DNA from: a virus
Strand: one strand, 5' to 3'
DNA: 46,871 nucleotides
IMG/VR virus record: IMGVR_UViG_3300048017_000061
Span: 1 to 46,871 of that record
Shown: one piece after another, positions 1-46,871 of the stretch
Position numbering within the stretch: the stretch's first letter is position 1
Layout: every line of letters starts with the position of its first letter
The notes under the pieces: generated by a model
Database searches by the model: none
What the model saw: the letters and a program-made list of their open reading frames with translations, nothing else
What the model was told of the DNA's origin: nothing
Program-made: the position numbers and the translations under genes

Positions 1-318
1 CTTCCAAGTACTGACAGTTTCTCGCTGACCGAGGGTGTTGACTTTAACCTGTCTGAGTTCGCTGGAGAACCAGTTCTTGTAATTGCAGCACCACAATGCT
101 ATCGCAAGTATCGGGCTTACATGCGGTATACAGGGGCTTCACCTTTGTACCCCTCAGAAGAATCGTTCCAACTTGCTTTGCGAGAGATTCCACAATACCT
201 CAAGATGGGTATCGGCACTGAAAAGCTCAGTGCACCTACCACGGTCTTGGGCCTCGATGGACTTTACCGAGCCGCTGTGACGCAGTGGAAAGGTCGGGCT
301 GTCGAGTTAGATTTGTGA
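1..318 (+). CDS. C-terminal part of an unrecognised early protein (cut by window start)
   Basis: The frame is open from base 1 to the TGA at 316-318, so the N-terminus lies outside the window. The 105 visible residues include a hydrophobic stretch followed by a basic segment (PVLVIAAP, then CYRKYRAYMRY) and end in a polar tail (WKGRAVELDL). I recognise no domain. Its last codons overlap the -35 box of the next gene's promoter. The gene at the far right end of the window (46587 onward) is on the same strand and ends exactly on a codon boundary. If the molecule is circular and complete, the two would join in frame into one protein of about 200 residues; this is inference only. Confidence 0.7.
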   Translation, partial: LPSTDSFSLTEGVDFNLSEFAGEPVLVIAAPQCYRKYRAYMRYTGASPLYPSEESFQLALREIPQYLKMGIGTEKLSAPTTVLGLDGLYRAAVTQWKGRAVELDL

Positions 319-343
319 CAGAACCTAAAAAGTCTGTTACAAT
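315..343 (+). promoter_or_regulatory. Sigma70-like promoter for the 413-1129 gene
   Basis: A -35 box GTGACA (315-320, five of six consensus bases) and a -10 box TACAAT (338-343, five of six) are separated by 17 bases. Transcription should start near 350, exactly where a hairpin begins (CCAGC, loop ACTTC, GCTGG at 350-364), so the transcript would carry a 5'-end stem-loop that could stabilise it. The -35 overlaps the stop codon of the upstream gene. Confidence 0.7.
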
Positions 344-412
344 AGCAATCCAGCACTTCGCTGGTTGACCTCCGGGAATAGTTCGGAAAAACAAAATTGA
401 AAGAGAGAAATT

Positions 413-1129
413 ATGGGCCTCCTGAAAAACAAACCTGAGTTTGAAACTGAAGACGCTGCAACAGCTACCGCTGAAGTGAAGTCTGACACCTCCACCAAGA
501 CCGAAGCTGCAAAGCCTTCGACTCAAACTGCTGTGGCTACAAAGCCTGCATCTGCAATTGCGTTGAGCAAGACCGTTGACCTGCGTGTCATGGAAGTGTT
601 CAAAGATGCTCTGCCAGTGGACTACAACACTTTGAGCCAAATGGTGGCGCAACAAGGTTCTTTCATTGATCGTGAAAGTAAAACAGTTCTTGGTGACAAG
701 ATCGTGTTTGAGTTGCTGTCTTACCAAGACAGCTTCGTTGTGAGTCCTGAAGATGACGATGCACCTGATGACATGGTTCGCTACTCTGGCGATGGTGTTG
801 TTTGCTCTGACGGTACGATGGTGCAGGCGCACCTTGAGTTCCTGAAGGAAAACGGCTTTCCCAAAGCTCGCTTGAAGCAGCGTGTTGTCTTGGTTGGTGC
901 TGTCGAAAGTGCTGCAAAGACTGACAAATTCAATGGTCAACTTGTACAATTTGACTTGAGTCCTAGTTCACGCACTCAGTGGGTTCGCTTCACTGCAAAC
1001 GTGGCATACGGATTGAAGATTGGCAAGTTCACTCCTGAACAGGTCAATCGCATTTCTGCGGAAACCGTCTTGGCGCAAGGCAAAGCCAATGACACCTACA
1101 CGTTGGTTCAATTCAACGTGGCGGTTTAA
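413..1129 (+). CDS. Hypothetical early protein, possible single-stranded DNA-binding protein
   Basis: 238 residues. ATG at 413 follows a purine-rich ribosome site (GAAAGAGAG). Residues about 15-50 form a low-complexity Ala/Thr/Lys/Glu linker. The rest looks like a compact alpha/beta or beta-rich domain with an acidic patch (SPEDDDAPDDM, about residues 103-113). The gene has its own strong promoter and a strong intrinsic terminator, so it is a single-gene, probably highly expressed transcript at the head of the DNA-metabolism region. That setting and the acidic segment are compatible with a phage SSB, but no OB-fold motif can be asserted from the sequence, and in SSBs the acidic segment is usually the C-terminal tail. 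Function is therefore a guess. Confidence 0.8.
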   Translation: MGLLKNKPEFETEDAATATAEVKSDTSTKTEAAKPSTQTAVATKPASAIALSKTVDLRVMEVFKDALPVDYNTLSQMVAQQGSFIDRESKTVLGDKIVFELLSYQDSFVVSPEDDDAPDDMVRYSGDGVVCSDGTMVQAHLEFLKENGFPKARLKQRVVLVGAVESAAKTDKFNGQLVQFDLSPSSRTQWVRFTANVAYGLKIGKFTPEQVNRISAETVLAQGKANDTYTLVQFNVAV

Positions 1130-1154
1130 AATAGGGGCTTCGGCCCCTATTTTT
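1128..1154 (+). terminator. Intrinsic terminator after the 413-1129 gene
   Basis: A perfect stem AAAATAGGGGC / GCCCCTATTTT with a TTCG tetraloop (1139-1142) is followed by a T run to 1154. It overlaps the stop codon of the upstream gene. Confidence 0.92.
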
Positions 1155-1155
1155 C

Positions 1156-1164
1156 TGCTAGAAT
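1156..1164 (+). promoter_or_regulatory. Possible extended -10 promoter for the HNH cassette
   Basis: TGCTAGAAT fits the extended -10 form TGnTAnAAT and lies directly behind the terminator. No convincing -35 is present. A start near 1171 would give a transcript that begins at the edge of the structured leader. Confidence 0.35.
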
Positions 1165-1189
1165 TCTTGGCAGGGAATTTCCCATCGCT

Positions 1190-1324
1190 GTAAGAAGCGA
1201 AAAGTTCGGGTGACGGTTGAAGACTCTTTCTGCGGAGGCTCCAATCGGAGCCTAATCTCCACTGCAATAGTGGCGTCCCCGAAAGGCAATTCTTACCCTT
1301 TTGGAGTCTCCACAGAAAGAGTTT
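1190..1324 (+). promoter_or_regulatory. Highly structured leader RNA that can sequester the HNH ribosome site
   Basis: Complementary segments nest well. GTAAGAA (1190-1196) pairs with TTCTTAC (1290-1296). TTCGGG-t-GACG (1205-1215, one bulge) pairs with CGTCCCCGAA (1274-1283). Inside lie two hairpins: GGCTCC/GGAGCC with loop AATC (1237-1252) and CCACT/AGTGG with loop GCAAT (1259-1273). In addition ACTCTTTCTG (1223-1232) is exactly complementary to CAGAAAGAGT (1313-1322), which contains the ribosome-binding purines just before the ATG at 1326. That pairing would form a pseudoknot with the nested stems, or an alternative fold, and would shut off translation. Hairpins that hide the ribosome site are known for phage homing endonuclease genes; this exact architecture I do not recognise. 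Confidence 0.65.
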
Positions 1325-1325
1325 T

Positions 1326-1976
1326 ATGGCCAAGGTAAGTGAAGCCTTTTTGGGCTCAATTTTCGGTCGCTTGACCGTTACAGGTTATTCGCCTTCAGTA
1401 AATGGATCAGGAAAGTTCGCAAAGTGTGTATGCACATGCGGGGTAGAAAGATTGATTCCAGTCGCTTGGTTAGGTAGAAACACAAACTCATGTGGCTGTT
1501 TAGCAAGTGAGACTGTAAAGTCTACTCCTGTTACACACGGTATGCGTTACACACGAGTTTATGGAATCTGGTCTGGACTCTTAAAGCGATGCTTGAATCA
1601 AAGCAGTAAGACATTTGAGTTTTACGGTGGGAGAGGGATTGAGGTTTGTGAGCGTTGGAAAAGTTTTGAAAACTTTTACGCAGACATGGGAAACCCTCCA
1701 ACCGATGCTCACACAATAGAGCGCAAAGATGTCAACGGAAACTACGAGTTAGAAAACTGCGTCTGGGCATCAAAGCTAGAACAAGCACGAAACAAGCGAA
1801 ATAACATAAAAGTTTTGCTTAACGGTAAAACTTATGCTTTATCTGAAGCATGTGAAATTGTAGGAATTGGTTACAAGAAAGTTCATGCAAGATTGGCAAA
1901 GTGTAAATGGCCAATCGAGAAAGCACTGTCTATAGACGCGAAGTGGCCAGACAAAAACCCTTACAATCCAACTTAA
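1326..1976 (+). CDS. HNH-type (homing) endonuclease, DRID subgroup
   Basis: 216 residues. An N-terminal FGRLTV segment is followed by a zinc-ribbon-like Cys set (C34, C36, C38, C56, C58). The family core is YGGRGIEVCERW (100-111), FENFYADMG, IERKDVNGNY (131-140), ENC (143-145) and EQARNKRNN. A C-terminal module of about 50 residues ends in a W-P-I-E-K-A-L motif and is probably a DNA-binding helical unit. It is a paralogue of the genes at 3471 and 45449. The usual first HNH histidine is replaced (R133 in the ERKD segment), so the catalytic details are uncertain. It sits alone between a terminator and the Dps-like gene, behind a structured leader with a possible promoter, as expected for a free-standing mobile endonuclease cassette. 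Confidence 0.8.
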   Translation: MAKVSEAFLGSIFGRLTVTGYSPSVNGSGKFAKCVCTCGVERLIPVAWLGRNTNSCGCLASETVKSTPVTHGMRYTRVYGIWSGLLKRCLNQSSKTFEFYGGRGIEVCERWKSFENFYADMGNPPTDAHTIERKDVNGNYELENCVWASKLEQARNKRNNIKVLLNGKTYALSEACEIVGIGYKKVHARLAKCKWPIEKALSIDAKWPDKNPYNPT

Positions 1977-1998
1977 CAAATCACAACGGAGAAATAAA

Positions 1999-2361
1999 AT
2001 GTCAACAATTGGTGAATTTATTGGGCACATGTTCTTTGCACAAGATGTTGCAAAGGCACATCACTGGAAAACCCGCAATGAAGGCACACACCTTGCGCTG
2101 CAAACATTCTACGAGCAGATCGTAAAAACTACAGACCGGCTTGCAGAGACATGGCAAGGTAAAGGCAGAGGGTTTGTGGAAGTTGTCCGTGTGCAGGATA
2201 CAGGCATGGCAGACATCGCTTTGATACCATTCTTCGCAGACGTTGCACAACGCTGCGAGTCTTTCAAGAACGTCATCGGACAGGACACAACACTGCTTGC
2301 CATCTTGGATGACATCTTGGAGTTGGTGTACACCACAATCGACAGACTTGGTAGAGTGTAA
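1999..2361 (+). CDS. Dps/ferritin-like four-helix protein (DUF5856-like)
   Basis: 120 residues, all-alpha in appearance. The segment AKAHHWKTRNEGTHLALQTF (18-37) followed by YEQIVKTTDRLAE resembles the first helices of Dps and related phage proteins (H-x-W, then H...L...Y..). GGAG lies before the ATG. In Dps the histidine and acidic residues bind iron at the ferroxidase site and the dodecamer protects DNA; whether this phage version does so cannot be seen. The stop overlaps the start of the exonuclease gene (TAATG), so the two are translationally coupled, which argues for a DNA-metabolism role. Confidence 0.6.
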   Translation: MSTIGEFIGHMFFAQDVAKAHHWKTRNEGTHLALQTFYEQIVKTTDRLAETWQGKGRGFVEVVRVQDTGMADIALIPFFADVAQRCESFKNVIGQDTTLLAILDDILELVYTTIDRLGRV

Positions 2362-3008
2362 TGCTTTATCACATCCTCGACACTGAAACTGCTTCGCTAC
2401 AGGGTGGTGTATGCGAAATTGCATGGCTGGTTGTCGATGACAACTTGGATGTACAGAGTGAATTTTGCTCTTTGGTAAACCCAGAGATTCCGATCTCTGA
2501 AGTTGCACAAGCTGTGCATGGCATCTCAGATGCTGATGTAGCAGATAAACCAACACTTGCTCAAATAGCTCAAGAGCATTTACCAGAGCCAATCACAATC
2601 GTTGGTCACAATTGTGCGTTTGATATACGAATGATTAAAGCAAGCATCCAGATTGCAGACTCAATCTGCACACTGGCACTTGCTCGTAAGTACATCAAGG
2701 GTACAACAAACCACAAGCTAGAGACTCTTCAAGCCGAGTTGCACTTCCCTGAACAGAAGTCGCACTCTGCACTTGGTGATGTTTACACGGCCAGAGACTT
2801 ACTATTACACCTAAACAGTAAGTTCGACGTAACTTTGCAAGGCGCTCTTGCAGAGTCAAAAATTCCAAAGCTTGTGCATTTAATGCCTTTTGGCAAGCAC
2901 AAGGGTCGAGCCTTGCTTCAAATTCCACGCGATTACCGTGAATGGCTTTTAAAGCAAGAACTTGATAAAGACTTGCGTTTTTCACTTGAGAAAATTAGGA
3001 GTATCTAA
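2361..3008 (+). CDS. DnaQ/ExoX-like 3'-5' DNA exonuclease
   Basis: 215 residues. DEDDh exonuclease motifs are visible: DTET at 7-10 (Exo I), GHNCAFDIRM around 83-92 (Exo II) and HSALGDVYTARDLL starting at H135 with D140 (Exo III). The C-terminal part, with MPFGKHKGRALLQIP and YREWLL, is the small DUF3820-type module often appended to ExoX-like and phage exonucleases. It probably trims or proofreads DNA beside the phage polymerase, which has its own proofreading domain. Coupled to the upstream Dps-like gene (TAATG) and immediately followed by the MazG-like gene. Confidence 0.88.
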   Translation: MLYHILDTETASLQGGVCEIAWLVVDDNLDVQSEFCSLVNPEIPISEVAQAVHGISDADVADKPTLAQIAQEHLPEPITIVGHNCAFDIRMIKASIQIADSICTLALARKYIKGTTNHKLETLQAELHFPEQKSHSALGDVYTARDLLLHLNSKFDVTLQGALAESKIPKLVHLMPFGKHKGRALLQIPRDYREWLLKQELDKDLRFSLEKIRSI

Positions 3009-3455
3009 ATGTCAGACTTATCCATCACAGACCTGTGGTTCAAACGTGCAGTGCCAAATCCAACAAAGAAAAACTTTCACGTCCAGCATGGATGCCATGC
3101 GGAAGAGTTTGGCGAGATGCTTGAGCAAATCGCAGGTGCAGACTCTGTATCAGAGAACTTTGTTCGTGAGATTGAGTTTCAAGTCAAGCGACTGGCAACA
3201 GCACTCAAAACTGGCCAGATTGAAATCACGATCAAAGACCGCAAAGAGTATCTGGATGCTTTGTGCGACCAGATTGTGACTGCTACAGGCTGCGGGCATG
3301 TATCTAATGTCAATGTTCCAGTGGGTCTTGAGCGAGTCAATGCGTCAAACTTCAGCAAGTTTGACGAAAATGGTATGCCAATCTTTGACGAGAACGGAAA
3401 GATCGCAAAGAACATGGCAACATACAAAAAGGCAGACTTTGAAGGTCTGTACTGA
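3009..3455 (+). CDS. MazG-like nucleoside triphosphate pyrophosphohydrolase
   Basis: 148 residues. An EExxE metal-binding helix (HAEEFGEMLEQI, about 29-40) is followed by a second acidic helix (KEYLDALCDQIVTATG). The conserved phage tail ERVNASNFSKF...GKIAKN and TYKKADFEGLY is typical of the MazG/PRA-PH group in phages. Family members hydrolyse NTPs or dNTPs to monophosphates and pyrophosphate. With the DUF5664 gene downstream it suggests active adjustment of the nucleotide pool. The start codon directly follows the exonuclease stop, so the two genes are in one operon. Confidence 0.8.
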   Translation: MSDLSITDLWFKRAVPNPTKKNFHVQHGCHAEEFGEMLEQIAGADSVSENFVREIEFQVKRLATALKTGQIEITIKDRKEYLDALCDQIVTATGCGHVSNVNVPVGLERVNASNFSKFDENGMPIFDENGKIAKNMATYKKADFEGLY

Positions 3456-3470
3456 TCTAAGGATATTTCC

Positions 3471-4175
3471 ATGAGAGCCCCAGATACGCACGCAGTTAAG
3501 CAACTTGCTAAACCTGAAGTGGTTAGAACTCAAAACTCGAAACCACACAACCCGACAGCAGACATTGCTGTAGGCTCTGTATTTGGCAATTTGACTGTAA
3601 AGTCTAAAGAGGCGTATAGAGGAAATCACGCTATGTACGCTTGTATGTGCAATTGTGGAAATATCTCAACATACTACGGAAACAACCTGAAAAAGGGAAA
3701 CTCTAAGGGTTGTAGAGCCTGCTCAAACGAACTGAGGAAGCACCTTAAAAAGGGTGAAGGTGGAGAAGTTACGCATGGGATGTCAAAACATCCTATGTAT
3801 AACGCCTACAGGACAATGATTGCAAGATGCACAAAACAAAGTCACATACAGTACCATGACTATGGTGGAAGAGGTATCACAGTTTGTGATAGGTGGCTTG
3901 AAAGTTTTGAAAACTTTTTTGAAGATATGCGAGAAAGACCAGAGGGAATGTCACTTGATAGAGTAGACAATGAAAAAGGTTACTCTAAAGATAATTGTCG
4001 ATGGGCAGATGGTAGAACACAAGCAAGAAACAAATCAAACACACTGTATCTTGAGTACAAGGGTGAGAAGTTGCCGTTAGCTACCTTTGCAGAAAGGCAG
4101 GGTATGAATTACAACAAACTGGCAAAGCGAATAAAGCTTGGTTGGTCAATTGAGAAAGCTTTGGAGACACCATGA
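3471..4175 (+). CDS. HNH-type (homing) endonuclease, DRID subgroup
   Basis: 234 residues, AAGGA before the ATG. Architecture matches the 1326 and 45449 genes: FGNLTV, a Cys set (C58, C60, C62, C81, C84), YGGRGITVCDRW (131-142), SFENFFEDM, LDRVDNEKGY (162-171), DNCRW, QARNKSN and a C-terminal module ending GWSIEKALE. About 35 extra N-terminal residues precede the shared part. Arg replaces the usual first HNH His. Its last codon overlaps the next start (ATGA at 4172-4175). It therefore splits two nucleotide-pool genes while keeping the downstream gene translationally coupled, as expected for a mobile gene that has settled without harming its neighbours. Confidence 0.78.
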   Translation: MRAPDTHAVKQLAKPEVVRTQNSKPHNPTADIAVGSVFGNLTVKSKEAYRGNHAMYACMCNCGNISTYYGNNLKKGNSKGCRACSNELRKHLKKGEGGEVTHGMSKHPMYNAYRTMIARCTKQSHIQYHDYGGRGITVCDRWLESFENFFEDMRERPEGMSLDRVDNEKGYSKDNCRWADGRTQARNKSNTLYLEYKGEKLPLATFAERQGMNYNKLAKRIKLGWSIEKALETP

Positions 4176-4600
4176 CACAATTTAAAGACTCAAACCCTAA
4201 AGACATAGTAGGTAGCGGAAAGATTCCTCAAAGCTGTGTGTCGCAGTTAGTAGCCCAGGAAGTTGGAGTAGCTATGTTTGAGGGACAGCTAAAATATGGA
4301 AGACACAACCAAAGGGCAATGGGCGCAAGAGCAAGTGTTTACTATGACTCTGCCCGAAGGCACTTAGACAAGTGGTGGGAAGGCCAAGATATTGATCCTG
4401 ATTCTGGCTTGAACCATATAGTTAAGGCTATTACATCGCTTTATGTTTTGCGAGATGCTATGTTGATGGGTGTGTTTACAGATGACAGACCGCCGCAAAT
4501 GCCAGATTACGAACAATTCCTAAAAGAGCTAGACGAAAAAGTAGCCAGTTTAAAGGAAACTTATGGAAAAATAAATACAAAACACTACACAAGGACGTAA
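4172..4600 (+). CDS. dATP/dGTP diphosphohydrolase-like protein (DUF5664, MazZ-related)
   Basis: 142 residues. The segment ARRHLDKWWEGQDIDPDSG with GLNHIVKAITSLYVL (about 70-100) is the hallmark of the DUF5664 family, and the N-terminal KFG.KY-like part appears as GQLKYGRHN. Some members (MazZ) hydrolyse dATP or dGTP in phages that replace adenine with 2-aminoadenine; most phages carrying the family lack that system. No PurZ or DatZ is visible here, so a general dNTP-pool role is the safer reading. Start overlaps the HNH stop (ATGA). Confidence 0.78.
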   Translation: MTQFKDSNPKDIVGSGKIPQSCVSQLVAQEVGVAMFEGQLKYGRHNQRAMGARASVYYDSARRHLDKWWEGQDIDPDSGLNHIVKAITSLYVLRDAMLMGVFTDDRPPQMPDYEQFLKELDEKVASLKETYGKINTKHYTRT

Positions 4601-4601
4601 G

Positions 4602-4817
4602 ATGGATGACGCTGACAGAACAGCAGAAAGAACGGAGCGAGAAGCTCCGCTTCTTTTGAGGGCTGCAAAAAAGCCTGAAGGACCAAAAGCAACTGGTTTT
4701 TGCTGCTGGTGTAGCGAACCTTTGGAAAATTCAGAATCAAGATTCTGCGATGAGTATTGCAGAGATGATTTTGAACACGATCAAAAACGTTCCGTGATTA
4801 ACGGAAAAACAACCTAA
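4602..4817 (+). CDS. Small zinc-finger protein
   Basis: 71 residues. A charged N-terminal part (ERTEREAPLLLRAAKK) is followed by a treble-clef-like four-cysteine finger: FCCWCSEPLE ... RFCDEYCRDDFE. Similar C-x2-C...RFC-x3-C proteins are common in phage replication regions and are thought to bind DNA or act as adaptors; nothing more specific can be said. One base separates it from the DUF5664 stop, and it directly precedes the polymerase gene. Confidence 0.7.
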   Translation: MDDADRTAERTEREAPLLLRAAKKPEGPKATGFCCWCSEPLENSESRFCDEYCRDDFEHDQKRSVINGKTT

Positions 4818-4828
4818 GAGGTTAATTT

Positions 4829-7800
4829 ATGCGATTACTTTTGGATATGTCTTCAACAATGTGGACATGCCTTCTTGCTGGAAAAGATGCAGAAGGTGGC
4901 GAGTACAAAGACGAAGATGGTAAAACTCACTGGGTAAACACAGCAGCTTACGGCTATGAACACGCTGTAAACAGTATCAAAGCAGCACTTGACAAGTTCA
5001 CCTTGACACCTATTGACATGGTGATGGTTGTCGAAGGTATGAACGCCAAAGCACAACGCCTGATGATTAACCGTGAATACAAGTCAAAGCGTGGCAAGCG
5101 TCCTGTAGAAGCTTACACAGAGTTCAACGCGCTGAAAGCCAAGTTGATTGACGTGTTTACATCACTTGGCGCTATTGTGTTTCAACAAGACAACGTGGAA
5201 GCAGATGATGCGATTGCATGGCTTGCGTTGAATAGCAAAGAAGACGTTATTGTTCGCTCAAACGACAATGACTTGTCTGCTTTGTCTGGTACAAACGAGC
5301 ACGGTGCTCGCATTTTCACATACATCGGTTCAGAAGTCGATACTAATAAGTATGGAATGTTTCCACTAAAGTATGTGACACTTTACAAGTCTCTAGTTGG
5401 TGACTCTAGCGACACTATCAAAGGCATCAAAGGGTTTGGAGTAGAAACTTGGATCAAGTTTCACGCAGAGTTTGGTGAAGCTGGTATGGAAGAGTTGTGC
5501 AGACTTGCGCGACTTGGAACTCTTCAAGAGTTGGAAGAAGAAGCAGACCAGAACAAGCTTGTAAAGCAAATTTGGGATGGTAGAGCAGACTTCCTCAACT
5601 CATGGAAGCTTGCCTCATTGCATCCTGAATGGGTTGACACGATGCACAACGTGCCAGTCTGGAAGCCCGGAATGGTGGTCGCTGGTTGCGCCGATGAGCG
5701 ATTGAAACACTGGGCAGGCACAACGCTGCTGGTCACAGCAGACAACTGGGATGGCTTTCGAGCACGATTTGCCAAGGCTTTCAAGGCGCGTCCTTGGATC
5801 GCACTTGACATCGAAACAAGCACTCCAGAAGAGTCTGACGAGTGGTTGCAAGCGCAGAGCAATCCAGACGGTGTTGATGTCATCGGATCAGAACTCACTG
5901 GTATGAGCTTGACGTTTGGCTCTAACATGCAGCACACGGTCTACATCTCTGTTGACCACACAGAAACAAACAACGTAGCAAAGTCTGATGTAAGAGCTTT
6001 GCTTGAAGAAATTCAGGCTTCTGGTACTGAAATTGCTATTCAGAATGTGTCTTTTGAAGGCACTGTCCTGTTCAATGAGTTCGGCAAACACTGGCTTGAC
6101 AACGGCTACAACGGACTGCTTGCAAACTGGCTTGACACAAAGCTTGAAGCCTCGTATGTTGACGAGAATGACAGTCTTGGACTTAAAAAGCTGTCACGCA
6201 AGTGGCTTAATTACGATCAAGTTGAGTACAAAACTGTCACGACAATTGACGGTGTTCAGTACAAGATGAACGAGTTGAGTGCAAAGCATGTTCTGTCGTA
6301 CGCCTCAGATGACACTATCTGCACAGCAGCATTGCACAACTTCTTCAAGCTGTTTATGCAACTTGAAGGTACCTGGGATGTATATCGCACAGTAGAGATT
6401 GACTCTTCATACTTGCACACTCAAAGCTTCATACACGGCACAAAAATCAGTCTGCAAACTCTACAAGAACTGCGTGAGATTGATACCGAAGAGTACAACG
6501 AAGCATGGAAAGTTGTTCGCAACTACCTGATAGAAAAAGGTTGGGAAGGCACAGCAACACCAGTCTACAAGAATGAGTTGAAAGCTGCGGACATCAAAGA
6601 AGCTCATTTGATCGTCACAGGTTCAAAACTTGAAACACAGGTGCGAACACCTGCGAAGCTGCTTGCCATGATCGCAGACCATCTTCTGTATGATGGAGTT
6701 GAGAAAGCTATTGCTGGTAAGTTTGAATTGCTTAATGAACTCGTCGCAATGCACTTCAAGGGTGAGCCTGAGTTCAATATGGGCTCACCAACGCAGAAAG
6801 TAAAACTTCTGTACGATGTGATGAAGCTTCCGATCCGTGTTTACAACAAGCCTACAGACGCTGCAAAACAGCGTGGGGAGAAGCAAGGAAGTCCAAAGAC
6901 AGACAACCTTGCAATCATGTACGCTTTGCAGGACGCCAAAGAAGAAGAGTATGGTGTTCTTAATGCGATGCGAATCATGCAAATGGTTTCCACACGCAGA
7001 TCACTTTATTACGACACTTACGGTGGTTTTGTACACTGGAAAACTGGACGAGTGCACAGTTCACACAACCAGTGCGCTACGAATACACGTAGAGCCAGCA
7101 GCAGTGCGCCGAATGTGCAACAGGTTAGCAAGAACCAGAAGGTTGAAGGTTACTCCCCTCGTGTTCGGGAAGTCTACATTCCACACAAGAAGGGCGCTGT
7201 AATTGTCTCTATGGACTTTATGGCGCAAGAGTTGCGAGTTATTGCTGACTACAGTAAAGACCCAAACATGGTGTCTTGCTTTGTTGGTGACAACTTGCGA
7301 GACATGCACGCCATGACTGGTCTTGGAATCTGGAACGCTCGTAAATCCATGGATTGGAGTTATGAAGTTTTCGTTGCTGCTCTTGAAGACAAGAATAATC
7401 CGAACTATTCGGAAGTCAAAAAGATGCGAGGCCTAGGAAAGCAGACCAACTTTACGACCGAGTTCGGGGCTGCTGCTCCAAAACTTGCACAGACAATCAT
7501 GGTAACAGAAGAAGAAGCTCAAGTTTACATTGATGCTAAAGAAGCTGCGTTCCCTGTTGTCGGTGAGTGGAAAGAGACTGTAATTGCAGAAGCTAAACGG
7601 TGTGGCTTTGTCCGTACAAAGCTTGGAGGTAAGCGCCACTTGCGTGAAGCCTTGACATCAACAGATCGCTATATAGCCTCAAAAGCTGAGCGTCAAGCAG
7701 TCAACTTTAAGGTGCAAGGTTCCAGCGCAGAGATGACAAAGCTTGCAGAAGGTCGCATGTTCAAAGCAAATCTTGAACAACGTTTTGACTGTGAGATTAT

Positions 7801-8023
7801 CGCTGCTATTCACGACGAGGTTATCGCAAGTGTACTGATTGAAGACCTTTTCGACTTTGTACCTGCAATGCACAATTGCATGGTGCAACCCTACGCTGAC
7901 ATGACTATTCCAGTCAAGTCCTCGATCTCTTTTGGCAAGTCATTTGGTCCTGCTCATCAGATTGAGATTGGCGAATTACCAACGAGAGAGGCCATTGAAA
8001 AAGGCCTAGCAGAACTTAACTAA
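4829..8023 (+). CDS. polA: DNA polymerase I with 5'-3' nuclease, 3'-5' exonuclease and polymerase domains
   Basis: 1064 residues; AAGAGG precedes the ATG. The N-terminal 300 residues are a FEN/PIN nuclease: LLLDMS at 3-8, EADDAIAW, SNDNDLSAL and a helix-three-turn-helix GDSSDTIKGIKGFG. The DEDDy proofreading domain starts near 320 (ALDIETS, Exo I; YASDDTICT, Exo III). The family A polymerase core has motif A SMDFMAQELR (about 794), motif B around GLGKQTNFTTEFGA (about 866) and motif C HDEV (about 995). Phage family A enzymes often lack the 5' nuclease or encode it separately, so a complete three-domain enzyme is less usual. It is the only replicative enzyme visible; helicase and primase are absent from the window. 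Confidence 0.95.
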   Translation: MRLLLDMSSTMWTCLLAGKDAEGGEYKDEDGKTHWVNTAAYGYEHAVNSIKAALDKFTLTPIDMVMVVEGMNAKAQRLMINREYKSKRGKRPVEAYTEFNALKAKLIDVFTSLGAIVFQQDNVEADDAIAWLALNSKEDVIVRSNDNDLSALSGTNEHGARIFTYIGSEVDTNKYGMFPLKYVTLYKSLVGDSSDTIKGIKGFGVETWIKFHAEFGEAGMEELCRLARLGTLQELEEEADQNKLVKQIWDGRADFLNSWKLASLHPEWVDTMHNVPVWKPGMVVAGCADERLKHWAGTTLLVTADNWDGFRARFAKAFKARPWIALDIETSTPEESDEWLQAQSNPDGVDVIGSELTGMSLTFGSNMQHTVYISVDHTETNNVAKSDVRALLEEIQASGTEIAIQNVSFEGTVLFNEFGKHWLDNGYNGLLANWLDTKLEASYVDENDSLGLKKLSRKWLNYDQVEYKTVTTIDGVQYKMNELSAKHVLSYASDDTICTAALHNFFKLFMQLEGTWDVYRTVEIDSSYLHTQSFIHGTKISLQTLQELREIDTEEYNEAWKVVRNYLIEKGWEGTATPVYKNELKAADIKEAHLIVTGSKLETQVRTPAKLLAMIADHLLYDGVEKAIAGKFELLNELVAMHFKGEPEFNMGSPTQKVKLLYDVMKLPIRVYNKPTDAAKQRGEKQGSPKTDNLAIMYALQDAKEEEYGVLNAMRIMQMVSTRRSLYYDTYGGFVHWKTGRVHSSHNQCATNTRRASSSAPNVQQVSKNQKVEGYSPRVREVYIPHKKGAVIVSMDFMAQELRVIADYSKDPNMVSCFVGDNLRDMHAMTGLGIWNARKSMDWSYEVFVAALEDKNNPNYSEVKKMRGLGKQTNFTTEFGAAAPKLAQTIMVTEEEAQVYIDAKEAAFPVVGEWKETVIAEAKRCGFVRTKLGGKRHLREALTSTDRYIASKAERQAVNFKVQGSSAEMTKLAEGRMFKANLEQRFDCEIIAAIHDEVIASVLIEDLFDFVPAMHNCMVQPYADMTIPVKSSISFGKSFGPAHQIEIGELPTREAIEKGLAELN

Positions 8024-8034
8024 GGAAACTCAAA

Positions 8035-8856
8035 ATGACATGTAAAGTAACAATTGTGGAAGACACAATTTCTCAAGCAGGTAAGCGAATTACCACATAT
8101 CAACTTATGTATTGGAGGGCAATTCATGGAGAGTTGATGACTCATAGGGTATTTTCAAGAAACGCAAGTTCATCTCGGGCAGTGCCAGTATCAAAGACAC
8201 TGGCTCAAGTTTGGAAAGACCCAGCAGGTCCGATTCACTGGGGCAAGAATCAAACAGGTATGCAGGCGTACACACAGCTTGCAGGTTGGAGACTCAAAGC
8301 AGCAAGACTGCTGTGGAACCTTGCAGGTAAGACAGCTTGTGCATTTGCTTATGCCGCCTTCAAACTTGGTGGTGCAAAGCAGTGGGTTAACCGTATTCTG
8401 GAACCTTGGCAATACATCAGCGTGATCGTGACAGCAACGGAGTTCGATAACTTCTTTGAGTTGCGATGCCACCCCGATGCACAACCAGAGTTTCAAGAAC
8501 TTGCAGTCATGATGCAAACAGCGCTCAAGAATTCAAAGCCTCGCAAGGTGACAAGCAACGCCTTGCGTTATGCAAACTGGCATCTGCCTTATGTATCCGC
8601 AAAAGAGCGTGAAAACTATGACATCTACGATTGTGTGAAGTTCAGTGCTGCTAGATGCGCACGAGTGTCGTACCTGACACACGATGGCCGCACTCCAAAG
8701 CCTGAGGAAGACATAAAGTTGTTTGACAGACTTGTTGGTAGTGTTCCACTTCACGCAAGTCCTATTGAGCATCAGGCTTTTGTAGCAAGTTCACCTGCAA
8801 CAAGGTCTGGGAACTTTGTTGGGTGGATTCAGTACCGTCAAACTTACAACCCATAA
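8035..8856 (+). CDS. thyX: FAD-dependent thymidylate synthase (ThyX)
   Basis: 273 residues. The ThyX signature appears as THRVFSRNASSSR (36-48), matching the family pattern RHRxxSxNxxSxR with a changed first residue. Downstream features typical of the phage branch include EFDNFFELRCHPDAQPE and the C-terminal SPIEHQAF. The enzyme makes dTMP from dUMP using FAD and methylene-tetrahydrofolate, supplying thymidine for phage DNA. AAGGAAA precedes the ATG. The stop overlaps the next start (TAATG at 8854-8858), so the nuclease gene is translationally coupled. Confidence 0.92.
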   Translation: MTCKVTIVEDTISQAGKRITTYQLMYWRAIHGELMTHRVFSRNASSSRAVPVSKTLAQVWKDPAGPIHWGKNQTGMQAYTQLAGWRLKAARLLWNLAGKTACAFAYAAFKLGGAKQWVNRILEPWQYISVIVTATEFDNFFELRCHPDAQPEFQELAVMMQTALKNSKPRKVTSNALRYANWHLPYVSAKERENYDIYDCVKFSAARCARVSYLTHDGRTPKPEEDIKLFDRLVGSVPLHASPIEHQAFVASSPATRSGNFVGWIQYRQTYNP

Positions 8857-9311
8857 TGGTAAATTACGCAGATCGAGGAAAAGATGCAGAAGGGCAAGTT
8901 GAGAAAGTTCTCAACTTGCTTGTTCTTCGAGCCGATACAGCGTTTTACAGATTGCCAGACGCAAAAGCTGGCAGTCGTAAACCAACACTAGCAGACTACT
9001 TGATGGTTCATAAAGGAATGACATTCCTTTTGGAAGTTAAAGAGACTGCTCACGACTATCGCTTACCGCACGGCAACTTTGAGAAAGACCAAGTTGCTCG
9101 TATGCAGCGATTCAAATTGGCAGGAGCGCAAACACATGTATTGATTTACCACTCCAAAATCGACAAATGGCGTTCCATCGAGTTGGAGTTTTTCCGAACA
9201 CGAGTCGGTGGATCGTGGGATTTGCGAGATTTTCCCTTGCAAGACCTTTCAGAAATTTTAAAAGAAGGAGAAACCTACACTTCAGTGTTGGTTGTACCAA
9301 AGCCTTTGTGA
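8856..9311 (+). CDS. RecU-like PD-(D/E)XK nuclease (Holliday junction resolvase type)
   Basis: 151 residues when begun at the ATG that overlaps the ThyX stop; an upstream in-frame ATG at 8823 would lie inside thyX and is not preferred. Catalytic residues of the PD-(D/E)XK fold can be placed at D47 (LADYLM) and E60-x-K62 (LLEVKET). The following EKDQVARMQRFKLAGAQTHVLIY resembles the helix-strand end of RecU-like resolvases. It probably resolves recombination or replication junctions together with the SbcCD-like pair downstream. Confidence 0.7.
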   Translation: MVNYADRGKDAEGQVEKVLNLLVLRADTAFYRLPDAKAGSRKPTLADYLMVHKGMTFLLEVKETAHDYRLPHGNFEKDQVARMQRFKLAGAQTHVLIYHSKIDKWRSIELEFFRTRVGGSWDLRDFPLQDLSEILKEGETYTSVLVVPKPL

Positions 9312-9318
9312 TACACTT

Positions 9319-9443
9319 GGTGCGTCAGGCAATCTGACCCACCGTGGAAAGTGGAAATTTAGGGTTAAAACTCGGGCGCGTTTCTTTCAGCATTGGGCCT
9401 CCTAAGCCCTTTCCACATTGCTGATTGAAACCGCCCGATTTTT
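9319..9443 (+). promoter_or_regulatory. Structured leader with pseudoknot potential and an intrinsic terminator, upstream of the third HNH gene
   Basis: A first hairpin pairs GGTG-c-GTCAG with CTGAC-c-CACC around a GCAAT loop (9319-9343). A long stem pairs TCGGGCG (9372-9378), GTTTC (9380-9384) and TCAGCA (9387-9392) with TGCTGA (9419-9424), GAAAC (9427-9431) and CGCCCGA (9432-9438), and is followed by TTTTT (9439-9443). This looks like the terminator of the thyX-nuclease unit. GTGGAAAG (9344-9351) is exactly complementary to CTTTCCAC (9409-9416) inside the loop of that stem, so a pseudoknot or a switch between folds is possible. The HNH ribosome site GGAG lies just beyond. Confidence 0.65.
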
Positions 9444-9456
9444 ATTGGAGTTTCAG

Positions 9457-10017
9457 ATGACAGACCCAAGGATAGCTCAAAGACTTGTAAGGGAGTGTCA
9501 CTTAGACGCAGCAACAGCCAAAATGCTATTTGACTACGACCCTACTACAGGCAACTTACTGTGGTCAAAAGCCTCAGAAACAGCTTCAAGAGACAGTACT
9601 GAAAGAGGCTTATACCGCAGAGTTTCCGGTACTGTGGCAGGAACAGTGAACTCTAATGGCTATATTTGCATAAGTGCAAATGGTGTGAGATTTCTAGCTC
9701 ACAGAGTAGTTTGGTTAATACATACTGGAGTGTGGCCTAAAGATCAACTAGATCACATAAACACTGTAAGAGTAGATAATCGCATAGAAAATCTACGAGA
9801 AGTCTCGAACCGGTTAAACCATGCAAACAGAACAGATAACAAGTCAGGGCATGTTGGTGTCATGTGGGATAAATTGAGATCTAAATGGAAGGCATACGCA
9901 AGAATAGACTACAAAGTGCACAATATCGGTAGGTATGAGACAGACGAAGAGGCTGTAAAAGCCAGACACGAGTATATGAAAAAAATATGGAGTTTGAGAT
10001 GTCACTTACAATTTTGA
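9457..10017 (+). CDS. HNH endonuclease with AP2-like DNA-binding domain
   Basis: 186 residues; ATG at 9457 has GGAG at 9447-9450, while the upstream in-frame ATG (9418) lies inside the terminator hairpin. The domain order is typical of phage HNH_3-AP2 homing endonucleases: an N-terminal YDPTTGNLLW strand pair, LAHRVVW (80-86), the HNH core LDHINTVRVDN with NLR (98-114), NRLNHANR, and an AP2-like domain (GHVGVMWDKLRSKWKAYARI onward, 131-170). Unlike the three other HNH-type genes here it keeps the catalytic His (H100). Its end overlaps the start of the SbcD-like gene by 19 bases. Confidence 0.87.
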   Translation: MTDPRIAQRLVRECHLDAATAKMLFDYDPTTGNLLWSKASETASRDSTERGLYRRVSGTVAGTVNSNGYICISANGVRFLAHRVVWLIHTGVWPKDQLDHINTVRVDNRIENLREVSNRLNHANRTDNKSGHVGVMWDKLRSKWKAYARIDYKVHNIGRYETDEEAVKARHEYMKKIWSLRCHLQF

Positions 10018-11000
10018 ATGATACACACATAGGTGTATTGCGATCAACAGGAACTACGACCGCAACTCAACTTGAGTTGCGAAGACATGCATTACAACAG
10101 TTTAAAAATTTATTGCCGGAATCCGGTGATTTGCTGCTACTAGGTGATCTTTTTGACACATGTAATATACCAATCTCGGATGTACTTGAAACATATATGA
10201 TACTTGGTTCATGGCTTTCAAACCATGAAAAAAGTGTACTATACAATGTTACAGGTAATCACGATGCAAGCCGTACATCGACAACAATGTCATCCTTCCA
10301 ATTCTTAGGAAAGCTTTTAAAACTTGCATATCCGACTAGGTACGTGCATGTGGAAGAGCCTTTGATGACACCACATGGCTACATCATCCCACACCTGCGA
10401 AACCAAGATGTCTTCAACCTTGCACTTCAAGATGTTCCAGAAGTTGATTACTTATTTGTGCATTGCAACTATGACAATCACTTTGCAGCGCAAGCAGACC
10501 AATCATTGAACATAAGCGCAGAGCAAGCACAAAACTGCAAGGCAAAGCACATTGTCTTTGCTCACGAACACCACGGCAGAATGTCAGGCAAGGTTCTTGT
10601 TCCCGGCAACCAGATTGCAACATCAGTGTCCGATTGGCTTTCAAAGCAAGACAAGCGTTATTTGAAGATCGTAAATGGTAAGTCTGAGTACGTTATCTGC
10701 AAACAACGCAAAGACGAATTTGCAGAACTTGACTGGAAAAGCCTTGAGGATTCGGAGCACAAGTTCATACGGGTCGTAGGCGAGGCAACAGCCGAAGAAG
10801 CCTCAGAAGTCGTGAACTCCATCAACAAGTTCCGTAAACGCAGCAATGCTTTTGTTATCACAAACTCTGTTGTGATCGACACTGGTGCTGTGAAAGTTGA
10901 CTTCGACTCAACACTTGAGTCAGTGCAACAGTTTTCAGTAATGGATGCACTGCGTGAGATTATGACGCCACAAGAGATGGCAGTTTTGGAGAGCCTATGA
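9999..11000 (+). CDS. sbcD: SbcD/Mre11-like nuclease subunit (T4 gp47-like)
   Basis: 333 residues from the ATG at 9999, preceded by GGAG. All calcineurin-like phosphoesterase motifs are present: NDTHIG (7-12), GDLFD (about 49-53), GNHD (about 86-89), FVHCN (about 152) and AHEHHG (about 187). It should form the nuclease half of an SbcCD/Mre11-Rad50 complex with the next gene, processing DNA ends or hairpins during recombination-dependent replication. The start lies inside the end of the HNH gene, and its stop overlaps the ATPase start (ATGA). Confidence 0.92.
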   Translation: MSLTILNDTHIGVLRSTGTTTATQLELRRHALQQFKNLLPESGDLLLLGDLFDTCNIPISDVLETYMILGSWLSNHEKSVLYNVTGNHDASRTSTTMSSFQFLGKLLKLAYPTRYVHVEEPLMTPHGYIIPHLRNQDVFNLALQDVPEVDYLFVHCNYDNHFAAQADQSLNISAEQAQNCKAKHIVFAHEHHGRMSGKVLVPGNQIATSVSDWLSKQDKRYLKIVNGKSEYVICKQRKDEFAELDWKSLEDSEHKFIRVVGEATAEEASEVVNSINKFRKRSNAFVITNSVVIDTGAVKVDFDSTLESVQQFSVMDALREIMTPQEMAVLESL

Positions 11001-13048
11001 TTACGAACCTGAAACTTACAAACTTTAAGCGGCATGAAGCACTTGAAGTTAATCTTAGTGGTGGATTGCAAGCACTGCGTGGAGCAAATGAAGCCGGGAA
11101 AAGTACCGTCTTCCGTGCTATTGCTTATGCTTTATTTGGAAGCCGCGCACTGGAACTCAGTCTTGAAGACACAGTGACATGGGGCAAGCCAGTCTCTGCG
11201 TTGAAAGTTGAACTCTCATTCATTCACAACAAAGTAAGCTACACGATCACACGCAAGAAATCTGGCGCAGAACTTGTCTCCAGCGATGGCGTGACAGCAT
11301 CAGGGCAAGCCGAAGTTACAGCGTTCATTGAGCGCCTTTTTGGGGCCAATGCGAACATAGCGCAGGCTACCATGCTGGCAAACCAATCGAGCCTCCAAGA
11401 CGGTCTGGATTCCAGTGCAATGCCTTTGATTGAGCGTCTAGCAAACATGCGGCTGATTGACGAACTGATCGACAAGGTTCAACAGAAACTGCCATCAGGT
11501 TCCACCAAAGGACTTGAAGCACAGATTCACGCTGTGCAAGCAGATCAAAAGCCTGTGCTCGACACTGCAGAAGCTGAAGCACAGTTAAAAACAATGCGGG
11601 AAGAACACGCAACTTTCATGGCTGATGTTAAGCAAGCTGAAGCCACGCTTGCAGAACAAACCTTGTTAGCTAAGTCTGGTCAAGCAAAGCAGGCTTCAAA
11701 CGCTAAGTCAACAGCACTTGTCAACTTGCTGGAGTCGCAAATTGCAGAAGCTACTGTCAAACTGACAATACCGCATTTTGACAAGCCAGATATTTCCGCA
11801 ATGGAAGAGGCTTTACAGCAGCAAGAGTTGCGTGAAGAAAAGGTAAAAGCGTTTGCAAAATTCTCTGCACTGCCTGAGGTCAAAGACCCTGTAAATGCCG
11901 AAGACTTTGCCTCCCGTGAAGAAGATGCTGCAATGTATCTGAAACAGTGGGTCAAGGCTTTCAATGATGCTCGGGTAGACTTGGCTGCTGCAAAAGCATC
12001 CATGATCGACGAGTCAAGTTGTTCTTTCTGCGGAAAGAATTTCAGTGATGTCCCTGAAGTTGCTACGAAAATTGAGCAGTCTCAACGCCTGATTCGAGAC
12101 ATCCAAGAACGGATGGAAGTGGCAAGTACTGAGAAGGCAAAGTTTGAGAACTTGCTGTCTGAACTTGGCTTAGTCAAAAAGCAGGCAGACAACTTGAGAA
12201 AGTTGTTTCCAATCAAATTTGCTGTACTGGACGAGTCTACTATTCCTCCGATCCCAAAGTGGGAAGGTGGTGACGTTTCAAGTGAGATTGCAACAGTCAC
12301 GAAAGCTGATTTATTACGAGCTAAGGAAGCCATCAAAGCTCGTGAAAAGCTTTTGACGCAAGCAGAGTCAGCAAAGCTTGCCATTGACAAGGCCAAAGAG
12401 CAGTTGAAGGCTGTAGAGTTCTTGGAGATTTCAAAGCAAGAGTTGGAGGCCATGCTTGTCATAGACGCCAACACAGCCGAAATTTCTGATGCAAAGAAAA
12501 GCTTGCAACGCATGGAGTCTGAAATCAAGGACTGTGAACACAGGATTTCCCTTGCTGTCAACACGTTCAAGCATCAGACTGCTGCATATGAGGCTGCTGT
12601 GCAACAGAAAAAAGACCTGCTAGAACTGCTGAGTACATACCACTTCAACAATGGTATTGTTCAAAAGTTACGTGAAGCACGACCTGCTGTTGCCGCAAAG
12701 CTTTGGGCTTTGGTATTGACGGGTGTATCACACTACTTCAGCGCAATCCGTGGCACACAGTCTACAGTTACTCGTGGTGAAAAAGGTTTTCTTATTGACA
12801 GTAAGGTTGTTGAAGCTTATTCTGGCAGTACACGAGACAGCCTTGGACTCGCTATTCGCATCATGCTTCAAAAAACGTTTTTGCCAAACGTCACTTTCAT
12901 GCTTGTGGATGAACCGGGAGCAGCATTTGACGACTCACGAGAAAGCGACATGCTTGCAGTTCTTGCAAGTTGTGGACTTGAGCAAGTTGTGCTTGTGACT
13001 CACTCAGACCTTGCTGACACATTTGCGAGTAACGTTATTCAAATTTGA
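10997..13048 (+). CDS. sbcC: SbcC/Rad50-like ATPase subunit (T4 gp46-like)
   Basis: 683 residues. Walker A is GANEAGKST (about 30-38; Glu where most have Gly). Long coiled-coil arms flank a zinc hook SCSFCGK (C-x2-C about 341). The C-terminal half has the signature-like SGSTRDSLGLAIRIM, Walker B FMLVDEPG (about 633) and a THS H-loop. It partners with the SbcD-like subunit; start and stop overlap as ATGA. It is the last gene of the rightward unit; its TGA is one base from the stop of the opposing spanin gene. Confidence 0.93.
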   Translation: MITNLKLTNFKRHEALEVNLSGGLQALRGANEAGKSTVFRAIAYALFGSRALELSLEDTVTWGKPVSALKVELSFIHNKVSYTITRKKSGAELVSSDGVTASGQAEVTAFIERLFGANANIAQATMLANQSSLQDGLDSSAMPLIERLANMRLIDELIDKVQQKLPSGSTKGLEAQIHAVQADQKPVLDTAEAEAQLKTMREEHATFMADVKQAEATLAEQTLLAKSGQAKQASNAKSTALVNLLESQIAEATVKLTIPHFDKPDISAMEEALQQQELREEKVKAFAKFSALPEVKDPVNAEDFASREEDAAMYLKQWVKAFNDARVDLAAAKASMIDESSCSFCGKNFSDVPEVATKIEQSQRLIRDIQERMEVASTEKAKFENLLSELGLVKKQADNLRKLFPIKFAVLDESTIPPIPKWEGGDVSSEIATVTKADLLRAKEAIKAREKLLTQAESAKLAIDKAKEQLKAVEFLEISKQELEAMLVIDANTAEISDAKKSLQRMESEIKDCEHRISLAVNTFKHQTAAYEAAVQQKKDLLELLSTYHFNNGIVQKLREARPAVAAKLWALVLTGVSHYFSAIRGTQSTVTRGEKGFLIDSKVVEAYSGSTRDSLGLAIRIMLQKTFLPNVTFMLVDEPGAAFDDSRESDMLAVLASCGLEQVVLVTHSDLADTFASNVIQI

Positions 13049-13049
13049 A

Positions 13050-13526
13050 TTATGGCTCCCTCTCGGGAGCCTTTTCATTGGCCAAGTCTAACGCAGATTT
13101 CAGGGTTTCAGCAACTCCCGCGCTGCTTGCTGCCTCAAGTCCAAGTCTTTCAACGTGGCTTCGACATCTTTCAAAATTTGAGTCTGCGGCCTCGGCATAT
13201 CTACTGAGACTTTCACGGGAGGAAGTTTCAATTCTTGCACTGAAATCTGCTTGTTGCTTGCGCAACTGGTTAGTAGCCAAGTTAAACTTAGCGCGGTAAG
13301 CAGCAATTTCTGCAGTCTTCTGTTGGTTTTCATTTGAAAGCTCCGAAATCTTTGAACTAAGTTTTACTAACTTTTCTTGGTGCTGAGCAGTAAGTGTGTC
13401 TTGAGAATTCCTAAAATCAGAAACAGCTTTGTCGTATCCTTGTTGAATAAGCGAAGTTCTGTAATAAGAAAAGCCTAGCAGCAAAGATACTGCTAGGCAC
13501 ACATAAACGATAAATGTTTTAAGCAT
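13050..13526 (-). CDS. Rz: Rz-like inner-membrane spanin (i-spanin)
   Basis: 158 residues: one N-terminal membrane helix (FIVYVCLAVSLLLGFSYY, about 4-21) followed by a long, charged, coiled-coil-like periplasmic domain (HQEKLVKLSSKISELSNENQ...). This is the standard i-spanin layout, which links to the outer-membrane partner and fuses the membranes at the end of lysis. It lies three bases after the amidase and carries the nested Rz1-like gene in another frame. Identification rests on topology and position, as Rz sequences diverge widely. Confidence 0.85.
   Translation of the reverse strand: MLKTFIVYVCLAVSLLLGFSYYRTSLIQQGYDKAVSDFRNSQDTLTAQHQEKLVKLSSKISELSNENQQKTAEIAAYRAKFNLATNQLRKQQADFSARIETSSRESLSRYAEAADSNFERCRSHVERLGLEAASSAGVAETLKSALDLANEKAPEREP
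13054..13075 (+). terminator. Terminator of the rightward unit, inside the spanin reading frame
   Basis: GGCTCCC / GGGAGCC with a TCTC loop is followed by TTTT. It ends the sbcC transcript, yet the same bases, read on the other strand, encode the last residues (..EREP) of the Rz-like protein. Confidence 0.85.
13100..13333 (-). CDS. Rz1: Rz1-like outer-membrane lipoprotein spanin, nested in Rz
   Basis: 77 residues encoded entirely within the Rz gene in a different frame. It begins with a signal peptide (MKTNRRLQKLLLTALSLTWL) and a lipobox L-T-S-C, with Cys24 as the lipidation site; the mature part is proline-rich (KLPPVKVSVDMPRP). GGAG stands seven bases before its ATG. The embedded arrangement is known from lambda-type Rz/Rz1 pairs and shows that the host has an outer membrane. 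Confidence 0.88.
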   Translation of the reverse strand: MKTNRRLQKLLLTALSLTWLLTSCASNKQISVQELKLPPVKVSVDMPRPQTQILKDVEATLKDLDLRQQAARELLKP

Positions 13527-13529
13527 AGA

Positions 13530-14045
13530 TTACTCTATAAGTGCATGTGCAATTTTTTCGGCTAACAAATCTTCGGAAGCCAGATAGCTAGAAAGTTCTT
13601 CTGGGTTCGATAAGAAGAAAACCTCAACAATCATACCGCCAGCTTGTACAAGCCCAAGCTTTCCTCTTGCGCTTGACTCTTGCGGCTTCCAACCTTGCTC
13701 ACCACGTAAAGGTGTATGAAGCACTGAAGATATGGATTTAGCCAGTTTCTGGCTCAAAACCTTGGACTTAGGCAAACTCAGCACTTCGACGCCCTTGGCT
13801 GCTGGATTAGCAGCAGCATTTGTGTGCAATTCTACAGAAATTTCATGCTGCTTAGCAAGCAATATAGCGTCTGTGAGAGGAAGATTTACGCCTTTTGTGC
13901 CATCAGTTTTGACGGTGTGACCCATCTGAATGAGATGTTCACAAACTTTATCCCTGAGTTTGACCATCAAGTCTCGTTCCGTGTATCCAGCATAGCAAGC
14001 ACCGGGATCGTTGCCTCCGTGACCTGCGCAAATTGCAAACTTCAT
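13530..14045 (-). CDS. Endolysin: N-acetylmuramoyl-L-alanine amidase (Amidase_3)
   Basis: 171 residues, a single catalytic domain without a cell-wall-binding module, as usual for Gram-negative phages. Zinc ligands of the Amidase_3 fold can be placed: H9 in CAGHGGNDPG, E23 in YTERD and the His of VELHTNAA; the catalytic Glu is in GMIVEVFFLSN. It cleaves the bond between muramic acid and the peptide stem. No signal peptide is seen, so it depends on the holin for release. Its ATG overlaps the holin stop (ATGA). Confidence 0.93.
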   Translation of the reverse strand: MKFAICAGHGGNDPGACYAGYTERDLMVKLRDKVCEHLIQMGHTVKTDGTKGVNLPLTDAILLAKQHEISVELHTNAAANPAAKGVEVLSLPKSKVLSQKLAKSISSVLHTPLRGEQGWKPQESSARGKLGLVQAGGMIVEVFFLSNPEELSSYLASEDLLAEKIAHALIE

Positions 14046-14416
14046 GATTTAAGTGCTTTCAAGTCTGTAACCATCTCACCCAAGTCTTTGCCTTTTCTCT
14101 TGTCAAACCAAGCAAACAAAGCTCTGATTAAAACCCATCCGGGAAGACCACATGCAAAAATGACACCACCAAGAGCCATAAGACCTGTATGCGTAAAAGC
14201 CCAGTCCTGTAATTCAAGTTTTTGAATAACATATGAGCCACCTGAAATCGAACTGACAACAGTGCAAATCAAGGCCATTGCCCACTCACGAGGTGACTTG
14301 GGTTGTATCCAAAGCATGACAACAATAGAGACAAGGCCTGCAGGGATGCCAAGCGCAATTGCTACTTTCCACAAGGCGTAACCTGCAACGCCTGTGGATG
14401 AAGTGGGTTCGGCCAT
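14042..14416 (-). CDS. Holin-like membrane protein
   Basis: 124 residues with three predicted membrane segments (about 12-35, 46-68 and 76-103) and a short positively charged C-terminus (DKRKGKDLGE), the layout of a class I holin. First gene of the lysis cassette, overlapping the amidase by four bases. The ATG at 14416 has GAAAG at a nine-base distance; the ATG two codons upstream (14422) is only three bases from it. Two closely spaced starts could also give a holin/antiholin pair. The call is from topology and neighbours. Confidence 0.8.
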   Translation of the reverse strand: MAEPTSSTGVAGYALWKVAIALGIPAGLVSIVVMLWIQPKSPREWAMALICTVVSSISGGSYVIQKLELQDWAFTHTGLMALGGVIFACGLPGWVLIRALFAWFDKRKGKDLGEMVTDLKALKS

Positions 14417-14452
14417 TTGCATGATCTTTCGATGACTTAAAAGAGATGCAAC

Positions 14453-14480
14453 ATTTTAGCTTCTCGCTAAAATTCCGCAA
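14453..14480 (-). promoter_or_regulatory. Possible promoter for the lysis cassette
   Basis: On the minus strand TTGCGG (14480-14475), 16 bases and TAAAAT (14458-14453) resemble a weak sigma70 promoter. The -10 is part of a hairpin, ATTTTAGC / GCTAAAAT (14453-14473). A promoter here makes sense because a very strong terminator lies just upstream. Confidence 0.35.
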
Positions 14481-14527
14481 AAGATTTGGAAAAGCTTTGA
14501 TGGCTTTTGGCAGAAGTTTTTTCACCT

Positions 14528-14579
14528 ACAAAACTCTAAAAGATGCCCCAACTACTTGGGGCGTCTTTTAGAGTTTTGT
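14528..14579 (-). terminator. Very strong, symmetrical terminator between tip gene and lysis cassette
   Basis: ACAAAACTCTAAAAGA (14528-14543) pairs with TCTTTTAGAGTTTTGT (14564-14579) and GCCCCAA with TTGGGGC, around a CTAC loop: a stem of 24 pairs with one T/G wobble. The A/T-rich base of the stem gives a T-rich 3' arm on either strand. It lies six bases beyond the end of the tail tip gene. Confidence 0.9.
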
Positions 14580-14585
14580 GTTCTA

Positions 14586-17500
14586 TCAACCACAAAGGTA
14601 AGTACAAGCAATCATTTTTACTTGAGTTGCTGAACTAAAAGTTACACTTTCACGGGCTTTGGCTACAGTGCAACTGCGTATAACGTCATTGTCCTGCCGC
14701 ATACCTTTACCGGGTATAGAGCTAGTAACAATTAAGTCTCCTGCCTCAATGTTCCCAGCTTCGCCGCAAACATTGATTTGACCTTCCCCTAGTGAGTTAA
14801 TATTGATAAATACTTCGTTTTGAAGTTCATAAGTTTCTGCTATAGGTGTATTAGCGGTTTCAGAAGTAAGTTCGGGTTCTCCCTGAGTGCTCGGAACAAT
14901 GACAATAGGTTCACCAGCCCCGCTGTCTTGGTTAAGTTCTTCAGTTCCGGTAAACACACCAATCACTGTTTTTTGGTAAGGAACAGTTGATATGGCTTGC
15001 TTCAGCAAAGTAGAACTTATATTTCCGCGCTCCAGCAATGCGACATCCACTAAAATGTCTCCTACTGCTGGCAAGGTGTTAGCGTCATGAACTCCATGGT
15101 GAGATCCTGTAAATGGAGAAAATCCGTCATAAGCATACATTTTACCTCTTCCACTGGCTGCAAATACAGAGTAGCCCGCAGTAGCTAAAAACACTTGTTC
15201 ACTAAATACTCCGGCATTAGACCAGCGACCAAAAACTGCACAATGCTCATCTGTTGTGGTAGTGTTGGAAGGAGCTATAAATGCCTGAAACTTACTGGTA
15301 GTACTACCAAGAGGTGCCAAGTATGAGGTAAATATGGCAGAGTACGATACATGACCACCAGAAAAATTAGTGTCTACTTGAGCTAGGTTATTAGCTGAAC
15401 CATAAGAACTAGGTTTATAGTGATTTCCGGTAACTGCAACATCTGACTGTCCAAGTGCACCAAGGCTACGCTGATTATTTGCATTGATGTTATATGATGA
15501 ATACCCCACTACACCAAAGCCATTAGGTGAGCTAGAACCTCCAGCAAGGCCGTGAGCAAATCCAGTTGTACCGTAATTAAACGAAACTAGCCCCCATTTT
15601 TCAGCACCGTTTGCTGAAAATGATGCCGTGGTAGGGAATATTAAGAATGTTTGATCGCCTAAACTGAATGTTCCATTTGTGTTGGTAATGGTGGGCGTAG
15701 TTCCACTACGCAAGTTGCTGATAGACACAACTTGACCATTTAATGTTATATTTGTACCGTCATAGGCTATGTTATTTGAACTATTACCAATAGCAAATTT
15801 TCCACTACTGTAAATAATAGCGCCAGAACCTGTCATAGTGGTGCCTGATAAGGCACCATTTCCAGCTTTAAAGTCGCCAGTAACTGTCAAACTTCCTGTG
15901 TTAGTGCTGAGGGCACTAAGACTTCCGACTTTAAGGCTTGCAAGGTAGGGTGCTTCCCATACTGTCTGATTAGCGGTAGGGTTGTACACACCGTCAGATT
16001 GCCAAACGCTCTCACCAGCGACTACTGTTGGAACAGATGTGGACCAACGTGTAAAGTTTGGTGTGAAAGTAACTGGTGTTGTGTTGAGAGTTCCTCCGCT
16101 GGAAACAGTACTCAACCAAGCTGTACCACCATTAGTAGTGCCACCAGATACATTAACGTTCAAATTAACTAACTCAGACCAAGTATTGGCATCTGTGGTT
16201 CGAGTCCAAGCACCGCTTGCAGCAGCATAGACGCCGTTAGCCGCACTACTTACTTGATCTTTCACAAGTATACGGTTTCCTGAAACCAATGTAACACCAT
16301 CAACTGTCAGTAAACCTGATAGGCTTGCAAGTGCTGTTGTTGTTGCACAGGTTGCCGCGATAGATACGCGTTGTGTAAATGAAACGGAACTGGTCCCTAA
16401 AACTCCGTCTGGAGTAGTATCACTTATCCACCAAGTAGCTCCATTGGTTGTTCCGTTTGTGACGTAAACTTTAAGCGCGGTTAATTCACTCCATGTATCA
16501 GCTTCTGGAGCGCGTGACCAAGTTCCAGAAGCCGCAGTGTATAAACCGTTCAATACAGCGCTTGTTTGGTTTTTTACAAGAATTCTATCGCCTGCAACAA
16601 GAGTCACACCATCAACTGACAACAAGCCTGAAAGACTTGCTAGGTTAGCAGTAGTTGCAACTTTTGCTGTATCTGAATTCCAAGAGTTATTGCTTGGTAA
16701 GCTGTCACCAGCTACTGCGTAAGTTAGAGGAATTGAGCCTAGAGTAGTTGTTGATTTAGTGTACGCCACTCGGCTAACTGCCCCAGTCGTACCAACATAA
16801 CCAAAAGGTGTGATGGACGCAACACTCCAGTTAATTTGTGTTGTAGTGCTTACAACAGACTCAACAAGTGTTACTGCTGCTTTCCAAAGTGTTTGACCTG
16901 CTGTACCAGAATCGCTTACAGTTGTAAACCAATTTGTTGGTGGTCCGTATACAGACTCAGTATCCCAAACATACGTACTTGTTCCAGTAATTGTAGGTGC
17001 AGTAGCTGACCATTGGTAAACAATTGCTTCTGCAGTTTTTACACCGTTAGCTCCATTAGCTCCATTTTGACTTTCTTGGTATACAGAAACACCAGAAGTC
17101 CAGTCAATTGTTGAGGTAGTTGTAGAACCCGCAACGCTTACAGCCTTAGAAGCTACCCACAAAGTCACCAATGGTGTGCCCGGATTAGCTGGAACTGTAA
17201 CAGACCAACCATTTGCCCCAGTGTAAGTAGAATTTGCTGCCGAATCCCACGTATAGGTTGATTGACCGTTAGGGTTTAAAGGTTGAGATGTAGACCACTG
17301 GTAAAGATAGATATAAGCAACTTTATTACCTATGCTACCAGTATTGCCAGTTTTTGCTTTGGTGAAAGTCTGCTGCTTAGGGATTGAAAATGACACACCT
17401 GCAGAAGTGACACCAACCGCTGTATAGGTTATTGAAGCTGTATCACTAGCATCAGGCATTGCACTATGGTCAGCAACAGTAGCAAAACTTCCAGAGTCAG

Positions 17501-19964
17501 TTATACCTCCAACAGTTATACCTCCAACAGTTATACCTGTAGAAGTTGTTGTAATTTTCCAAGTTCCAGCGGAAGTTCCGACTGCATCATATTGCAGTAA
17601 ATTTGAACCCTCATACACTCTAATCTGTGTACCACTGCCAACATAGCTGGACACAACTCCAGTACTAGAAGCCGGAAACACAAAACTTTGCTTTGAAAGA
17701 TCAACTGTAATTCCGCTAGAAATTGGTGTATAACCTGCAAAAGACATAGATTTAGCGGTAACACTGTAGTTACCAGACCTGTCATAAGCTTTTATATACC
17801 AGACAGAGTTTGCAGCGTAGTTAGGTATAAGTGTGGAGACTCCTGCACCTTGAAACACAAAACCAGCACTACCCCAACCAGAGTCAGTAGTACGAATTTC
17901 ATATCCTCCAACGTCAACATCTGGGATTGGACTCCATCTTGCAACCAAGTTTTGGTCTTCTACAGCTACAGAAGCTGCAGTTACAGAAGATGGTGGTTCA
18001 GTTTTTCCAAGAACAGTGTGTACGACTTGTTTGGCCCAATCACTAACTGCAAGTGCAGTTGTTACACGAACTCTAACGACAATTGTAGAAAGATCGCGGC
18101 AACCTAGCAAATACGTGTAAGTCTCCAAAGCGCTTACAACAACAGAGTTCCAAGAAGTAGCTCCAAGTTCTTGGAACTGAACTTCAACAACTCCACCACT
18201 GCGAAGTCTAATATCAGAAATTGAAGGCCAAGAAACCTTAACTCTGGTTACAACAGTACCATCAGCCTGCAACAACAAGTCTGATGTGCCACTTGATACT
18301 GTAAATGTGATGGGAGCTGAAATATCCCAAGTTGCTACAAGCTGTGTGTTGCTGGCGTAACCGGAAGAGTTTGAGGCTACAAGTGGGTTAAAGAGTTCTG
18401 CTGAAGTTTCACGCAAAGATAACTCTACAACACCTGTAGAGTCGAACTTCTTTCCGTTAACAGTAAATACTTTGGAAGTCCAACCATATCTTGGAATAGT
18501 CAAATAAATGTTATCGAAAAGTTCGATTTGATAAGCTTTCAGTTTAAATGATGCTGTGATGCTCAAAGAGTCAAAAGAGTCTTTGAGCATATAGTTAGCT
18601 ATAACTTTAGCTTGAGAAGCTGTCGATACAGATGGAAGTGTGAGATCAGTAGCAAGCTCTCGACCATCCTTGGCAATGGCCGTAGCGTTTTTAACAGGTG
18701 TTACAGGTGTTTCTTTATAGTCAGCATCAGCATCATAAATTTTAACGTTAATGGTGTTAACTTTGTCAGCCCTTGACCTATGCGTGTTAATCGTAACAGA
18801 CTTTGAAGTAGCGGAACCTGACAAGTCTTTCTGCGATGTCAGTAAATCATCTTCAGTAAGTTCGATTACAGGTGCTGTGTACTTTCCAGCTTTGACAAAA
18901 AATTCACCACCAGCATACGCCCAACTTCCGCACATAGCAGCGCCGAGGTCATCGAAAGCGTCAGAAGCCTGCCCACCAAAAGGCAGCACAATAGCGCTTC
19001 TATACAGCGCAACTGCAGTGCCACCAGAAGGTGTGTAGAGTTCGTCGCAGGCATTTGCAGCCGCAGATACCCTTGCAAGTTCTGTAGAGGCTACAGATGT
19101 TCGCTTGCCAAAATATGGGTGTTGTAGCACATGCAGCATATGCAGCGCAGGATTTTCTGACCAAGCAGTCAGGCCGCTGCGAGGATCATAAACCTTTGCA
19201 CCCTTCACAACTCCAGTCAAGTTTGGAAGACCTGAAGGAAAAGCTGTCTCGTCATAGACAAATTCGACAATTGCGTAAGCAATTCCCCTGAGTCTGTGAT
19301 TTGAAGTCCAAACAGTTGGAAACAACTCCATCAAACGAGCATCTGCCGTTTGAGTGGATGTTCCAGTATAAAGACGGATGCGAGCTTTAGAGTTTGACGT
19401 TGTATAACGCTGGTATGTTGTATAAGTTGTGTAAGTAGGTGTGTCGTAATCGGAACTCATACTCATTTGTTCAGCGACTACAACAGTACCGGGAATGGCA
19501 TCTGCTGGCACAACGTTACCAACCAGAATCACAGTTTCTGTTCTTGTAAGGTTGTATGGTTCTTCATTGACATAACCATTAGCATCAAGCGTAACTTTTT
19601 GGTCGTTCAAATACCAAGACTCTACACCTTCGATTTCGTGTGCAGCAAGCGCAACAACCATAACAAATCGGTCATTATACGTACCACAGCTATCACGAAA
19701 CAGTATATAGCCACCTTTGCGAACTTTACCAAGAACAAGTTCTCTAGGTCCAGTTGTAGTTACAACGTTAGTCAAACGATCAACCTGCGCTGCATTATAC
19801 TGATCGCGCATCTTACGTTTTTGGCGGGCTTGATAACTGTAAGCAGTTGCAACAAGTGCCGTATAGTAGATAGCTGTACCTATCTCGACAGCATACATAA
19901 TCAAAGCAGCAGAGGCTGCTTCTGCACCAATAGCGGATACAATCCAAATAACTGCTTCAGGCAT
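14586..19964 (-). CDS. J-like central tail tip / host-specificity protein
   Basis: 1792 residues. The N-terminus has hydrophobic segments and then the tip-attachment-like region of J/Phage-tail_3 proteins (ELVLGKVRKGGYILF, EIEGVESWYLND). The middle carries fibronectin III-like units (about residues 540-760), then Ser/Thr/Val-rich beta repeats. Two copies of a fibre domain that also occurs in both fibre genes follow (LLSVDGVTLVAGDRILVKNQ and LLTVDGVTLVSGNRILVKDQ). The C-terminus has GEGQINVCGEAGNIEAGD and GMRQDNDVIRSCTVAKA, resembling the C-terminal (Peptidase_G2/IMC-type) domain of tail proteins. Last gene of the tail cluster; probably the receptor-contacting tip. The C-terminal domain name is inferred. 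Confidence 0.87.
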   Translation of the reverse strand: MPEAVIWIVSAIGAEAASAALIMYAVEIGTAIYYTALVATAYSYQARQKRKMRDQYNAAQVDRLTNVVTTTGPRELVLGKVRKGGYILFRDSCGTYNDRFVMVVALAAHEIEGVESWYLNDQKVTLDANGYVNEEPYNLTRTETVILVGNVVPADAIPGTVVVAEQMSMSSDYDTPTYTTYTTYQRYTTSNSKARIRLYTGTSTQTADARLMELFPTVWTSNHRLRGIAYAIVEFVYDETAFPSGLPNLTGVVKGAKVYDPRSGLTAWSENPALHMLHVLQHPYFGKRTSVASTELARVSAAANACDELYTPSGGTAVALYRSAIVLPFGGQASDAFDDLGAAMCGSWAYAGGEFFVKAGKYTAPVIELTEDDLLTSQKDLSGSATSKSVTINTHRSRADKVNTINVKIYDADADYKETPVTPVKNATAIAKDGRELATDLTLPSVSTASQAKVIANYMLKDSFDSLSITASFKLKAYQIELFDNIYLTIPRYGWTSKVFTVNGKKFDSTGVVELSLRETSAELFNPLVASNSSGYASNTQLVATWDISAPITFTVSSGTSDLLLQADGTVVTRVKVSWPSISDIRLRSGGVVEVQFQELGATSWNSVVVSALETYTYLLGCRDLSTIVVRVRVTTALAVSDWAKQVVHTVLGKTEPPSSVTAASVAVEDQNLVARWSPIPDVDVGGYEIRTTDSGWGSAGFVFQGAGVSTLIPNYAANSVWYIKAYDRSGNYSVTAKSMSFAGYTPISSGITVDLSKQSFVFPASSTGVVSSYVGSGTQIRVYEGSNLLQYDAVGTSAGTWKITTTSTGITVGGITVGGITDSGSFATVADHSAMPDASDTASITYTAVGVTSAGVSFSIPKQQTFTKAKTGNTGSIGNKVAYIYLYQWSTSQPLNPNGQSTYTWDSAANSTYTGANGWSVTVPANPGTPLVTLWVASKAVSVAGSTTTSTIDWTSGVSVYQESQNGANGANGVKTAEAIVYQWSATAPTITGTSTYVWDTESVYGPPTNWFTTVSDSGTAGQTLWKAAVTLVESVVSTTTQINWSVASITPFGYVGTTGAVSRVAYTKSTTTLGSIPLTYAVAGDSLPSNNSWNSDTAKVATTANLASLSGLLSVDGVTLVAGDRILVKNQTSAVLNGLYTAASGTWSRAPEADTWSELTALKVYVTNGTTNGATWWISDTTPDGVLGTSSVSFTQRVSIAATCATTTALASLSGLLTVDGVTLVSGNRILVKDQVSSAANGVYAAASGAWTRTTDANTWSELVNLNVNVSGGTTNGGTAWLSTVSSGGTLNTTPVTFTPNFTRWSTSVPTVVAGESVWQSDGVYNPTANQTVWEAPYLASLKVGSLSALSTNTGSLTVTGDFKAGNGALSGTTMTGSGAIIYSSGKFAIGNSSNNIAYDGTNITLNGQVVSISNLRSGTTPTITNTNGTFSLGDQTFLIFPTTASFSANGAEKWGLVSFNYGTTGFAHGLAGGSSSPNGFGVVGYSSYNINANNQRSLGALGQSDVAVTGNHYKPSSYGSANNLAQVDTNFSGGHVSYSAIFTSYLAPLGSTTSKFQAFIAPSNTTTTDEHCAVFGRWSNAGVFSEQVFLATAGYSVFAASGRGKMYAYDGFSPFTGSHHGVHDANTLPAVGDILVDVALLERGNISSTLLKQAISTVPYQKTVIGVFTGTEELNQDSGAGEPIVIVPSTQGEPELTSETANTPIAETYELQNEVFININSLGEGQINVCGEAGNIEAGDLIVTSSIPGKGMRQDNDVIRSCTVAKARESVTFSSATQVKMIACTYLCG
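17498..17542 (-). repeat. 15-base tandem duplication in the tip gene
   Basis: The unit cagttatacctccaa occurs at 17498-17512 and 17513-17527, with a partial third copy from 17528. It adds a repeated TVGGI unit to the protein, a likely slippage product. Confidence 0.8.
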
Positions 19965-20378
19965 TTAAATCTTCCAGGTTTTTGTACAAACAGCGAGAGG
20001 CAAGTTTATTAGACCTTCTCCGCTTACTGCAATAACGTGAACTCCATTAGCAACAGCTAAGAGTTCTCTACCAGCGTAAGACGCTAAAACTACATCTGCA
20101 ATATCCGCATAAGCTGGGCTCACTGGTTGTATACCAGTAAGCATAGTGCAAAGATTTTCAAGTGATCCAAAACTTTGAATCAAAACTGCTGCTGAGGCTT
20201 CATCACTGTAAGTGCCTCTGTAATTGCTTGCAAAATCATTTCCAGTTACAGCAAGTGTCGAGTCTGCTGCAAATAGACAGCAATCATTCTTTCCCCAAGA
20301 AAATCTATGCTTGCGCCTTTTAGAGATAAAGTCTGAAAAGTGGGTTTGCCAATCTTTAAGTCTCATTTTTGAAACCAT
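19965..20378 (-). CDS. Tail tip assembly protein, DUF6950/NlpC-P60-like
   Basis: 137 residues. FSWGKNDCCLFAADSTLAVTG (from about 26) fits the W-G..DC..F pattern shared by DUF6950 and phage NlpC/P60-type tail proteins; the Cys of DC is the would-be catalytic residue. Proteins at this position (K-like or GTA gp14-like) are often cell-wall peptidases of the tail tip. A catalytic His is not certain, so it may be structural. The stop is directly beside the J-like start, and its own start lies within the end of the DUF2163-like gene. Confidence 0.65.
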   Translation of the reverse strand: MVSKMRLKDWQTHFSDFISKRRKHRFSWGKNDCCLFAADSTLAVTGNDFASNYRGTYSDEASAAVLIQSFGSLENLCTMLTGIQPVSPAYADIADVVLASYAGRELLAVANGVHVIAVSGEGLINLPLAVCTKTWKI

Positions 20379-20932
20379 TGTTTAGCTGGCCAAACAACAG
20401 GTTGGTCAGCTTGTTTTAGTAGTAAATTGATACCTAAATCACCGGGAAACAGCATTTGCTGATCTGCATCAGAATAGGTCAAGGGAGAACCTCTTAGAAG
20501 ATCAACAGCAGAACTTTCTGCTGTTGCAGAAATTATAGAAGAGCCTTCGTCATCGGAAATTGACAAAGTATCCCCAGTTCCTTGCCAGACTATTGGTGCT
20601 TCCACAATGCTGTAACTGCTGTTGAGAATCGCAAGTCTCACAGTCACTGGTGTGCCTTGCCAGACGTTAGCTTCATCCAAAGCCATTGCAATGGCCCCTG
20701 CTGGACCACCATTCAACTGAAACTGTACCCCCTTGATCTCACCGGGGGAGTCTTCAATCATGTTTATGGAACCCATACCATAAGCACCTTTATAGACAAC
20801 ACCTGAAAAAGTGAAATCGTAGTTGCTTGTATTTAGAGCAACAGGCGTTGAAAAACCGAGCAGCAAAAGCTGAACGATATTTACGTTATTGGCAGTGATT
20901 GCAGTCTGTGCAGCAGAACTAAGAAGAATCAC
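20363..20932 (-). CDS. Baseplate/tail tip protein, DUF2163-like
   Basis: 189 residues. The layout resembles DUF2163 (gene transfer agent gp13-like) distal tail proteins: a beta-rich N-terminal part (NIVQLLLLGFSTPVALNTS, YDFTFSGVVYKGAYGMGS) and a conserved C-terminal PLTYSDADQQMLFPGD. Such proteins form the hub between tail tube and tip. Start and stop overlap both neighbours by a few bases. The family name is inferred from layout and position. Confidence 0.65.
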   Translation of the reverse strand: MILLSSAAQTAITANNVNIVQLLLLGFSTPVALNTSNYDFTFSGVVYKGAYGMGSINMIEDSPGEIKGVQFQLNGGPAGAIAMALDEANVWQGTPVTVRLAILNSSYSIVEAPIVWQGTGDTLSISDDEGSSIISATAESSAVDLLRGSPLTYSDADQQMLFPGDLGINLLLKQADQPVVWPAKQWFQK

Positions 20933-21519
20933 GATATGTCTTCCACAAATTCAAGAGTCTGGCCGATTATACGCCCACCGGGACCGTAAGTGGAAGACGC
21001 ACTTCCAATTAGACGAAATTGAACTGTAGGAGATGCTGTAGTTACAGCAGAGCCGCCTGCTATAGCTTTTCGAGTTCTACCAACAAGAATCACAACCAAT
21101 GTAGTTGTGGCTGTCGTACAATCAAACGCAACTTGCAATAACTGACCTGAAATGCCAAGCATGTCTCCAGCATACAGGCTACTTCCAGCAGGAACTGTAA
21201 GCGAGATTGTTGAGCTTCCTATAGAGGCAGCTTGGCAAGTTGGTGAAGCTCCAACAGAACCTAAGATGTTTGGCCTTTGCATATGCCAAAGAGATACCGT
21301 ATTAGCACCAGCCCGTAATGAGTTCATTAAAGCATCCACTTTTCCAGCAGAAGCTGCATCTTTTGAAGGTATAGACAAACTGCACAACCAGCGATCATTG
21401 AGCAAATTATATGTTTGACCTTTTTGGGTGTAGTTGCTGTTACCTCTAAAAACTTTTGTATAGCGCTTTAAAGAAAATTCAGATGGGTAAAGATCAGAAG
21501 GCCATGTTATGTTAGCCAT
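20929..21519 (-). CDS. Distal tail protein, paralogue of the next gene upstream
   Basis: 196 residues beginning MANITWPSDLYPSEFSL. A W-P/FSL head, a central Gly-Ala-rich linker region and a beta-rich C-terminal half (LYAGDMLGISGQLLQV, VGRTRKAIAGGSAVTT) can be aligned along the full length with the 21512-22105 gene, so the two arose by tandem duplication. Probably part of the distal tail ring below the tape measure. Start overlaps the end of its paralogue by eight bases. Confidence 0.65.
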   Translation of the reverse strand: MANITWPSDLYPSEFSLKRYTKVFRGNSNYTQKGQTYNLLNDRWLCSLSIPSKDAASAGKVDALMNSLRAGANTVSLWHMQRPNILGSVGASPTCQAASIGSSTISLTVPAGSSLYAGDMLGISGQLLQVAFDCTTATTTLVVILVGRTRKAIAGGSAVTTASPTVQFRLIGSASSTYGPGGRIIGQTLEFVEDIS

Positions 21520-22105
21520 TTGTATACTCCGAAAAACTTAAAGTAACTGGTCCAGAGTAGCCTACAAGTTGGTTTACTGAACTTGCTGAGTCTAAGTAAT
21601 ACTTTGCAGTGGGATTTGAAAACGTTACTGCAACCCCAGAAGACACTGCTTTACGTAGTCTATTGACTACAGATACTGTCAAGAGAGTCCCAACAGCAGA
21701 AGCATTTTCTTGAGCTTGCAAAAGTAAATCACCGACTTTAAAGTAATCTCCAGCAACAATGGTACTTCCTGAAGTTACAGTAACTTGGACAGAACTAGCA
21801 CCTTTACTTGCAGAAGTAGCAAGAGTCCCTGTAGCCGGTAAAGTACCTTTAGGTAGCGGCCTAGCAAAGTGAGCAAACTCTACAGTGTGTTCTCCACCTT
21901 GTAGGTAGTTAACCAAAGCTTCAAGCGCGGCGGCTGTAGCACCTGATCTGCTGTCAATTTCCATGCTGGCTGACCAAAAGTCAGATTCCATATCGGTAAC
22001 ATTTTCGCTACCGCCAAATGTAGCCGTGAAAGTTCTCATTGACGCATTTAGGGTCAATGAGAAGTTTCTTGGGCAAAGTGTTGAAGGCCAGAGTATATTA
22101 GCCAC
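21512..22105 (-). CDS. Distal tail protein, first of two tandem paralogues
   Basis: 197 residues beginning MANILWPSTLCPRNFSL. The same order of segments as its neighbour is seen: WPS head, GGEHTVEFAHFARP, a VAGDYFKVGDLLLQ beta unit and VNRLRKAVSSGVAVT. Low identity outside these points suggests an old duplication with specialisation. It follows the tape measure gene with an eight-base overlap, the usual place of the distal tail protein. Confidence 0.65.
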   Translation of the reverse strand: MANILWPSTLCPRNFSLTLNASMRTFTATFGGSENVTDMESDFWSASMEIDSRSGATAAALEALVNYLQGGEHTVEFAHFARPLPKGTLPATGTLATSASKGASSVQVTVTSGSTIVAGDYFKVGDLLLQAQENASAVGTLLTVSVVNRLRKAVSSGVAVTFSNPTAKYYLDSASSVNQLVGYSGPVTLSFSEYTNG

Positions 22106-25100
22106 GACTCATAGCTCCGTTGTAGCGCATGGAACGACCAATTCCAGCTTGGATTTGTTTAACCGTAGCAGCATTGTACTGGTCAAGCATTGACTTTGTT
22201 GCTACATCGCCAACTGTATTGTTGATCGTAACATAGACAGGAGCAGAAGTTCCACTTCCAGCAACTGTATGGTCAGTTACAGTTTCCTTTGGGTGCAGCA
22301 TAGCCAAATAACCGCCCTGTCCATCAAGGCCTCCGGAACGAGGACCAACACCAGTGTCTCCACCGCCAGCAAAGCTCGGAATACCCATCAAGCTTGAGAA
22401 CCAGCCACCAGCACCGCCAAGTAGCCAGTCAAATCCTTTTTGCATCAGAATATTCAACTGAGGCTGAAGAACAGTTTTGGCAAATGTATCAATCATAAAG
22501 TCTTTGACTTTGAGTGTACCGTTGAGCATCTGACTTGTGAAGTCGGAAGATATTTGACCAATAGTTTGATCCCAAGCTTCTTGATAGGCTTTCGCAGAGG
22601 CTATACCAGTTTCTTTAGAACCCAGTGCCAAAAGTTCTCTCTGGGAAGCAGCAAGTCTTTTGTACTCACCTTCAATATCTGCTCCCGGAAGCAATGTACC
22701 ATCTTCAGAGTACATCTCACCCATGCGCTTAAAAGATTCCTCACGCAAAGCTTTAAGTTTTTCAATGTATGAAGCACTGACATCATAAGATGCTTTTTCC
22801 GCAGACTGAACAGCAGGAAGCTGATACTTTAAACTTTGCTCAAAAGCGTATTTAGAATCTCTCAATGCTATCTGACGTTCAGACTCTTTGGCAGCTTTAA
22901 AACGTGAATTTGTGAGTGCATCAGTCGCTTGGATTTCTTTGTATGCAGCCTCTATGCGCTGAATAGTGTACTCATACTCTTTCTTAGCAAGCGCTTGTTG
23001 TACCTGCGTAGCAGCGTTAGCTTTAATCAAAGCTTCAGCTTTCAGCTTATCAGCATCAATTTCTGCACGTCTTGCAGGTGTCAACTCCTTGGATTTTTTA
23101 GTAGCCTCTTCATACGTATCATTAAGACCTTTAAGGTTTTTTGCAAGCTCAATGTTGATCTTGTCAAACTCATCTGTAGCAATACGAGTCTCTGCAAGTG
23201 CAGCAGCTTGCTCACCTTCGCGTTTGATGATCTCAAACAAAGGTGATTTTCTACTACCACCACCACCTTTTTCAGGGTCTACAGCAAATGCGCCAGTACC
23301 GGTAACAGGGGGAAGCGAAGGCTTGTTAGCGAGCTTTACACGTTCAGCCGCTTCCCTTGTAAGTTGAATACTTCTTTCAATTTCTCTTTTTTGGATTCGC
23401 TCTGTCTCTAAAGCCGTTTCAAGTGTTTGTTTTGCATTTTTAAGTTTTTCCGCAGCAATTTCAGCATCTCTTATTTGCTTTGGTCTACCATCTTCGATAG
23501 CTTTAAGAGTTGCAGCTTCATACTTTTGTGTCAAGTCATTGACAGACTGTTCTGCAGCTACTCTGGCAGCAGTAGTTTCTAAAGCAGAAGACTCTTTTGC
23601 TTTTCTTGCTCTGAGTTCATCAACACTCATGTTAAGTATTTTAGCGTCTGCTACTTCATTCAAACGCTTCGCCTCTTCTTGAAGATTGGCTATGAGCGTT
23701 TGACCGTAACCGCTGTCAATGTAGCCTTTTTGATTGCGTAAAGCTGAAGATGAGTAGGCTTCATAGACAGACCATGCAACACCTGCAACAGTGACAGCAG
23801 TTCCTACACCGGGAAGAAATCTTGCTACGGCTAACAAGCCTCCTGTCTTAGCTGCAGTATTCGCAACTGTAGCTGCAGTATCTGCAACAGTTGCAACAGT
23901 AGAAGCTGCTGTAACTGCTGCTTCTCTCGTTTTTTGCGCTACATAAAGTGTAGAAGCAAGTCTAACACCTGCATATGCTAAAGTGAGAGCTATAAAAGCT
24001 TTAGAGTGCTCTACAACAGTTGCAGTTACTGTAACTAAAGCTCTACCAAAATCCAAGGCTGTTGTTGCAAGTGTGCTCAAACCTGCCTTGAATTCCTCAG
24101 AAGCAAAGATAGCTTTAAGATCGCGGCTAAAAGCTAAAACTGCAGGCTCCATACCTGAAAAAGTTTCAACTAAAGTTGCTTGCAAAGAAGCTGAAACTGA
24201 CTTCAACTGATTTAGCGGAGTCAAAGCAAGTTGTGCTGCAGATACAGCCATGAAACCAGCACTATTTTTAATCTTTGAAGATAAGTTATCAAGTTCAGAC
24301 TCTGCACTGGAGCCAAACTCTTTAGCGCGTTTTTCAGCTAAGCTCCAAAGCTCAATAAGTGGTTTGCCACCACGCTCTGAACTGATAGTAGATATAGCCT
24401 TTGCCAGCGAGTCACCTTTAAGGTTTTTAAGACCTTCACCATAAGCCTTTGTCAAAGAAATGAGGTCAATAAATCGACCATTTTGATCTTTTAAGTCTAT
24501 GTTCAAGGCTTTCAAAGCTTCCGCAACTTTTGGTGTACGCCCAGAAAGATCGACGTACATATTACGAAGTGCTGTACCAGCAGCACTACCTTGAATACCT
24601 AAGTTAGAAAGAGCAGCTAGACCAAGACCAACATCTTCAAGCGCCACACCGTATTGCTTGAACAGTACAGATGAAGTCTTGAAGGCCTCTCCAATAGATT
24701 CCACAGAAGATTTAGAGACAGCGGCTGTCTTTGAGATAACATCACCAACATAGTTATAACCTTCAGCAGTTATGTTAAAGGCTGTTGCAACAGAAGTCAT
24801 AACATCTGCGGCTGTTTTGAAATCAGTAGTACCAGCTACAGCAAAGTTCAAAACGTCTTTAATAGATGCAGAAACCTGAGAAGCATCAAGACCTGCCAAA
24901 GACAAAATCTTCATTGCATCTGCAATTTCTTTTGGTCCAAATGGACCAGTCCTTGCCAAGTCAAGTAATTGAGTGTTCAACTCTCCTACAGACTTTGAAC
25001 TTTCACCTGAAAGCACTCTAATAGTTTCCATTGTATGCTGAACTTCAGCACCAAGTGTCACAACATTTTTTACACTGCTGCTGATCGCAGCACCAGCAAA

Positions 25101-26321
25101 CAGTGGAATAAGATTACCCCAAGTAAGCCACAGAAGCCCAAAACTAGAGGCCAAACCTCGTGCCATAGAGTGGACATCATTACCATCAATAGCCAATTGT
25201 CGGAAACTGCCACCAAGTTCCCCATTACTCTTTGTGAGGTCAGCTTGCGCACGCTTTAAATCGGCAGCTTGACGCTTCATAGCGTCATACGGTGTAAACG
25301 CACCACTGACAGTATCCAAAGGAATTTGCGCTTTAGTGGCAGCAGCTTGAGCTTTTTGCATCTCAAGCATTTCCCCTTTAAGTTGCGCAGCAAAAGACTT
25401 CATGCTTTCTCGGCTTGGTAGACCAAGCAGAAGACGAGTCTCATCAAGGCTCATTGGTGTGGCAGAAGCGGCTCTCAACTTGACTTGAGACATGTCAGCA
25501 CTCATCTGTGCTTTAAGTTGAGCAGCAAAAGACTTCATACTGTCTCTACTAGGCAAGCCAAGCAGTAGACGGGTTTCGTCCAGATTCATTGGAGTTGCAG
25601 AAGCTGCTCTAAGTTTTTCCTGCGCAATGTCTGAAGACATTTGCGCTTTAAGTTGAGCAGCAAAAGACTTCATACTGTCTCTACTAGGTAAGCCAAGCAG
25701 CAGACGAGTCTCATCCAGATTCATCGGAGTTGCAGCAGCAGCTTTAAGCTTAGTTGTCTGTATATCATCAGACATTTGCGCTTTAAGTTGAGCAGCAAAA
25801 GACTTCATACTATCTCTACTAGGCAAGCCAAGCAGCAGACGAGTCTCATCCAGATTCATCGGAGTTGCAGAAGCTGAACGCATCCGAATCTCAGCTTCAC
25901 CAGCTTTTTGGTTTGCTATAGCGTCTGCTAATTGTTTTTTCTGGATACCTCCAAGCGCAACTCCATGTTGCTTCCAGAATTCAAGTTCAGCACTGCCAAG
26001 TGCAACTTGTGAAGCAAGTCTTGCTTCGTAGAGGCTTTGAATTGCTTTGTTTTGTTCTGCAATAAGTTGTGGACCTCTTCGAGTTCCAGACTCTTGCGCA
26101 TTGGCTACCTGTATATAGACTTCTTCCAAGTCTTTACTTAAAGCTCGGATACGTGAAAGTGCTTGATTGATTTCTGTTCCAGATGCTCTTGCAGAATTGG
26201 CAGAAGTTTTCTCAAGCTTCTCTAAAGCAGTAATCAGTGTATCTAAAGCCGAAACAGTCTTATCCACACCCTTCTCTACAGAACGTGTATCAAGACTTAA
26301 ACCAATGTCGTTTTCGTTCAT
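22098..26321 (-). CDS. Tail tape measure protein
   Basis: 1407 residues, mostly helical. Residues 1-150 are coiled coil. Residues 152-330 hold four 45-residue tandem repeats. From about 380 to 700 lies a TP901/PhageMin_Tail-like core (GPFGPKEIADAMKILSLAG, GLAALSNLGIQGSAAGTALR), followed by hydrophobic helices (about 780-850) that may cross the host membrane during DNA injection. The C-terminus resembles the lambda tape measure end (ATVKQIQAGIGRSMRYNG). It sets tail length and is ejected with the DNA. The size implies a long, non-contractile tail. Preceded by the frameshifting chaperone genes, as in lambda. Confidence 0.93.
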   Translation of the reverse strand: MNENDIGLSLDTRSVEKGVDKTVSALDTLITALEKLEKTSANSARASGTEINQALSRIRALSKDLEEVYIQVANAQESGTRRGPQLIAEQNKAIQSLYEARLASQVALGSAELEFWKQHGVALGGIQKKQLADAIANQKAGEAEIRMRSASATPMNLDETRLLLGLPSRDSMKSFAAQLKAQMSDDIQTTKLKAAAATPMNLDETRLLLGLPSRDSMKSFAAQLKAQMSSDIAQEKLRAASATPMNLDETRLLLGLPSRDSMKSFAAQLKAQMSADMSQVKLRAASATPMSLDETRLLLGLPSRESMKSFAAQLKGEMLEMQKAQAAATKAQIPLDTVSGAFTPYDAMKRQAADLKRAQADLTKSNGELGGSFRQLAIDGNDVHSMARGLASSFGLLWLTWGNLIPLFAGAAISSSVKNVVTLGAEVQHTMETIRVLSGESSKSVGELNTQLLDLARTGPFGPKEIADAMKILSLAGLDASQVSASIKDVLNFAVAGTTDFKTAADVMTSVATAFNITAEGYNYVGDVISKTAAVSKSSVESIGEAFKTSSVLFKQYGVALEDVGLGLAALSNLGIQGSAAGTALRNMYVDLSGRTPKVAEALKALNIDLKDQNGRFIDLISLTKAYGEGLKNLKGDSLAKAISTISSERGGKPLIELWSLAEKRAKEFGSSAESELDNLSSKIKNSAGFMAVSAAQLALTPLNQLKSVSASLQATLVETFSGMEPAVLAFSRDLKAIFASEEFKAGLSTLATTALDFGRALVTVTATVVEHSKAFIALTLAYAGVRLASTLYVAQKTREAAVTAASTVATVADTAATVANTAAKTGGLLAVARFLPGVGTAVTVAGVAWSVYEAYSSSALRNQKGYIDSGYGQTLIANLQEEAKRLNEVADAKILNMSVDELRARKAKESSALETTAARVAAEQSVNDLTQKYEAATLKAIEDGRPKQIRDAEIAAEKLKNAKQTLETALETERIQKREIERSIQLTREAAERVKLANKPSLPPVTGTGAFAVDPEKGGGGSRKSPLFEIIKREGEQAAALAETRIATDEFDKINIELAKNLKGLNDTYEEATKKSKELTPARRAEIDADKLKAEALIKANAATQVQQALAKKEYEYTIQRIEAAYKEIQATDALTNSRFKAAKESERQIALRDSKYAFEQSLKYQLPAVQSAEKASYDVSASYIEKLKALREESFKRMGEMYSEDGTLLPGADIEGEYKRLAASQRELLALGSKETGIASAKAYQEAWDQTIGQISSDFTSQMLNGTLKVKDFMIDTFAKTVLQPQLNILMQKGFDWLLGGAGGWFSSLMGIPSFAGGGDTGVGPRSGGLDGQGGYLAMLHPKETVTDHTVAGSGTSAPVYVTINNTVGDVATKSMLDQYNAATVKQIQAGIGRSMRYNGAMSRG
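25334..25868 (-). repeat. Four 135-base tandem repeats in the tape measure gene
   Basis: Each unit encodes 45 residues beginning ATPMNLDETRLLLGLPSR and continuing SMKSFAAQLKAQM. The units start near 25868, 25733, 25598 and 25463 on the minus strand. Copies 1-3 are almost identical in protein and DNA; the fourth has diverged at its end. Confidence 0.92.
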
Positions 26322-26379
26322 AGGAACACCTAAAGCAATTTGCTACATTTTACAAGGAATAAGCAAAGCCAAGAAGGAC

Positions 26380-26413
26380 AAAACCCACCGAACTCGGTGT
26401 TCAGGTGGGTTTT
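26380..26413 (-). terminator. Hairpin between chaperone and tape measure genes
   Basis: AAAACCCACC (minus strand 26413-26404) pairs with GGTGGGTTTT (26389-26380), with an inner GAAC/GTTC extension. The chaperone-extension TGA sits inside the structure. The 3' arm ends in TTTTG. It may reduce expression of the tape measure, needed in few copies. Confidence 0.7.
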
Positions 26414-26772
26414 GTAGTTGGCTTGGGTGCCTTTCCAGCTTCTTTTTTGCGCCAATTTTGATGTTCTTCCATCCAAAGCTCGTCAATCTTTCTGACAAAC
26501 TCCCAAGACTGTTGGGCTTCAAGTCTCGTAAATTGGTAAAAGGAAGCGTACAGCAAAAAACTATGCAAAGATAGCGCTCTTGGCTCACCCATGCCAGAGT
26601 AGCTTCTTTCTTCTGATAACTCAGAAAATAGTTGCCAATAAAAAACTAGGTGTTCTGGCAGTTCAGGTTTGGTAGCAAGAGCCCTCGGTGTTGTACCGCT
26701 TTTCTCTTGAAAGTCTAAAAGCATTTTCAGCTTAGACCCCCACTCAAACTGCCAAGCCAGAACCTGTTTTAG
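26401..26772 (-). CDS. Frameshift extension of the tail assembly chaperone (gpT-like part)
   Basis: 123 residues in the -1 frame relative to the upstream chaperone, open from the slippery site to the TGA at 26401-26403. The sequence after the slip begins LKQVLAWQFEWGSKLK and continues MLLDFQEKSG. It ends in a Lys/Pro-rich tail. As in lambda gpG/gpGT, only a few ribosomes would make the fusion (133 + 123 residues), which helps the tape measure attract tail tube subunits. An internal ATG at 26724 exists but has no clear ribosome site, so expression by frameshifting is preferred. Confidence 0.85.
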   Translation of the reverse strand, partial: LKQVLAWQFEWGSKLKMLLDFQEKSGTTPRALATKPELPEHLVFYWQLFSELSEERSYSGMGEPRALSLHSFLLYASFYQFTRLEAQQSWEFVRKIDELWMEEHQNWRKKEAGKAPKPTTKPT

Positions 26773-27170
26773 TTTTTTGAGTCTTCGTCTTCTTGCTCGA
26801 TTTTGAAGGCTGCAGTGTCATCAGCTTGAGCATTGACCCAAGCGCGGAACTCTTTGAGCTTCAAAGCTTTTTGTGCACCCTCTGCACTGTATGCGCCAAG
26901 GTCTTCACCTTTGATCGAGACTGGACCTTTCCAGTCAACGAGGATTGTTTTGGCCATGACTTCACACATGATCTTGTCAGCCAGTTCTTCAGCTTCAGGA
27001 CCTTTTGCTTTCAGGGCATGTTTATTCGACTCGTACATGCGTTGGAACAGGCGGCTGAAGTGCTTGTTGTAGGCACGAGCAATCTTGAAACTTGTCTTGT
27101 TATCGAAGGGAACCCAACGACCTTCAATCTCAAGTTTTTCATCAGTAGCAAAGGTTGTGAACAAATCCAT
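26769..27170 (-). CDS. Tail assembly chaperone (gpG-like)
   Basis: 133 residues from the ATG at 27170, with GGAG at 27180-27177. A TTG four codons upstream is in frame but lies on the ribosome site. Mostly charged and helical (ADEKLEIEGRW..., AEELADKIMCEVMAKTILVDW). Length, position between tail tube and tape measure, and the slippery site at its end identify it. It ends EQEDEDSKN. Confidence 0.88.
   Translation of the reverse strand: MDLFTTFATDEKLEIEGRWVPFDNKTSFKIARAYNKHFSRLFQRMYESNKHALKAKGPEAEELADKIMCEVMAKTILVDWKGPVSIKGEDLGAYSAEGAQKALKLKEFRAWVNAQADDTAAFKIEQEDEDSKN
26772..26778 (-). other. Programmed -1 frameshift slippery site A-AAA-AAC
   Basis: On the minus strand the zero frame reads tca-aaa-aac-taa. 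The heptamer A-AAA-AAC matches X-XXY-YYZ exactly and lies immediately before the stop codon (26771-26769). A one-base slip joins the open downstream frame. Confidence 0.85.
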
Positions 27171-27248
27171 ATTTTTCTCCAAAGGTTTAGCAGGTATCTG
27201 CGAATCAGATTCTAACAGTTACGGTTTGACTTCTCAACGCTCAAAATG

Positions 27249-27282
27249 AAAAAACCGGGGCAATCTATACGACTGCCCCGGT
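27249..27282 (-). terminator. Intrinsic terminator after the tail tube gene
   Basis: ACCGGGGCA and TGCCCCGGT (27254-27262 / 27274-27282) form a nine-pair GC-rich stem followed on the minus strand by a run of T. It separates the abundant tail tube transcript from the chaperones. Confidence 0.88.
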
Positions 27283-27310
27283 AAGTTGCTAACGCAACAC
27301 CTCAGGAGAA

Positions 27311-28528
27311 TCAAACAACAGCAGCACCAACTCGGTCAATAAACATCAATTGACGCAAAGTTGTATCAGCGTTTGCGTTATCACGCAAGCCTGTAATCTC
27401 GATAGACAAGATCATATCTTGGTCTTTGCCGCCAGCTTGCGTTGACAGAGCACTGATGTTAGCTTTTGGAATGGTAATAATATAACCATTACCAGCATTA
27501 TCAAGCGTGCTCAACACAAATGAGATGTTCGTATTGCTGGCAAACTTATCAAACAAGTTCCCGTTTGCAAAGTAAACTTCAAGAGTACCAGTCAGAGAAA
27601 CTGTACCTGAACCAATACCAACTGCACCCAATTCGCAAACAGCCTCTTGACTACGCAAAGCGTTATCGTAAGTGATACTTGCAGATTGGATGTAGGTTCC
27701 AGTCAGTGGTGCATTGTCAACCCAGATGTAGCAAGCAGGGCCTGTAGAACCTGAGTGAATATCGTAAGTTTGAGATTCAGTTGCAGTTCCGGGAAGCAAG
27801 CTAGATGTGGACCTAGCAGCGTTTTTACCCATGAAGCTGAAACTCATCGTGGAACGTGCACCGCTAGAAACAGTGACATCCATCGAACTGACAGTCATAC
27901 CCTTGTAGCACCAGTATTCAGTGATGTCACTATTTTGGCGCTCAATAGAGAAACTCTTTTGAATAGCTCCGTTAGTCAAGCGTGCACTGGAGACAATGCA
28001 ACCTGTAACACCAGTACCAACAACCAAAGGAGTTGCAGACTCTACAGTGATAACAGTAGCAGTTGGAGCCGTTGTCAAGCTGACACGGAAAATCTTTCCA
28101 TCATTGCCGTTACCGGGAGCAGTCAAACGGAAGAACTGGCCCTTTTTCAAGGTTGTAAATGCTGAGTTGCCAGTAGGAGCAACAGCGGCAGTGATGGTAG
28201 TGGTAGTAAAAGTACCAGAAAAAGCAGTGCCAACACCATCAGTGCCGTGCTCCACAAAAGTAGATTGCAGGCACGCTTCAATAAGTGGATCATATTCTGC
28301 GTAAGAGATTTCAGCATCAATGGAGCCTGATGCTGAAGCACCAACGGGAATCATGCTGGAAACTGTGCGAGTGTTATTGATCTCTTCACTGGCTTCTTTG
28401 GAAATGGTGTAATCCAAAGACTCGCCAGTCATGCGCAGCTTTTTATAGTTGCCAGAGGCAGGTGTTACACCAAATGTGGCTTCAGCGATATAGCCAAGTT
28501 GTTCAACGCTGGATGATGCGAATCCCAT
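27311..28528 (-). CDS. Major tail (tube) protein
   Basis: 405 residues, beta-rich. The N-terminus (QLGYIAEATFGVTPASGNYKKLR, then SEEINNTRTVSSMIPVGASASGSID) has the form of the Phage_tube_2-type tail tube family. The central part carries an insertion with Thr/Val-rich strands that may be a surface Ig-like or decoration domain, making it longer than usual (about 300). Followed by a strong terminator, consistent with high expression. It polymerises into the tail tube around the tape measure. Confidence 0.85.
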   Translation of the reverse strand: MGFASSSVEQLGYIAEATFGVTPASGNYKKLRMTGESLDYTISKEASEEINNTRTVSSMIPVGASASGSIDAEISYAEYDPLIEACLQSTFVEHGTDGVGTAFSGTFTTTTITAAVAPTGNSAFTTLKKGQFFRLTAPGNGNDGKIFRVSLTTAPTATVITVESATPLVVGTGVTGCIVSSARLTNGAIQKSFSIERQNSDITEYWCYKGMTVSSMDVTVSSGARSTMSFSFMGKNAARSTSSLLPGTATESQTYDIHSGSTGPACYIWVDNAPLTGTYIQSASITYDNALRSQEAVCELGAVGIGSGTVSLTGTLEVYFANGNLFDKFASNTNISFVLSTLDNAGNGYIITIPKANISALSTQAGGKDQDMILSIEITGLRDNANADTTLRQLMFIDRVGAAVV

Positions 28529-28652
28529 AATATGTCCTTGATGGTTTGGTTAGGAGTTGACAGAGTGTGGCACAGATGGCTATAAACTTTACCAAGTTTT
28601 AAAACGAGTTTCGATGTTCTGTCACCTGCAAAGTAAGAGAATCAAAATCCTG

Positions 28653-29072
28653 TCAGGTGGAAAACTTGTTTACCCTAAACGGTATGATGGCACTGATACC
28701 CCACCAGCCTGCTAGTTTTGCTGGTCTGATGATATTAGCCATCTCCATGCGGCAGTCTCCAATGACTCTAAACTGCAATTTTTCGTAAAAGTGATCCAGA
28801 AGATTGTAGGCATTAGCGGTTCCAGCACCTTCTCGGACTTTAGCAGTGAGAATCAACATACCAGCAATTTTGTGTACAGGTTTATTGGATAGGTCTGCTT
28901 GTGCTGCTCCAACGTAAGAAACTTCAACGCACAAAAAAGGATCAGTTTGTGTATTCATGTCAACAAGGTATCGGTTATCGTATTCGATAACCAAATCTTG
29001 GTTTGCATAGGTTTCTTTTGCGACTTCAACGGCAGATACAAGTTGTTGACGGTATGTTTCAATATTACTCAT
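28653..29072 (-). CDS. Tail terminator-like protein (DUF4128 / gpU-like)
   Basis: 139 residues. An N-terminal helix (NIETYRQQLVSAVEVAKET) is followed by a beta-sheet core (FLCVEVSYVG, GMLILTAKVREGAGTANAYNLLDHFYEKL), the pattern of the small tail terminator proteins that cap the tube. Position directly before the tail tube gene supports this. The sequence match is only general. Start overlaps the upstream gene by eight bases. Confidence 0.65.
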   Translation of the reverse strand: MSNIETYRQQLVSAVEVAKETYANQDLVIEYDNRYLVDMNTQTDPFLCVEVSYVGAAQADLSNKPVHKIAGMLILTAKVREGAGTANAYNLLDHFYEKLQFRVIGDCRMEMANIIRPAKLAGWWGISAIIPFRVNKFST

Positions 29073-29613
29073 AATTCATCACATTCTTCAGTTGTAGTCC
29101 AACCAAGTTGGAGCCAAGTTTGTACTTTGCCGTAACATAGTTAATTGCCATAACATCACCGGGAATATAGTTCCCCTTACGAAGTTTAAGTTCATCCTCA
29201 GGTGACGATGCAAGTTCACCAGCATAGGGTGAAGTGTTGATAATTCTTACAATTGTGTTGTATCGAATAGCTTTCAAAGCTGCTTGAGCTTCTGCCTTTG
29301 CAACTGTCCAAGCATCCTCATCACCTAAAAATCTTGGAGGAGTTCCTTGATATTCGTCAGACTGTGGATTTAAAAATTGCCAATCAGCTACTGCGAGTTT
29401 TGATGGACTGTCAGACGCTGGCAGATAGTTAAGGTCAATTCTCCAGCTTGCTGCTGTATCTCCACTCCACTGTGGAGTATTTAACACTAAGGCCTTGAGA
29501 ATCGTCTTAGTATTATTACGAATATAATTAGCAGCACCTTGCTTGACACGAGCTTTTTCTTTCTCTGTCTTTTTACGGTATTTGTTAAGGCCACTAAGTA
29601 CAATTCGCATCAC
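29065..29613 (-). CDS. HK97 gp10-like tail completion / neck protein
   Basis: 182 residues. KQGAANYIRNNTKTILKALVLNTPQWSGDTAASW matches the gp10-like theme of an N-terminal helix leading to a tP..tG.l..S segment, followed by IINTSPYAGELASS (...N...Ya...e...). Such proteins join head and tail. Start overlaps the upstream connector gene (ATGA). Confidence 0.7.
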   Translation of the reverse strand: MMRIVLSGLNKYRKKTEKEKARVKQGAANYIRNNTKTILKALVLNTPQWSGDTAASWRIDLNYLPASDSPSKLAVADWQFLNPQSDEYQGTPPRFLGDEDAWTVAKAEAQAALKAIRYNTIVRIINTSPYAGELASSPEDELKLRKGNYIPGDVMAINYVTAKYKLGSNLVGLQLKNVMNYE

Positions 29614-30455
29614 ACTCTCCGAATATGCAGATTCAAAGCATCATGCTCGTCTGTAACATTTAAAACTCTCCAAGTACCTTTGTATCGAGATTCCTGAATT
29701 GTAATTTCCTGCCCAACAGAGACTACGACTGCTGCTTTAGCGAGTATCATGGTTAAGTCTCCAGCAACTGGTTGTACACCTGTTGCAGTAGTCTTAACAT
29801 ACGATTTATAGTAGTCAAGTAAAACAGCTGTTGTAGTGACAATGGTGGGACTGTATTTATCAGTTACTGGGTTATACCTAGCAGTACTTGCTATGCTGGC
29901 ATAGACAACCTTCTCGTCAACTTCATCAGATTGGCATGTCAAAAAGCCATCAAGATCATTGTAAGCTACACGAATACGGTACAACGTATTGGCACTCTTG
30001 AGGAAGTAGCCACGAGATGCGACAGAATTTGCGCTGATTGAGATGTCCCACATAGGGTCAAGCTCAGCATCTGTTACATTGTTTGGCGTGTCTTTCAAAT
30101 ACTGTTTACTGCCGAAAACAGCTATTCCTGCACTAGAAAGTGCAGCCTGTCCGGGGGTGAGTAACTTAAAGTTGTCCGTAATTCGTTTGGTCCAGTAAGC
30201 CTTACGGATTTGAGAGCCATTCCATTCGTCAGGATTATTTGCACCGACAACCCACAATTGATCCAAGGCAAGGATGCAGTTGTGCGAAGGTATGCTCAGG
30301 TTTGGCGCAAGCGAGATGACTCTTCTAGCGGCTGTATTACCTTCAGCAGCACTTTCCAAAAACGTGGAAGTTTGTACCTTAAACAACAAGTTTCCAGAGT
30401 AAGCATCATAAACTGGGCATGTGTCAAAGTATTTAGCAGCACTTTTAAGTCGCAT
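29610..30455 (-). CDS. Head-tail connector / head closure protein (not recognised)
   Basis: 281 residues, beta-rich, no motif I can name. It begins MRLKSAAKYFDTCPVYDAYSG and ends in a small beta domain (ITIQESRYKGTWRVLNVTDEHDALNLHIRRV) that resembles the end of stopper/head-closure proteins. Those are normally 100-130 residues, so this would be an enlarged version. Position between the adaptor-like and gp10-like genes supports a neck role. Function by position only. Confidence 0.5.
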   Translation of the reverse strand: MRLKSAAKYFDTCPVYDAYSGNLLFKVQTSTFLESAAEGNTAARRVISLAPNLSIPSHNCILALDQLWVVGANNPDEWNGSQIRKAYWTKRITDNFKLLTPGQAALSSAGIAVFGSKQYLKDTPNNVTDAELDPMWDISISANSVASRGYFLKSANTLYRIRVAYNDLDGFLTCQSDEVDEKVVYASIASTARYNPVTDKYSPTIVTTTAVLLDYYKSYVKTTATGVQPVAGDLTMILAKAAVVVSVGQEITIQESRYKGTWRVLNVTDEHDALNLHIRRV

Positions 30456-30456
30456 A

Positions 30457-30951
30457 TTAAACTCCTGTCACTGGATCAGAAGCAATACCAGTACTTAAAA
30501 TCGGAGTAAGTGTTGTAGTAGCCGGTGTATCATAACCAACGTTTAGCAGTCCAAGCGCAAGCATGAGGCGCTTCTTTGCAACACTGGCACCTTTAATGAC
30601 ACCAACTTTGACATCTTCCCATTTGTCAAAACGTTCAGCTTCAGCTTTACCATCAGTAACTCGCTTAAAACTGAACATAGGTTGTGTAGCTAAAAGTTCT
30701 TCACCAACAGCATAAGCTGAGTACATGCGTGTCAGTAGATAGAATTTTTGCTGGTTTACCGTGCGACTTGATTCTGCAATTTCAGCAACATCGTCATAAG
30801 TACTGATAAGCAAGTCACTTGTTTCCGCGAGTTTTAACTCAAGCGCAGTGCTCCAGATTGGAAGTGCAAGGTCGTTGTCTGTAATCTCTTCTTCAGAGAC
30901 ACCTATAACAGCGCGGACTTCATCATTGGTAGTGTAGTGTGTAAGGTTCAT
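30457..30951 (-). CDS. Head-tail adaptor-like protein
   Basis: 164 residues, mainly helical (TNDEVRAVIGVSEEEITDNDL, ELKLAETSDLLISTYDDVAEIAE, QKFYLLTRMYSAYAVGEELL). Length, helicity and the place directly after the capsid region fit the gp6/gp15-type adaptor that docks on the portal. One base separates its stop from the next start. Confidence 0.6.
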   Translation of the reverse strand: MNLTHYTTNDEVRAVIGVSEEEITDNDLALPIWSTALELKLAETSDLLISTYDDVAEIAESSRTVNQQKFYLLTRMYSAYAVGEELLATQPMFSFKRVTDGKAEAERFDKWEDVKVGVIKGASVAKKRLMLALGLLNVGYDTPATTTLTPILSTGIASDPVTGV

Positions 30952-31021
30952 ACTACGATTTTACAGAGTGTCTAGTACCAATAACTGACATAATTTGGCA
31001 TACCTTATGTTGCAGGCAAAC

Positions 31022-31044
31022 AAAAACCCGCCGAAGCGGGTTTT
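31022..31044 (-). terminator. Intrinsic terminator of the capsid transcript
   Basis: AAAACCCGC / GCGGGTTTT with a CGAA (minus: TTCG) loop, followed on the minus strand by TTTTTG. It lies downstream of the capsid and the small 31065-31331 gene. Confidence 0.92.
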
Positions 31045-31064
31045 CTCTCATAGGTTTTGCTGAT

Positions 31065-31331
31065 TTACTTCTTTTCAGCAGGCTTTTTAGCGGCCAAGGC
31101 TTCTGCCTCTTTAGCGGCAGCTTCTGCCAACTCAGCCTTTTGAGCCTCTTCTTCCGCAGGATCAACCCAAGGTTGAATGATCGCGTCTTGGGATTTCACC
31201 CAATCGGTCAACTCCGCTTGCGTTGGAATTTGAGGGTCAAAACGTGTACCGTTTGTAGGATCGACAAAACCAAACTTGGCAATGTTAATCAACCAAACGC
31301 CTTTTGGGTCTTGAACTTTACGGACTTGCAT
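31065..31331 (-). CDS. Small capsid-adjacent protein of unknown function
   Basis: 88 residues. An N-terminal globular part (VQDPKGVWLINIAKFGFVDPTNGTRFDP) and a C-terminal Ala/Glu/Lys-rich helix (EEEAQKAELAEAAAKEAEA) ending AEKK. Short proteins of this shape occur after major capsid genes. Its codon use is as GC-rich as the capsid gene, and it shares the capsid terminator, suggesting high expression. No family is recognised. Confidence 0.65.
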   Translation of the reverse strand: MQVRKVQDPKGVWLINIAKFGFVDPTNGTRFDPQIPTQAELTDWVKSQDAIIQPWVDPAEEEAQKAELAEAAAKEAEALAAKKPAEKK

Positions 31332-31368
31332 AGTTGAAAGACGGGAGTTGCCTCCCGTCTATCCTTTC

Positions 31369-32580
31369 TTAGGCGCTGATGGTCAGCGAGTCGAATGGGC
31401 GCAGTTCGCTGTCACCCAAAGTACGGAAGACTTCTTCAGCCCAGTCCATACGCAGAGCAGTTGTACGCTTCATTGCATAAGCTTCAATAGCGTTGTAGGC
31501 AGCAGCAGTGTTCGTCACCTTGGTGATGGCGATGCTGGCGTCAATAGCCCAGATGGTGTTTGCAGGAACTGGACCACCTTCAGCAGCACTGTCCACCAAG
31601 AAGATGCGCACATCGTTGCCGAATGTGTTGTTAATCATTGCCGCTTGTGGGTCAATGCGCACCAAAGTTGGATCGTAGTTGTTGCTACCTGGACGACCAG
31701 TACGGCCTTCCAGCTTCAGGTAGGTGTCAATGTCCATCACAACGTGAGTAATCTTGCGATACTTACGATTACGGGCCAAGAACTTCACCCAAGCCTTGTG
31801 AGTCAGAACACCACCGGTGGAAGCAGCATCCAAGGAAGCCGAAGTCACCGAAGAGATTGCACCAGTCACGAAATCACCGTCACCTTGGAACAAGTTGCTC
31901 AGATAGCGGTAAACGCGCTCATCTTGTTCAACCAGCAGGTAGTGAGCAGTGGTACGTGCCACGTAGTCGATAGTGGTGTTGGCCAGAGCTTGATCTGTCC
32001 ACTCCATACCGATGGTCCAAGCACCAAGGCGGCGGATACGGTCGCTGGTCTTGAAGAACAGCATCTTGGGTGGCGTAGCGCCTTGGGCCACACGACCAGC
32101 TTTGGCAGACTCAGGACCGCCAACGTTGGTGTAGTCAACAACAGGTTGCTCGAAGTGTTCTGTGGTCACAGAAATCGAGTTACCAACCATTTCGTTGAAC
32201 GAAACGGTGTCAGTGGTACGATCTCTTTGGGCTTCCGACATCACTTCATTGATGATAGCGATGCTGGTGAACTGACGCGAAGCAGTACCGAAAGGAGTGG
32301 TGTTTTGCTGAACGTTAGCGGCTTGGATGCCACCTTCGCCATTCAACACTGCACCAATGGTAGCAGAGCGCAGGCCCATTGGGTTTGCTTGGTCAGCACG
32401 GATCAGACCGGCAGACAGCTTGAACTGGTCAAAGGCCGAACCGAACTTCATGTCGGCGTCAGCATAGGCGCGGTTCAAATGGGCGACAGGATCACCACTT
32501 TTGACAGCCGCAGCCAGTTGACCTTCTTCAAGGGTCACGGCTTGCACTGCGCCCTTGTTGTCGATGTACGAAACTTTCAT
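31369..32580 (-). CDS. Major capsid protein
   Basis: 403 residues. Place (after protease/scaffold and decoration genes), length and high, GC-richer codon use mark it as the capsid subunit. Sequence features include a long N-terminal region with EGQLAAAVKSGDPVAHLN, a central VGNSISVTTEHFEQPVVDY, LARNRKYRKITHVVMDIDTYLKLEGR and a C-terminal RTTALRMDWAEEVFRTLGDSELRPF, consistent with an HK97-fold shell protein. The HK97 assignment is inferred from the phage type. AGTAAA replaces a perfect ribosome site before the ATG. Confidence 0.88.
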   Translation of the reverse strand: MKVSYIDNKGAVQAVTLEEGQLAAAVKSGDPVAHLNRAYADADMKFGSAFDQFKLSAGLIRADQANPMGLRSATIGAVLNGEGGIQAANVQQNTTPFGTASRQFTSIAIINEVMSEAQRDRTTDTVSFNEMVGNSISVTTEHFEQPVVDYTNVGGPESAKAGRVAQGATPPKMLFFKTSDRIRRLGAWTIGMEWTDQALANTTIDYVARTTAHYLLVEQDERVYRYLSNLFQGDGDFVTGAISSVTSASLDAASTGGVLTHKAWVKFLARNRKYRKITHVVMDIDTYLKLEGRTGRPGSNNYDPTLVRIDPQAAMINNTFGNDVRIFLVDSAAEGGPVPANTIWAIDASIAITKVTNTAAAYNAIEAYAMKRTTALRMDWAEEVFRTLGDSELRPFDSLTISA

Positions 32581-32624
32581 TTTGTTTACTCCAGAATTGT
32601 AGATGGGTTGATGTTACGGGTGGA

Positions 32625-33104
32625 TCAGTAGATGTTCTCGATAACACCAACAGTGCCAACAGCACCGCTACCAGCAGCACCCAGAGAAACAACACGCCAC
32701 TTGAACACGGAGTTCGCAGGGGTAGTTGCCTTGCAAACTTTTGGATAGCCGGTCAGGGCAGTACCTTTGGCAACTACAGTACCAGTCACAACGTAGTCAC
32801 CAACAGCGATCACACCCGTGCCGGGGGTACCTTGCAGACCGTCAAAAGTGACGAACATGCGGCCTTCGCCTTGGATAGCACCGATGGTGTAACCGTTTTG
32901 TGGAGCCAATTCCACGGAAGTGATTTGACCTTCGATGTCGTTGCCAACAGCAGTCAAGTCATAACGGGATTCACCTGCAAGTTTTACAAACTTGCCGACT
33001 TCTTTGTAGTCCATTCGTTGAGCTTCGGAATTACCTGCGCCAAGGCGCACAGCAGTCGAGTCTTCTTCAGGGACAGTGGGGAGAATGAAATGGTCGCGTG
33101 CCAT
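32625..33104 (-). CDS. Probable head decoration protein
   Basis: 159 residues, beta-rich with an alternating Gly/Val C-terminal half (GVIAVGDYVVTGTVVAKGTALTG, GAAGSGAVGTVGVIENIY). Small beta proteins between the scaffold/protease and capsid genes are usually decoration proteins (lambda gpD position) that stabilise the shell. Three bases from the protease stop. Assignment from position and composition. Confidence 0.65.
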   Translation of the reverse strand: MARDHFILPTVPEEDSTAVRLGAGNSEAQRMDYKEVGKFVKLAGESRYDLTAVGNDIEGQITSVELAPQNGYTIGAIQGEGRMFVTFDGLQGTPGTGVIAVGDYVVTGTVVAKGTALTGYPKVCKATTPANSVFKWRVVSLGAAGSGAVGTVGVIENIY

Positions 33105-33107
33105 GAT

Positions 33108-33674
33108 TTACTTTCCTTTTTGGGAGTTGAGCTTCGCCGCAGCTACAAATAGCGGGTTCACGACAGCAGCTTGAGTAGTTTCTTCCTCACGTTGCTGGCG
33201 CGTGGCTGCGGCAACACCACCCGCTTTCACTTTTGACTTGAACAGGTCTGCGGTTTCTTTGTGCTTAGCACACAGTGCAGACCCATTCAGTTCAGCCAGT
33301 GTGTCAGTTGCCAAGTTCAAAGGCAGTGACATCGTTTTGATAGTGCCGCGAACGATGTCTGACATTGCAGACATGACAGCAGCACTGGATTCTTGTTCAG
33401 CTTTGATTGCAGCGATTTCAGCTTGTGCAGCATCAAACTTGGATTGCAATTCAGCCTGTGCAGCAGCGGAAGCATCCATCAAAGCTTGCAGTTCAGCCAC
33501 ACGAGTATCAGCTTCAGCAGTTGGCGACTCACCAGTTGAAGCTTGAGTTTCAGTGGTAGGATTTTCGCCAGTAGCGTTTGAGGCTTCATCAGTGGCAGCT
33601 TCAGCACTCAAGTCGATACCAGCAGCCATTGCTGCCAGTTCTTCTGGAGTTGGAATATGGGTTGGTCGAGGCAT
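33108..33674 (-). CDS. Internal in-frame start: separate scaffold protein (Nu3-like)
   Basis: Within the protease gene an ATG at 33674 (MPRPTHIPTPEEL) is preceded by AAGGA six bases away, better than most starts in the region. It would produce the 188-residue coiled-coil domain alone, as lambda Nu3 is made from within C. It lies exactly at the protease/scaffold border. Confidence 0.6.
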   Translation of the reverse strand: MPRPTHIPTPEELAAMAAGIDLSAEAATDEASNATGENPTTETQASTGESPTAEADTRVAELQALMDASAAAQAELQSKFDAAQAEIAAIKAEQESSAAVMSAMSDIVRGTIKTMSLPLNLATDTLAELNGSALCAKHKETADLFKSKVKAGGVAAATRQQREEETTQAAVVNPLFVAAAKLNSQKGK

Positions 33675-34583
33675 GTTTGTTCCTTCAAGATGATTCGCAT
33701 TATCAGCGTTAGCTGTGCTGTCCGCAATTGTAGCACCAACTACTGTTGAGTTGTTGGCAGGAATGAATTTAGATTTTGTCGTTATAAAGGCTTCGGTATA
33801 GCTTTTGAGGCCATCCACAAGTCCTACAGCGACTGCTTGCTCACCAATAAACTCCCTGCCTTGACCAAACTTGGTATCAGCCGCAACAGTAGAAACACCA
33901 CGGCGCTCAGCAACGTAGTTCAGGAAAATGCTTGACAGGTAGTCAGCTTGAGCCTGTGCAATTTCAACAGCAGCATCACTGATAGGTTCAGCAGGGTGTC
34001 CCAAGGCTTTAAATTTGCCAGAACGAACTACAACAGCATCAATACCGTCTTGCTTGAGTTGCTCGTAACGACTCATCATGACCATGATTGTACCAATACT
34101 ACCTGCAATGGTAGTAGTTGAAACATAAGTTTCACGAGCAGCTACACCAAGCCACAGGGCTGCACTTGCCATTGCTGAAGGTGAATAAGCAATAATGGGT
34201 TTTACTTTATCGACGTTTTGAATGAACTTTGCAGTCTCGCTTACACCAGATACAGCACCACCACCAGACTTAATAACAAGCATGATGGATTTAACGTCAG
34301 GATTGCGAGTAGCAGCAACCAAAGCTTCTTGGATGTCGCCATAACCTGTGATGCCAAAGATTGGACCCCAGTAACCGAAAGTTGCGTCAGCAAGTGGTCC
34401 TTGGATTGTGATAAGTCCTACATTGTCAATGACAGATAGGTAAGGTGCTGTTGTACCATCATCTTCTTCGTCATCACTCATGTACGCCTGACCAGCAGGT
34501 GTACTCATGTGGGCTGTATATTTTTCAATCGAGCTTTTGGCTTCAAAGTATGAGGCTTCAGAGCCAAACCAAATTTCATTCAT
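33108..34583 (-). CDS. S49-family head maturation protease with C-terminal scaffold domain
   Basis: 491 residues from the ATG at 34583, with AGGA upstream; an in-frame start 25 codons earlier lacks a ribosome site. The N-terminal 290 residues are a SppA/ClpP-like serine protease: VGLITIQGPL, GGGAVSGVSETA, SPSAMASAALWLGVAA with the catalytic Ser, and VRSGKFKALGHP. The C-terminal 200 residues are Ala/Glu/Gln-rich coiled coil (ADTRVAELQALMDASAAAQAE...) typical of a scaffold. The lambda C/Nu3 arrangement is the model: the protease cleaves scaffold and itself in the prohead. Confidence 0.9.
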   Translation of the reverse strand: MNEIWFGSEASYFEAKSSIEKYTAHMSTPAGQAYMSDDEEDDGTTAPYLSVIDNVGLITIQGPLADATFGYWGPIFGITGYGDIQEALVAATRNPDVKSIMLVIKSGGGAVSGVSETAKFIQNVDKVKPIIAYSPSAMASAALWLGVAARETYVSTTTIAGSIGTIMVMMSRYEQLKQDGIDAVVVRSGKFKALGHPAEPISDAAVEIAQAQADYLSSIFLNYVAERRGVSTVAADTKFGQGREFIGEQAVAVGLVDGLKSYTEAFITTKSKFIPANNSTVVGATIADSTANADNANHLEGTNMPRPTHIPTPEELAAMAAGIDLSAEAATDEASNATGENPTTETQASTGESPTAEADTRVAELQALMDASAAAQAELQSKFDAAQAEIAAIKAEQESSAAVMSAMSDIVRGTIKTMSLPLNLATDTLAELNGSALCAKHKETADLFKSKVKAGGVAAATRQQREEETTQAAVVNPLFVAAAKLNSQKGK

Positions 34584-34611
34584 GGCGATTCCTAACAGGT
34601 TATTCTTTGCA

Positions 34612-34617
34612 ATTATA
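34612..34617 (-). promoter_or_regulatory. Possible promoter for the head genes
   Basis: The minus strand reads TATAAT (34617-34612), a perfect -10, preceded by TG. No good -35 is at 16-18 bases. Transcription would start near 34605, 22 bases before the protease ATG. Confidence 0.35.
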
Positions 34618-34682
34618 CAGTTTAAGTGTGTTAAAACTGGTCTGCCAAACTTTAGCACAGTCTGTTGTAAACTGCAAATAAA

Positions 34683-34889
34683 TCATTCCTCGTTTGAATT
34701 TGATTTAGCTAAGCTTTGTTTTTGCAGTTCTTGAACTTGTAGCTGTTGCACGATCTGAGTTTCAAGTTTGTTCATCACAGTCCGAGACTGCTTTGCTTGA
34801 AGCTCACCAAGTCCTGTCATAATGGCTTCAATGTCTTGGCCACTTAAATCTTTGAGTGTGAAAGTTTGTTGAGGTTTACTTGTTTGCAT
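34683..34889 (-). CDS. Small helical protein of unknown function
   Basis: 68 residues, Gln-rich and probably coiled coil (LGELQAKQSRTVMNKLETQI, QQLQVQELQKQSLAKS). A GGGAA element precedes the ATG. It lies at the end of the fibre module, before the head promoter candidate. No family is recognised; a fibre chaperone or accessory is possible. Confidence 0.6.
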   Translation of the reverse strand: MQTSKPQQTFTLKDLSGQDIEAIMTGLGELQAKQSRTVMNKLETQIVQQLQVQELQKQSLAKSNSNEE

Positions 34890-34900
34890 ATCTAATTCCC

Positions 34901-35320
34901 TTACGGATAACGAACTTTTATTTCAGCAACTTTGGCTAACCACTGTTCCATAGTTGCCTCACCACGTTGCACTTTAAAAAATAGTGGATCAGACTCGGTA
35001 CGATAAGCCTCGGCGCGTTGCGCTTCGGCTTGCGCTACATACTCAGCTTGTTGCTGTGCAAGTTCCTGGGAGGTTAGTTCCAAAATATTCCAAGTCTGAG
35101 TCCAGTGACCATCAACTAACACAGGAGTGCTTTCTTCAACACGCTGCAATTTAGGGTCGTATGTGGGAATTTCAACTCGCACAACAGGCAGCACACCCCA
35201 ACTTGCCAGCAGTCCGTCCGTGGGATCTTTTGGAAAGCTGGTTTGCGGGTTGTCGCGGCGTAGAACGTCAATACCATAAGGGTACTGCTTGACAGTATTG
35301 TTTTCGATGAGTGCGTACAT
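34901..35320 (-). CDS. Tail fibre-associated protein (assembly chaperone-like)
   Basis: 139 residues. The N-terminal MYALIENNTVKQYPYGIDVLRRDNPQTSFP and the C-terminal AEAYRTESDPLFFKVQRGEATMEQWLAKVAEIKVRYP follow a pattern seen in many phage fibre-neighbour proteins (xxYA.ESDPLF.k..RGE.T...W). These are usually annotated as tail fibre assembly or hypothetical proteins. The middle is Gln/Ala coiled coil. Located between small helical genes and the propeller gene. Confidence 0.65.
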   Translation of the reverse strand: MYALIENNTVKQYPYGIDVLRRDNPQTSFPKDPTDGLLASWGVLPVVRVEIPTYDPKLQRVEESTPVLVDGHWTQTWNILELTSQELAQQQAEYVAQAEAQRAEAYRTESDPLFFKVQRGEATMEQWLAKVAEIKVRYP

Positions 35321-35323
35321 GGG

Positions 35324-35560
35324 TTACTCCAACTGTGACTGGATAACTTCCAGCATGATTTGAGCTTTCTTCTGCTCCAAAATAGACGACTGCATCAGCC
35401 CGGTGATTTGCTCTTTGAACTGCTGAAGTTCGGGATCGTCGCCAATACGCTCAATGGCAAGACGGAAGTTGTCGATATTAACCTGATACTCCGTGACTTC
35501 GCGAATACGAGCATCAAGTGCACTGGTAAGAATTTCTTTTTGATAAGTATTGTTGATCAT
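35324..35560 (-). CDS. Small coiled-coil protein in the tail fibre module
   Basis: 78 residues, almost entirely charged helix (ALDARIREVTEYQVNIDNFRLAIERI). Such short helical proteins accompany the ESDPLF-type gene in other phages and may help fibre folding. Separated from its neighbours by a few bases. Confidence 0.65.
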   Translation of the reverse strand: MINNTYQKEILTSALDARIREVTEYQVNIDNFRLAIERIGDDPELQQFKEQITGLMQSSILEQKKAQIMLEVIQSQLE

Positions 35561-35562
35561 GA

Positions 35563-36618
35563 TTAAATTTCTGTAAAAGCTACGCCATTGCCAACGTTTG
35601 GAGGCAGTGTAGTTGGATTGGCAAACTTAGTTCCAAATCCACTGCTGCTCCAAGGGTATGCAGTAATAAAGGGACTACTTGAGTGAGCAACTGCAATAGC
35701 CGTACCAGAAGGGCTAAAACCTACGCTTTGGCCAGTGCTTGCAGGCAGCGTACCGGGGTTGGCAAATTTAGTTCCAAATCCGCCACTACTCCAAGGATAT
35801 ACTGTGATATTGGGACTGGTAGTGTGCGCAACTGCAATAACGTTACCAGAAGGGCTAAAAGCTACTTCGTTTGCATTGTTTGGAGGCAATATACTAGGTT
35901 CGGCAAATTTAGTGCCAAATCCACTACTGCTCCAAGGGTACGCATAGATATAAGGACTACCAAGGCTCGCAACTGCAATAGCATCTCCTGAAGGGCTAAA
36001 AGCTACGCCGTTGCCGTTGGCTGTGGGTGTTGTACTAGGATTGGCGAATTTAGTTCCAAATCCACTACTGCTCCAAGGGTATGCATTGATGTAAGGACCA
36101 AAGAAGTCGCTATAAGCAACTGCAATAGTGTCACCAGAAGGGCTAAAAGCTACACCGTTGCCACTACCGGTAGGTAGCGTAGCAGGATTGGCGAATTTAG
36201 TACCAAATCCACTGCTACTCCAAGGATATACTGTGATATAGGGACTGTTATTGTGCGCAAATGCAATAGCGTCACCAGAAGGGCTAAAAACTACATCAAA
36301 GCAGCTTGTACCTACAGGCAGCGTACCGGGGTTAGCGAATCTAGTTCCAAATCCACTGCTACTCCAAGGATATGCTGTGACAATTAAACTACCAGCGTTT
36401 GCGATGGCAATAGCGTTACCAGAAGGGCTAAAAGCTACTGCGTTGCCAATCCCAGTAGGTAGCGTACTGGGATTGGCGAATTTAGTACCAAATCCACTAC
36501 TACTACTCCAAGGATATGCTGTGATATACGGAGTACCGGAGTGAGCAACGGCAATAAACTGCTGTTTAGGGGCAGCAGCCGCAGTAGCAGTTGCCCCAAT
36601 TAATTTTTGAGCCAACAT
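35563..36618 (-). CDS. Seven-bladed beta-propeller fibre protein
   Basis: 351 residues from the ATG at 36618 that overlaps the upstream fibre stop (TAATG). After a short Ala-rich leader, seven repeats of about 46 residues run to the end. Each has the form ITAYPWSSSGFGTKFANP, a variable TLP turn, then VAFSPSGxAIAVAH. The N-terminus supplies FIAVAHS and the C-terminus stops after NGVAFTEI, so first and last blade share strands, the closure typical of WD40-like propellers. Conserved GFGTKF and FSPSG resemble WD40/NHL-type repeats without the WD pair. Probably a sugar- or receptor-binding head at the fibre tip. Confidence 0.85.
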   Translation of the reverse strand: MLAQKLIGATATAAAAPKQQFIAVAHSGTPYITAYPWSSSSGFGTKFANPSTLPTGIGNAVAFSPSGNAIAIANAGSLIVTAYPWSSSGFGTRFANPGTLPVGTSCFDVVFSPSGDAIAFAHNNSPYITVYPWSSSGFGTKFANPATLPTGSGNGVAFSPSGDTIAVAYSDFFGPYINAYPWSSSGFGTKFANPSTTPTANGNGVAFSPSGDAIAVASLGSPYIYAYPWSSSGFGTKFAEPSILPPNNANEVAFSPSGNVIAVAHTTSPNITVYPWSSGGFGTKFANPGTLPASTGQSVGFSPSGTAIAVAHSSSPFITAYPWSSSGFGTKFANPTTLPPNVGNGVAFTEI

Positions 36619-38276
36619 TATGCATTCCCCACTCTGGCACCGTAGATTGAACCACCAATTCTCCAAAGAGTTATAACGGTTGCACTTGATGTATTAAGTG
36701 TTGGTGGACCACCACCATCTGTCTTCCAAGCTATACCTCCCATAGAATTCCATGAAATAGTATATGAGGCGCTAGCGATAACCGTAAGTGTAATCGATTG
36801 ACCATCCACCCAAGTGCCAGCAGTTGGTGTTGAACTGGCTGTAAGCGACCAAATTTGGATTGAGCCGTTATTGGGAGATATTGCTGGTGTAGTACCGGTG
36901 ATTACAAACACTTCTTCTCTATATCCGTCATTGAGGATCAGTCCAGAAGCAGTACCTGTATTGATAATTGGACTTGTTAAAGTTTTATTGGACAAGGTTT
37001 CACTACCATTAGGTGTTATGAAATCAGTACCTGCACCCTTTGTATCTAATACTTTGCCCCAATTCATCGAAGTAGTGCCTAATGTATCAGTGGATTTAAA
37101 GTTACAATCAAATGTAAGACCACCATTTATAGTTCCTGAATCAACGCCTACCGAAGCAGCAGCTAGCTCCGAAGAAGTATTTGCATCTGCTGCCCTAGAC
37201 CATGTTGTTGTTGCTACCACATAGATACCATTAGCAGAAGATGTTGTCTGATTCTTGACTAAAACACGATCACCAACCGCAAGAGCAATGCCGTCAATGG
37301 TTTGTGTGCTGCTCAAAGAAATGTTGGCTGTTGTTGCGGCTCGCACAGACTTCTTGACCCACGCATCAGGAAGCTTCTCAAGTGTAAGTACGGGTATGTC
37401 TGCTGCCGATAAAGCGCGGAACGTTGGCGTACCACTTGAGCCATCGGGGGCCGCAAAAACCGTGTTCGCCGTCTGGTTAGTAAAGGCTGCTGTTAAGCTG
37501 CCGCTTGATGTAATTGGAGAGCCAGTAACATCAAAAATTGGGGGCATAGATAAGCCCACCGAAGTTACGGTGCCTGAACCACCACCGCCGCTTACAGATG
37601 TCCAAGCTGTGCCGGTCCATGCCTCAAGCGCAGTACCTGTCCAGCGAACTGCATCTGGCAGCAGTGTGCCAGTAATGTAGCCACTACCACTATTAGCGTC
37701 AACACGGAAAACAACACCTAGAAACTGATGTGCTGCAGTAGCAGGAGGTACATTAGTGTAACCACCACTTGCACCTAAATAAATCTTGTCACCAGTCACA
37801 AATGTGCTGGTATCCACACCCTTGATCTCACCCAAGACCAACATACGGCCTTCAGCTTGGTCTGCGGTGGTTTCGTCAAGAACTCCGACAGCAAGTTTTG
37901 CGGGATCGTCTGCACGAGCCGCACCAACTGTAACTGAATTTTCAGAAGTTCCAACTTGATAAACTGGCGTACCTTTAGCAAGCGTAGTTCCGCTTACATT
38001 CTTTACTGTTTCGTAAATGGTTTTGGCATTAACACGGTCTGTATTTGCCCACTGTGTACCTGTGTACACTAAGGCATCTCCTGCTACAGGTGTTAAGGCA
38101 TTTACATCTGCTAGACCTTCCAATGTACCACTACCAACTTTGACTATATAAGTTCCGTTGTTAATGTATATCTTTCGGTCAGCCATATTAACACCAAGCT
38201 CACCACTGCCTAAGTCACTGGTTGTTGGTATTTTTCCGTCTACATTTGAGCGTTTGACCTTGAGTGTGTTGGCCAT
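36618..38276 (-). CDS. Tail fibre protein
   Basis: 552 residues. The N-terminus (MANTLKVKRSNVDGKIPTTSD, LGSGELGVNMADRKIYINNG) is the short repeat used by many fibres to attach to the tail. A middle beta domain (KGTPVYQVGTSENSV...GEIKGVDTSTF...GDKIYLGASGGYT) and a Gly linker (SGGGGSGTVTSVGLSMP) follow. One copy of the TIDGIALAVGDRVLVKNQTT domain shared with the other fibre and the tip protein comes next. The end is a small beta domain. Coupled to the propeller gene by TAATG, which suggests they work as one fibre. Confidence 0.85.
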   Translation of the reverse strand: MANTLKVKRSNVDGKIPTTSDLGSGELGVNMADRKIYINNGTYIVKVGSGTLEGLADVNALTPVAGDALVYTGTQWANTDRVNAKTIYETVKNVSGTTLAKGTPVYQVGTSENSVTVGAARADDPAKLAVGVLDETTADQAEGRMLVLGEIKGVDTSTFVTGDKIYLGASGGYTNVPPATAAHQFLGVVFRVDANSGSGYITGTLLPDAVRWTGTALEAWTGTAWTSVSGGGGSGTVTSVGLSMPPIFDVTGSPITSSGSLTAAFTNQTANTVFAAPDGSSGTPTFRALSAADIPVLTLEKLPDAWVKKSVRAATTANISLSSTQTIDGIALAVGDRVLVKNQTTSSANGIYVVATTTWSRAADANTSSELAAASVGVDSGTINGGLTFDCNFKSTDTLGTTSMNWGKVLDTKGAGTDFITPNGSETLSNKTLTSPIINTGTASGLILNDGYREEVFVITGTTPAISPNNGSIQIWSLTASSTPTAGTWVDGQSITLTVIASASYTISWNSMGGIAWKTDGGGPPTLNTSSATVITLWRIGGSIYGARVGNA

Positions 38277-38293
38277 TTGGTATATACCTTAAA

Positions 38294-38317
38294 ACAGGAC
38301 TCTATATAGAGTCCTGT
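38294..38317 (-). terminator. 24-base perfect palindrome between two fibre genes
   Basis: ACAGGACTCTAT / ATAGAGTCCTGT is perfectly symmetrical and is followed on the minus strand by TTTTAAGG. Probably a terminator or an mRNA-stabilising stem; an operator cannot be excluded. Confidence 0.6.
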
Positions 38318-38334
38318 GATTTTACAACAAAACT

Positions 38335-39915
38335 TCAGAAAGTTCCACAGTCAACTGTGACGCCATCAAACGTTGACAAGTTTGTAATGGAGCCGCCAGA
38401 AATACTTACGTTATCACTCGCTTGGACAGCCATAGAGTTAAGGCCCAAAGTTGATCGAGCAGTAGCAGCATCTGCGTCATCCACAAGACTTCGACCGAAA
38501 GCCGTGAAACTTGTCATTGCAAATGTGTCAACTCCTGTGGAGTAGATCAACTGGTTTGCAGCAGTAGTCAAGCCAGCCAAGGCTGTAAGAGTTGCATCTA
38601 AAGCCTGTGCATCAGTGATGCCGTAGCCAGACAATGTGGTAGGATTTGTACCAGCGCTGACCCGACCATAAGCATCAACAGTCACGCTACGGTAAGTACC
38701 AGCAGTACCAATTGTAGCCAAGTCAATGCTGTCAGAGTTTACAACAATTCGTGTAGAAGAGGCTGTAGCAATGTCAATTTGATTGCCAGTTTTTGTCAAA
38801 CCGGCTCCAGCAATTATTTGACCAGCGCCACTGAACTGTACAAACGTAATTGCAGTAGACTCCAGTGTACCACCTTGGTCAACAGTACACAGATAACCAA
38901 TATCAGCGTTAACTGTACCTTTTTCCACAAACAGATATGCAGAAGGCAGTTCAGACCAGAGGCTCATGTCTGCAGCACGTGCCCATGCACCAGCAGACAC
39001 AACATACACACCGTTTTGTGAGGCTGTAGACTGATCCTTCAGCAGAACACGATCACCAGCAATTAGGGCAATACCGTCAATGGTCATTGTGCCAGACAGA
39101 GATGCAATGTTTGCAGTCGAAGCAGCCACAACAGATGCTTTAGGATCAAGGCCCTGCACCAGTGTATCAACTTCAGTCTTGGTATAAGCATCGGTAATAC
39201 CGTAGCCAGACAAAGTTGTAGGTTTACCAGTAATGGAAGTCCATGCTGGTGTGATGGTAACAGCAGCACCTGTACCGGTTGCACGACCTTTTGCATCAAA
39301 TGTGATAGGTGTTACAGCAGTAGCAGAGTTGTTGTAAGTACCAGCAGTCACACCGCTGTTAGCCAGTGTCAAAGAAACCGAAGTTGAACCTGAACCACTC
39401 AAGTCACCGTTAAATGTGATTGTCTGGTTTGCAGTCAGATAGGTGGCGGTATCCAGTGTCCATGTGTTTGCAGCAGTCTTTTTCAGCAGACCACTTGTAC
39501 CAGCCAATGCACCGATAGCAGACAAATCTGCATCATAAGCCTGAACATCAGTACCAATGACAAGTCCAAGGTTTGTACGCGCACCAGCAGCGTTTGCAGC
39601 ACCTGTACCACCATTGGCAAGTGCAACAGTACCAGTCACATTGGCGGCATTACCAGCAATATCACCAGTAACCTTACTACCAGCTAAGCTTGTGATCCAT
39701 GATGGGTTAGCATATGAGCCATTCAAACTCACTACATAACCGGAACCAGCAATAGGTTTTACGGTAGTGGCAGTGCCACCAGCACCACCTGTACCAAAAC
39801 CATAGTACAGGACATCATCCTGTTCGTTGTATGCCAATTCCGCATTGGCAAGTGAAGCTGGTGCGCCAGCAGCACCACCAGCGGCGCGTCTTTTTATGCG
39901 AACAAGATTGCTCAT
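38335..39915 (-). CDS. Tail fibre protein
   Basis: 526 residues. N-terminus MSNLVRIKRRAAGGAAGAPASLANAELAYNEQ is the attachment type typical of phage fibres, followed by GTVALANGGTGAANAAGARTNLG, the well-known fibre repeat. One copy of the shared TMTIDGIALIAGDRVLLKDQ domain sits at about 265-360. A second LSGYGITDAQ repeat follows, and the end is a short C-terminal part. Probably a trimeric side fibre. Confidence 0.85.
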   Translation of the reverse strand: MSNLVRIKRRAAGGAAGAPASLANAELAYNEQDDVLYYGFGTGGAGGTATTVKPIAGSGYVVSLNGSYANPSWITSLAGSKVTGDIAGNAANVTGTVALANGGTGAANAAGARTNLGLVIGTDVQAYDADLSAIGALAGTSGLLKKTAANTWTLDTATYLTANQTITFNGDLSGSGSTSVSLTLANSGVTAGTYNNSATAVTPITFDAKGRATGTGAAVTITPAWTSITGKPTTLSGYGITDAYTKTEVDTLVQGLDPKASVVAASTANIASLSGTMTIDGIALIAGDRVLLKDQSTASQNGVYVVSAGAWARAADMSLWSELPSAYLFVEKGTVNADIGYLCTVDQGGTLESTAITFVQFSGAGQIIAGAGLTKTGNQIDIATASSTRIVVNSDSIDLATIGTAGTYRSVTVDAYGRVSAGTNPTTLSGYGITDAQALDATLTALAGLTTAANQLIYSTGVDTFAMTSFTAFGRSLVDDADAATARSTLGLNSMAVQASDNVSISGGSITNLSTFDGVTVDCGTF

Positions 39916-39924
39916 AACGTTTCC

Positions 39925-40263
39925 TTAAAAATTTCCACCATCTGTCACGCTTGACTGCGGTGTGTTAATCCATTTGTTTTGTGAAAAAGCCAAAAGATCA
40001 CCAGAACCCAAAGAAGACAGCGCAATTGGATAACCACCAATTAAGCTTGGCCCTTCCGGTCCCTGTGCACCTTGCTCACCTGTATCACCCTTATCGCCCT
40101 TATCACCTTTTTCACCTACAAAAAATGGTGAAAGCTGAAGTTCAACATTGCTGTTTAACTTGCTAGTAGGTAGTTTAAGCTCAACGCTACCCTCAACACC
40201 TTCTACAGTGTTGGTTAAAGTAAGTTCATAACTTACTGTTGGAGTAAGGTTAAGCTGAAACAC
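39925..40263 (-). CDS. Collagen-like fibre-linked protein
   Basis: 112 residues. A beta N-terminal part (VSYELTLTNTVEGVEGSVELKL) is followed by an uninterrupted collagen-like G-x-y run (GEKGDKGDKGDTGEQGAQGP) and a short SLIGGYPIALSSLGSGDLLAFSQNKW tail, which recurs in fibre N-termini. G-x-y runs trimerise phage fibres. Overlaps the next upstream gene by 14 bases. Confidence 0.75.
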   Translation of the reverse strand: MFQLNLTPTVSYELTLTNTVEGVEGSVELKLPTSKLNSNVELQLSPFFVGEKGDKGDKGDTGEQGAQGPEGPSLIGGYPIALSSLGSGDLLAFSQNKWINTPQSSVTDGGNF

Positions 40264-40630
40264 GAGTTGACTCTCTGATAATCATGATTTGCTGAGTAGT
40301 CGTGTACAAGAAATCACCTGCAGGTGTTTCAAATCTTACGTCAATTTCAGCAACACCCAAAGGCCAAGCACTAGATGATCCAGAACTGCGAATACGAAGA
40401 TCACCAGTAGCAGCGTTCAACCATGTAAACACAAGCGTGTCGATCAGAACATCTCCAAGCGTGCGGATTTGAGCTTTACCAATCCAGTTGGTAAAGTCTT
40501 GTGTTTGACCATCTGTAGGTGCCAATCTACCAGATAAGTCAAGTGTTGCACCGCGTTTATGTTCGTAAACCATTTTTAGCCTGCCGTTTGGTGTGTATTC
40601 TATTTTAAAGTTTCCATGTCTTAATGACAA
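40250..40630 (-). CDS. Unrecognised beta-rich protein next to fibre genes
   Basis: 126 residues. KIEYTPNGRLKMVYEHKRGATLDLSGRL and LIDTLVFTWLNAATGDLRIRSSG look like a BppU-N or Ig-like sandwich. Such domains anchor receptor-binding proteins in other phages. The resemblance is general; function is inferred from context. Confidence 0.5.
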   Translation of the reverse strand: MSLRHGNFKIEYTPNGRLKMVYEHKRGATLDLSGRLAPTDGQTQDFTNWIGKAQIRTLGDVLIDTLVFTWLNAATGDLRIRSSGSSSAWPLGVAEIDVRFETPAGDFLYTTTQQIMIIRESTRVSA

Positions 40631-40648
40631 TCGAAGCGTTTTCGTGTA

Positions 40649-42166
40649 TTAAGACTTCGGATTTGCCGGTGTATCAGGCTGCAATTTTCGTTCTGTAGCG
40701 TTTGCCGTGTTCGATGTGGGGTTTGGGTTGACACCAGTATTGGCGGCTCTAAACATAGTCCCCGACAACTTGGGCATACCCGCAGGCGGCAAATGACGAG
40801 TCAATTTCAAGCAAGCCTCTTCATCTGAGATCATGCCCAGAGACAGCAACTCCAAAATTCTGGACTGCTTCATCGTTTTGAACGCTTCAAGTTCGTCTTC
40901 AGGGCGCAAGTTGATCGTGTCGTACACAAATTCAACGTAGCCATCTTTACCCATCAAACGAACAGCTATAGTCAGAGCACGACTATAAGCTTCATTGAGT
41001 TTTCTACGAATAGAATCGCAATGCTTGACAAACAGCAAGCTCTCAGAGCTAGACGCTGAACTCGTGGAACTGAAACCCAAAGTGACAGGTAGAGTCTTAG
41101 CGCCAGACACAAGCTTAGCATTTATGACTTTCTGAACACGCTCAATCACAGTAGATGGATCATGACCACCATCGACATAAGCATGACTGATAAAGTCAAA
41201 ACTGACAATCGCATCCTCTGGATTAAGGCCGTTAATAACAGACTGTACGGTATTGATAGTCTCGTTCTGATATTTGGCATAAGCTTCTGGATCAGCCAAA
41301 ACTTCTGGCGGTGTGTTCTTTCTGAATTTTTCACTGTCAATAATCGAAGTCATGCGAGGCAAAACTGCACGCTTCAAAGCCCTGCGCATATCATTGTTAA
41401 AGTCTAAGTCTGCAAGAACAGGCTGAACACTTGCAGTCAAAGGACTTGTCGGATAGGCTTCAGTAACAGCTTGATCCAACGTAACATAAATAAACGTTGG
41501 TATGTCCAAATCAATTTCTTGTCCACCTACAAGTTGTACAACCCTAAACGCATTATCTTCTTCATAAAAACGCAAGGTCTTAACGGCAACAGGGTTAAAG
41601 CTTGCAGGAATCCGAGCTTTATCAAGCGCCACTTCCAAAGCCATAGCCCCTGTCAACTGCATATCAATAGCCAAGGTTTCCGACAAAGACTGCAAGCCTT
41701 GCTGAGCGCCAAAGCTGCCATCAGCCGCACCCATGAAAGTCAAGCGGCGAAGCAACTCATGCGCCAAGCCAGTCACCTCAGCATCCACTTGACCGTCCAT
41801 GTCACGACCAATCAAGGTGAACTCTTCTGGAATACCAGCACGCAAAGCCTGACTGAGCGCAGAACTCAACTCTGGGCTATTTTTGGTGATCGCACGCAGT
41901 GCCGAGTAGTCATCGACTTGATTTCGCAAGTCCGAAACGCGATCCAACGTAGCCGACTTCACCGAAGTCTTCAAAATCGGACTGGTGTTTACCTCAATCC
42001 TTGTCCGGTATCCCGGCAAAGCCTGCGGACCTTTGGGCGCTTTTGGCAAAGGGTTGGAAGGCAATGCAGCCGCTTCAAATTCCGACTGTTGCTCATTTGC
42101 AACACTTTGCGACTGTTGCGTTTTTGCAACAGTGAACAGTCCAGTAAAAATATCTCGGATATTCAT
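40649..42166 (-). CDS. Portal protein
   Basis: 505 residues, directly after the large terminase. Portal-like features are the conserved RVSDLRNQVDDYSALRAITKNSPELSSALSQALR clip/wing region, FIYVTLDQAVTEAYPTSPL (the YGxSPL-like motif), DFNNDMRRALKRAVLPR stem helix and LLSLGMISDEEACLKLTRH near the end. It forms the twelve-fold ring through which DNA enters and leaves. A Pro/Asn-rich C-terminal tail is likely disordered. Confidence 0.85.
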   Translation of the reverse strand: MNIRDIFTGLFTVAKTQQSQSVANEQQSEFEAAALPSNPLPKAPKGPQALPGYRTRIEVNTSPILKTSVKSATLDRVSDLRNQVDDYSALRAITKNSPELSSALSQALRAGIPEEFTLIGRDMDGQVDAEVTGLAHELLRRLTFMGAADGSFGAQQGLQSLSETLAIDMQLTGAMALEVALDKARIPASFNPVAVKTLRFYEEDNAFRVVQLVGGQEIDLDIPTFIYVTLDQAVTEAYPTSPLTASVQPVLADLDFNNDMRRALKRAVLPRMTSIIDSEKFRKNTPPEVLADPEAYAKYQNETINTVQSVINGLNPEDAIVSFDFISHAYVDGGHDPSTVIERVQKVINAKLVSGAKTLPVTLGFSSTSSASSSESLLFVKHCDSIRRKLNEAYSRALTIAVRLMGKDGYVEFVYDTINLRPEDELEAFKTMKQSRILELLSLGMISDEEACLKLTRHLPPAGMPKLSGTMFRAANTGVNPNPTSNTANATERKLQPDTPANPKS

Positions 42167-42185
42167 AATCTTGTACCTTAAAGCG

Positions 42186-42210
42186 AGAATCCCCGCGCTG
42201 CGGGGATTCT
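42186..42210 (-). terminator. Hairpin between large terminase and portal genes
   Basis: AGAATCCCCGC / GCGGGGATTCT with a three-base loop is a perfect 11-pair stem, four bases after the terminase stop. The following minus-strand sequence (cgctttaagg) is only weakly T-rich, so it may be a leaky terminator or a processing stem. Confidence 0.65.
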
Positions 42211-42214
42211 AACC

Positions 42215-43888
42215 TTAAATATTTGCTTTTGCAACATACTTACTGACCAGTGGCACAGACCCCAATGCAGTCCATCCTTGTGTTCTGCCACGCAACTTGA
42301 TCGCAAGGTAGAGGTACAGCAAGCTGAACATCATGTGATCTTCCTTGTCCGTCTTAACCCACTGGAATGTGAGTTCGTCTTTTACAAAATGCTGCACACG
42401 TTTAAGTGATACATACTGATCTTTAAAGTTGTCAGACTTTTCAGTCTTTGTCATCAAGATTTTGCGCTCTTTAAACAAATCCCTAATAGCATCTAGTGCC
42501 ACAGTCCTGTTAATTTTCAGCATCCTAAGATTAAGCCTACCCTCTTCAGGATTTTCCAACTTCTCCTGCAAGGTGTACATCTCAGTCGTTTTTGTAGTTG
42601 TAAAAATAGCACCATAAGCGTTTGCGTCCATATCGCAGATTCTCATGATCTCTGTTACATACGGCTGCGTATCGTGAACACTAACAATACACTTGTACTT
42701 ACGTATCAATTCAAGTCTACGCTTTTCAAAGTTGGCAAGCGGAACAAGCTCTCTATACACGACAATCAAAAAGCCTTCTTGTGTCATGCGTCCAATACTG
42801 ACAGCGCAAAACGTTCCCATGTCCGCGCCAAAATAATGAATCTCAGTTGAGTTCAAATCATTTTGGGTTTCTGCAGCATCAATATCTGTCAGTACAATCT
42901 GCTCATTTTCCTCTTCACAAGTTTCGCCAAGTGTCTGGTTGGCCCACTCGCTTCGAGTGTTAAATTCTGTACTTGTACGGACCAAATATGCAGGCTTTAA
43001 AACAAGGCAAGCAGTGATAGGAGTCACATAGTAAGTGTGCGCCTCATAGTTATCTTGTACGTTTTCACAAACCCATTCCAAAGTTGAAGGATGCAGTTGT
43101 GGGTCTTTACCGCAAGATGGGCAATTCCACCGAGCTTTTTGCCACTCCACATCTTTAATGGAAGTCTTTGTAATTTCTTTCAAGTCTCCGTTGTAGCCCG
43201 GAATAATGATGTCTGTGTGGTATGTTGGCAACCACACATTACCACAACATGCACACTTACCCATGTGACGATACCGCTTGCTTGTCTCAGCTTCCTTAGC
43301 AATACCAACACCTTCAATGGTAGGTGTGCTGAACTGCTTGATGATCTGCAATTCTGAGGCCTGCAAGCGGCTTCGGAACTGCTTGAGTGTGTCGGGGTCG
43401 CTGCGATCAATTTCGTCTGCTACAAGGGCGTCTGCGCTGATGGACAGGGCTGCAGTTTCGCTGCGTGATCCACGAATAAAGATGAAATTGTTACCCAGCT
43501 TTTTGAGTTCGTTGTTATCAACGTGGTAATCCAAAATCCGCTTGAGTTCCGGTGAGCCTTGGATCAATGGGTCAAGCTTTGTCGTCACCAACTTCTGTGC
43601 ATCGTTACTTGTTGGCAAGCTGTAAATACTGTTGAACTTCTTCTGTGTGCTGGCTGCAGCAAGGATGTACGCCATCGTTGCTGTTGTCATACCAATCTGC
43701 GCAGGTTTCACTGTATTTGTTACGCGACTATTATCATTGATAATATCAGCTTGAAAACCATATTTATTGCCAAATTGGTAACGTTTTCCCTCCAAATACA
43801 GGTTTTTCTCAATGTATTTGCTCAAGTTTGTGAGGCTATATACGTCATTTGCACCGTCTTTGATGCGATCTATGTGTTCTAAAATCAT
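42215..43888 (-). CDS. terL: Terminase large subunit (GpA-like)
   Basis: 557 residues from ATG 43888, overlapping the methyltransferase stop (ATGA); a GTG four codons upstream is in frame but the GGGG ribosome site favours the ATG. The ATPase has a deviant Walker A KPAQIGMTT (61-69; Lys at the front, as in lambda gpA) and Walker B ALVADEIDR. A zinc-ribbon-like pair CACCG ... CPSCG in the middle is typical of the GpA family. The nuclease begins YFGADMGTFCAV. It pumps DNA into the prohead and cuts concatemers. Confidence 0.92.
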   Translation of the reverse strand: MILEHIDRIKDGANDVYSLTNLSKYIEKNLYLEGKRYQFGNKYGFQADIINDNSRVTNTVKPAQIGMTTATMAYILAAASTQKKFNSIYSLPTSNDAQKLVTTKLDPLIQGSPELKRILDYHVDNNELKKLGNNFIFIRGSRSETAALSISADALVADEIDRSDPDTLKQFRSRLQASELQIIKQFSTPTIEGVGIAKEAETSKRYRHMGKCACCGNVWLPTYHTDIIIPGYNGDLKEITKTSIKDVEWQKARWNCPSCGKDPQLHPSTLEWVCENVQDNYEAHTYYVTPITACLVLKPAYLVRTSTEFNTRSEWANQTLGETCEEENEQIVLTDIDAAETQNDLNSTEIHYFGADMGTFCAVSIGRMTQEGFLIVVYRELVPLANFEKRRLELIRKYKCIVSVHDTQPYVTEIMRICDMDANAYGAIFTTTKTTEMYTLQEKLENPEEGRLNLRMLKINRTVALDAIRDLFKERKILMTKTEKSDNFKDQYVSLKRVQHFVKDELTFQWVKTDKEDHMMFSLLYLYLAIKLRGRTQGWTALGSVPLVSKYVAKANI

Positions 43889-44481
43889 TCTTTTCCCCAC
43901 TGTTCTGCCATAGCAGCAGCAATACCTGAAAATGTTGTGTTTCTAAGCTTTGTGCGCTCTTTTGCAGGCTTATTAGATGCTTCATAGTACCACTTTGACA
44001 TGCGACTGCCGTTAGGTAAAGTTACAAATTCACCCTTTTCTACAATGTTTGTTGGCACTAAACAAGGTAAATTTTTGAGCCAAAGACACGTAGATTTGCT
44101 CATTTTGTGGCCAAACTGCCACGGATGAATGAGTTGAGAGTGCTTTTTATAGTGATACTGCATGATCCCAATAGGATTTTCAATGGCAATCTTGGGTATA
44201 TCAGCATTGGCAAGCTGCAAAAAGAAGTCGATAGCTTCTTTTTGCCTTCCATCTTTACGTTTTTGTTCAAAATGCCTTGCACCACTAGCAGCCAAATGCG
44301 TACAAGGTGGAAATGCAATCATCAAATCCCAGTACTCATTAAGTAAGTCTCTCACATCACCTTGGTAATGTTTACCTTGCTTTTCACTTGGATCAAGATC
44401 ACAAGATGTCGCGTCATGACCTGCTTTCTCAAAAGCATCTCTAACAACTGCGCTAAACTCGCACGCTATGAGTACTTTCAT
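43885..44481 (-). CDS. Cytosine-specific DNA methyltransferase-like protein
   Basis: 198 residues. A Rossmann SAM-binding start (KVLIACEFSAVVRDAF ... ATSCDLDPS), motif IV FPPCTHLAASG with the catalytic Cys and motif VI AIENPIG correspond to C5-methyltransferases. It is much shorter than complete enzymes and shows no target recognition domain or C-terminal motifs IX-X. The short phage form is widespread and of unclear activity. It sits inside the terminase operon, joined by ATGA overlaps on both sides, hinting at a link between DNA methylation or sensing and packaging. Confidence 0.78.
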   Translation of the reverse strand: MKVLIACEFSAVVRDAFEKAGHDATSCDLDPSEKQGKHYQGDVRDLLNEYWDLMIAFPPCTHLAASGARHFEQKRKDGRQKEAIDFFLQLANADIPKIAIENPIGIMQYHYKKHSQLIHPWQFGHKMSKSTCLWLKNLPCLVPTNIVEKGEFVTLPNGSRMSKWYYEASNKPAKERTKLRNTTFSGIAAAMAEQWGKE

Positions 44482-44732
44482 GCTGGCTTTGACAAGGTGT
44501 ATTTTGGTACTTCACTTACTTCAAATATTCTGAAGCAGTGATGTACAGCCACATCAAGTATTTCTCTCATGTCTGGGTGACTTGTATAGTCGTATCCAAG
44601 CCATAAAACCCGATTCCTGACTCCGTGCAGCACTGTTGGCGTGTAAACATATTTCCAGTCTTTGGGCAGCAAGTCATTAGCTCGCGCCAACTGTTTTGCA
44701 GCTTCTGCGTTTTTCGCCAATATGAAGATCAT
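44478..44732 (-). CDS. Small unknown protein in the packaging operon
   Basis: 84 residues, alpha/beta in appearance (IFILAKNAEAAKQLARANDLL, VRNRVLWLGYDYTSHPDMREIL). It may be a small Rossmann-like domain. Four-base overlaps with both neighbours show strict co-expression with the methyltransferase-like and HTH genes. Confidence 0.6.
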   Translation of the reverse strand: MIFILAKNAEAAKQLARANDLLPKDWKYVYTPTVLHGVRNRVLWLGYDYTSHPDMREILDVAVHHCFRIFEVSEVPKYTLSKPA

Positions 44733-45034
44733 TTCTCAGCCCTCAACTTTGCCAGTCTTCTGAACAAGGTTCTCTGGCTTACGTGCGCAAGTTCTGCACC
44801 AACGTAAATAGAGTGCTTGCCTTCTATAACTTCGCGTGCAATTTGATCTTGGTATAAGCGTCTTGTAGCGCGCAAAAGCTTAGGATTACGCTTAGGGGCA
44901 CGTTCTGGGATAGCATGAGACAAATAATTCTCGTTAACACCCAAGATTTTAGCGACTTCACGTACTGTTTTACGTCTATTGTACAAATCATCATACAGTT
45001 CTTTACTGATTCGGTCTTTAACATGAGTTTTCAT
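44729..45034 (-). CDS. HTH DNA-binding protein, possible terminase small subunit or regulator
   Basis: 101 residues, strongly basic. Two helix-turn-helix-like segments: REVAKILGVNENYLSHAIP (about 25-43) and VGAELAHVSQRTLFRRLAKL near the C-terminus. Such a protein could recognise the packaging site or regulate the late operon. The next upstream gene is an alternative small terminase candidate. Overlaps both neighbours by four bases. Confidence 0.65.
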   Translation of the reverse strand: MKTHVKDRISKELYDDLYNRRKTVREVAKILGVNENYLSHAIPERAPKRNPKLLRATRRLYQDQIAREVIEGKHSIYVGAELAHVSQRTLFRRLAKLRAEK

Positions 45035-45402
45035 AACTTGGCTTTCAAGGCTTGCTCGTACTTTTCAATGAAGGCATCTCTGAGCGTTTCATGCTCTTTA
45101 AGAGTTTCTATGAGTACGTTTTCAATAAGTTTGATTTTTTCAATGTTGTACAGGTCTTGCTGCATCTTTATGATTGCTTGCAAGATACTTGTAATAGTGT
45201 TTGTGATCTGGGCTTTTTGGTTGAGTGGTACACCTTCTTCGTACTGAACGTCTTTTAATAGTTGTTTGGCGCTTTGGTACTGGTCAAGAAGCTCTTTGTC
45301 GAGGTCAAGGTCTTTGAGAGTGTTGGCTTGTATTTGGATTTGTGCTGGCGCTGGCGCTGGTGTTACTGTTTTTGGTTGGGGTTTTAGTACGAAATCTGAC
45401 AT
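45031..45402 (-). CDS. Candidate terminase small subunit (coiled coil)
   Basis: 123 residues from ATG 45402, which has AAGGA nine bases upstream; earlier in-frame starts lack a ribosome site. A Pro/Ala/Gln linker (QPKTVTPAPAPAQIQIQ) is followed by long helices (LDQYQSAKQLLKDV, ITSILQAIIKMQQDLYNIEKIKL, ETLKEHETLRDAFIEKY), as in the oligomerisation core of small terminases. It heads the terminase operon. Function is inferred from place and helicity. Confidence 0.6.
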   Translation of the reverse strand: MSDFVLKPQPKTVTPAPAPAQIQIQANTLKDLDLDKELLDQYQSAKQLLKDVQYEEGVPLNQKAQITNTITSILQAIIKMQQDLYNIEKIKLIENVLIETLKEHETLRDAFIEKYEQALKAKL

Positions 45403-45448
45403 GGGTGTTTTTCCTTTTGAGGATTGTGAGGTGGGCCGTGTCATTTTG

Positions 45449-46117
45449 TCAAGGTCTGCTGTCAAAAGACTTAGATTTGCCCTGTAACTTCTTAGCGTAG
45501 GGCTTTTCAGTTGGAGTATTTAAAGCTCTTTCTACACTCCAACTACGCTGTATACGTAACTGAACACTGTTATAGTCAAGATTTAGTTCCTCGCACCATT
45601 CAATCATTGTTTGGCTCTTGCCTAGGTAATCAAGTACTTTATTTGATCTTCTGTTACGAGCTTGTTCTTCTGCTGTGGACCATTTACAGTTTTCAGGGCA
45701 GTAGTTACCGTTATTGTCAATTCTATCTATTGACATTCTTCCATTAGGTACTCCCATATCTTCTACAAAGTTTTCTAGTTCAAACCAACGATCACAAACT
45801 TGGACACCTCTTCCACCGTAGCGTGGATACTCTGGGTTGTTTCCGTTGTAACATCTGTTGTGCATACCACTCCAGATAGCGTACAACCTGTGAGTGAAAG
45901 ACTTATAAGTCAATTCTGATAAGTTTGTTTTGTGATTGACACATTTTTTTACAGGTCTTTCGAGAAGAGTTTTAATCTGTGAAGCTCTGAAAGTTGTATT
46001 TGCTTTACAACCACAGGTACAAATAGCTTTGTAAATAATCTCTTTTCGACTATCTACTCCAAGTTTTTCAGTGATTTGTAAACTTCCGTGTAAAATACCT
46101 ACGTAATTTTTAGCCAT
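45449..46117 (-). CDS. HNH-type (homing) endonuclease, DRID subgroup
   Basis: 222 residues from ATG 46117, preceded by GGAG; a longer open frame upstream is not supported by a ribosome site and runs into the intergenic region. Same family as the 1326 and 3471 genes: Cys set C33, C35, C37, C59; YGGRGVQVCDRW (100-111), LENFVEDMG, IDRIDNNGNY (130-139), ENCKW, EEQARNRRSN and a C-terminal WSVERALN module. Arg again replaces the first HNH His. It lies beside the terminase operon, where HNH proteins sometimes assist packaging, but the family suggests a mobile endonuclease. Confidence 0.8.
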   Translation of the reverse strand: MAKNYVGILHGSLQITEKLGVDSRKEIIYKAICTCGCKANTTFRASQIKTLLERPVKKCVNHKTNLSELTYKSFTHRLYAIWSGMHNRCYNGNNPEYPRYGGRGVQVCDRWFELENFVEDMGVPNGRMSIDRIDNNGNYCPENCKWSTAEEQARNRRSNKVLDYLGKSQTMIEWCEELNLDYNSVQLRIQRSWSVERALNTPTEKPYAKKLQGKSKSFDSRP

Positions 46118-46261
46118 ATTTAGCTCCTTGTTTGAATGTGAACCTATTTTACACGAATTTAATTGCGTATACGTCAAAGTTTTCATATATTTTTTACAGT
46201 CAAATTTTCTCTGATACAGCGCGGCGCTTTCCACGATGTGAAAAGAGGTAGCCGTCTTGAA

Positions 46262-46340
46262 TTGAAAACAAAAGTATACATGACTACTTTGGTTTCTCAT
46301 TCCAAAATGAGTACTTCTGTTTTCAAATAAATTTGAAAAC
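46262..46340. repeat. Three TTGAAAAC inverted repeats (operator-like)
   Basis: TTGAAAACAAAAGTAT (46262-46277) is inverted as GTACTTCTGTTTTCAA (46311-46326) with two mismatches. The second arm overlaps a near-perfect palindrome GTTTTCAAAT-aa-ATTTGAAAAC (46319-46340). A CTCATT/AATGAG hairpin (46296-46311) lies in the centre. Confidence 0.8.
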
Positions 46341-46373
46341 CCAGGTATTCAAAATCACTGTCTAATACATAAG

Positions 46374-46395
46374 GTGCGCACGCGCGCGCATATAC
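46374..46395. other. 22-base alternating purine-pyrimidine tract
   Basis: From G46374 to C46395 purines and pyrimidines alternate without a break; the core is GCGCACGCGCGCGC, followed by ATATAC. Such tracts adopt Z-DNA under negative supercoiling. It stands in otherwise AT-rich DNA, just upstream of the promoter. Confidence 0.8.
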
Positions 46396-46408
46396 CAAAA
46401 AATCATTT

Positions 46409-46437
46409 TTGTCTACTGGGGAAACCACCTATAAAAT
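46409..46437 (+). promoter_or_regulatory. Rightward promoter candidate
   Basis: TTGTCT (46409-46414), 17 bases, TAAAAT (46432-46437); an overlapping TATAAA starts at 46430. Transcription would start near 46444 within the ACTTTCGAAAGT palindrome and read into the gene at 46587. Confidence 0.5.
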
Positions 46438-46568
46438 AATACTTTCGAAAGTCTGTCATCCAGGGCGAAAACCCAGTAGAATAGAAGCTCAAGTGATCGC
46501 ACTTGATGCCTAAATGGCCGGTAGGGTTTACCCTACTGTATTTTTAACCATGAGAACTATAGTTCTCA
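46413..46568 (+). promoter_or_regulatory. Multi-hairpin leader upstream of the rightward gene
   Basis: Stems in order are CTACTGGG/CCCAGTAG (46413-46420 with 46472-46479), ACTTTCGAAAGT (46441-46452), TCAAGTG/CACTTGA with an ATCG loop (46489-46506), GTAGGG/CCCTAC with a TTTA loop (46521-46536) followed by TTTTT at 46541-46545 as in a terminator, and the perfect palindrome TGAGAACTATAGTTCTCA (46551-46568). The ribosome site AGAGGA follows at 46575. The set looks like a structured RNA with an attenuator, or a row of protein sites. Confidence 0.6.
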
Positions 46569-46586
46569 AATTCAAGAGGAATACTT

Positions 46587-46871
46587 ATGTCTAACATCGT
46601 CAACACCCCAGCCATGGTACGTGCAGACGCCATCGTGCACACTGGCCTTGCCACCGTGTCCAAGATCATTGGGGCCGGTGCCATCGCCAAGGCCACCGGC
46701 CAGAAAACGGCCATTGTTAAGGCTGAACACTACGCCAAGCAAGGTGCCGCCTTGTCTCTTGCCGCTACAGTCACCGGCAAGGGACGCGCCTCTGCACTGG
46801 CCATCCACGCCAGCCAGCAACTTGACGCCATTGTCAACCCTCACGGTGTCATCGATAATTATCGGGCAGTC
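46587..46871 (+). CDS. N-terminal part of a GC-rich rightward gene (cut by window end)
   Basis: The frame runs without stop from ATG 46587 (AGAGGA upstream) to the last base, 95 codons. The protein is rich in Ala, Thr, Val and Lys (TGLATVSKIIGAGAIAKATG, KQGAALSLAATVTGKGRASA) and probably helical, with no domain I recognise. GCC/ACC/ATC codons dominate, unlike most of the AT-leaning early genes and closer to the capsid gene, suggesting very high expression or recent acquisition. An opposite-strand frame over the same bases is a shadow. Confidence 0.75.
   Translation, partial: MSNIVNTPAMVRADAIVHTGLATVSKIIGAGAIAKATGQKTAIVKAEHYAKQGAALSLAATVTGKGRASALAIHASQQLDAIVNPHGVIDNYRAV

Follow-up and report, generated by a model that had tools for sequence, protein, structure and literature searches.

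What does an elaborately structured RNA do in front of a phage nuclease gene? In a viral record of 46,871 nucleotides (IMG/VR record IMGVR_UViG_3300048017_000061, analyzed at its full length and here referred to as the window), such a leader lies between a terminator at ~1130-1153 and the ATG of an HNH gene at 1326. A preliminary description of this leader noted four nested stems and a separate, exact 10-base complement covering the ribosome site of the gene. It took the two together to imply a pseudoknot or a two-state switch and suggested that the leader could belong to a new regulatory or catalytic RNA class. Here, we describe the folds that are available to the leader, the accessibility of the start codon, the genes around it, and the search for related RNAs (Table 1). 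We consider it probable, with some reserve, that the leader would act as a translational brake on a homing-type HNH endonuclease, placed behind a terminator and a probable promoter of its own.

Table 1. Features of the HNH leader and its surroundings (positions are those of the window unless a locus is named)
Feature	Position	Strand	Details and basis
Intrinsic terminator, after upstream gene	1130..1153	+	AAATAGGGGC-TTCG-GCCCCTATTTTT; by eye; equivalent at same place in related phage L082
Extended -10 box, probable HNH promoter	1156..1164	+	TGCTAGAAT; probable RNA start near 1171
Nested domain (state B)	1190..1296	+	Stem list; minimum free energy (MFE) fold; shuffles with 5' arm fixed
P1	1190-1196/1290-1296	+	7 bp
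P2	1205-1210/1278-1283 plus 1212-1215/1274-1277	+	10 bp, U1211 bulged
P3	1236-1242/1247-1253	+	7 bp, tetraloop AAUC
P4	1259-1264/1268-1273	+	6 bp including one G-U; alternatively 5 bp with pentaloop
5' arm of long hairpin (state A), anti-ribosome-site strand	1220..1244	+	24/25 positions pair with 1301-1325
3' arm of long hairpin	1301..1325	+	Covers ribosome site AGAAAGAG; last base directly precedes start codon
Weak Shine-Dalgarno (SD) of HNH gene	1314..1321	+	AGAAAGAG; sequence; anti-SD pairing only -2.4 kcal/mol
HNH endonuclease gene, 216 aa	1326..1976	+	phrog_374 HNH endonuclease, E 1.2e-61
R1 members (separate leader RNA)	L083-L122, e.g., L108:1249-1307, L112:7358-7416; also L024, L039, L049, L058, L062, L069, L070, L073

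A predicted long hairpin covers the ribosome site

The 10-base complement (1223-1232 with 1313-1322) is present and forms the core of a longer arm pair, 1220-1244 with 1301-1325. Of its 25 positions, 24 are paired (22 Watson-Crick and 2 G-U), with 13 pairs (1220-1232/1313-1325) and 11 pairs (1234-1244/1301-1311) on either side of one C.A mismatch, and the arms enclose a 56-nt loop. The MFE fold of 1190-1330 is this long hairpin (-49.5 kcal/mol; z, -3.29). When the whole 46.9-kb window was scanned for inverted repeats under one scoring scheme, the arm pair ranked second with a score of 42; the strongest repeat scored 48 (14527-14580), the next independent one after the arm pair scored 29, and the 99th percentile over all 160-nt windows was 27. 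The repeat at 14527-14580 has 25-bp arms and a 4-nt loop, lies just past the stop of a 1792-aa tail fiber gene on the minus strand, and looks like a very long terminator.

The calculated opening energy of the start at 1326 is 15.7 kcal/mol, the highest among 43 genes of the window (mean, 6.9; sd, 3.2). For its G+C content, a set of 700 gene starts taken from related loci would predict a value 7.1 kcal/mol lower (residual sd, 3.6). That this start is predicted to be the hardest to open of all 43 supports the earlier proposal that the leader hides the HNH ribosome site. With a ribosome site as weak as this one (-2.4 kcal/mol), low translation would need no hairpin. The window contains two further HNH genes, both with ordinary starts: one at 3471 (SD energy, -5.8; opening energy, 5.2) and one probably at ATG 46117, placed there by homology and preceded by AAGGAG. 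A stem at the start of the longest open reading frame of this third gene (46300) was set aside because homology puts the start at 46117. Upstream of the same gene, at 46262-46351, a segment, TTGAAAACAGAAGTACTCAT, has two alternative potential pairing partners, one upstream and one downstream of it. Across the 700 gene starts in related loci, the starts of HNH genes as a group were no more hidden than those of other genes.

A nested domain competes with the hairpin

All four nested stems of the preliminary description are present. The domain alone (1190-1300) folds with an MFE of -41.8 kcal/mol (z, -3.65), which none of 200 shuffles equaled; when the 5' arm was kept fixed and the remainder shuffled, none of 1,000 shuffles matched it. 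For the whole leader (1171-1330), z is -4.47. The genome generally folds better than its own shuffles (mean z, -0.75), and z reaches ≤-3.3 in 66 of its 1,558 141-nt windows (~4%). Because of this genome-wide folding bias, z by itself is weak evidence. The arm pair stands out as exceptional, and the nested domain, though strong, is not unique.

An overlap that the preliminary description had missed connects the two structures. The inner part of the 5' arm, 1234-1244, doubles as the 5' side of the hairpin at 1236-1253, which makes the long hairpin and the nested domain mutually exclusive. Their energies are similar (-45.3 with the nested domain enforced versus -49.5 for the long hairpin). In partition function calculations for an RNA ending at 1315, P2 has a probability of 0.96 and the arm pair one of 0.0, whereas the arm pair reaches 1.0 from an RNA end at 1321 onward, a sharp flip at base 1318-1321; at equilibrium, the full leader is predicted to be entirely “off.” The stem list, the folding energies, and the partition function thus agree with the earlier view that the structures cannot be drawn as one nested fold and imply either a pseudoknot or two states. 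The candidate pseudoknot strand is 1220-1232, the duplex of which with 1313-1325 has an energy of -17.6 in folding programs that leave pseudoknots themselves unscored. Such a pseudoknot could possibly retain the domain while still covering the ribosome site. An “on” state would require that 1220-1232 be held apart from the 3' arm.

By prediction, then, the leader has two exclusive folds, one of which covers the ribosome site, as a riboswitch would. P1-P4 might sense a ligand, protein, or ion and, when stabilized, keep 1220-1244 from the 3' arm so that the gene is on, with the long hairpin forming otherwise and turning it off. The similar energies of the exclusive folds, the sharp flip, and a domain whose stability greatly exceeds chance, also when the shared arm is kept constant, all fit such a two-state switch, but a full-leader equilibrium that is wholly “off” does not, and the case comes from a single sequence with no Rfam match and no conserved junction seen elsewhere (see below). 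We hold this reading to be plausible but unlikely, and we are a shade more doubtful of the specific version in which a riboswitch-like leader of a phage homing endonuclease would use P1-P4 as the sensor domain that decides if the anti-ribosome-site strand can block translation.

The arm pair might alternatively serve as a processing site. A duplex of two helical turns is a usual substrate of RNase III, and the 24-bp duplex present here has that length; cutting in the cell could alter the stability of the message or free the ribosome site. The duplex itself contains the ribosome site, however, which the cut would need to leave intact, and we consider this reading improbable.

Promoter, leader, and gene resemble a mobile insert

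Behind the terminator, the HNH gene has a probable promoter of its own at 1156-1164, as judged from the box found there. The sequence TGNTANAAT occurs five times in the window, counting both strands. The terminator is missing from the output of the terminator scan, probably because its stem extends into the T tract. In the promoter scan, no -35/-10 promoter-like pair was scored in 1000-1500, which leaves room for a phage-specific promoter.

These observations bear on a timing mechanism of the kind used by T4 I-TevI, where a late promoter yields transcripts without the 5' arm (PMC2988022). A late promoter within the window's hairpin would likewise produce short messages that lack the 5' arm and turn the gene on late only, and a possible extended -10 (4/6), TGCAATAGT, can be picked out by eye in the loop at 1263-1271. 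With no promoter-like pair scored and a better -10 box upstream at 1156, the message from which would retain the entire hairpin, we regard this timing mechanism as very unlikely here.

The gene that precedes the leader (413-1129) has no Pfam or PHROG match, and its product is, at a guess, a single-strand-binding type protein. Its sole relative found in IMG/VR, 60% identical, is in the related phage L082, which has the terminator but neither the leader nor an HNH gene at that place. No HNH gene of the same family occurs elsewhere in the 37-kb L082 record. Because L082 has the terminator only, the promoter, leader, and HNH gene look like a mobile, replaceable insert. L082 was the one relative recovered by searches for related phages with neighboring genes, and scans with DUF5856 and the polymerase found none.

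Search for relatives of the leader

No Rfam model, including those of group I introns, HEARO, riboswitches, and ribozymes, matched the window above the gathering threshold, and 1100-1400 gave only chance-level matches at an E value of ≤10. A BLASTN search of phage records with the leader as query returned, near the leader, matches to the terminator only. Searches of IMG/VR with the leader read as a minus-strand peptide and with the 16-mer GGTTGAAGACTCTTTC recovered no leader relative; the six hits all seemed to have unrelated sequence around the seed, and none was leader-like. A covariance model of the domain built from its single sequence (R2) matched only itself among 78 sources (417,730 bases). 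No conserved junction was seen elsewhere, and the viral contigs, phage records, and fetched loci searched yielded no homologous leader in which a ligand-binding core of the riboswitch kind could be compared. The suggestion of a new regulatory or catalytic RNA class, which the comparison with Rfam was meant to probe, is therefore unsupported.

Among HNH relatives, 26 of the 65 distinct ones start within 30 nt of an upstream open frame or overlap it. The preliminary description held that structure-free leaders before close homologues of the gene would speak against its reading. Homologous HNH genes mostly have no such leader, which counts against it, but the comparison is weak because the closest homologues found in viral contigs are only 40 to 46% identical to the window HNH protein, over most of its length. 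Short perfect hairpins that lie over the ribosome site of an HNH gene and end at the ATG were observed at L007:2340-2432, near 2519 in L025, and near 1501 in L128; the same solution thus recurs with unrelated sequences. L007 also has a TATAAT box immediately at its 5' arm; the transcript from that box could lack the arm, as in T4 I-TevI.

A leader for which conservation was not found, in a genome with a general folding bias, might also be chance or leftover intergenic structure without function. The arm pair, however, falls far outside the distribution of the window and is placed exactly up to the base before the AUG, and we give this reading little credence. An elaborate fold adjoining a nuclease gene might also suggest RNA catalysis or a guide-type RNA partnering the HNH protein, but we rejected both as scarcely credible, given that the Rfam models for ribozymes, group I introns, and HEARO gave no match and that RNA-guided HNH enzymes carry extra nuclease domains, for which a 216-aa phrog_374 HNH protein is too small.

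A separate leader RNA precedes other HNH genes

Ten of 80 HNH loci share a conserved leader RNA of ~58 nt (GGUGCUCCAGCGGGUUGCAGCCCCUGGAGCGUGACCAACUCA...UGAGCUGAUG) with two small hairpins directly before the HNH gene, here referred to as R1. A pattern built from the conserved leader of these ten loci matched 40 viral contigs, in every one of which the next gene was read as that of an HNH-type endonuclease, with its start 11 to 16 nt past the pattern; the R1 model comprises 26 distinct sequences from IMG/VR. Most of the downstream genes are BLASTP relatives of the window HNH gene. Six representatives were profiled (three PHROG 374, two NUMOD4-HNH_3, and one HNH_3), and the HNH genes that follow R1 belong to three PHROG families or more. 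In the 26 sequences, 95% of helix 1 is paired; compensatory changes occur at 5 of the 10 pairs of this helix, and one position shows four pair types. Over the whole structure, 49 cells were changed on both sides, versus 19.5 in shuffles (0/500). Rfam had no match to R1 in the eight member loci scanned. A search of 369 genomes from the class of Duganella gave two weak hits only, which were taken as chance, one lying inside coding sequence and the other having no HNH gene shown.

Like the window leader, R1 is a structured leader that often follows a terminator, with the HNH start abutting a stem, and its genes include phrog_374 members; a -10-like box lies upstream of R1 in the members read. R1 differs in its length of ~58 nt, its two small hairpins, and its conserved sequence. 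The window leader did not match the R1 covariance model, the only hit in the window being a 9.5-bit fragment at 5892-5909, and R1 is a find separate from the window leader. It is possibly a mobile promoter-plus-RNA cassette, and its presence before several HNH families suggests that such control cassettes travel with these genes.

Proposed action of the leader and comparison with known systems

We propose that ~1171-1325 is the 5' leader of a mobile, homing-type HNH endonuclease gene and acts as a translational brake. While the polymerase is still inside the leader, the nested domain P1-P4 would form; after synthesis of the 3' arm, this arm and 1220-1244 would pair, forming either a single long hairpin or a 13-bp pseudoknot in which the domain is retained. 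Either way, the ribosome site would be buried up to the base preceding the AUG, and little enzyme would be made per message, which we infer serves to keep a DNA-cutting enzyme low. The 24 of 25 paired arm positions, the opening energy, the partition function, the HNH identity of the gene, the comparison with L082, and the precedent of T4 and Aeh1 argue for this proposal. Against it stand the failure to find a homologous leader, and hence any covariation; the two other HNH genes of the same phage, which have no such leader; the lack of excess hidden starts among HNH genes as a group; the weakness of the ribosome site itself; and, in contrast to I-TevI, the failure of the promoter scan to reveal an internal promoter by which the ribosome site would be freed. 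The locus is a strong ribosome-site-hiding leader, most likely a brake of known kind plus an unusual competing domain.

Some translational riboswitches use a pseudoknot or an anti-SD helix. The window leader resembles translational riboswitches in having an upstream domain and a competing helix over the ribosome site, and it differs from them in having no Rfam match and no known ligand or conserved core. The closer likeness that the preliminary description drew, to T4 homing endonucleases, is borne out by the literature: in T4 I-TevI, -II, and -III, segB, and Aeh1 mobE, the last an HNH enzyme, a stable RNA structure lies over the ribosome site (PMC2988022; PMC3014915). The window leader is predicted to cover the ribosome site of a phage mobile endonuclease in the same manner. 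It differs from these hairpins in its 56-nt loop, in its competing multistem domain, in the seeming promoter of its own behind a terminator, and in having none placed, by the scan of 1000-1500, for late transcripts without the 5' arm; no sequence relation to them was seen. Mobile DNA-cutting enzymes must stay low to be tolerated, and T4 uses ribosome-site hairpins; the window leader suggests that an unrelated phage follows T4 in this logic by means of an RNA that is larger and possibly bistable.
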